NCBI GenBank assembly: GCA_030688735.1 | Contig: JAUYJC010000595.1 | Location: 1 to 33,122 of the forward strand | DNA from: Deltaproteobacteria bacterium | Lineage (GTDB): Bacteria > Desulfobacterota > Binatia > UBA9968 | DNA length: 33,122 nucleotides | Direction of reading: 5' to 3' | Shown here: in pieces, positions 1-33,122 of the stretch | Position numbering within the stretch: position 1 is the first letter of the stretch | Layout of the letters: each line of letters begins with the position of its first letter | Notes under the pieces: model-generated | The model's input: only the letters and a program-made list of their open reading frames with translations | Told to the model about the DNA's origin: nothing | Database searches by the model: none | Made by a program: the position numbers and the translations under genes

Positions 1-132
1 CAAGCCGCGCACCACGTTACGATAGTTGCCCAGGCGCCGGTTGATGATGCGCAAATTGCGCAGATCTTCTTCCAGCAGCTCTCTGGGTTGGTCCGGCAGA
101 TCCATCATCTCCTTTGCGTAACTGCGCTTCAT
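1..132 (-). CDS. N-terminal fragment of a probable SAM-dependent methyltransferase (cut by window edge)
   Basis: Only the first 44 codons are inside the window. The ATG at 132-130 overlaps the fabF stop as ATGA, so the two are probably translationally coupled in one operon. The visible peptide starts MKRSYAKEMMD and contains LRIINRRLGNYRNV, a basic helical stretch. From memory this resembles the N-terminus of class I methyltransferases found beside ketosynthases in lipid and polyketide-like clusters. No SAM-binding glycine motif lies inside the fragment, so the assignment is tentative. An AAGGAG followed by two ATGs sits a few codons inside, so a slightly later start (near codon 9) is possible. 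Confidence 0.45.
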   Translation of the reverse strand, partial: MKRSYAKEMMDLPDQPRELLEEDLRNLRIINRRLGNYRNVVRGL

Positions 133-1409
133 CTTGCCGCGCCGTTGGCGATCACCAGCGCGGAGTTCTTTGAGCCGAAGCCAATGCAGTTGCACAGCGC
201 GATGTCCACCGACTTTACGATGCCGCGATTGGGAATGTAATTAAGGTCGCATTCAGGGTCCGGTTCCTGGTAATTGATCGTCGGCGGCAGAAAACCATGG
301 TTCATGCCGAGAATGGCGGCGATCACACCGGCGGCGCCCGAGGCCCCCTGCGGATGACCGATCATCGATTTGATCGAGCTCATCGGAATTTCGTAGGCTT
401 GCCGGCCGAAACAGAGCTTGACCGCGAGACTCTCCGTCTTGTCGTTTAGTTCCGTCGCCGTGCCGTGCAGCGCCAGATAGCCGACCTCGTCCTTGGCGAC
501 GCCGGCGTCTTCAATCGCCACGCTCATCGCCCGCGCCGGCTCCTCGCCGCGCGGGTCCAGGCGCACCCGATGATAGGCGTCGCAGGTCGATCCATATCCC
601 ATCACTTCGGCGAACACGCGGGCGCCGCGTGTAAGGGCGCGCTCGCGCTCTTCGAGCACCAAAATCCAGGCTCCTTCACCGAGCACGAAACCATCCCTCA
701 TGCGGTCGAAAGGGCGCGAGGCTCGCTGCGGGTTATCGTTGCCGGACGTTGAAACGACGTGCATGACGCAAAACCCCTGCATGATTCCCGGAGTGATGGT
801 CGCGTCCACGCCTCCGGTAATCAAGTGATCCGCTAAGCCGAAGCGAATCATGTTGAACGCATAACCGATTGCATCCGTTGAGCTGGTGCAGCCGGTGGAG
901 ATCATGTGGCTTGGCCCGCGCAGGTCGAAATGAAGCGAAATCTCGCTGGAGATCGTTCCCAGCGTCGAGCTGGAAACGTTATAGGCGCTCACGCGCCGCA
1001 ACTGATCGCTGAAATAAAGCCGGTACTGCTCTTCGGTGAAATCCGGCGTACCGCCGCCGCTGCCGAGAATCACGCCCCAGGAACGTTTGGCCTCCAGGTC
1101 GGCTTCTTGCAGCGCGACGCCAGCGGACTGCAACGCTTCGCGCGTCGCCGCGATGGCGAGAGGCACCGCCCTGCCCATGCGCTTGAGGTCTTTTTGCGGC
1201 AGAAACTCTTCGGGCTGAAAGTTCTTCACTTCACCGGCGATGCGGCAAGGAAGCGCCTCGGGATTGAATTGGGAGATCGTGTCGATGCCGCTCACGCCGT
1301 TGCGCGTGGATTCCCAGAAGGCGTCGACTCCCTTACCGTTGGGACTGATCGCGCCCAATCCACTCACGACGACCCGGCGCCGTGCCCCTCGACCGTTATT
1401 CGCGCTCAT
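129..1409 (-). CDS. fabF: 3-oxoacyl-ACP synthase II (KAS II / FabF type)
   Basis: Condenses malonyl-ACP with an acyl-ACP primer in fatty acid or polyketide-like chain elongation in the cytoplasm. The 426-residue product has the full KAS II Cys-His-His triad: Cys174 in STGCTSSTDA, His315 in LHGTATELND and His352 in SMIGHPQGASG, with the conserved Lys347 just before the last. Length is normal for the family. I chose the ATG at 1409 (MSANNGRG), because an upstream in-frame extension adds 14 residues that do not look conserved. The gene overlaps the following methyltransferase by four bases. The lack of neighbouring fabD, fabG or acpP, plus the methyltransferase, suggests a specialised acyl product rather than the housekeeping FabF. 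That part is inference. Confidence 0.9.
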   Translation of the reverse strand: MSANNGRGARRRVVVSGLGAISPNGKGVDAFWESTRNGVSGIDTISQFNPEALPCRIAGEVKNFQPEEFLPQKDLKRMGRAVPLAIAATREALQSAGVALQEADLEAKRSWGVILGSGGGTPDFTEEQYRLYFSDQLRRVSAYNVSSSTLGTISSEISLHFDLRGPSHMISTGCTSSTDAIGYAFNMIRFGLADHLITGGVDATITPGIMQGFCVMHVVSTSGNDNPQRASRPFDRMRDGFVLGEGAWILVLEERERALTRGARVFAEVMGYGSTCDAYHRVRLDPRGEEPARAMSVAIEDAGVAKDEVGYLALHGTATELNDKTESLAVKLCFGRQAYEIPMSSIKSMIGHPQGASGAAGVIAAILGMNHGFLPPTINYQEPDPECDLNYIPNRGIVKSVDIALCNCIGFGSKNSALVIANGAAR

Positions 1410-1495
1410 CTTGACTCTTCGACTCGGAAGTACCATTAAGGACCATAGCACCCGTGTTATCGTCCGTTAAGGCGTAGTCGGGAGAAAACTGCGCG

Positions 1496-2404
1496 ATGAA
1501 ATTCGTGGTCACAGGGGGGTCGGGCTTCATCGGCTCGCTCCTATGCTCGCGGCTTCTACAGAAGGGCCACACGCTCACGCTGCTCACCCGCTCGGCGCCG
1601 CGCGAGACCAGCACGGGAACCAAGCGCTGGCTGCACTGGCGGCCCGGCATGAGCGGGGATTGGGAAAGCGCGTTGGCAGGGGCCGACGGCGTAATCAATC
1701 TCGCCGGTGAGCCCATCGCAAACAAACGGTGGACGGTCAAGCAAAAACACCAGCTCCGTTTGAGCCGCATCGACACCACCGTCGGCCTGGTCCGAGCGAT
1801 CGCCAAGGCGAAGCAAAAACCAAAGTTTCTTCTGAACGCCTCCGCGGTCGGCTACTACGGGCCGTGTGGGGACGAGACCATCGGTGAAGAAGCTCCGGCC
1901 GGAACCGACTTCCTCGCGGCGCTGTGCCGGGACTGGGAAAACGAAGCGATGAAGGCGGAAAAGCTCGGCCTACGCGTCATCCGGCTGCGCACCGGCATTG
2001 TGCTCGGCGCCGGCGGCGGCGCGCTGACAAAGATGGCACCGCCGTTTAAGTTCTATGTCGGCGGCCCGCTGGGCTCGGGAAAACAGTGGATGTCGTGGAT
2101 TCATTTAGAGGACGAAGTCGGGCTGATCGTCCGCCTGATCGAGAGTCCTCACGCCAGCGGCGCCGTCAACGCGACGGCGCCCAATCCGGTGACGATGAAG
2201 GAATTTTGCCGCACCCTCGGCCAGGTCATGGGCCGCCCCTCCTGGGCGCCGGTACCGGGATTCGCTTTGCGGCTCATGTTGGGCGAGATGGCCGAAATGC
2301 TTTTGACCGGGCAACGCGCGATTCCAGCGGCGGCGGAGAAGCTCGACTACCGGTTTCGTTATCCGAATCTACCGGAAGCGCTGCAGACCTGCCTGCCGCT
2401 CTGA
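1496..2404 (+). CDS. TIGR01777-family epimerase-like oxidoreductase (YfcH/SULA-like)
   Basis: An extended short-chain dehydrogenase-like protein of 302 residues. The N-terminal Rossmann signature GGSGFIGS (residues 7-14) binds NAD(P). Other family landmarks are INLAGEPIANKRWT, LLNASAVGYYG and WMSWIHLEDEVG. The C-terminal part (FCRTLGQVMGRPSW, then an amphipathic tail) matches the DUF1731 extension. The family is widespread but its substrate is unknown; homologues include E. coli YfcH and a plant cell-division factor. A GGGAG sits 11 bases before the ATG. The gene is divergent from fabF with only 86 bp between the starts, which must hold both promoters; I see no convincing boxes there. Confidence 0.88.
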   Translation: MKFVVTGGSGFIGSLLCSRLLQKGHTLTLLTRSAPRETSTGTKRWLHWRPGMSGDWESALAGADGVINLAGEPIANKRWTVKQKHQLRLSRIDTTVGLVRAIAKAKQKPKFLLNASAVGYYGPCGDETIGEEAPAGTDFLAALCRDWENEAMKAEKLGLRVIRLRTGIVLGAGGGALTKMAPPFKFYVGGPLGSGKQWMSWIHLEDEVGLIVRLIESPHASGAVNATAPNPVTMKEFCRTLGQVMGRPSWAPVPGFALRLMLGEMAEMLLTGQRAIPAAAEKLDYRFRYPNLPEALQTCLPL

Positions 2405-2487
2405 CCTCATCAAGCAAAACGAAAGGAGACTTACTCGCGCCAAGGCTGTTCCGTGTGACGCCGATGGCGCATCAAGGTCATAAACAA

Positions 2488-2644
2488 GAATCTCGAAATC
2501 CGAAATTCGAAACAAATTCAGATCACCAAATTTACAAAATTCCAAACATTTGGGAGTAGGATCCGATTTTTGGAGATTTTGAGGGTTTTCTGGTTTTTGA
2601 ACTTTTCGTATTGTTTCGAATTTCGATATTCGGATTTCGGATTC
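2488..2644. repeat. AT-rich imperfect dyad repeat (MITE/REP-like)
   Basis: Two arms of 28 and 34 bases (2488-2515 and 2611-2644) are near-perfect inverted copies of a GAATC...CGAAATCC...GAAATTCGAAAC core, differing by a six-base indel. The 95 bp between them is AT-rich, with partly complementary CAAAAT/CCAAA stretches. The element fills most of the 291 bp gap between the epimerase-like gene and the broken dehydrogenase. Its composition is unlike the surrounding coding DNA. It encodes no protein I can support. It could form a long hairpin, or be a non-autonomous mobile palindrome. Confidence 0.75.
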
Positions 2645-2695
2645 TAATTGGTAATTGATTTGCTTCGTGGCGCGATCAATGTTTGCAGTGGTCTT

Positions 2696-3474
2696 ATGGA
2701 CTTTAGAGGCAAAGTCGTCCTCATCACCGGCGCATCCCAGGGCATCGGCCGCTGCCTCGCTGTCGCATTCGTTCAACGAGGCGCTATTGTCATCGGCTGC
2801 GGGCGATCAGAAGAACGGCTGCAGGAAACTCTCAGGGAGTTACGGCGCTTCAGCCAAAAATCCACCGTCGTCGTCTGCGATGTGGCGCACCGGGAACAGG
2901 TGCTCGCCATAGTGAGACAGACACTCGCCGATTTCGGCAGGATCGACATTCTCATCAACAACGCCGGCATCGGCATGCGCAGACCCTTCATCGAAACGCC
3001 GCTTGACACCATCGAAGAGATCATGCGCACGAATTTTCTCGGCACGGTCTATTGCACACACGAGGTACTGCCGTCGATGATAAGCCGTGGCAGCGGGCAC
3101 ATCGTCAATATTTCCTCCGGCTCGGGACATATTGGCACGCTCAACATGGCCGCCTACTGCGGCTCCAAGTTGCCATGAATGGCTTTTCCGAAAGCCTCTA
3201 CCATGAGCTGGGACCTCTGGGAATCTATGTGTCGGTGGTCTCCCCCGGTCCCGTGAGGACGGAGTTCAATCGGTCATTCGCGGACGTTCCACCCCGGTCT
3301 CCGCCGTCGCTGGCGATCGGTCCAGAAGCGGTGGCGCAGGCGGTGATCCGAGCGATCGAGAGGCGGCAGTTTGAGGCCGTGGTGCCGCGCTGGCTTGCCT
3401 TGGTTTGTTGGATCAGGGGCGTAGCACCCGGTCTCTTTCGCGTCGTTTTGCGCCGCATGCTTCGCCAGAAGTGA
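2696..3474 (+). pseudogene. Short-chain dehydrogenase/reductase split by a one-base deletion
   Basis: The first frame (ATG 2696) encodes MDFRGKVVLITGASQGIG with the classical GxxxGxG cofactor site, the NNAG motif, catalytic Ser in NISSGSG and the YxxxK motif in AAYCGSK. It then hits TGA at 3176-3178. The family continuation MNGFSESLYHELGPLGIYV, VVSPGPVRTEF and a C-terminal hydrophobic stretch follow in another frame to 3474. Losing one base in the TT at 3170-3171 explains the break: AAG TT(n) GCC ATG AAT restores the typical SK-x-AMNGFSESL junction. The enzyme would be a classical SDR of about 260 residues. It is either a recent pseudogene or an assembly error. The TGA is not a selenocysteine codon, because the frame itself changes. 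Confidence 0.85.
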
Positions 3475-3499
3475 CCCGCGGCGCATGGGAAATAGCCAC

Positions 3500-3530
3500 G
3501 GGAACTTTGGCGCAACCTTGGCCGTTTGTC
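3500..3530 (+). promoter_or_regulatory. ECF-type promoter, site A (peroxiredoxin-like selenoprotein)
   Basis: GGGAACTT (3500-3507), 16 bases, then GTTTGTC (3524-3530). The initiator ATG is 19 bases further on, so the leader would be very short, with GGGAGG as ribosome site. The same bipartite pattern with identical spacing recurs at five other intergenic sites here, including upstream of the ECF sigma gene. Confidence 0.75.
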
Positions 3531-3549
3531 ATATATACAGGGAGGGTCC

Positions 3550-4137
3550 ATGGGGAAAATATCTTTGGCGTTATCGCTGGGACTCTTGCTCACCGGCGCG
3601 CCGGCATCGGCGCAGCTTGGCCCTAAAGATGGCGCAGGCCTAAGCCCCACCGATCTAAAGCGGGTCAAAGTCGCCAGCCCGGCGCCCGATTTTGCCCTCG
3701 AAGGCATGGACGGTAAGCGGATCGCACTCTCCGATTATCGCGGCAAGAAAAGCGTGGTCTTGGTCTTTTACCGCGGCCACTGGTGACCCGATTGCACACA
3801 ACAGCTCGGGAAGCTGAAAAGCTTATTGAACAAACAGGAAAGAGAAAAAGTTCGGATTCTAACCGTAAGTATTGATAGCCATAACGACTCAAAGAATTTT
3901 ACCCAGAAGCTACGAGAGAGGTATCCGGGAGACTATAACTTCCCGTTTCTCGAGGATAAAAATCACAAGGTGATTGACCGTTACGGAATTCTCAACCCCG
4001 ACGGCAAGGGGTGGCCGCACCCAGCGACTTACGTGGTCGATCCGCAGGGCGTGGTGCGCTGGAAGTTCGTTGAAACCGACCCAAGCAAAAGACCGACGAA
4101 CGAACAGATTTTACAGGCACTCAGAAAAATTCCCTAG
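3550..4137 (+). CDS. Exported peroxiredoxin/thioredoxin-like selenoprotein, Sec at codon 79 (TGA 3784-3786)
   Basis: Read through an in-frame TGA, this is a single 195-residue AhpC/TSA-redoxin-fold protein. Residues 1-21 form a signal peptide ending ASA. The fold starts at [17 protein letters not shown], continues through [14 protein letters not shown], and ends with [17 protein letters not shown]. The TGA lies exactly where relatives carry the peroxidatic or resolving Cys of YRGxWCPxC, giving a UxxC redox pair (Sec79, Cys82). Homology continues in the same frame after the TGA, and a SECIS-like hairpin follows 20 bases later. Ribosome site GGGAGG precedes ATG 3550. Known: Prx-like selenoproteins with UxxC exist in bacteria. 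Inferred: envelope peroxide or disulfide reductase driven by the ECF promoter just upstream. Standard annotation would split it into 3550-3786 and 3826-4137. Confidence 0.88.
3787..3816 (+). promoter_or_regulatory. Candidate bacterial SECIS element of the peroxiredoxin-like gene
   Basis: Immediately after TGA 3784-3786, bases 3802-3806 (CAGCT) pair with 3812-3816 (AGCTG) around the loop CGGGA. The loop begins 20 bases after the TGA and has G in its first two positions. Both fit the known bacterial SECIS rules: apical loop 16-37 bases downstream and G near the loop start. Confidence 0.65.
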
Positions 4138-4143
4138 GTTTAT

Positions 4144-4174
4144 GGGAACCATTTCACGGAGGCGACCGTTATGA
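4144..4174 (+). promoter_or_regulatory. ECF-type promoter, site B (NPC-repeat membrane protein and DUF3179 selenoprotein)
   Basis: GGGAACCA (4144-4151), 16 bases, then GTTATGA (4168-4174). The first box differs from the other five sites in its last two bases, so this is the weakest member. It lies 72 bases before the ATG at 4216, with AGGAGGGG as ribosome site. Readthrough from the peroxiredoxin-like gene is also possible. Confidence 0.55.
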
Positions 4175-4215
4175 GTACGTAACCAGCTCATCAATAATAA
4201 ATAGGAGGGGCTGCT

Positions 4216-4881
4216 ATGTTAAGTCGAGTTGACGTCGCAAGTGCTTTTAAAGCGGGCGTTATCGGCACCGCGATTATGACTATCGTCATGTACAGCCTCC
4301 CTGTCATCGGGCTGCCGCGCATGGATATCATGGCGGCCCTGGGCTCGGTTTTCCCGTTTAAGATCTCGCCTTACGTTGCAGGATTCCTCGTTCACTTCGG
4401 CATCGGCATTGCCATGGCTTTAGGCTATGCGCTATTTTTCTTTGGGTGGATTCCGGGACCCAATTGGTTAAAGGGCGTCGTTTTTTCGCTTCTTCCCTGG
4501 CTCTTCGCGATTACTTTATTAGGTCCCTCGCTTCAGTTGGCCGCCAAGATTTTTGGCGCCGCGTCCTCGGGTTCAGCAAATCCCTGCGCGCTTGCCAACC
4601 CTTGTGCGCCAAAAGCAGCGAATCCATGCGCACCGGCCAATCCGTGCGCAACAAAAACGCCGGTAAACCCCTGTGGTCAACAAGCAACCAATCCATGCGC
4701 AGTCAAACCGGCTAATCCCTGCGCCGCTCGAACAGCCAATCCATGTGCTGCCGCAGCCGCAGCTAATCCCTGTGCTTCCGGCGTCCCTTCCCAAGCGAGC
4801 GTGCCACCTCAAGTTCTAAGCCTTATGGTTCATCTCATTTTTGGCGCGGTTGTCGGCTCCCTGTATCGGCCTCGCGCATAG
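4216..4881 (+). CDS. Four-helix membrane protein with a nine-fold NPC(A/G) cysteine repeat loop
   Basis: A 221-residue integral membrane protein. Helices lie at about 13-32, 54-77, 86-108 and 200-216. Between helices 3 and 4, residues 122-187 hold nine NPCA/NPCG tetrapeptides separated by 2-5 small residues (Ala, Lys, Thr, Pro). With an inside N-terminus the repeat loop would be extracytoplasmic. The helical part resembles small DUF6789-type membrane proteins, but I am not certain. No enzyme motif is visible. Nine regularly spaced Cys suggest metal binding or a thiol buffer; this is inference. A strong AGGAGG precedes the ATG. Only 28 bp separates it from the DUF3179 selenoprotein downstream, so the two are likely co-transcribed. 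A second NPCA protein is encoded at 6120-6380. Confidence 0.82.
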   Translation: MLSRVDVASAFKAGVIGTAIMTIVMYSLPVIGLPRMDIMAALGSVFPFKISPYVAGFLVHFGIGIAMALGYALFFFGWIPGPNWLKGVVFSLLPWLFAITLLGPSLQLAAKIFGAASSGSANPCALANPCAPKAANPCAPANPCATKTPVNPCGQQATNPCAVKPANPCAARTANPCAAAAAANPCASGVPSQASVPPQVLSLMVHLIFGAVVGSLYRPRA

Positions 4882-4909
4882 TTCATCGGTGAGCTGGTCT
4901 GTGTGTAGA

Positions 4910-5950
4910 ATGAAGGAGATCTATCGCTCTCTCATCTCGATTTGGCTCCTGCTTAGCGCGTCAGCTCTAGGAGCGGCTGACCTTCGCCCGGAAGCGATTG
5001 TCACAGTCCTACCCAAGGATGCTATCCCGGCAATTCTCTCTCCTACATTTGAAGACGGACAAAAAGTCTCCTGGCTCGGTCCTAAGGACAGAGTGGTCGG
5101 TGTGAAAATTGGCGGTGCCAGTCGCGCCTATCCGGTGGCAATTTTAAGCCGCCACGAAATCGTCAATGACAAAATCGGCGTCCTACCTTTCGCGGTCACC
5201 TGGTGACCTCTCTGCTATACGGCCATCGTGTATGACCGGCGCGCAGGAAACAAGGAGCTGACTTTCGGAGTGTCGGGGAAGCTGCACGCGAATTCCCTGA
5301 TCATGTACGACCATCAGACCGATAGTCTCTGGAGCCATCTCGTCGGCGCTGCCGTGAACGGTCCCATGAAGGGACAAAAGCTCAATTTTCTCGAATCCAT
5401 GTTAACCGAGTGGCAAGCGTGGAAAAGGCTCCATCCCAACACAAAGGTATTATCCACCGGTCGAAGCGGCTTCCTTGCTTCTCTGCGAGATCCTTACGAG
5501 TCTTATTACCGCTCAACCGATATCGGAATTATTCCCCCGCGAGTTTTAGACAAGCGTATTTATCCCAAGGAATATGTGCTGGGGCTGGTGATTAACGAAA
5601 ACGCCAAAGCTTATCCGTTCTCGGTCCTAAGTCGCCAGCCCGTCCTCAACGACAACTTTCAAGGCATACCCCTACTCATCGTCTTTGACTCGGAGAGTGC
5701 CACCGGCGTGATCTTCACGCGAAGGCTGGAAGGCAAAGACCTTGTGTTCAGAAAAACAACAGGCTGGGACAAACCAGGATTGTTCCTCGCCGATGATGCC
5801 ACGAAGTCGGTATGGGACGGGCTTTCAGGCAGGGGCATACAAGGCCCAATGAAAAGTAAGAAACTGGAGCCCGTTCCTATGACACCCTCGTTTTGGTTCG
5901 GCTGGGTGGATCACTATCCCAATACCAAGCTTTTTGCGTTGCAGAGATAG
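4910..5950 (+). CDS. Exported DUF3179-domain selenoprotein, Sec at codon 99 (TGA 5204-5206)
   Basis: Read through TGA 5204-5206, the product is 346 residues, normal for DUF3179 proteins. Residues 1-22 are a signal peptide (hydrophobic core WLLLSASALGA). Two related halves follow: RAYPVAILSRHEIVNDKIG...VTW-U-PLCYTAIVYDR (about 85-115) and KAYPFSVLSRQPVLNDNFQG in the second half, which lacks the Cys motif. The family motif is TWCPLC, so the TGA replaces the first Cys and leaves a UxxC pair (Sec99, Cys102). Homology is continuous in one frame on both sides. The function of DUF3179 is not established; the motif implies a redox or metal site. The ribosome site is weak. Conventional calling would give two broken pieces. 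A nonsense mutation is the alternative, but it would have to hit this exact codon. Confidence 0.8.
5207..5238 (+). promoter_or_regulatory. Candidate bacterial SECIS element of the DUF3179 gene
   Basis: After TGA 5204-5206, CGG (5220-5222) pairs with CCG (5236-5238) and CAT (5224-5226) with ATG (5232-5234), with one C-A mismatch between. The loop CGTGT starts 20 bases after the TGA, the same distance as in the peroxiredoxin-like gene. An alternative five-pair stem (5216-5220 with 5230-5234) has a loop starting GG, but only 14 bases from the TGA. This is the weakest of the three hairpins. Confidence 0.42.
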
Positions 5951-6066
5951 ATGCATCTTGGTGTGAACCTGCTCACTGCCTTTGAATATATTGCACGGGC
6001 CATTCGATCATGGACAGGCACGCGCGCGGCACGCGTTTGCCGTGACTAATTAGACGACAAAGATGA

Positions 6067-6105
6067 CAGGGAAGCCGGACTCCTGGGGGTGCCCGACTTC
6101 CCCTG
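6067..6105. terminator. Strong hairpin between convergent genes, possible bidirectional terminator
   Basis: Bases 6067-6078 pair with 6093-6105 (CAGGGAAG.CGG type) with one bulge and one mismatch around a 14-base loop. It lies 117 bp after the DUF3179 stop and 15 bp after the stop of the minus-strand NPCA gene. There is no long T run in either direction, so intrinsic termination is likely but unproven. The rest of 5951-6119 holds nothing I recognise. Confidence 0.5.
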
Positions 6106-6119
6106 CCAGAGGCGAGCGG

Positions 6120-6380
6120 CTACTTTTTTACCGCGCAGGGATTCTTCGCCGCGCAAGGATTTTTCGCGGCGCATGGGTTCTCAGCGCCCTTTTTGCTCTT
6201 GGCAGCTTGCTTTTTCTTGTCTTTAGCTGCCTTCTTGTCCGGCTTGACTGCGCAGGGGTTCTTCGTCGCACAGGGATTTTTGGCCGCGCAGGGATTTGCC
6301 TGAGCAAATATCTGACCCGGTACGAGCAATAAGCCCGCAGCCACCAAAGCCAGCATCAAACGAACAGCTCTTTCCTTCAT
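6120..6380 (-). CDS. Small exported NPCA-repeat, lysine-rich protein
   Basis: An 86-residue protein. Residues 1-26 are a clear signal peptide (basic start, hydrophobic core, PGQIFA). The mature part has three NPCAxK hexapeptides (29-46), a Lys/Ala-rich linker (47-66), and three more NPCAxK units to the C-terminus, giving six Cys with six-residue spacing inside each block. AAGGAGG sits eight bases before the ATG. I know of no assigned function. The motif is shared with the membrane protein at 4216-4881, suggesting a common ligand or partner. Metal or heme handling and extracytoplasmic thiol buffering are possible but unproven. It has its own ECF-type promoter (site C) and is divergent from the cytochrome gene. 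Confidence 0.82.
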   Translation of the reverse strand: MKERAVRLMLALVAAGLLLVPGQIFAQANPCAAKNPCATKNPCAVKPDKKAAKDKKKQAAKSKKGAENPCAAKNPCAAKNPCAVKK

Positions 6381-6419
6381 AAGATTGTCCTCCTTACCGC
6401 CGATGCGGTATATTTTTAT

Positions 6420-6450
6420 TTACAACCAAAACCGTAGAAGAAAAGTTCCC
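6420..6450 (-). promoter_or_regulatory. ECF-type promoter, site C (small NPCA protein)
   Basis: On the minus strand: GGGAACTT (6450-6443), 16 bases, then GTTGTAA (6426-6420). It lies 40 bases before the ATG at 6380, with the ribosome site in between. It sits back to back with site D, 71 bases away, which drives the cytochrome in the opposite direction. Confidence 0.78.
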
Positions 6451-6521
6451 GAGTAGCGCAAAATTTTGAGACTCCGCTAGCTTTGACATCTCTAAACCCA
6501 AGCACATAACCTGTGGTTTAG

Positions 6522-6552
6522 GGGAACTTGTCTCCGATAAGATCTGTTTTAA
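6522..6552 (+). promoter_or_regulatory. ECF-type promoter, site D (five-heme cytochrome c)
   Basis: GGGAACTT (6522-6529), 16 bases, then GTTTTAA (6546-6552). A transcript would begin near 6558. This excludes the longest in-frame start (TTG 6528), which lies inside the first box, and favours a start at 6597 or 6612. Confidence 0.78.
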
Positions 6553-6596
6553 CCGTACGACCGTATCGAGGCTTGGAGCTTGGAAGAGATGACACT

Positions 6597-7907
6597 TTGA
6601 AGGTAGAAAAGTTGCGTTATCGAATTTGGGGACCATTCCTCTTGGGCCTCGTAGGCTTCGGAGGAATCGTATTTCTTGTCTATATGCGTTATTTCTCTAC
6701 GCCGAATCCAAAAGCGCAATCACGTCTCGTTGCGACGACGGAAATGGAGAATTTTTTTGCGGCTCACTGGCAGAGGCCGATTCCTCTTCAGGGTGTCGCT
6801 CCGCCATCTTACGGTGGGAAAGAAGCTTCATTGCGACCGGAGGCCTGCGGGAGTTGCCACCCGACACAATACGCGGATTGGAAAGAGAGCCTCCACCGCC
6901 GCGCCATGGGCCCCGGCCCTTGGGGACAAATTATCGATTTAACGCAAAACAGTCCTGAAGAGGCGATTCAATGCATGACCTGCCACGCGCCGCTGAGCGA
7001 ACAAATGCCTGCGCTTGAAAAGACGACCGATGGCAAGGGAAACTCTTACGCTAAGAATCCTAACTTCGACCCTCGACTACAACTCGAGGGAATTACATGC
7101 GCGGCATGTCATGTCCGGCGGCATCAGCGTTTCGGTCCACCGAAGGCTCAAGGAGCTAGCGCGACCCGATATCCTCCCGGTACGCCCAGCCACGAAGGTG
7201 TTCAAAGGACTCCTTATTTCGAGAAGGCCGAGTTCTGCAAAGACTGCCATCAGTTCGATCCTGAAAATAGCCTGTTGGTAAATGGCAAGCCGTTACAGGA
7301 CACCTATCGGGAGTGGAAGAATAGCATCTGGGGAAAGGGTGAGGCGGCATGTCAGGACTGCCACATGTCGGGTCGCCGACATCTCTGGAAGGGCATCCAC
7401 GACAGAGATATGGTTAAGGGCGGAGTTCGAATAGAGGCCCATCTAAAGAAACTCACCGCAATATCCGAGAGCCCGCTGGAGCTGTCGGTAGCGGTCACCA
7501 ACGCCGCGGTCGGACATAAGTTTCCGACCTACATAACGCCCAAGATTTTCGTTCTGGCCGACCTGCTGGACGAAAGCGGCAAGTCTTTACCAGGAACCAG
7601 CCAAGAGCAGATTATTGGCTGGGATACCCGTTTTGTCAACGGCCAATGGAAAGAATACTTCGACACGCGGATCGCTCCAGGTGAAATTTCTCGGAAAATC
7701 TTCAAGTGGACTCCGCCCGCGCGGGCGACCCAGGCCCGCGTCCGGGTTGAGGTACAGCCGGATCATTTTTACCACGTTCACTTCTATCCCGCCTATCTGA
7801 AAGGCGAAAACCTGAGCAACGACGGCAAACGGCTGGTTGAGAAAGCCTTGAAAGAGTCGGGCGGCACTTCCTTTGTCATCTTTGAAGAGGTGATCCCCCT
7901 CAGCTAA
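6597..7907 (+). CDS. Membrane-anchored five-heme c-type cytochrome
   Basis: About 436 residues. One N-terminal membrane segment (WGPFLLGLVGFGGIVFLVYM) anchors an extracytoplasmic domain with five CxxCH heme sites in order: CGSCH, CMTCH, CAACH, CKDCH and CQDCH. The first lies in the DWKESLHRRAMGPG context seen in cytochrome c554-like multiheme families. After residue ~290 a heme-free beta-sandwich-like domain follows (LELSVAVTNAAVGHKFPTY). No ATG is available in frame. I chose TTG 6597, preceded by GGAAGAG; TTG 6612, preceded by GAAGG and giving a short basic start before the helix, is equally possible. It likely transfers electrons in the periplasm, but donor and acceptor are unknown. Its ECF-type promoter places it with the selenoproteins and NPCA proteins. 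Confidence 0.87.
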   Translation: MKVEKLRYRIWGPFLLGLVGFGGIVFLVYMRYFSTPNPKAQSRLVATTEMENFFAAHWQRPIPLQGVAPPSYGGKEASLRPEACGSCHPTQYADWKESLHRRAMGPGPWGQIIDLTQNSPEEAIQCMTCHAPLSEQMPALEKTTDGKGNSYAKNPNFDPRLQLEGITCAACHVRRHQRFGPPKAQGASATRYPPGTPSHEGVQRTPYFEKAEFCKDCHQFDPENSLLVNGKPLQDTYREWKNSIWGKGEAACQDCHMSGRRHLWKGIHDRDMVKGGVRIEAHLKKLTAISESPLELSVAVTNAAVGHKFPTYITPKIFVLADLLDESGKSLPGTSQEQIIGWDTRFVNGQWKEYFDTRIAPGEISRKIFKWTPPARATQARVRVEVQPDHFYHVHFYPAYLKGENLSNDGKRLVEKALKESGGTSFVIFEEVIPLS

Positions 7908-7932
7908 TTTTTGTCTACGCCGCCCGTTCTCC

Positions 7933-7963
7933 GGGAACTTCCGGCGCGGTAATTCTGTTTTAC
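7933..7963 (+). promoter_or_regulatory. ECF-type promoter, site E (sigma/anti-sigma autoregulation)
   Basis: GGGAACTT (7933-7940), 16 bases, then GTTTTAC (7957-7963), in the 122 bp gap between the cytochrome stop and the sigma start. A copy of the shared pattern directly before the sigma gene is the usual sign of autoregulation and supports assigning all six sites to this factor. Confidence 0.78.
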
Positions 7964-8029
7964 CTGTGAGTGGACGATTGAACTTCAGTCATTCTCTCCG
8001 TATAGAATGGCCATGTGGCGGTGGAGAGA

Positions 8030-8596
8030 ATGAAAAGGACCCTGACCAGGGAGGCTTTTTCGCGTGAAGCCATGGGCTATCTCGATCATCTCTATCGAGT
8101 CGCCATCCACTTGGCAAAGGAACCGCATGAGGCCGACGATTTGGTTCAAGAAACCTACGCGCGCGCTCTTGGCTCCTACCAGCAATTTGCTCCTGGAAGT
8201 AACTTGAAAGCCTGGTTGACGAGAATCCTCTATAATTTTTTCTTTGATAATTACCACCAAAAGAGACGGTGGGTTTCGGTCGACGATGGCTTTGCAGCGA
8301 AAAACGAGTCGGATCATTGGGAAAAAGTTCTGGCGGATAATCCTGGACCGGAAAGCCACCTTTTGCGGAAAGAGCTGAGCGCGATAATTAGCGATGCCCT
8401 AAGAACAATTCCCGAGGAGTTCCGATTGCCGATCACTCTAGTTGACATGGGAGATTTTTCTTACGCGGAAGCGGCGGAAATACTTTCGTGCCCCGTAGGT
8501 ACAGTCCGATCCCGGCTATCGAGAGGCAGGCGGATGCTGAACAACCGTCTCAAGGCATACGTGGATAGAAGAGAAGAAGGGCGGGCAAAAACATGA
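8030..8596 (+). CDS. ECF-type RNA polymerase sigma factor
   Basis: A 188-residue extracytoplasmic-function sigma factor. Region 2 covers about 15-80 with DDLVQETYARAL and the aromatic/basic LTRILYNFFFDNYHQKRR. Region 4 covers about 125-180 with SYAEAAEILSCPVGTVRSRLSRGRRML, the helix-turn-helix reading the first promoter box. An in-frame GTG at 8015 would add five residues. ATG 8030 is preferred, with GGAGAG close upstream. The stop overlaps the next start as ATGA, coupling it to its anti-sigma factor. The sequence style and the GGGAAC-N18-GTT sites suggest the SigR/SigH-like branch, but subgroup assignment needs a profile search. It probably directs the six promoter sites listed here. Confidence 0.93.
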   Translation: MKRTLTREAFSREAMGYLDHLYRVAIHLAKEPHEADDLVQETYARALGSYQQFAPGSNLKAWLTRILYNFFFDNYHQKRRWVSVDDGFAAKNESDHWEKVLADNPGPESHLLRKELSAIISDALRTIPEEFRLPITLVDMGDFSYAEAAEILSCPVGTVRSRLSRGRRMLNNRLKAYVDRREEGRAKT

Positions 8597-9405
8597 ATTG
8601 CGAAGAGGCGCAGGAATTCATCACTGCCTTGGTTGATCATCAAGTCTCTGACGAAGAGCGTTCCTTGATAGATAGCCATCTCAAAGATTGTCAGAGGTGC
8701 CAGTTCAGCTTCGAGCAGGAACAAGCCTTGAAGAGAGAAATCAGCGCGGCAGGAGCCCGCCTGCATGCGCCCGCCGAACTGAGGAGCAAACTTCTATCGG
8801 ATCGGCGCATTTTCCCCGGCCCAGAGCGATCATCGGGATCGTGGACGGAGCGTATTTTCCCCGCATGGCCATTTCCTCGCCCGGCTCTAGCACTCGCCCT
8901 CACGGTCGTCTTGATTCTCCCCATACTTTATTTCACGCGAACAGCAATCGAACCGATTTCACTGGCGGCGCTGGAAATCCAAAAGAAGATTATTGACGGT
9001 GAGGTTTCCGTCCAAAAAGCGAGCAATCCGGACGAACTCAGGAAATGGCAGATTCATGCCGTGAATGGCGAGTTTGCGCCGATCTATTTTGATTTGTCCG
9101 CAATGAACGTCCAGCCCGTGGGTGGGGTGGTCCAGGAGATAAAAGGTCGAAAAATGCTGGTGACCGTCTATGCCGGCAATGGGCTATCGGTTACATGCTT
9201 CACGTTTCTCGGAACCGAGGAGGATGCGCCAAAGATCGCCTCGGTCTTCTTTGATCCGGATAAGAAAATGAAATTCTATAGCTTTTCCAAAGATGGATTT
9301 AGTGCAGTGTTGCACCGGGAAGGGAAGGTTATCTGCATTTTAGTTTCCAACATGTCCGGAGACGAACTCCTTGCCCTGGTCAGGGCAAAGGTTCAGCCGA
9401 GCTAG
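8593..9405 (+). CDS. Membrane anti-sigma factor with zinc-finger (ZAS/zf-HC2) motif
   Basis: A 270-residue partner of the upstream sigma factor, coupled by the ATGA overlap. The cytoplasmic N-terminus has Cys3 and His29-x3-Cys33-x2-Cys36 (HLKDCQRC), the zinc-binding anti-sigma signature. One membrane helix follows (about 97-114). An extracytoplasmic domain of about 150 residues then begins after FTRTAIEPISLAAL and has no motif I can name. In the family, Hx3Cx2C can act as a disulfide switch (RsrA type) or merely structurally. The large outside domain suggests sensing of an envelope signal, with release by proteolysis or by zinc-site oxidation; both are inference. The stop is only three bases from the convergent stop of the binding-protein gene. 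Confidence 0.88.
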   Translation: MNCEEAQEFITALVDHQVSDEERSLIDSHLKDCQRCQFSFEQEQALKREISAAGARLHAPAELRSKLLSDRRIFPGPERSSGSWTERIFPAWPFPRPALALALTVVLILPILYFTRTAIEPISLAALEIQKKIIDGEVSVQKASNPDELRKWQIHAVNGEFAPIYFDLSAMNVQPVGGVVQEIKGRKMLVTVYAGNGLSVTCFTFLGTEEDAPKIASVFFDPDKKMKFYSFSKDGFSAVLHREGKVICILVSNMSGDELLALVRAKVQPS

Positions 9406-9408
9406 CGG

Positions 9409-10410
9409 CTATTTCCATAACTGCTTGATGAATCCTTCCTTCTCCAGATCCTGCATCAGGCTAGCGTCGATGAATTGCTCAGCCCGGAAGCCGTGCGCGC
9501 GTGGGTCGCGCGAGGCGATGTCGTCGAGCGCGGTCTTCATCGCTTCCACAGATGGATAGGGTATTTTCGGAATATATTGGCCGAGGTAAAGATCGTAAAC
9601 CGCTTCGAGAAACGGCACGTCCTGATTTTTGAGGTATTTTCCGAGCACGCCGACGGTGAATTTCTTTTGCGTCTTGCCGTAGTGAATGCTGTCGGCGTAG
9701 GCGCGCACGACGCGCAGCGCCGTGTCGCGCCGGTTGCGAATGAAAGCCCGGCTGGTGTTGAGGGCCGAGGTGGGAAACGGAATGCCTAAAGCGCTTACGT
9801 CGGCGAGATCACGGAAGCCCTCACGCCGCGCGATCACGGTGAACTCGGCATTGAGCATCGCGCCCTGAATCGCGCCGCTCTTCAGCCCCCCGATCATCTC
9901 CGGCTGGCCGCCGATCTGCAGCACGGTAAAATCGCGGTCGGGCTTGACCGGCCACCTCTCGGCCGCATAGCGCAGCGCATAGTCGGTCGCCGATGCAAAA
10001 CGGGTAACCGCGACTTTCTTCCCTTTGAGATCCTCGATCTGCCGCACCGAGGGCGGGACGACGAGAAAGAACGGCATCACGTTCATGCCGCTGGCGACGT
10101 TGACCAAATCGCCGCCCGCCAGATTGGCGCTGATCACCGAAGCGCCGGTGAACATGGCGATCGGCGCCTCGCCGGAAACCACGACCTGAGCGGCGCGCGA
10201 TCCGCCGCCGATGTAGAGCAACTCGACGTCGAGCCCATGTTTCTTGAAAATTCCCGCTTCGTGGGCGATCCAGAGCGGGCTTTGCGAGCTGCCGATAGCG
10301 CTGTAAACCACGCGCACCTTTTCCGCCGCGCGCGCTTGCGCAAGGGTGGAGAAAGAAAACCAAAGCGTAAGCAGAATCACCAACGGCGAAAACATCCTTC
10401 GTATCATCAT
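9409..10410 (-). CDS. ABC-type substrate-binding protein, NMT1/SsuA-like, orphan
   Basis: A 333-residue exported binding protein. Signal peptide MMIRRMFSPLVILLTLWFSF to about residue 29 (AQARA). The fold follows the NMT1/THI5-like and NitT/TauT pattern: VRVVYSAIGSSQSPLWIAHE near the start, GIFKKHGLDVEL, VSGEAPIAMFTG and DLKGKKVAVTRFASATDYAL. ATG 10410 has AAAGGAG six bases ahead; a TTG 33 bases upstream gives a non-hydrophobic extension and is less likely. No ATP-binding or permease gene is nearby, so it is an orphan; the ligand (an amino-sulfonate, pyrimidine or other small organic) cannot be read from the sequence. It starts 46 bp after the deiodinase-like selenoprotein, probably in the same transcript. 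Confidence 0.87.
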   Translation of the reverse strand: MMIRRMFSPLVILLTLWFSFSTLAQARAAEKVRVVYSAIGSSQSPLWIAHEAGIFKKHGLDVELLYIGGGSRAAQVVVSGEAPIAMFTGASVISANLAGGDLVNVASGMNVMPFFLVVPPSVRQIEDLKGKKVAVTRFASATDYALRYAAERWPVKPDRDFTVLQIGGQPEMIGGLKSGAIQGAMLNAEFTVIARREGFRDLADVSALGIPFPTSALNTSRAFIRNRRDTALRVVRAYADSIHYGKTQKKFTVGVLGKYLKNQDVPFLEAVYDLYLGQYIPKIPYPSVEAMKTALDDIASRDPRAHGFRAEQFIDASLMQDLEKEGFIKQLWK

Positions 10411-10456
10411 CCAGTTCTCCTTTGCTCTTACCGGCCGATTCAACTATCCGAAACGT

Positions 10457-11179
10457 TCACGACCCTGTCTTTCCCGCGTCCGTGGCGTAGGGCAAGCTGC
10501 CCCTGGCCTTGTAGTAGTCTTGTATCGCCTTCTCGCCGGAGCGCCGGTAGACGTCTTCCCTTTGAACCGGATCCATCGGAATCCAGTGCAGTCGCTCGGA
10601 TATACCTTGCCGGATGATCGGTATTTTCTTCGCTTTCATCTCATCGCGTTGCACCAGGCTCTCGCACATGCCGTTCAATTCGACGGCGTCGCTCCAGTCC
10701 GACTTATAGACCACAGTGCCTTCGCGGTCGATCAGGTAGACCATGTTGGGCAGCAGGCCGTAGGCGTAGTGGGTGGTGCCCTGAAAGTCGTCGACGAGAA
10801 TCGGAATCTCGTTGACTTTTTCCAGCTCGCGAAGCTTTTTCGCCTGCGCAACTTTCTGTTCGAAGGACTCATGGTGCGGATAATTCTCGCCGGGGTGCGC
10901 CTCGCGGGAGTAAACGATAAAAAATTGAAACCCTTTTGCCTGATATTCGCGATAGAGCTTGGTCAGTGGGGGAACCTCCCCCACAAAGGGCGGTCACGTG
11001 ATGCTGCCGAACTCCAGGAGCACATGCCTGCGGCCTTTGAACGACGACAAGGCGACCGGGTTGCCGTCGAGGTCGGGAATCGTAAAGTCGGGTGCCGGAC
11101 CGCCGACCTTGGCCACGGCGCGAAAATCCGGCGCGTTGACTTCACACTGTCCGAAAGCTTCGTAATTATAGCCGCTCAT
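10457..11179 (-). CDS. Iodothyronine deiodinase-like selenoprotein, Sec at codon 62 (TGA 10996-10994)
   Basis: Read through TGA 10996-10994, this is a 240-residue thioredoxin-fold protein matching the deiodinase family. The active site is LLEFGSIT-U-PPFVGEVPPL (animal enzymes: GSCTUPPF), followed by FFIVYSREAHPGEN (family EAHP motif) and a YGLLPNMVYLIDREGTVVYK strand-loop-strand. Residues 25-50 (GGPAPDFTIPDLDGNPVAL) are redoxin-like. There is no signal peptide, so it is cytoplasmic. GGAGG sits seven bases before the ATG. A near-perfect SECIS hairpin follows the TGA. Bacterial deiodinase-like selenoproteins are known from environmental data; their substrate is unsettled, with peroxiredoxin-like or dehalogenating activity possible. 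Annotators would split it at the TGA. It has no GGGAAC-type promoter. Confidence 0.92.
10966..10993 (-). promoter_or_regulatory. Bacterial SECIS element of the deiodinase-like gene
   Basis: On the minus strand a perfect seven-pair stem, GTGGGGG (10984-10978) with CCCCCAC (10972-10966), closes the loop AGGTT. The loop starts 16 bases after the TGA and resembles the AGGU-type loop of the E. coli formate dehydrogenase SECIS. Distance, stem length and G in the loop all satisfy the known rules. Confidence 0.85.
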
Positions 11180-11235
11180 CGTTTTCCTCCATTCACGGGA
11201 AGGTCGTCGTTGCGCATGGGTAACCGGGTGCTGCT

Positions 11236-11263
11236 ACTCTATTCGACGGAATCGTGATGTCAA
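11236..11263 (-). promoter_or_regulatory. Possible sigma-70 promoter of the deiodinase-like gene
   Basis: On the minus strand TTGACA (11263-11258), 16 bases, then TAGAGT (11241-11236). The -35 box is perfect; the -10 box matches TATAAT at four of six positions. It lies between the pgl stop and the selenoprotein ATG. Confidence 0.4.
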
Positions 11264-11272
11264 ATTGCCTAA

Positions 11273-12019
11273 CTATGGCTCGACGAGAGCCGTGGCCGCA
11301 TCTCGTGTAATCAGCCAGGTAAGATGTCCGTCAAGAGGCATGACTCTGGCCGCCGGAAGGACCGGGGAATCGGTTTTCTTTCCGAGTATCTCTTTGACGA
11401 CAGCCGCTTTGCTCTGGCCCGCTACCAGGAAAACGACGTCGGCGCCGTGGTTCAGGACAGGCAGCGTCAAGGTCAGGCGATGGGCCTTGAACTTTTCAAT
11501 ATACGGCGCGGCCACCAGACACTTTTTCTCATCGAGGGCGGCGCTGCCGGGAAACATCGACGCGGTGTGACCGTCCTCACCGAGGCCGAGCAAGATCAAA
11601 TCGAAACACGGCGGGGCACCCTCAGACAAAAAGAAAAATTCTTTGAGCATTCGCTCGTACTCGGCGGCGGCAACCCCCGGCTCGATCTCGCCTCTCATTC
11701 GATGAACGTTTGCGGCGGGAATCGAAACCCGCGAGATCAGGGATTCATGCGCCATCCGATAATTGCTATCGATATGCTCCGGCGGCACGCAGCGCTCGTC
11801 GCCCCAGAAGAGGTGAACTTGGTTCCACGGAATGCGGCGGTTGTAGTCCGCCGACGCGAGCAGGGCATAGAGACCCATTGGCGTCGAGCCGCCGGAGAGA
11901 GCGACGGTAAATCGTCCCGTGCTTTTCGTCGCGCGGTTAGCCGCAGCGATAAATTGCTCTGCCGCCTTTTGATTCAGCTCTCTGGCATCGCGGCAGACGA
12001 TGATGATTCGCTCAGCCAT
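11273..12019 (-). CDS. pgl: 6-phosphogluconolactonase
   Basis: Hydrolyses 6-phosphogluconolactone, the second step of the oxidative pentose phosphate pathway. The 248-residue product has the DevB-type motifs VALSGGSTPMGLYALL near the start, LFWGDERCVPPEHIDSNYRM in the middle and LLGLGEDGHTASMFPGS. Length is typical. The ATG at 12019 (MAERIIIV) overlaps the glucokinase stop by eight bases (ATGGCTGA), indicating translational coupling. Longer in-frame extensions upstream are only glucokinase read in another frame. It is the last pathway gene of this minus-strand run; the selenoprotein gene starts 93 bp further on. Confidence 0.92.
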   Translation of the reverse strand: MAERIIIVCRDARELNQKAAEQFIAAANRATKSTGRFTVALSGGSTPMGLYALLASADYNRRIPWNQVHLFWGDERCVPPEHIDSNYRMAHESLISRVSIPAANVHRMRGEIEPGVAAAEYERMLKEFFFLSEGAPPCFDLILLGLGEDGHTASMFPGSAALDEKKCLVAAPYIEKFKAHRLTLTLPVLNHGADVVFLVAGQSKAAVVKEILGKKTDSPVLPAARVMPLDGHLTWLITRDAATALVEP

Positions 12020-13013
12020 GGAAACGGAAGGCGGCATAGTAGGCCGCGCCCTGCAGCGGCGCCTCTTCATTGAGAATGACCTGCACCGGAATGCCGGACA
12101 GTAGCTCGGTGTAGCGTCCCTTATCGACAAAGGCGCGCATGAAGGTGCCGTCTTTAAGCTTGTCCAAGATTTTCGGCGCGATGCCGCCGCCGATATAAAC
12201 GCCGCCGATGGCTTTGCCGCGCAGCGCGAGATTGCCGGCCTCGGCGCCATAGACAGAAACGAAAAGATGCAACGCTTGAACGCAGATTTCGCTCTTGCCC
12301 GCCAACGCCGCCCGGGAGATTGCCGCGCTCGGATCCGCCGCCGCCGCAAGTTCTTCCCGTAGCCAGTCGGGTTCCGCCGAGCGACCGGTCTCCTTGAGAA
12401 AATCATAGATGTTGCGCAGTCCCGGCCCCGACACCACGCGCTCGTAACTGACGTGGCCGAACTTTTCGATCAGGTAGCGCAGCAGATCGATTTGCGTCTC
12501 ATCGGTGGGAGCGAAGTCGCCGTGACCGCCTTCCGACGCCGACGGATGGTATTCGCTGCCGTTGTCATACATTGTGGCCTCCCCGAGGCCGGTGCCCGCG
12601 GCGATGAGGACTTTGTTGCCCGGCCGGCGCTCCGTACCAGCATTTAACCTGAACAATTCGTGCGAGCCGAGGGTGAAAATTCCATAGGCGGCCGCTTCGA
12701 GATCGTTGAGCAGGGCGACGGATTCCAACCCCAGCATGTCCGCGAGCTTTTCAGCATTGACGACCCACGGCAGATTGGGCGTTTCCACTTGCCCGTCCAC
12801 GATCGGGCCGGCCACGCCGAAGCATGCGCAATCAATGGCGACATCGCGGCCGTCAAGAAATTTTTTCAACACCGGCTCCAGCCCGGCGTACTCCCCGCTG
12901 GCAAAGGTACCCTTCACTTCGGCGCGCAGCGTCCCCTCTTTTTTCGACAGCAGGGCCACTTTGGTCTTGGTCCCGCCGATATCTCCGGCGAGGATCAGTT
13001 TTTCGGCTGTCAT
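12012..13013 (-). CDS. glk: Glucokinase (bacterial Glk, non-ROK type)
   Basis: Phosphorylates glucose with ATP to glucose 6-phosphate, the substrate of the adjacent zwf product. The 333-residue protein shows the phosphate motif AGDIGGTKTKVALL at the N-terminus, ACFGVAGPIVDGQVETPNLP, VALLNDLEAAAYGI, IAAGTGLGEA and GPGLRNIYDFL, as in the PF02685 family. Length is slightly above E. coli Glk. The start ATG 13013 gives the expected N-terminus, although no clear ribosome site precedes it; coupling to zwf (38 bp upstream) may help. It overlaps pgl by eight bases. Together with the GH15 enzyme upstream in the same block it suggests channelling of sugar-derived glucose into the pentose phosphate route. 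Confidence 0.93.
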   Translation of the reverse strand: MTAEKLILAGDIGGTKTKVALLSKKEGTLRAEVKGTFASGEYAGLEPVLKKFLDGRDVAIDCACFGVAGPIVDGQVETPNLPWVVNAEKLADMLGLESVALLNDLEAAAYGIFTLGSHELFRLNAGTERRPGNKVLIAAGTGLGEATMYDNGSEYHPSASEGGHGDFAPTDETQIDLLRYLIEKFGHVSYERVVSGPGLRNIYDFLKETGRSAEPDWLREELAAAADPSAAISRAALAGKSEICVQALHLFVSVYGAEAGNLALRGKAIGGVYIGGGIAPKILDKLKDGTFMRAFVDKGRYTELLSGIPVQVILNEEAPLQGAAYYAAFRFHG

Positions 13014-13051
13014 GGCCGTGATCGTTTTGCTGGGCTGCCGAACAGAGCCTT

Positions 13052-14599
13052 TTACGGCTTGCGCCAGCCCCGGCCGTCGCGCTGGATGAATTCATCGGCC
13101 TCGTTCGGGCCCCAGCCGCCGGCATCATAGTTAGGGAAAAATTTCGGCTTGCTTAGATTCCATACCTGAATAATCGGGTCCATCAGCGACCATGCCGACT
13201 CGACCCAATCATGGCGCGTGAAAAGCGTTGAATCACCTTCGATACAATCTTCCAAGAGCGTTTCGTAAGCCTCCGGAGAGCTACTGCCGAAGGACTGTTG
13301 GTAATTGAAATCGAGGCTGAGCGGTTTAATCACCATGTCGGATCCGGGCGGCTTGACTTCGAAGGTCAGGGAAACCCCTTCGTCGGGTTGAATGCGCATC
13401 ACCAGCACGTTGGGGTTCACGGCTCCAACGGCGTGCGACTTGAACAGCAGCAACGGCGGCCGCTTGAACTGAATGGCGACCTCGGTCACGCGCTTCGCCA
13501 TGCACTTGCCCGAGCGGAGATAAAAGGGCACGCCTTCCCAGCGCCAGTTATCGATGAACAGTCGCATGGCCGCGTAGGTCACCGTGGCCGATTGCTTGGC
13601 GACCCCGGGCTCTTGCCGATAACCAACCACGTCCTTGCCGTTAATTTTACCCGGCCCGTACTGCCCGCGCACCGCGGCCCCCGCCACTTCTTCCGGTGCC
13701 ACGGGACGGACCGATTGTAGCAGTTTGCCTTTTTCATCGCGCACCGCGGCGGCGCTCAAGGCCACCGGCGGCTCCATCGCGGTCAGACAGAGCAGTTGGA
13801 GCAAGTGGTTCTGAAACATGTCGCGCACCACGCCCGCTTCTTCATAATAGCCGCCGCGGTTCTCCACGCCGACGCTTTCAGCGGCGGTGATCTGCACGTG
13901 ATCGACGTAGCGGCGGTTCCAAATCGGCTCGAACACCGCGTTGGCGAAGCGGAAGACCATGATGTTTTGCACGGTATCCTTGCCGAGGTAGTGATCGATC
14001 CGGTAGACCTGCTTCTCGTCCAAGGTCTCGTGTACGCGGTGATTGAGATCCTGAGCGGTTTGCAGATCGGTGCCGAAAGGTTTCTCGATGATCACTCGCG
14101 TGCGCGGCTCGCCGTCGATTTCCCTGGGCGCCAAACCGGCCGCCGACATTCGCTCGATGACCGCGCCGTACAGTTCCGGCGGCGTGGCCAGGTAGAACAG
14201 CCGTACGGGCAAAAGGCGGCTGCCGCAGTCGAAAGCGTCGATGGACTCCTTGAGCCGTTGGTAGCCCGCCGGCTCGTCATAACCGCCGCGCACATAGTAG
14301 AGCGTTGCCGCGAATTTCTCCCAAACCGCTTCATCCTTTAAGCCCGTGCGCGAAAATTCTCTAATTGCCTCTCTCATCTTCGTGCGAAACGACTCGTGGC
14401 TCGACTCGCTGCGCGCGTAGCCCACCACGGCGAACTGCTCCGGCAAGCGATTTTCCAACGCGAGATTATAAAGCGCCGGGATGAGTTTGCGCTTGGTGAG
14501 ATCGCCGGAGGCGCCGAAGATGGTCAAGACGCAGGCGTGAGGCCGTTTTCCCTGTCCTGAGCCGGTGGCGGCGGCATGAGTGTGCGGATCGCCGTACAT
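13052..14599 (-). CDS. zwf: Glucose-6-phosphate 1-dehydrogenase
   Basis: Oxidises glucose 6-phosphate to the lactone with NAD(P)+, entry step of the oxidative pentose phosphate pathway. The 515-residue product carries the nucleotide motif [19 protein letters not shown], the [11 protein letters not shown] segment and the active-site signature [14 protein letters not shown]. The C-terminal catalytic-fold segments [20 protein letters not shown] and [20 protein letters not shown] are also intact. I use ATG 14599; a TTG immediately before it is also in frame, and AGGAG lies at a usable distance from both. The ribosome site overlaps the gnd stop codon, which lies six bases upstream, so gnd-zwf are coupled. 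Confidence 0.95.
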
Positions 14600-14605
14600 C
14601 AAGGG

Positions 14606-15502
14606 CTACTCCTTTTTCACCGCGTGGCCGCCGAACTCGTTCCTGAGCGCCGCGATGACTTTGGCCGAAAAAGAATCCTCCTGGCGCGACGCGAAGCGGG
14701 CGAACAGCGACAGCATCAGCACCGGCGCGGGCACGCTTTTTTCAATCGCCTCTTCCACCATCCAACGGCCTTCGCCGGAATCTTCGACGTAGCCCTTGAT
14801 GGACGCAAGCTCGGGATCTCTTGCGAAGGCGCTCTCGCACAGCTCCAGGAGCCACGAGCGCACCACGCTGCCCTGGTTCCAGAGATGCGATATTTTTTCC
14901 AGATCGAGATCGAATTGCGAGGCTTTCAGCAACTCGAAACCCTCGCCGTACGCCTGGAGCATACCGTATTCGATACCGTTATGGATCATCTTGACGAAAT
15001 GGCCGGCGCCGCACGGCCCGACGTGAAGAAAACCGTCCGCAGGCGCCAGCGTTTTGAAAATGGATTCGAGGCGGGCGACGGTTTCATTTTCGCCGCCGAT
15101 CATCATGCAGTAGCCGACCTTGAGCCCCCAGATGCCGCCGCTGGTGCCGGCGTCGACGAAGTGCAAGCCCTGTTGTTTGAGTTTTTCGGCGCGCCGAATT
15201 GAATCCTTGTAATTGGAATTGCCGCCGTCGATGAAAACGTCGCCTTTGGATAATTGGGGCAGCAACTGCTCGATGGTCTGATCGACGGGATCGCCCGCCG
15301 GAACCATGAGCCAGATCGCCCGCGGCGGGCTCAACTGTTTGACAAAATCGGCCAACGAGCGGGACCCCATGGCGCCGATGTCCACCACGCGTTGAATCGC
15401 CTCCGGACTGCGATCGTAGCTAATCACCCGGTGGCCGTCGCGCAGGAGCCGCTCGGTCATGTTGGCCCCCATGCGGCCCAGCCCTATCATGCCCAGTTCC
15501 AT
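14606..15502 (-). CDS. gnd: 6-phosphogluconate dehydrogenase, decarboxylating (short form)
   Basis: Converts 6-phosphogluconate to ribulose 5-phosphate, CO2 and NAD(P)H. The 298-residue protein belongs to the short class (YqeC/GndA-like; E. coli Gnd has about 470). It begins MELGMIGLGRMGANM with the GxGxxG dinucleotide site and contains FIDGGNSNYKDSIRRA, VDAGTSGGIWGLKVGYCMMI and the catalytic-region HFVKMIHNGIEYGMLQAYGE. The AAGGGG about eight bases upstream of the ATG is adequate. It is first of the tight gnd-zwf-glk-pgl run; the 231 bp gap before it, towards tal-pgi, carries a palindromic repeat. Confidence 0.93.
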   Translation of the reverse strand: MELGMIGLGRMGANMTERLLRDGHRVISYDRSPEAIQRVVDIGAMGSRSLADFVKQLSPPRAIWLMVPAGDPVDQTIEQLLPQLSKGDVFIDGGNSNYKDSIRRAEKLKQQGLHFVDAGTSGGIWGLKVGYCMMIGGENETVARLESIFKTLAPADGFLHVGPCGAGHFVKMIHNGIEYGMLQAYGEGFELLKASQFDLDLEKISHLWNQGSVVRSWLLELCESAFARDPELASIKGYVEDSGEGRWMVEEAIEKSVPAPVLMLSLFARFASRQEDSFSAKVIAALRNEFGGHAVKKE

Positions 15503-15579
15503 GCGTATTTCCCCTTCCGTGGAGAACTAGTGGGTTATCCCGGAAATCTGCCACAAATTTTGCAGCTCATTCCGCTCAA

Positions 15580-15667
15580 AAATCTCCCCTTCCCCTCTTT
15601 TCCAAAGAGGGGTTAAAGCCCTACGGAGAAGATTCCCCCTTTGAAAAAGGGGGACAGAGGGGGATTT
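15580..15667. repeat. G/C-run palindromic repeat with two internal hairpins
   Basis: Inverted arms AAATCTCCCCTTCCCC (from 15580) and GGGGGACAGAGGGGGATTT (to 15667) each contain a smaller hairpin: CCCCTCTTT with AAAGAGGGG, and CCCCCTTT with AAAGGGGG. Similar 'TCCCCCTCTG...AAAGGGGG' elements occur between genes in many environmental bacterial genomes. It lies between tal-pgi and gnd. Confidence 0.8.
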
Positions 15668-15733
15668 GAGTCCGAGTTCAGCCGCTGTCATAGTCGGCGT
15701 TTTTGAATTTACTTCTGAGACACCACACGAGCA

Positions 15734-18496
15734 CTACGCTTTAACCGCCTCCGCCAATTGATTCAGGCCATTCGCCGGATCGCTTCCGAGATCTACTCTG
15801 AGGACGCGGCGCCGGCGCTGTTTGAGCGCGGCAAAATCACCCGCGGCCTGAGCTTGGATCAAGGCGTCGAACGTATAGTTCGTCTCCGGCACAGAAAGGT
15901 TATCGGCAGGTTGATCGATAATCTGAAGGACCAAAGCCGAGTTGGGACCGCCCTTGTGCAGTTGGCCGGTGGAGTGGAGAAAGCGCGGGCCAAAGCCGAG
16001 CGTCGTGGCTACTCCCAGGCGGTCGCGCAGGGAAGCGCAGATCGCTTGCAGCTTCGCGGTGTTTTCCGGCGACGGTTCGAGATATGCCTGAACGACCACA
16101 TAGTCCCGCTTCTTTTTGCCGTTAAGCCAGCCGGACAGCGCGAGCCCAAATCCCTCTTGATCCATCACGGACACTTCGTTTTTGCGCCCGGCGCCGCTCG
16201 TCTTGCCGCCCGATTTTTTTTCCATGGCCTTCTTGGCCAGGTCCTTCGCCAACTGAACGTCGGGCTGGTTGAACGGGTTAATGCCGAGCACCGCGCCCGC
16301 GGCGGCCACCGCCACTTCCCAGCGAAAGAACTCTTGGCCGAGGTCGTACTTGTCGTTCAAATCGATGCTCGCGATCGGATGGCCGTTGGCCTCCAGCGCC
16401 GCCACCTGCCGGTCCAGGTTGTGATTTTCGTCGCCGTCAAGCCGGAGATAGACAAAGAAACGGTCGTCGCCATATTTTTCCGGCGCACCCATCTCTTCGG
16501 TGGCCACTGGCACGATGCCTTTGCGATTCTTGCCGGTGCTCTCGGCGATGAGCTGCTCTGCCCAAGCGGGAAATGCCCCCAGCGAGGGAGACACCAGTAA
16601 AGTGACTTTGTCGCGCTTGAGCAGGGCCAGGTCGCCCAGTACGGCGCCCAAACCCAGCGCCGGATTAGCCGATTCCGGCACGGTGGGCGCCAGGGCCTCG
16701 CTCATGCGCCGCGCGCGCGCCAGCACTTCGCCGACATCGACGCCGATCAGCGCCGCCGGCACCAGACCGAAAACCGTCAGCGCCGAGTAGCGTCCGCCGA
16801 CTTCTTGCGGTGCGTTGAAAGTCGCGCGAAATTTTCGCTCGCCGGCCAATTTCTCCAGGGGAGTGCCGGGGTCCGTGATTGCCACGAAGTGCCGGCCCGG
16901 CTCGGGGTTCACGCGTTTGAGCTTGTCCCAGAAATAATTGAAGAACGAGTTGGTCTCCGTCGTCGTGCCCGACTTGCTCGAAACCAGGAACAGAGTATGG
17001 GCCAGGTCGATTTGCGACTCGACAGCTTTCACCGCCCCCGGATGGGTGCTGTCTAGAACTCTCAATTCTGGGTACCCCGGCGCATTGCCGAAAGTTTGCT
17101 GGAACACTTCGGGTGCCAGACTCGATCCGCCCATGCCTAGAAGCACGACATGCTTGATGCCGTCGGCTTTGGCTTGGTCGGCAAAGGCGCGCAGGTCCGG
17201 CACCATGGTTTCCATCGCCTGCGGCAGTTCAAGCCACCCGAGACGGTCCGTCAGTTCCGGCTGCGGGTGCGAAGACCACAGCGTTCCGTCTTTTTCCCAC
17301 AACCGGCTGGAGAATTTTTGAATCTCCCAGTCCTTGATCAAGCGCTTGACGCGCCGCTCGTAGCCGCCGATGCGCAGCTCCTGGTGATCGAGCCCGATGG
17401 GCAGGATCATTCGGCGTTTCTTTTCCAGCGCCGCCATCAGTTGGTCGAAGGACGCGGCAAAGGACGCGACGCCGTCCTGCTGAAGCTTTTCCGTGATCGC
17501 ATCGAGATCGATGCCCACCGCCCGCAGGCGGCCGAGCGCCGCCGCCGCCTCATCGAGACTTTCCCGCACCGCGTCCTCGATGATCTTGCCGTGGTCGCGA
17601 TAGGCGTTGAGCGTCTCCGGCGGCAGCGTGTTGACAGTCTCGGGCCCGATGAGATTTTCCACGTAGAGAACATCGGAGTATTTCGGGTTCTTGGTGCCGG
17701 TGCTGGCCCACAGCGGTCGCTGCACTCTGGCCCCTCGTTGGCGTAGCGCTGCGAAGCCCTCGCCGTGAAAGATCTGCAGAAAACGCTCATAAACGATTTT
17801 CGAATTGGCGACGGCGACCTTCCCGAGAAGCGACAGCGCCTGCGCCGTGCCTAAACTTTCCAGCGCCTTGTCCACCGCGGTGTCGACGCGGCTGACGAAG
17901 AACGACGCTACCGAGGCGACTTTTGCCGGATCGGCGCAGCGCTCCACGCCTTTGATGTAGGCGCGCGCCACCGCTTCGTAATGCTTCATAGAAAACATCA
18001 GCGTGACGTTGACGCTGACGCCGGCGGCAATGAGTTCTTCGATGGCCGGAATGCCCGCCGGCGTGGCCGGAACTTTGATCATCACGTTGGGCCGACCTAC
18101 GGCCGCGCGCAGCCGTTTCGCTTCGCTGATCGTGCGCTCGGTGTCGTGGGCCAAATGGGGCGAAATTTCGAGGCTGACATAGCCGTCGGCGCCGTCGCTT
18201 TCGTCGTAGACCGGGCGCAGCACGTCGGCGGCCATTTGAATGTCCTCGACGGCGAGCGGCTCATAGAGTTTTTCCACGTCGGCCTGCGGGTCTTGGGCGA
18301 GCAACGCGCCGAGCGCCTCGTCGTAGTCCGTGCTGCCGGCGATGGCTTTCTCGAAAATCGTCGGATTGCTGGTCACCCCGCGGATGCCGTCCTCTTCTAC
18401 CAGGCGCTTGAGCTCGCCGCGGCGAACGAGGTCGCGCCGAATATAGTCGAGCCAGACAGACTGTCCCTGTTTCAGTAGCTCCTTTAGAGGGTTCAT
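15734..18496 (-). CDS. tal-pgi: Bifunctional transaldolase / glucose-6-phosphate isomerase
   Basis: A 920-residue fusion. Residues 1 to about 370 are transaldolase: GVTSNPTIFEKAIAGS (40-55), Schiff-base lysine Lys141 in VMIKVPATPAG, and VASVASFFVSRVD. From about 385 on it is phosphoglucose isomerase: VVLLGMGGSSLAPEVF, FLVSSKSGTTTETNSFFNYF, and a C-terminal HKGGPNSALVLQII. Transaldolase exchanges three-carbon units between sugar phosphates. The isomerase returns fructose 6-phosphate to glucose 6-phosphate, so the fusion closes a pentose phosphate cycle feeding zwf. The fusion is known in several bacterial groups. AAGGA precedes ATG 18496. Flanking gaps carry palindromic repeats. Confidence 0.95.
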   Translation of the reverse strand: MNPLKELLKQGQSVWLDYIRRDLVRRGELKRLVEEDGIRGVTSNPTIFEKAIAGSTDYDEALGALLAQDPQADVEKLYEPLAVEDIQMAADVLRPVYDESDGADGYVSLEISPHLAHDTERTISEAKRLRAAVGRPNVMIKVPATPAGIPAIEELIAAGVSVNVTLMFSMKHYEAVARAYIKGVERCADPAKVASVASFFVSRVDTAVDKALESLGTAQALSLLGKVAVANSKIVYERFLQIFHGEGFAALRQRGARVQRPLWASTGTKNPKYSDVLYVENLIGPETVNTLPPETLNAYRDHGKIIEDAVRESLDEAAAALGRLRAVGIDLDAITEKLQQDGVASFAASFDQLMAALEKKRRMILPIGLDHQELRIGGYERRVKRLIKDWEIQKFSSRLWEKDGTLWSSHPQPELTDRLGWLELPQAMETMVPDLRAFADQAKADGIKHVVLLGMGGSSLAPEVFQQTFGNAPGYPELRVLDSTHPGAVKAVESQIDLAHTLFLVSSKSGTTTETNSFFNYFWDKLKRVNPEPGRHFVAITDPGTPLEKLAGERKFRATFNAPQEVGGRYSALTVFGLVPAALIGVDVGEVLARARRMSEALAPTVPESANPALGLGAVLGDLALLKRDKVTLLVSPSLGAFPAWAEQLIAESTGKNRKGIVPVATEEMGAPEKYGDDRFFVYLRLDGDENHNLDRQVAALEANGHPIASIDLNDKYDLGQEFFRWEVAVAAAGAVLGINPFNQPDVQLAKDLAKKAMEKKSGGKTSGAGRKNEVSVMDQEGFGLALSGWLNGKKKRDYVVVQAYLEPSPENTAKLQAICASLRDRLGVATTLGFGPRFLHSTGQLHKGGPNSALVLQIIDQPADNLSVPETNYTFDALIQAQAAGDFAALKQRRRRVLRVDLGSDPANGLNQLAEAVKA

Positions 18497-18582
18497 GTTC
18501 GGTTGTCCTTACTTTGCGGATATTCAGGCTCTTGTGTGGCTGACCTGGTTAACGCTATTTCAGTGCAAGGACTCGGAAATTG

Positions 18583-18656
18583 CACCGCGGAGGCGCTGAG
18601 GTCGCGGAGAAGGGGGAGTAGAAAATAATCTCTGCGTACTCTGCGTCTCTGTGGTG
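18583..18656. repeat. Palindromic intergenic repeat (CACCGCGGAGGCG family)
   Basis: Left arm 18583-18609 (CACCGCGGAGGCGCTGAGG...) is an inverted, slightly diverged copy of the right arm 18630-18656 (...CTCTGCGTCTCTGTGGTG), with a purine-rich loop of about 20 bases. This family recurs between genes in many bacterial genomes. It occupies the 190 bp gap between rpiB and tal-pgi. Confidence 0.8.
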
Positions 18657-18686
18657 AATAGTCCTTCACAGTAATCCCGGAAGACC

Positions 18687-19145
18687 TTACTTTGCCTTCC
18701 CGTAGCGCTTTTCCAGCGCTTTGATTTTTTCCAGACGGCGGCGGTGGCGTTCTTCGCCGGTGAATTTCGCGCCCAAGAAATTGTCCACCAGCTCCCGCGC
18801 CAACTCGATGCCGATAACCCGGGCGCCGAGCACCAAAATATTCATATCGTCGTGCTCCACGCCCTGGCGCGCCGAGTATGTATCGTGACACACCGCGGCG
18901 CGTATGCCCGGAATCTTGTTCGCCGAAACCGACGCGCCCACGCCGCTGCCGCAAATCAGCAGGCCGCGCTCGGCGCGACCGTCGAGAAGAACTTTACTCA
19001 CCGCTTCGGCATAGTCGGGATAATCCACCGGATCGTCGCTGTTGGTCCCGACATCGATGACCTCATGGCCTCGGTGGCGCAGATAGGCGACCAGTATCTG
19101 TTTGAGGTCGAAGCCCGCGTGATCGGCGCCGACGGCGATGCGCAT
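18687..19145 (-). CDS. rpiB: Ribose-5-phosphate isomerase B
   Basis: Interconverts ribulose 5-phosphate and ribose 5-phosphate. The 152-residue product matches RpiB/Lac[17 protein letters not shown] at the start, [20 protein letters not shown], catalytic Cys65 in [17 protein letters not shown], and His87/His98 in [15 protein letters not shown]. The ribosome site AGGAG lies six bases before the ATG. It sits between tkt and tal-pgi with palindromic repeats in both gaps, so whether the three form one transcript is unclear. Confidence 0.95.
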
Positions 19146-19161
19146 CCGCTACTCCTGTAGG

Positions 19162-19251
19162 GAGTGCTGAGTTATGAGTACTGAGTGCTGAGTAAAAAAA
19201 CCAACGGCCCAACAAAGATTTGCATTACTCAGCACTCGTTACTCAGCACTC
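19162..19251. repeat. Palindromic repeat (ACTCAGCACTC family) reaching into the tkt stop codon
   Basis: Left arm 19162-19195 (GAGTGCTGAGTTATGAGTAC...) and right arm 19225-19251 (TTACTCAGCACTCGTTACTC...) are inverted copies, with a seven-base length difference in the arms. The right arm overlaps the first two bases of the transketolase stop region (TGA at 19252-19250). It lies between tkt and rpiB. Confidence 0.82.
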
Positions 19252-21301
19252 AGGACTTTAGCAGCGCCAGGGCGCGCTGCACCACGTTATCCACGGTGAA
19301 GCCGAATTTTTTCTGGAGCTGCTGAAACGGCGCCGACCCGCCGAAGCCTTTCATGCCGATGACCGCGCCCTCGGCGCCGACATACTGCGCCCAGCCCAGA
19401 GTCGAACCCTGCTCGACGGCGACGCGCGCGCTCACGGCGGGGGGCAAAACTTGCTCGCGGTAGACCCGCTCTTGAAGCTCGAATAGTTCCCACGAGGGCA
19501 TGCTGACGACGCGCGCGGCGATCCCTTCCTGCTTGAGCCGTTCGTAAGCGTCAACGCACAGGGAAACTTCACTGCCGGTGCCGATGAGGATGACCTGTGG
19601 TTTGCCGCCTTCGGCGTCGGCCAAGACATAAGCGCCCTTAGACAAGCCGGATGCCGGCGCATATTTCCCGCGATCCAACGTCGGCACCGCTTGGCGCGTC
19701 AAGGCGAGCGCCGCGGGTGCATGTTTTAGCTCCATGACCACGCGCCAGGCTTCGGCCACCTCGTTGGCGTCCGCCGGGCGAATATTAATCAGTCCAGGGA
19801 CAGCCCGCAGTGAGGCAAGTTGCTCCACCGGCTGGTGCGTCGGCCCGTCCTCGCCGACGCCGATGGAATCATGGGTGAAGACGTGAAGTGCGGGAATCTC
19901 CATCAGCGCCGCCAGACGGATCGCCGGGCGGGCGTAGTCGCTGAAAATCAGAAAGCCGGAGCCATAGGCGCGCACGCCGCAGAGTGTCATGCCGTTAACG
20001 ATGGCGGCCATCGCGTGCTCGCGCACGCCGAAGTGGAAATTGCGCGCGGCGAAACTGCCGGCGGCGAAATCGCCCGTGCCGTCGAACGTCAAACGCGTCT
20101 TGGTCGACGGCGCCAGGTCCGCCGAGCCGCCCATGAGCCAGGGAACGTTCTTGGCGATGGCGTTGAGCACCTTGGCCGAGGAATCGCGTGTCGCCAGGCC
20201 TTTCGGATCGGCGGGAAAGCTCGGAATATCTTTGTCCCAGCCAGTAGGGAGATCACGTCGCTGCATCCTTTCGAGCTGATCCGCAAGGTCTGGATGATTG
20301 GCTTTGTAGCCGGCGAATTTCCCCGCCCACGCCTCACGCACGGCGCGACCGCGCTTGCCGAGGAGCCGTTCGAAGTTTTCTTGCACCCCTTCAGGAACCA
20401 GAAACTTGGCGTCTTCGGGCCAGCCGTAATTTTTCTTGGTGAGTTTGATTTCTTCTTCGCCCAGCGGCTCGCCGTGCGCCGCCGCGGTATCCTGTTTATT
20501 GGGCGCGCCGAAAGCGATGTGGCTGTCGACGATGATCAACGTCGGCCGATCGTTGCACTGCCGGAAATTCTTGAGCGCCCGGTCCAGAGCGTCTTGATCG
20601 TTAGCATCGGCCACCTGGGTCACGTTCCACCCGTAGGCTTCGAACCGTTTGCCGACGTCCTCCGAAAGCGCCAGATGGGTGCTGCCTTCGATGGTAATCC
20701 GGTTGCTGTCGTAGATCCAGCAGAGATTGCTGAGTTTCAAATGCCCCGCCAACGACGCCGCTTCGCTGCTGATGCCTTCCATCATATCGCCGTCACCGCA
20801 CAGGGCGTAAACGTCGAAATCGAAAATCTCGAAGCCCGGCCGGTTGAAGTAGGTTCCCATCCATTTCGACGCGACCGCCATGCCGACGCTGTTGGCTACG
20901 CCCTGGCCCAACGGGCCGGTGGTGGTCTCGACGCCGGCCGTCAATCCATATTCGGGATGCCCCGGCGTTTTGCTATCGAGCTGGCGAAACTTTTTGATAT
21001 CGTCGAGCGTCAACGCCGGCTGATTGAGCACTTGGTTTTTGGCATCCACCGCGCGCACGCCGGCGAGATATAGAGTCGAATAGAGCAGCATCGACGCGTG
21101 ACCGATGGACAGCACGAAGCGGTCACGGTTCGGCCAGAGCGGATCGGCGGGATCGTAGTTAAGATGGCGCTGCCACAGGCCGTACATTACCGGCGCCATC
21201 GACATCGGCGTGCCCGGATGGCCGGAGTTGGCCTTCTGCACGGCGTCCATCGATAGGGTGCGAATAGTGTTGATACAGAGTTGATCGATCGATTGACTCA
21301 T
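19250..21301 (-). CDS. tkt: Transketolase
   Basis: Thiamine-diphosphate enzyme moving two-carbon units between sugar phosphates. About 683 residues. Landmarks are [20 protein letters not shown] near the N-terminus, the cofactor motif [20 protein letters not shown], then [19 protein letters not shown] and a C-terminal [18 protein letters not shown]-like segment. ATG 21301 (MSQSIDQL) is favoured, since GGAGGGAG lies nine bases ahead; ATG 21310 is in frame but too close to it. The last codons run into a palindromic repeat that supplies the stop. The GH15 gene ends 53 bp upstream of the start. Confidence 0.95.
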
Positions 21302-21354
21302 GGAGCCCATCTCCCTCCGAAATTCTCGCCGCCGTGCGACAGAATCCGAAAACC

Positions 21355-23172
21355 TTACTTTCCTTTGGCCAGAACGCGATCTAGATTGAAAGCCGCGCTG
21401 ATCAAGCCCAAATGGGTAAAGGCCTGCGGAAAATTGCCGAGCGCCTCGCCGCAGTGGCCGATCTCCTCCGCATAAAGCCCCACATGATTAGCATAACCAA
21501 GCATTTTTTCGAACATCAAGCGCGCCTCGTCGACGCGGCCCGCGCGGGTCAACGCTTCCACCAACCAGAAGCTGCAAATGCTGAATGCCCCCTCCCGGCC
21601 GGGTAGACCATCCGGCGAATTTCCCTCCCGAATGTCGTAACGGTGTACCAGGCTATCGAGAGAAAGCCGCTCTTGAATGCGGTTAATCGTTCTCAACATT
21701 CGCGGATCGGTGGGGGAGAGGAAGAACACCAGCGGCATGAGCAGATTGCTCGCGTCCATGCGATCGGAACCGTAGGACTGGACGAACGCGTCGATTTTCT
21801 GGTCCCAGGCCCGGTCCATGATTTCGCGGTAGATCTCATCCCTGATTCTAAGCCAGCGTTGATGATCGGCCGGGAAACTTCGCTTAGCGGCCAACCTCAG
21901 ACCGCGGTCGAGGGCCACCCAACACATGAGCTTGGAGTACACGAAATGGCGCGGTCCGCCGCGCACCTCCCAGATGCCCTCGTCGGGCTCGCGCCAATGA
22001 TCGCAGACATAGTCGAGCAGCCGTTCCAAATTGCGCCACAGATCGTAGGAAATCGGCGCGCCATATTTATTGTACAAATAGACCGAATCCATCAGCTCGC
22101 CGTAGATATCGAGCTGGGACTGGCGATAGGCGGCGTTGCCGATACGTACCGGTTTCGAGCCGCGATAGCCGTCGAGGTGACTCAGTTCGGATTCCGGAAT
22201 TTCATGCCGCCCCTCGATGGTGTAAATCGGCTGCAGCGAGCCGTCGCGGCCGAGCTCACGACAACGCTGCTCCAGCCAGCCCATGAAACTCTCCGCTTCG
22301 TTATTGAAACCCAGGCGCATCAGGCCGTAGAGCGTAAAACTCGCGTCGCGTATCCAACAATAGCGGTAGTCCCAGTTGCGCAGCCCGCCGATTGCCTCCG
22401 GTAAACTGGTGGTCGGTGCCGCGACGATCGCGCCGGTGGGGGCATAAGTAAGAAGCTTCAACACCAGCGCCGATCGCTGCACCATCTCGCGCCAGCGCCC
22501 GGTATATCGGCACTGCGACAGCCAGCTCTTCCAGAAATCAACCGTATGATGAAATGCTGCACTGCCATCCTCTTCCGGAATGAGCAGACTGGCCTCGCTT
22601 CCCCTATCCGCCTGGCGCAAATAGAAAGTCGCCGAGTTGCCGCGCGCCAACGCAAAATCAGCCGTCACTCCCGTTTCTTGAAGGTCGAGGGGCAAAGGAG
22701 AAACCAAACCGACGGCGCACGAAGAACTGAGGAAGGCGACACCTTGAGGGTAGGGTTGAACGTTGTGTTTCTCACGCGCGTAATCGAATGCCGGAAAACA
22801 CTCCAGGCGAAAGCGCATGTTCCCGGCCACCGTGCTTACGCGCCGGATGATCTGATGATAGTTTGATCGTTTGCCTTCGAGGCTGCGCGCCTCGATGGGC
22901 ATGAAGTCGGTGACCTCGGCGATGCCTTCGTCGCTGTAGATGCGGATGAGCAGCACGTTGGTCTCCGGCAAGTAAAGTTGCTTGCGGCGCACCGGGGCCA
23001 CGGCCGCGATCTTAAAATAGCCGCCCTTTTTGTCGTCCAGAAGCGCGGCGAAAACGCTCGGCGAGTCGAAATGCGGCAGGCAGCACCAATCGATGGAGCC
23101 GTCGATGCCGACCAACGCAACGGTGTGCAAGTCGCCAATGATGCCGTAATCTTCAATGCTTTTGTAGGACAT
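21355..23172 (-). CDS. Glycoside hydrolase family 15 protein (glucoamylase or trehalase type)
   Basis: A 605-residue cytoplasmic protein. The N-terminal domain starts [20 protein letters not shown] with [20 protein letters not shown], typical of GH15. The (alpha/alpha)6 barrel contains [20 protein letters not shown] and the C-terminal [20 protein letters not shown] segment, where the catalytic acids are expected. The family splits alpha-glucans or trehalose into glucose; the two cannot be told apart here. ATG 23172 gives the canonical N-terminus, with no strong ribosome site. It leads the pentose phosphate block, so released glucose could pass to glk and zwf. Confidence 0.9.
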
Positions 23173-23320
23173 GCCGACTTTACCTGGCGAGCGTAGTCTC
23201 CTGGCCAAGCAGACAACCAAGATAAATTTTACCCTATCATATTAACGATCCGCTGTTAGGGGCTAAAGATCAAAACTTGGAGAAACCACTGTACCCTTCT
23301 TCAACACCCGCGCGCGCCGG

Positions 23321-23338
23321 AAAATTCCCGTGACGGGA
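23321..23338 (-). terminator. Rho-independent-type terminator after the arsenosugar operon
   Basis: On the minus strand TCCCG-TCA-CGGGA (23338-23326) is followed directly by ATTTT. It begins 26 bases after the stop of the last gene of the operon. The stem is short (five pairs) but GC-rich, and the position fits. Confidence 0.5.
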
Positions 23339-23363
23339 GCATAGCGGTCTGTCGGGCAATGGG

Positions 23364-24068
23364 CTAAGACTCCGGCCGTGTTTCTCGCTGGTCGAGACCG
23401 AGGCGCCGCAAAAATTCGAGAGTTAGCTTCATGGCGGATGCGCAATCTGGGGGGAGTTGTGATTTCATGCGGCGCAGGTCGTCGACGGTATCGATATCAA
23501 ACCAGGTGGGTAGAAGGTGAAATTCGATTTTCGACGCACTCAGTTTAGCCGTGGTTTGTGCCAGCACTCGATCATGGCTCCAGGTCATCCCGTCGAAGAT
23601 CTGCGGTGTTGAGCGATTCATGCCGACAAGATAATAACCGCCGTCGCGGCTCGGTCCGAGAACGACGCGCTCGCCGGCGACTTCCAGTGCGGTGAAAGCC
23701 TCTGCTAAATTGCGCAGCGGCACGGGAGCCAAATCGCCGCCGATAAGAACCATGTTTCGATGCCCTTGGGCGCGCAGCCAGTCAAACACCCCGTTCATTC
23801 TCGCGCCGAGATCGTCGCCTTCTTGGGCGAACAGCCGAAACGGCGCGGACGCAAGCTCGGCCATCGAAGCACGCGCATCGTCGGGCGTGAAGGCGAGATA
23901 GAGATCAGCGGATTTAAGACCGCTGAGATGATTGAGTTGATCCACCAGTAGAGCGCGGGACAGCTCCGCCGCTTCTTCAGGGGTGAGCACCGGCAGCAAG
24001 CGCGTTTTGACCTGGCCGGCCACCGGCGCCTTGGCCATCACCGCTAGGGCATTAGCGCGTGTCGGCAT
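23364..24068 (-). CDS. TIGR04282-family arsenosugar biosynthesis glycosyltransferase (DUF2064)
   Basis: A 234-residue nucleotide-diphospho-sugar-transferase-fold protein. It begins ANALAVMAKAPVAGQVKTRL, with LVDQLNHL, VLIGGDLAPVP and VVLGPSRDGGYYLVGMNR, the DUF2064/TIGR04282 signature. The family is named for its regular occurrence in arsenosugar clusters; the exact reaction has not been demonstrated to my knowledge. It overlaps the TIGR04283 gene by 17 bases and is last in the operon, followed by a terminator hairpin. Cytoplasmic, with no signal peptide. Confidence 0.88.
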   Translation of the reverse strand: MPTRANALAVMAKAPVAGQVKTRLLPVLTPEEAAELSRALLVDQLNHLSGLKSADLYLAFTPDDARASMAELASAPFRLFAQEGDDLGARMNGVFDWLRAQGHRNMVLIGGDLAPVPLRNLAEAFTALEVAGERVVLGPSRDGGYYLVGMNRSTPQIFDGMTWSHDRVLAQTTAKLSASKIEFHLLPTWFDIDTVDDLRRMKSQLPPDCASAMKLTLEFLRRLGLDQRETRPES

Positions 24069-24729
24069 AGAATCGTTTCAAGCGCGCCGGCGAAACTCCC
24101 GCGAGGTAGAGAAGCTTTAGCGTCCACATCCGAAATATGGTCCGCCACACTCCCTCCACCTCCCAACGGCGAGCCGAGGTCGTCACCCGAGTTCTCAAAC
24201 AGGCAACATCGCCCAGGCGTTTGAGCCGGCGGCAAAAGGCGATGTCTTCCATTAAAGGCATGTCGGGAAAGCCGTCTAGCTCTGCGAAAATTTCCCGGCG
24301 CACGAACAACGCCTGGTCGCCCGTAGCGACTTTCGAAATTCGCGACCGTAAGCTTATCATGAAGCCGACGACCTTGAGAAGCCAGCGGTCGCTGTCCAAC
24401 TCAACATCAAACCGGCCGCCAAGATAGCGCGGGTCGCTCAACGCCGATTCGATGTCGCGAAGAGCGGACGCCGGCAACCGTGTGTCGGCGTGAAGAAACA
24501 GCAGAACATCGCCGGTCGCATCCAGGGCGCCGCGATTCATCTGCCTGGCCCGGCCGGGGCCGGTCGTCAAAACCTTCGCACCGGCCTCCACACTGATCCT
24601 GCGCGTGCGATCGCTGCTGCCGCCGTCAACGACGATGATCTCATGAGGGTGTAGCGCGTTGAGCGCGGCGATCGTCGAGCCGATGGATTTCTCTTCGTTC
24701 AATACCGGTATGATGACTGAGATGCGCAT
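24052..24729 (-). CDS. TIGR04283-family arsenosugar biosynthesis glycosyltransferase (GT2)
   Basis: A 225-residue family-2 glycosyltransferase. MRISVIIPVLNEEKSIGSTI opens the GT-A fold; VVDGGSSDRT binds the nucleotide; GRARQMNRGA and LLFLHADTRLP (DxD-like HAD) match TIGR04283. The C-terminal part is a hydrophobic/basic LKLLYLAGVSPARLKRFY, possibly membrane-associated. It is paired by overlap with the TIGR04282 gene, a standing arrangement in arsenosugar loci. The predicted role is attachment or modification of the sugar moiety; donor and acceptor are not known from sequence. Confidence 0.88.
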   Translation of the reverse strand: MRISVIIPVLNEEKSIGSTIAALNALHPHEIIVVDGGSSDRTRRISVEAGAKVLTTGPGRARQMNRGALDATGDVLLFLHADTRLPASALRDIESALSDPRYLGGRFDVELDSDRWLLKVVGFMISLRSRISKVATGDQALFVRREIFAELDGFPDMPLMEDIAFCRRLKRLGDVACLRTRVTTSARRWEVEGVWRTIFRMWTLKLLYLAGVSPARLKRFYADTR

Positions 24730-24756
24730 CGCAGTTCTATGGCCCTGCCGGTGTCG

Positions 24757-25596
24757 TCATGGTTCGGACCCTACGCCGTTCAGCCGCCAATCGTAATCAT
24801 GGGCCAGGCCGCCGCTGTAGTTCGACAGCGCGTCGGTCAGCTTGCCCTCGGCATAATTCTGCCAGTGCTCCATCAACCCTTCGGCCGCGCCGCCGAAGTC
24901 CTCTTGGAACCACACATAGATGCTCGATACTTGGAGTTTACCGTTTTTAATGGTCACACCGCGCGGATGATTGATGTATTCCCGCGCACCCTTTTCCAGC
25001 AGCGCCTCGGTATTGTCAGCCGTGTAGGCGGTCGGCTGGAGATTCGGACAACCGAGGCTCGCGCAGTTTACGGCGTAATGGGCCCGGTTGTCCTTCCAGA
25101 TCGGCCGCAGGATGCGATGCTCGATGTCATCCAGCGACAGTTTCTCTCCTTCTATGGCAAGTACCTTCGCGCCCCATGGTCCGCGGGTGAAAAGGCCCGG
25201 CGAAATATTAACGTCTCGAATCGACGCCAGCGGAAACCGCGATATGATGATGTCCGCTGTAAGCGCATTGTAGAGATTGATCCAGAACGCCTTCTGTTCG
25301 GCGCGGTTATAGTTGGAAATTGCCAGGTCCTGCAGCGCTCGCAGGTAGCCTTTCAGGCTCTTCACAGCCTCAGGCGTCACCGCCTGGTAGCGTACACGGT
25401 TAATTCCCGACGGATGGTTAGCGACCACAAACTCGCGCAAAAACCTGTCCCAAGCGCCATGGTCGATTTTCTGCGAATTGGAGGGATCGTGCTTCTGCCA
25501 GCGAGGCCAGAGTTCCGCCTTCGGCGCAGCTTGCGCCGCGTTAACTGAAAACAGAACAACAAGAACTACCAGCGCTCGAACCGAGATGCTTTGCAT
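24757..25596 (-). CDS. Exported DUF547-domain protein
   Basis: A 279-residue protein with a signal peptide (MQSISVRALVVLVVLFSVNAAQA). The DUF547 domain follows: WDRFLREFVV, a central AFWINLYNALTADIII motif that is the family hallmark, WGAKVLAIEGEKLSLDDIEH, and HYAVNCASLGCPNLQPTAY with two Cys. DUF547 proteins are common in arsenosugar and lipid-linked loci, but the activity is unknown; papain/transglutaminase-like chemistry has been suggested and is not shown here. The ribosome site GGAG lies six bases before ATG 25596. It is 27 bp from the downstream glycosyltransferase. Confidence 0.85.
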   Translation of the reverse strand: MQSISVRALVVLVVLFSVNAAQAAPKAELWPRWQKHDPSNSQKIDHGAWDRFLREFVVANHPSGINRVRYQAVTPEAVKSLKGYLRALQDLAISNYNRAEQKAFWINLYNALTADIIISRFPLASIRDVNISPGLFTRGPWGAKVLAIEGEKLSLDDIEHRILRPIWKDNRAHYAVNCASLGCPNLQPTAYTADNTEALLEKGAREYINHPRGVTIKNGKLQVSSIYVWFQEDFGGAAEGLMEHWQNYAEGKLTDALSNYSGGLAHDYDWRLNGVGSEP

Positions 25597-25640
25597 CAAG
25601 AACTCCTCACTCCTAACCCCTTACTCTTCACCGATTCAAA

Positions 25641-27896
25641 CTAGCGCCGCCACGCCAGCCATTTCTCGAAGACTCGTTTCACCATGGGCGTCAGCTTGGT
25701 CCGCATATAAGCGTCGCCGATCTTGCGCAGCACCTCCGCCTGGGTCGGATACGAGTGAATGGTTGAAGACAAAACCGCCACGCTTTGTTTCGCGACCATC
25801 GCCAGCGTCAGTTCGCCGATCATTTCACCGGCGTGGCGCGCGACAATCGTTCCGCCAAGGATTCTACCGGTTTTCTTATCATAGTGAACGCGGGCGAAGC
25901 CTTCAGCTTCGCCGTCCAGGATCGCACGATCCACGTGATCTAACGACTCCGTTATCGTCGCCACGTCGAATCCGGCAGCGCGCGCGTCTTTCTCGTAGAA
26001 ACCGACGTGGGCAACCTCCGGGTCGGTGTAAGTGCACCAGGGGATCACCAGATCGGTCACCTTGCGCCGCGCCATGAAGAGCGCATTGGCGATCACGATG
26101 CGCGCCATGGCGTCGGCGGCATGGGTAAATTTGTAACGCGAGCAGACGTCGCCAGCGGCGAAAATTTTGCCACTGGTCGTGCGCAGCCGGTCGTCCACCG
26201 TCACACCCTGGGCTGTGTACTCCATCCCTGCCGCTTCCAAGCCCAGGTTTTCTAAATTCGGTTTGCGCCCGCCACCGACTAAGATCTCATCGATACTGAT
26301 GTCGTAGTGGTTTTCATGCGAATCCAGGGTCAACCGTTTGCCGCCGTCGGCCTTACTGATTTTCAACTCCTTGCCGCAGCACATGAGTTTTATACCGTCG
26401 CGTTCCATCATTAACTGGCGCACGATCTCGCTGGCATCGGGATCTTCGTTGGGAATAATGCCGTGCACGGCTTCGATCAGGTAGACCTCGCTGCCGAAAC
26501 GGGCAAAAGACTGCGCCAGTTCGCAGCCGATGGGGCCGGCGCCGATAACCGCGATCCGGCGCGGCAATTCGGTCAGCGTAAAAACGGTCTCGTTGGTCAA
26601 GTAACCGGCCTCTTTCAAACCGGGCACCGGCAGATCCGCCGCTCGGGCCCCCGTGGCGATGACGGCGCGGTTGAACTCCAGACGTTTGTCACCCACCTCT
26701 ACGGTGCTGGGTCCGACAAAACGACCGTTACCGATATAAACATCGATGCCGAGTTTCTTAAAGCGTTCTGCGGAGTCGTGGCCGCTGATGCCGGCGCGCA
26801 GCCTGCGCATGCGCTCCATCGCGGTAGCGAAGGCGATTTCTGGCTTACAGTCGAGTCGGACGCCGAACTCCTTGCCGGTACGCGCGTCGAATGCCGCCCG
26901 CGCCGCGCGAATCATGCCCTTGGACGGGACACAGCCGACGTTGAGACAATCGCCGCCCAAAAGATTACGCTCGATGAGCGCGACCCTGGCACCGAGCCCC
27001 GCGGCGCCAGCGGCGCTGACCAGACCCGCCGTGCCGCCGCCGATAACTACCAGGTTGTACTTGTCGGCGGGAGTGGGGTTAACCCAGCCCGAGGGATGGC
27101 AGTTCTCGATCAGTTGCTTGTCGTGCGCGTCATCGACGAGCATCATCTCGTCGAACGATGCCGGCTTGTGGTTGGGATCGAGGCGCGGTTTGCCGCTGAC
27201 GGCGCTGCCGTCGTGGGCCAGCTCCGCATCCCGCAGCGCCTTGCGCGCGATGCGCGTTACGATGACTACCACGGCGACGGTCGCCAGCAGGCCAACATAC
27301 TTCAAGATTTGCTGGTAGAAGTCCGTTGACCCGTCTGTTTGCCCCGCCAAAGCGTCCCGCGCCGCCGCCCCGATATAGACGTAAAGAAACGTCCCCGGCA
27401 GCATGCCGAAAAGATTCGCTAAGACATAGGAACCCGTCCGCACCGCCGTGAGTCCGAGAAGATAATTGAGCAGAGTGAACGGAAAGGCCGGACTGAGACG
27501 CGACAGAAAAACCATTTTGAAACCCTGTTGGCCGATGGCGCGGTCGAGGGAACGAAACTTCGGGTTGCCCTCCGCCCAGCGCGCCACCTTGTCGCGGAGC
27601 AACGTCCGCGCCAGCAGGAATGCACACAGCGCGCCCAGATTGGCACCCGCCAAGACCACCAGGAAGCCTGTTTTCAACCCGAAGAGCGTGCCGGCGCCGA
27701 TCGTGATAGCGCTTCCCGGTATCAACAGAACGGTTGTCAGGACGTAGGCCAGGGCCACCGCGATGGGTCCGAGACTGCCGAGACCCCGGATATAATTTTC
27801 AAAGCCCGCAAACCAATCCCGAAACGGCAGAAAAATAATCGCCGCGACGATGTCGATGATCAAGAAAGCGACAAACAGTTTCTTGGCCGTTCTCAT
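25641..27896 (-). CDS. TVP38/TMEM64 membrane domain fused to a pyridine nucleotide-disulfide oxidoreductase
   Basis: 751 residues. Residues 1 to about 220 form a VTT/TVP38-type membrane domain with about five helices and the conserved GAGTLFG and LSRLSPAFPFTLLNYLLGLT segments. Residues 280-751 are a flavoprotein of the dihydrolipoamide/mercuric reductase class: NLVVIGGGTAGLVSAAG, redox pair Cys317-Cys322 in CLNVGCVPSK, a second NAD(P)H site IAVIGAGPIGCELAQSF, and HSYPTQAEVLRKIGDAYM at the dimer interface. It lacks the N-terminal metal domain and C-terminal Cys pair of MerA. The arrangement suggests membrane-tethered reduction of a disulfide or metal(loid) species. ATG 27896 has only a weak ribosome site, 16 bp after the PiT stop. 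Confidence 0.92.
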   Translation of the reverse strand: MRTAKKLFVAFLIIDIVAAIIFLPFRDWFAGFENYIRGLGSLGPIAVALAYVLTTVLLIPGSAITIGAGTLFGLKTGFLVVLAGANLGALCAFLLARTLLRDKVARWAEGNPKFRSLDRAIGQQGFKMVFLSRLSPAFPFTLLNYLLGLTAVRTGSYVLANLFGMLPGTFLYVYIGAAARDALAGQTDGSTDFYQQILKYVGLLATVAVVVIVTRIARKALRDAELAHDGSAVSGKPRLDPNHKPASFDEMMLVDDAHDKQLIENCHPSGWVNPTPADKYNLVVIGGGTAGLVSAAGAAGLGARVALIERNLLGGDCLNVGCVPSKGMIRAARAAFDARTGKEFGVRLDCKPEIAFATAMERMRRLRAGISGHDSAERFKKLGIDVYIGNGRFVGPSTVEVGDKRLEFNRAVIATGARAADLPVPGLKEAGYLTNETVFTLTELPRRIAVIGAGPIGCELAQSFARFGSEVYLIEAVHGIIPNEDPDASEIVRQLMMERDGIKLMCCGKELKISKADGGKRLTLDSHENHYDISIDEILVGGGRKPNLENLGLEAAGMEYTAQGVTVDDRLRTTSGKIFAAGDVCSRYKFTHAADAMARIVIANALFMARRKVTDLVIPWCTYTDPEVAHVGFYEKDARAAGFDVATITESLDHVDRAILDGEAEGFARVHYDKKTGRILGGTIVARHAGEMIGELTLAMVAKQSVAVLSSTIHSYPTQAEVLRKIGDAYMRTKLTPMVKRVFEKWLAWRR

Positions 27897-27912
27897 GATT
27901 CTTTTACTGTTT

Positions 27913-29043
27913 CTATGCTAGCGCTACCCGAGACAACAACAGGTAAATTAAACCGGCGCTCACCGCCGAAAATGGAAGAGTCAAAACCCAGGCGAGCAAG
28001 ATCGTGCGGATCACGCCCCAGCGGGCCTGGCCGCTGGCCGCGCCGATGCCGAACAACGCGCCACAGGAAACATGTGTGGTCGAAACCGGCAAACCCCACT
28101 TCGAAGCAAAGATCACCAATCCACTGGTGACGAGATTCGCCAGAAATCCCTGATCCGTCTCGAGTGCGGTGATGCGCTTGCTCACCGTCTCCGCCACTTT
28201 TCGCGCGTTGAGTAAGCCGCCCAGAGCCATGACCACGGCCACGACGCCGATGGACCAGCTAAGATTCAGCGTGCCGCCGGCCAAGCCAAGGGCGACGATT
28301 TTCGGCGTGTCGTTAAGGCCGCGGGCGAAACTCACCGCGCCGGCGCTGAAATAGTGGCCATAGTCGATCAACCTATGCACATCGAAACCGAACATCGTGC
28401 CGGCGAGTCGCTGCACGCATCGGCCCGGTTGGTCGACGATGATGCGAAGGCCGGTCGATGCATGGGAGAAAACATAGCCTTCAGGAGTAACGGCGGCGGG
28501 CACCACTTCGCTACCGACGCAGACGCAGGTTTGTTTATCGACGCCGGCAAAACGCAGAGCCGCGCTCAAAAGCGGGTAGGCCGCTGCCGACAACGCCACT
28601 GCGAGGAACGGACTGACGAGCAGCGGCAGAAAAAAACTTTGCCATACGGTTGCGCCGGTCAAATTGAATCCCACTGCCGCGACGCCCCCGCCGATCAGTG
28701 CTCCCGCTAAACTATGCGTCGTCGAGATCGGCATGCCGATCTTGGTTGCGGTGAAAACCGTCAGTGCCGCGCCCAGAATGACCGCCATGAGAAACGCCGG
28801 CGAGTGAACGAGAAACGACGGAACCAGACCATTTCCTTGGAACACTGCGATGAGATTTCCAGCGAGAAAAAAGGCCGCCAATGATCCCGCGAGAGTGGTC
28901 GCCGTAGCCCACCACAGAGCCTTGCGATAATCGCTGACACCGCCGCCGAACAGCGTTGCGACGCCCTTGAAGTTGTCATTGGCGCCGTTGGCATACGCGA
29001 TAAGCAACATCGCGCCAACGATCAAGATGGCGAAATCGAACAT
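27913..29043 (-). CDS. PiT-family inorganic phosphate (arsenate?) transporter
   Basis: A 376-residue integral membrane protein with about ten helices. The PiT signature appears in both halves: YANGANDNFKG (residues 18-27) and FARGLNDTPKIVALG, each with the ND pair needed for phosphate/cation transport. PiT proteins move metal-phosphate or phosphate with H+ or Na+; arsenate is a known alternative substrate. Its place between arsS and the flavoprotein suggests supply of arsenate, or phosphate replacement during arsenic exposure; this is inferred. GGAG precedes ATG 29043. Spacing to arsS is 21 bp. Confidence 0.9.
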   Translation of the reverse strand: MFDFAILIVGAMLLIAYANGANDNFKGVATLFGGGVSDYRKALWWATATTLAGSLAAFFLAGNLIAVFQGNGLVPSFLVHSPAFLMAVILGAALTVFTATKIGMPISTTHSLAGALIGGGVAAVGFNLTGATVWQSFFLPLLVSPFLAVALSAAAYPLLSAALRFAGVDKQTCVCVGSEVVPAAVTPEGYVFSHASTGLRIIVDQPGRCVQRLAGTMFGFDVHRLIDYGHYFSAGAVSFARGLNDTPKIVALGLAGGTLNLSWSIGVVAVVMALGGLLNARKVAETVSKRITALETDQGFLANLVTSGLVIFASKWGLPVSTTHVSCGALFGIGAASGQARWGVIRTILLAWVLTLPFSAVSAGLIYLLLSRVALA

Positions 29044-29064
29044 CCTGCGCTCCTTCGCGTGAAT

Positions 29065-30027
29065 TTAAGATACAAGCGCACCGCCGCAGCTGCTTCCTGC
29101 CCCCGCGGTGCAGGCATAGCAGTGGTTGCCGACGGCAATGGGCCGGCTCAGCACCTGCTCGATGGTTAGAGTGGAGATATTGAGCGCCTTGCCGTCGGCA
29201 CCTAGAATCGGCAACCGAAGCATTTGATTGAAGTCGCAGTCGTGGATCGACCCTTGCCAGCCGACACTGATGAGATTGCGGCACATGACTTGGTCCAGGG
29301 CGGCGGCATTGAAGTTGGACTCCAGCAATTCCATGTACCGGTCGTACTCGCCGCGAAGCTTGAGGTGCATCGCGTGGCGCGTGATCGGCATGTTGGCGAG
29401 GCAATAGAGACGGTTGAACTCGATACCGAATCGGTCGCGCAGAATGCGCTTGTAGTCCTGCTCCAGTTTTTCCTGCGGTGGCGGCAGGTGCGGGCCGACC
29501 GGGTTGTAGACCAAATCTAACTTCAACTCCCCGTCCGGTTGACCGTAGCCCAGCTGATTGAAAATCTTCAACGCGCGAATGCTCAAATCAAAAGTCCCCT
29601 TGCCTCGTTGCTGGTCAACCTTTTCTTCCGTGTAGCAAGGCAGCGAGCAAACCAGTTCCACCCGATGGCGCCGGAAAAACTCTGGCAAATAATCTTTGCC
29701 AGGTTCAAAGATCACCGTCAGGTTGCAACGATCCATCACGTGGCGCCCGAGGTTCATTGCCGATTCCACTAGATAATTGAAATCCGCGTGCAATTCCGGC
29801 GCGCCGCCGGTGATATCAAGAGTCGGAATCTTTGAACCACTGAGAAATCGTAAGACCGCTTCCACGGTGTCACGGCTCATCATTTCTTTGCGCGTCGGGC
29901 CCGCTTCGACGTGACAGTGGATACAAGCCTGGTTGCAATACCGGCCCATGTTCACCTGCAAGGCGTCGATCGTGCGCCGGCTCAGCCCATTGCCGTTTAG
30001 ATGGAGCTTTTGTGCGAAGGGTTGCAT
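29065..30027 (-). CDS. arsS: Arsenosugar biosynthesis radical SAM protein ArsS
   Basis: A 320-residue radical SAM enzyme. The 4Fe-4S motif is Cys31-x3-Cys35-x2-Cys38 (CNQACIHC), followed by the family's HVEAGP. The Cys-rich C-terminal half (CSLPCY, CRNLIS, HDCDFNQMLRLPI, then Cys303, Cys306 and Cys314) matches TIGR04167, whose members join a methylated arsenical to a 5'-deoxyadenosyl unit. In related proteins the AGSS(C/U)GG position can be selenocysteine; here it is a normal Cys codon. ATG 30027 gives the usual N-terminus. The 83 bp gap to arsM holds a CGATCCTCGAT-rich repeat-like tract and no gene. Confidence 0.92.
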   Translation of the reverse strand: MQPFAQKLHLNGNGLSRRTIDALQVNMGRYCNQACIHCHVEAGPTRKEMMSRDTVEAVLRFLSGSKIPTLDITGGAPELHADFNYLVESAMNLGRHVMDRCNLTVIFEPGKDYLPEFFRRHRVELVCSLPCYTEEKVDQQRGKGTFDLSIRALKIFNQLGYGQPDGELKLDLVYNPVGPHLPPPQEKLEQDYKRILRDRFGIEFNRLYCLANMPITRHAMHLKLRGEYDRYMELLESNFNAAALDQVMCRNLISVGWQGSIHDCDFNQMLRLPILGADGKALNISTLTIEQVLSRPIAVGNHCYACTAGAGSSCGGALVS

Positions 30028-30110
30028 GGATTTTCGATTGAACCCGGATCGTCGAATCGCTTCCCGATTTGCGATTCTCTATCCTCGATCTTCGATCCTC
30101 GATTTGTTTC

Positions 30111-31316
30111 CTACGGACAGCAATTCGAGTCCGGGCCGCACATGCTGCTGGATATTCGAGTCACGTTGTATTCCAATCCCTTGGTCTCGCGCGGATGGCG
30201 GCGCTGGTCGCGGGAGCAATCGAAGACGCCGGCCCTCTCCGGCACCACTTCTTCTCGGGGTGGGACTAAGATGAACTGGCCTTCGTAAGGCGGTTGGGAA
30301 TAAAGTTTAAATGTCTTGTCGCACACGGCAATGCGCGCGCCGCGCGGCAGCACGTGATTGTCGTCGTCCACCACTTGTTTCCACGGGCCGCGGTACATCA
30401 CCGCCTGGTTGCGCTCGACGCAGGGGCCTTCCTTGCCCTTGTAAGCCGTCACCGTTACGGCGCGAAACTCGACACCCTCGACGGTTTGATAGGCTTCCGA
30501 GCGCAGCTCTTCGATTTGAATACCGTGAAACTTGGCTTCTTCGAAAGCGCGCAAAAACTCTTCTTCTTGGAAAGCGCCGGACACACAGGCGCTCCACAGA
30601 TCGGGATCTTTCGCCAGATGTTCCGGCACCGGCTCGTCGCTGACGATATCGGAGATGGCGACCCGGCCGCCGCGCTTTAACACGCGGTACATCTCGGCAA
30701 ATAGCGCCTTCTTGTCTTCCGGCCGCACCAGATTGAGCACGCAGTTGGAAATGATCACGTCGATAGATTCGTCAGGGATTAAGGGCTGCTCGTTTCGAAT
30801 CTTGTCCTGGAATTCCTCCAATCGCACCAAACCCGTCGCGGACCGAACTGGATTCGCCTCCAGGTACCGGTCCACCATCTCCAAATCGGTTCTCAGGTCC
30901 TGAATCTTGCCGCGGCGAAACTCGACGTTGTGATAGCCCAGCATGTCGCCGATGGCTTTTTGATATTTGCGCGCCAATTCGAGCATCGGCGGATTGAAGT
31001 CCACGCCGATGACTTTACCCTTGGCACCGACGATCTGCGCCATGATGTAACAAGCCTTGCCGCTGCCGGAACCGAGATCGAGAACCGTCTCGCCTTCGCG
31101 AACGTAACGCGACGGATCGCCGCAGCCGTAATCTTTTTCCAGGATCTCTTGTGGAATGACGTTCAACAGCGCCTCATTATAACTCACCGGTAGACACAAA
31201 CAGGCTTCGACTTCCTGTGCCGCGCTGCCGTAGCGCTCGAGAACGGCGCCCTCCAGGTCGGCAGTCTGTCCTTGGTTGCCATTGCCATTGACTCCGGTAA
31301 CCGATTCACCGTTCAT
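30111..31316 (-). CDS. arsM: ArsM-like arsenite S-adenosylmethionine methyltransferase
   Basis: 401 residues. The class I methyltransferase core has VLDLGSGSGKACYIM (SAM site, about 78-92), VIGVDFNPPML and the IISNCVLNLVRPEDKK segment. Cys residues at ISNCVLNL and SACVSGAF lie where ArsM enzymes hold the arsenite-binding cysteines, with further Cys39, Cys41 and Cys65. A C-terminal extension of about 120 residues (Cys-poor, then CGPDSNCCP at the end) follows. It makes mono- and dimethylarsenicals, the substrates of ArsS. GGGAGG precedes ATG 31316. It is first in the seven-gene operon, about 115 bases downstream of ECF-type promoter site F. Exact substrate is inferred from neighbours. Confidence 0.9.
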   Translation of the reverse strand: MNGESVTGVNGNGNQGQTADLEGAVLERYGSAAQEVEACLCLPVSYNEALLNVIPQEILEKDYGCGDPSRYVREGETVLDLGSGSGKACYIMAQIVGAKGKVIGVDFNPPMLELARKYQKAIGDMLGYHNVEFRRGKIQDLRTDLEMVDRYLEANPVRSATGLVRLEEFQDKIRNEQPLIPDESIDVIISNCVLNLVRPEDKKALFAEMYRVLKRGGRVAISDIVSDEPVPEHLAKDPDLWSACVSGAFQEEEFLRAFEEAKFHGIQIEELRSEAYQTVEGVEFRAVTVTAYKGKEGPCVERNQAVMYRGPWKQVVDDDNHVLPRGARIAVCDKTFKLYSQPPYEGQFILVPPREEVVPERAGVFDCSRDQRRHPRETKGLEYNVTRISSSMCGPDSNCCP

Positions 31317-31437
31317 GAATCCTCCCTAAATCCATTGAAGCTTAAATAAAATTCTAACCCCTAGAAGATCATTTCCATTCAACCGGCGCAACGTGAAACT
31401 GGACGCACCTTCGCCAGCAAATCGATATTGGATGTTA

Positions 31438-31468
31438 TCTAAACGATTAAAGTTGCAGGAAAGTTCCC
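31438..31468 (-). promoter_or_regulatory. ECF-type promoter, site F (arsenosugar operon)
   Basis: On the minus strand GGGAACTT (31468-31461), 16 bases, then GTTTAGA (31444-31438). It lies in the 214 bp gap between prfB and arsM and points at arsM, with a leader of about 115 bases. Boxes and spacing are identical to those near the sigma gene 22 kb away, making it the link between the two regions. The remainder of the gap shows no gene. Confidence 0.68.
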
Positions 31469-31514
31469 CGCGGCCCGGAATATTCTCCGGTTCCATCGCG
31501 AAGGAAAAGATGAT

Positions 31515-31531
31515 GGCCGGATGGGACGGCC
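31515..31531 (-). terminator. Possible terminator hairpin at the prfB stop
   Basis: On the minus strand GGCCG-TCCCATC-CGGCC (31531-31515) touches the prfB stop codon and is followed by a T-containing ATCATCTTTTCC tract. The T run is short and interrupted, so this is a weak call. Confidence 0.35.
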
Positions 31532-32641
31532 TACGAGCTTGCCGGATCGCTGGTCTGCAATAAATACGCCTGGATGAACTGATCGAGATCGCCGTCGAGC
31601 ACGCCGTCTGCGTTGCCGACTTCGACGTTGGTGCGGTGGTCTTTGACCAGACGATAGGGAGCGAGCACGTAGGAGCGGATCTGGCTGCCAAAGCCGATAT
31701 CTTTCTTGGTTTTATGATAGCTCTCCATCTTTACTTTTTGCTTTTCGATCTCCAGATCGTAGAGACGTGATTTCAAGATTTTCATCGCCATCGCCCGGTT
31801 CTTATGCTGCGAGCGCTCGTTTTGGCAGGCTACGACGATGCCGGTGGGAAGATGGGTCAGGCGCACGGCGGAATCGGTTTTGTTGACATGCTGGCCGCCG
31901 GCGCCGCTGGAACGGTAAGTGTCGACGCGCAGGTCCGCTTCGTCGATCTCGATCTTGATTGTGTCGTCGATCTCCGGGTAGACGAAAACCGAAGCGAACG
32001 AGGTATGGCGGCGCGAGTTGGCGTCGAAGGGGGAGATACGCACGAGCCGGTGGATGCCGGCCTCGGCTTTCATATAGCCGTAGGCATAATCGCCTTCGAC
32101 CGTAAAGGTGACGCTTTTAACGCCCGCCTCTTCGCCTGGCTGGTATTCGAGGATTTCCTTGCGATAGCCGCGCCGGTCGGCCCAGCGCAGATACATGCGC
32201 AATAGGATTTCCGCCCAGTCCTGCGCCTCGGTGCCGCCGGCGCCGGGATGGAGGGTGACAATCGCGTTGCGCCGGTCGTCGGGACCGCCGAGAAGCTGCG
32301 CCAGCTCGGTCTGCGCCATCTCCCGGGTGACCTCGGCGACCTTGGCCGCCGCTTCGCCGAGCGCCTCTTCGCTCTTTTCGTCCTTGGCGACCTCGAGAAA
32401 AAACCGCGCCTCTTCGAGCCCGGCCCGGTGTTTTTCCCAAGCATCGATGACCGATTTGAGCCCGGACTGCTCTTTGAAGATGCTCTGGGCTTTTTCGCCG
32501 TCGTTCCAGAAATCCGGCTGGGAGGTAAGTCGGTTCAGCTCTGCGACCCGCTGCTGTTTCCCTTCGACGTCAAAGCCGCCTCCGTAGGAGGTCGAGGCGC
32601 TCTTCCAGGTGGGCTAACTGTTCTTTGGTTTCTTCCAACAT
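31531..32641 (-). CDS. prfB: Peptide chain release factor 2, expressed by programmed +1 frameshift
   Basis: Recognises UAA and UGA stops. Frame one starts at ATG 32641 (MLEETKEQLAHLEERLDLL), reaches CTT at codon 23 and an in-frame TGA at 32572-32570. A +1 slip makes the next codon GAC (32571-32569), and the second frame continues DVEGKQQRVAELNRLTSQPD to the TAG at 31533-31531. The full product is 369 residues, close to E. coli RF2 (365). The stop-recognition tripeptide SPF is in VRISPFDANSRR and the catalytic GGQ in SSGAGGQHVNKTDSAV. Frameshift control by RF2 level is well known. Here RF2 also competes with Sec insertion at the three selenoprotein UGAs. A start at 32319 would remove the whole N-terminal domain. 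Confidence 0.95.
32569..32584 (-). promoter_or_regulatory. prfB programmed frameshift site
   Basis: On the minus strand an internal Shine-Dalgarno-like CGGAGG is followed, three bases later, by CTT-TGA-C (CTT 32575-32573, TGA 32572-32570). This is the classical RF2 autoregulatory arrangement: slow UGA reading lets the tRNA on CUU slip to UUU. Confidence 0.93.
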
Positions 32642-32695
32642 TTTTGTGCTCTCTGGATTCTACTTGTTCTTGTGACCCGTCGATTCTGTCGGTCA

Positions 32696-33122
32696 CTATA
32701 CCTGTAATCGCCCCCGGTCACAAAGCGCCCTATAGGTCTTCTTTTCTAGCCGACCCATGATCCGGGCATCCTTCGCCGAGCGCTCGTGATCGTAGCCGAG
32801 AAGGTGCAGTACCCCGTGGATCAGTAGAGTCGTCATCTCCTCATCCAAACTCCGGCCGCGCTCCTTTGCCTGCTCCTTGGCTTTATCAACCGAAATGATC
32901 ACGTCGCCGAGCAACCGGACCCCATCCGGCATGTCCTGCGCGGCCGGAAACGACAATACGTCCGTTGGGTAATCTTTCTTTCGATAGCGGGCGTTGAGCT
33001 TGCGCATCTCGCCATTGCCGATCAAGGCGACGCTCAACTCGGCCTTGTCCGTTTTCAGCAACTTGAGAATCCTTGCGGCGACCCGTTTGAGTTTAGCTGC
33101 GGGATACTTCTTGCCAGCGCCG
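32696..33122 (-). CDS. ybeY: Endoribonuclease YbeY / rRNA maturation factor, 5' end cut by window edge
   Basis: Metal-dependent RNase involved in 16S rRNA 3'-end processing and ribosome quality control. The zinc motif HGVLHLLGYDHE near the C-terminus and RKKDYPTDVLSFP in the middle are diagnostic. The frame is open to the window edge (…KKYPAAKLKRVAARILKLLK before the core), so the true start lies outside; a TTG at 33061 would truncate the first helix and is unlikely. About 141 residues are visible, which is nearly complete. The gap to prfB is 54 bp, and the two may be co-transcribed. Confidence 0.92.
   Translation of the reverse strand, partial: GAGKKYPAAKLKRVAARILKLLKTDKAELSVALIGNGEMRKLNARYRKKDYPTDVLSFPAAQDMPDGVRLLGDVIISVDKAKEQAKERGRSLDEEMTTLLIHGVLHLLGYDHERSAKDARIMGRLEKKTYRALCDRGRLQV

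Follow-up and report, generated by a model that had tools for sequence, protein, structure and literature searches.

The gene at positions 4910-5950 (+) of the window, the whole 33,122-nucleotide stretch of DNA analysed here, encodes a DUF3179 protein (PF11376) in which an in-frame TGA codon is very probably decoded as selenocysteine (Sec). The frame runs from an ATG at 4910 to a stop at 5948-5950 and comprises 346 codons; the TGA (5204-5206) is codon 99, so that the encoded motif reads TWUPLC. Taken together, the sequence features make it very likely that the product is an exported selenoprotein, with Sec99 inserted by way of a downstream hairpin; the function proposed for it is that of a redoxin-linked oxidoreductase.

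The earlier note saw in this gene a possible undescribed selenoprotein family. A new family is ruled out by published tables: DUF3179 (pfam11376) is listed as a UxxC/T selenoprotein in reviews of 2022 (PMC9312934) and 2026 (PMC13188914), of which the second cites Zhang & Gladyshev 2007. The window gene is very probably a well-supported further example of the listed family. It shares the Pfam domain and Sec at the first CxxC-like position with the tabulated proteins, and both UxxC and UxxT occur among the sites collected here. The present set differs in extending to other bacterial lineages, in its covarying bSECIS and linked redoxin selenoprotein, and in including UxxA and U(T)LC forms. A published gene table for Idiomarina includes one DUF3179 protein, and a full-text literature search for DUF3179 found no description of its function.

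An in-frame TGA codon under coding constraint

When TGA is translated as U, 4910-5950 contains a single internal TGA and no further in-frame stop. The PF11376 match continues unbroken across this codon (profile positions 1-292, E = 2.1e-85), and in the alignment with non-Sec homologues the TGA column coincides exactly with the first Cys of TWCPLC, which bears out the placement and the two-sided homology given in the earlier note. The gene is the only DUF3179 match found in the source genome, and its hydrophobic N terminus, read by eye, is likely to be a signal peptide.

The closest clade (the window gene together with loci L023-L029 and L033) consists of nine non-identical genes, all of which have TGA in the Sec column. 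Substitutions among the nine follow a protein-coding pattern upstream and downstream of the codon; between the window gene and L023, the 246 codons after the TGA differ at 54, 33 and 145 sites in codon positions 1, 2 and 3, respectively. A TGA arising by chance is excluded, because the same codon stands in nine non-identical genes and the coding ratio is kept beyond it. It is very improbable that the TGA is a true stop, whether in a pseudogene, through an assembly error or between two proteins. Translation table 11 does split the frame into 4841-5206 and 5228-5950, as gene callers using the standard bacterial code do with such Sec genes, but the same TGA recurs in genomes that were assembled independently and belong to several lineages, coding constraint flanks it on both sides and the hairpin that follows it covaries.

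A genome-wide reassignment of TGA to Cys, Trp or another residue has an even smaller probability. It would accommodate the fact that TGA is read through in several window genes and in selD, which has its own in-frame TGA near the N terminus (AAGUAAKLGP). Several features argue against it: the alignment of TGA with Cys is limited to redox motifs, the Trp preceding it is encoded by TGG, and ordinary genes stop at TGA. One of these is the DUF547 gene, whose terminal in-frame TGA was rejected as a recoded codon because the sequence beyond it is unrelated. The genome also encodes tRNA-Sec and selA, selB and selD, the three sel genes lying adjacent on contig C482 and the tRNA-Sec, with a tca anticodon, on contig C271. 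The presence of Sec machinery, on which the earlier note had made its reading depend, also speaks against reassignment and for Sec. Co-occurrence with selA is a weak test, since 80 of 97 related genomes have a selA match; in one genome with a TGA-type DUF3179 gene (G006) a convincing selA was not found in the draft assembly, perhaps as an effect of its draft state.

A scan of species-level and related genomes recovered 101 DUF3179 motif sites after removal of duplicates; 22 of these have TGA, and the other 79 have TGC or TGT. The equivalent position, for which the earlier note had proposed a wider search, thus carries TGA in other genomes from several lineages and is aligned with Cys in the rest. 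The TGA sites belong to the window clade with a Tectomicrobia member, to a second family within the same order as the window genome (SWUPLC), to one Calditrichaeota gene (VWUPLA), to locus L117 (TYUPLT) and to loci L111 and L114 (SYUTLC). A quick protein tree calls for four switches of the Sec/Cys label; well-supported branches make at least three of these unavoidable, so the two residues have replaced each other more than once.

The hairpin downstream of the TGA

A bSECIS-type hairpin lies at 5220-5238 (+), 20 nt after the TGA, with arms at 5220-5226 and 5232-5238 and the loop CGTGT at 5227-5231. Published constraints on a bSECIS are a loop of 3-9 nt with a G within its first two positions, a distance of 16-37 nt from the UGA and a minimum free energy of -7.5 kcal/mol or lower (PMC13188914). 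The window hairpin agrees with all of these (loop CGUGU, 20 nt, -11.0 kcal/mol over a 42-nt stretch), and its stem, CGGCCAT/ATGACCG, has one C.A mismatch. What the earlier note called a plausible though imperfect SECIS is therefore a hairpin of the published type, and one in which the pairing covaries. The folding energy is no better than that of shuffled sequences (z from +0.1 to +1.4) and was set aside as uninformative.

Comparison of the Sec genes is more telling. Four of the seven stem pairs change on both sides, and pairing is kept through such two-sided changes in CGGCCAT/ATGGCCG (L028), CGTCTAT/ATAGACG (L124-L131) and CTGCCGT/ATGGCAG (L086). The covariation score of the stem is 0.313 against 0.115 in shuffled data, with 0 of 500 shuffles as high; these shuffle counts are not probabilities, because sequences inside a lineage are related. 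A sturdier argument is that the CGTGT loop is common to four separate groups of Sec genes. The loop is present in 20 of the 22 Sec genes compared with 2 of the 79 Cys genes, and on average 6.0 of the seven stem positions pair in the former compared with 3.2 in the latter, most Cys genes lacking both the pairing and the loop. Of the four hairpin columns that encode invariant residues, three show a frozen codon, compared with 2% of such columns elsewhere.

Locus L117 is out of the strict stem register, although by eye a bulged pairing may exist. The CGTGT hairpin is absent from L111 and L114, and the Sec reading of these two SYUTLC genes is less certain; they fold another hairpin, the loop of which begins ∼14 nt after the TGA. 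A 'fossil' SECIS considered in Scalindua Cys genes was rejected, the partial pairing there being explicable by coding constraint.

One constrained residue in a duplicated protein

Profile comparison shows the two halves of the DUF3179 protein to be homologous (E = 1.1e-28), the product of a tandem duplication after which the second half has degenerated. The first repeat (5066-5458, +) holds the HEIVND and UPLC motifs; its homologue (5546-5944, +) has neither the His nor the Cys/Sec motif. Within the first half, the first motif position is Cys or Sec in all 80 sequences compared and the conserved His is present in 78, whereas the second motif position is Cys in 57, Thr in 18 and Ala in five. 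The strict constraint thus falls on the first residue; because Thr or Ala often takes the second position, not every member can depend on a disulfide within CxxC. The family does not conform to the classical dithiol CxxC pattern, in which both Cys are conserved: the second is found in 57 of 80. On this pattern of conservation the first residue (Cys/Sec99) is probably a nucleophile, and the suggestion that a Cys-to-Sec swap marks a putative catalytic redox site gains support from its invariance.

An AlphaFold2 model, in which Sec was replaced by Cys, is mostly beta strand (mean pLDDT 94, pTM 0.92). Sequence searches found no relative with a solved structure. In Foldseek searches the best structural matches to the models are Rieske and NirD-type domains, with probabilities reaching 0.99 and 0.96, and no match reached E ≤ 0.001 (best values 0.055 and 0.15). 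A Rieske-like fold is suggested by the models, without being significant. Homology to Rieske proteins by profile was rejected: the comparison was not significant with eight sequences or with 39, and there is no match to the Rieske Pfam family (PF00355). DUF3179 also differs from Rieske proteins in its iron-sulfur ligands: the four ligands of CxH...CxxH are not kept, and only single positions are conserved (His in 78/80, Cys/Sec in 80/80).

These matches bear on a different role for the residue. Sec would still be inserted, but into an electron carrier or metal-binding protein of Rieske descent, with Cys/Sec as a metal ligand instead of a nucleophile. The high probabilities of the structural matches favour such a role; the E values, the profile comparisons and the loss of the ligands weigh against it, and it appears unlikely.

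Redoxin neighbours and a proposed function

Two genes upstream of DUF3179 lies a second selenoprotein gene, encoding an AhpC/TSA (redoxin) protein (3550-4137, +; PF00578, E = 4.4e-34) with a TGA at 3784-3786 in FYRGHWUPDC. Between the two selenoprotein genes is that of a DUF6789 membrane protein (4216-4881, +; PF20587, E = 7.1e-11). The order AhpC/TSA, DUF6789, DUF3179 is repeated in L033, and the AhpC/TSA neighbour, TGA included, is kept in L023, L024 and L033. At L117, too, the Sec DUF3179 gene has an AhpC/TSA gene with a TGA in its vicinity; no redoxin gene next to DUF3179 was seen in the examined flanks of L026 and L028.

In four archaeal loci, an AhpC/TSA or redoxin domain is fused in one frame to the N-terminal side of DUF3179 (L038:2036-3667, L039:5416-7011, L047:5377-6882 and L068:51-1643); these fusions carry Cys, not Sec. 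Members of a DsbD_TM gene family lie close to five DUF3179 loci, of which four are archaeal. From the redoxin adjacency, the archaeal fusions and the DsbD_TM genes we infer that the protein is an exported thiol/selenol oxidoreductase with a redoxin as its partner in electron exchange, and on this indirect genomic evidence the upstream AhpC/TSA selenoprotein is somewhat favoured as the redox partner. The two proteins have in common Sec in a UxxC motif and predicted export, and they are adjacent here and fused in the four archaeal loci, but their folds differ: the DUF3179 model is mostly beta strand, and none of the structures listed as its matches has a thioredoxin fold.

Cys-rich NPCA repeats are inserted in the DUF6789 protein (4540-4800, +) and make up a small exported-looking protein with no family match (6120-6380, -); both recur in L033. 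The gene at 6528-7907 (+), which has counterparts in L026 and L033, encodes a multihaem cytochrome c-like protein with weak similarity, below the cut-off, to the ExtKL (seleno)protein model. Another probable selenoprotein gene, the third in the window (10457-11179, -; PF00837, E = 8.8e-18), is deiodinase-like, with a TGA at 10994-10996 in FGSITUPPF that is followed by a strong hairpin; a similar TGA gene is present in L099. A cluster at 23364-31316 (-) encodes DUF2064, a family 2 glycosyltransferase, DUF547, a TVP38-flavin disulfide reductase fusion, a PHO4-type permease, an arsenosugar-type ArsS (TIGR04167, E = 8.5e-132) and an ArsM-like methyltransferase that is below its family cut-off.

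Such genes raise the question whether the DUF3179 protein handles arsenic or another metalloid, its selenol attacking or carrying the metalloid. ArsS, an ArsM-type protein, a phosphate-type permease and the TVP38-flavin disulfide reductase fusion are all encoded in the window, VTT-domain or flavin-reductase genes lie within ∼5 kb of several Cys-type DUF3179 loci, and ArsS and PiT-type genes are each near four such loci. However, the window cluster is ∼18-26 kb away from DUF3179, most DUF3179 loci have no such cluster, and many of the TVP38 group members align with just a portion of the fusion. A metalloid-handling role is improbable on this distribution.

In the favoured mechanism, that of a redoxin-linked oxidoreductase, SelB, docked on the 5220-5238 hairpin, would deliver Sec-tRNA-Sec to the UGA at 5204-5206, giving a 346-residue protein with Sec99. 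The active centre would be kept in the first half only, formed by His82, Glu83, Asn86 and Asp87 and by the selenol, which in most relatives is replaced by a thiol. The selenolate would most likely act as the nucleophile of an extracytoplasmic thiol/selenol oxidoreductase, and a redoxin of thioredoxin fold, in this window the product of the upstream AhpC/TSA selenoprotein gene, would be its partner in electron exchange. Candidate reactions are the reduction of peroxides, disulfides or metalloids. It is a tentative and rather doubtful extension that DUF3179 represents an uncharacterised class of exported thiol/selenol enzymes, with a duplicated, possibly Rieske-derived fold devoid of Fe-S ligands, a single catalytic Cys/Sec and electrons supplied by redoxins.

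The hairpin at 5220-5238 can be tested base by base, and Cys/Sec99, together with the likely redoxin partner, offers starting points for the function of the widespread DUF3179 domain.
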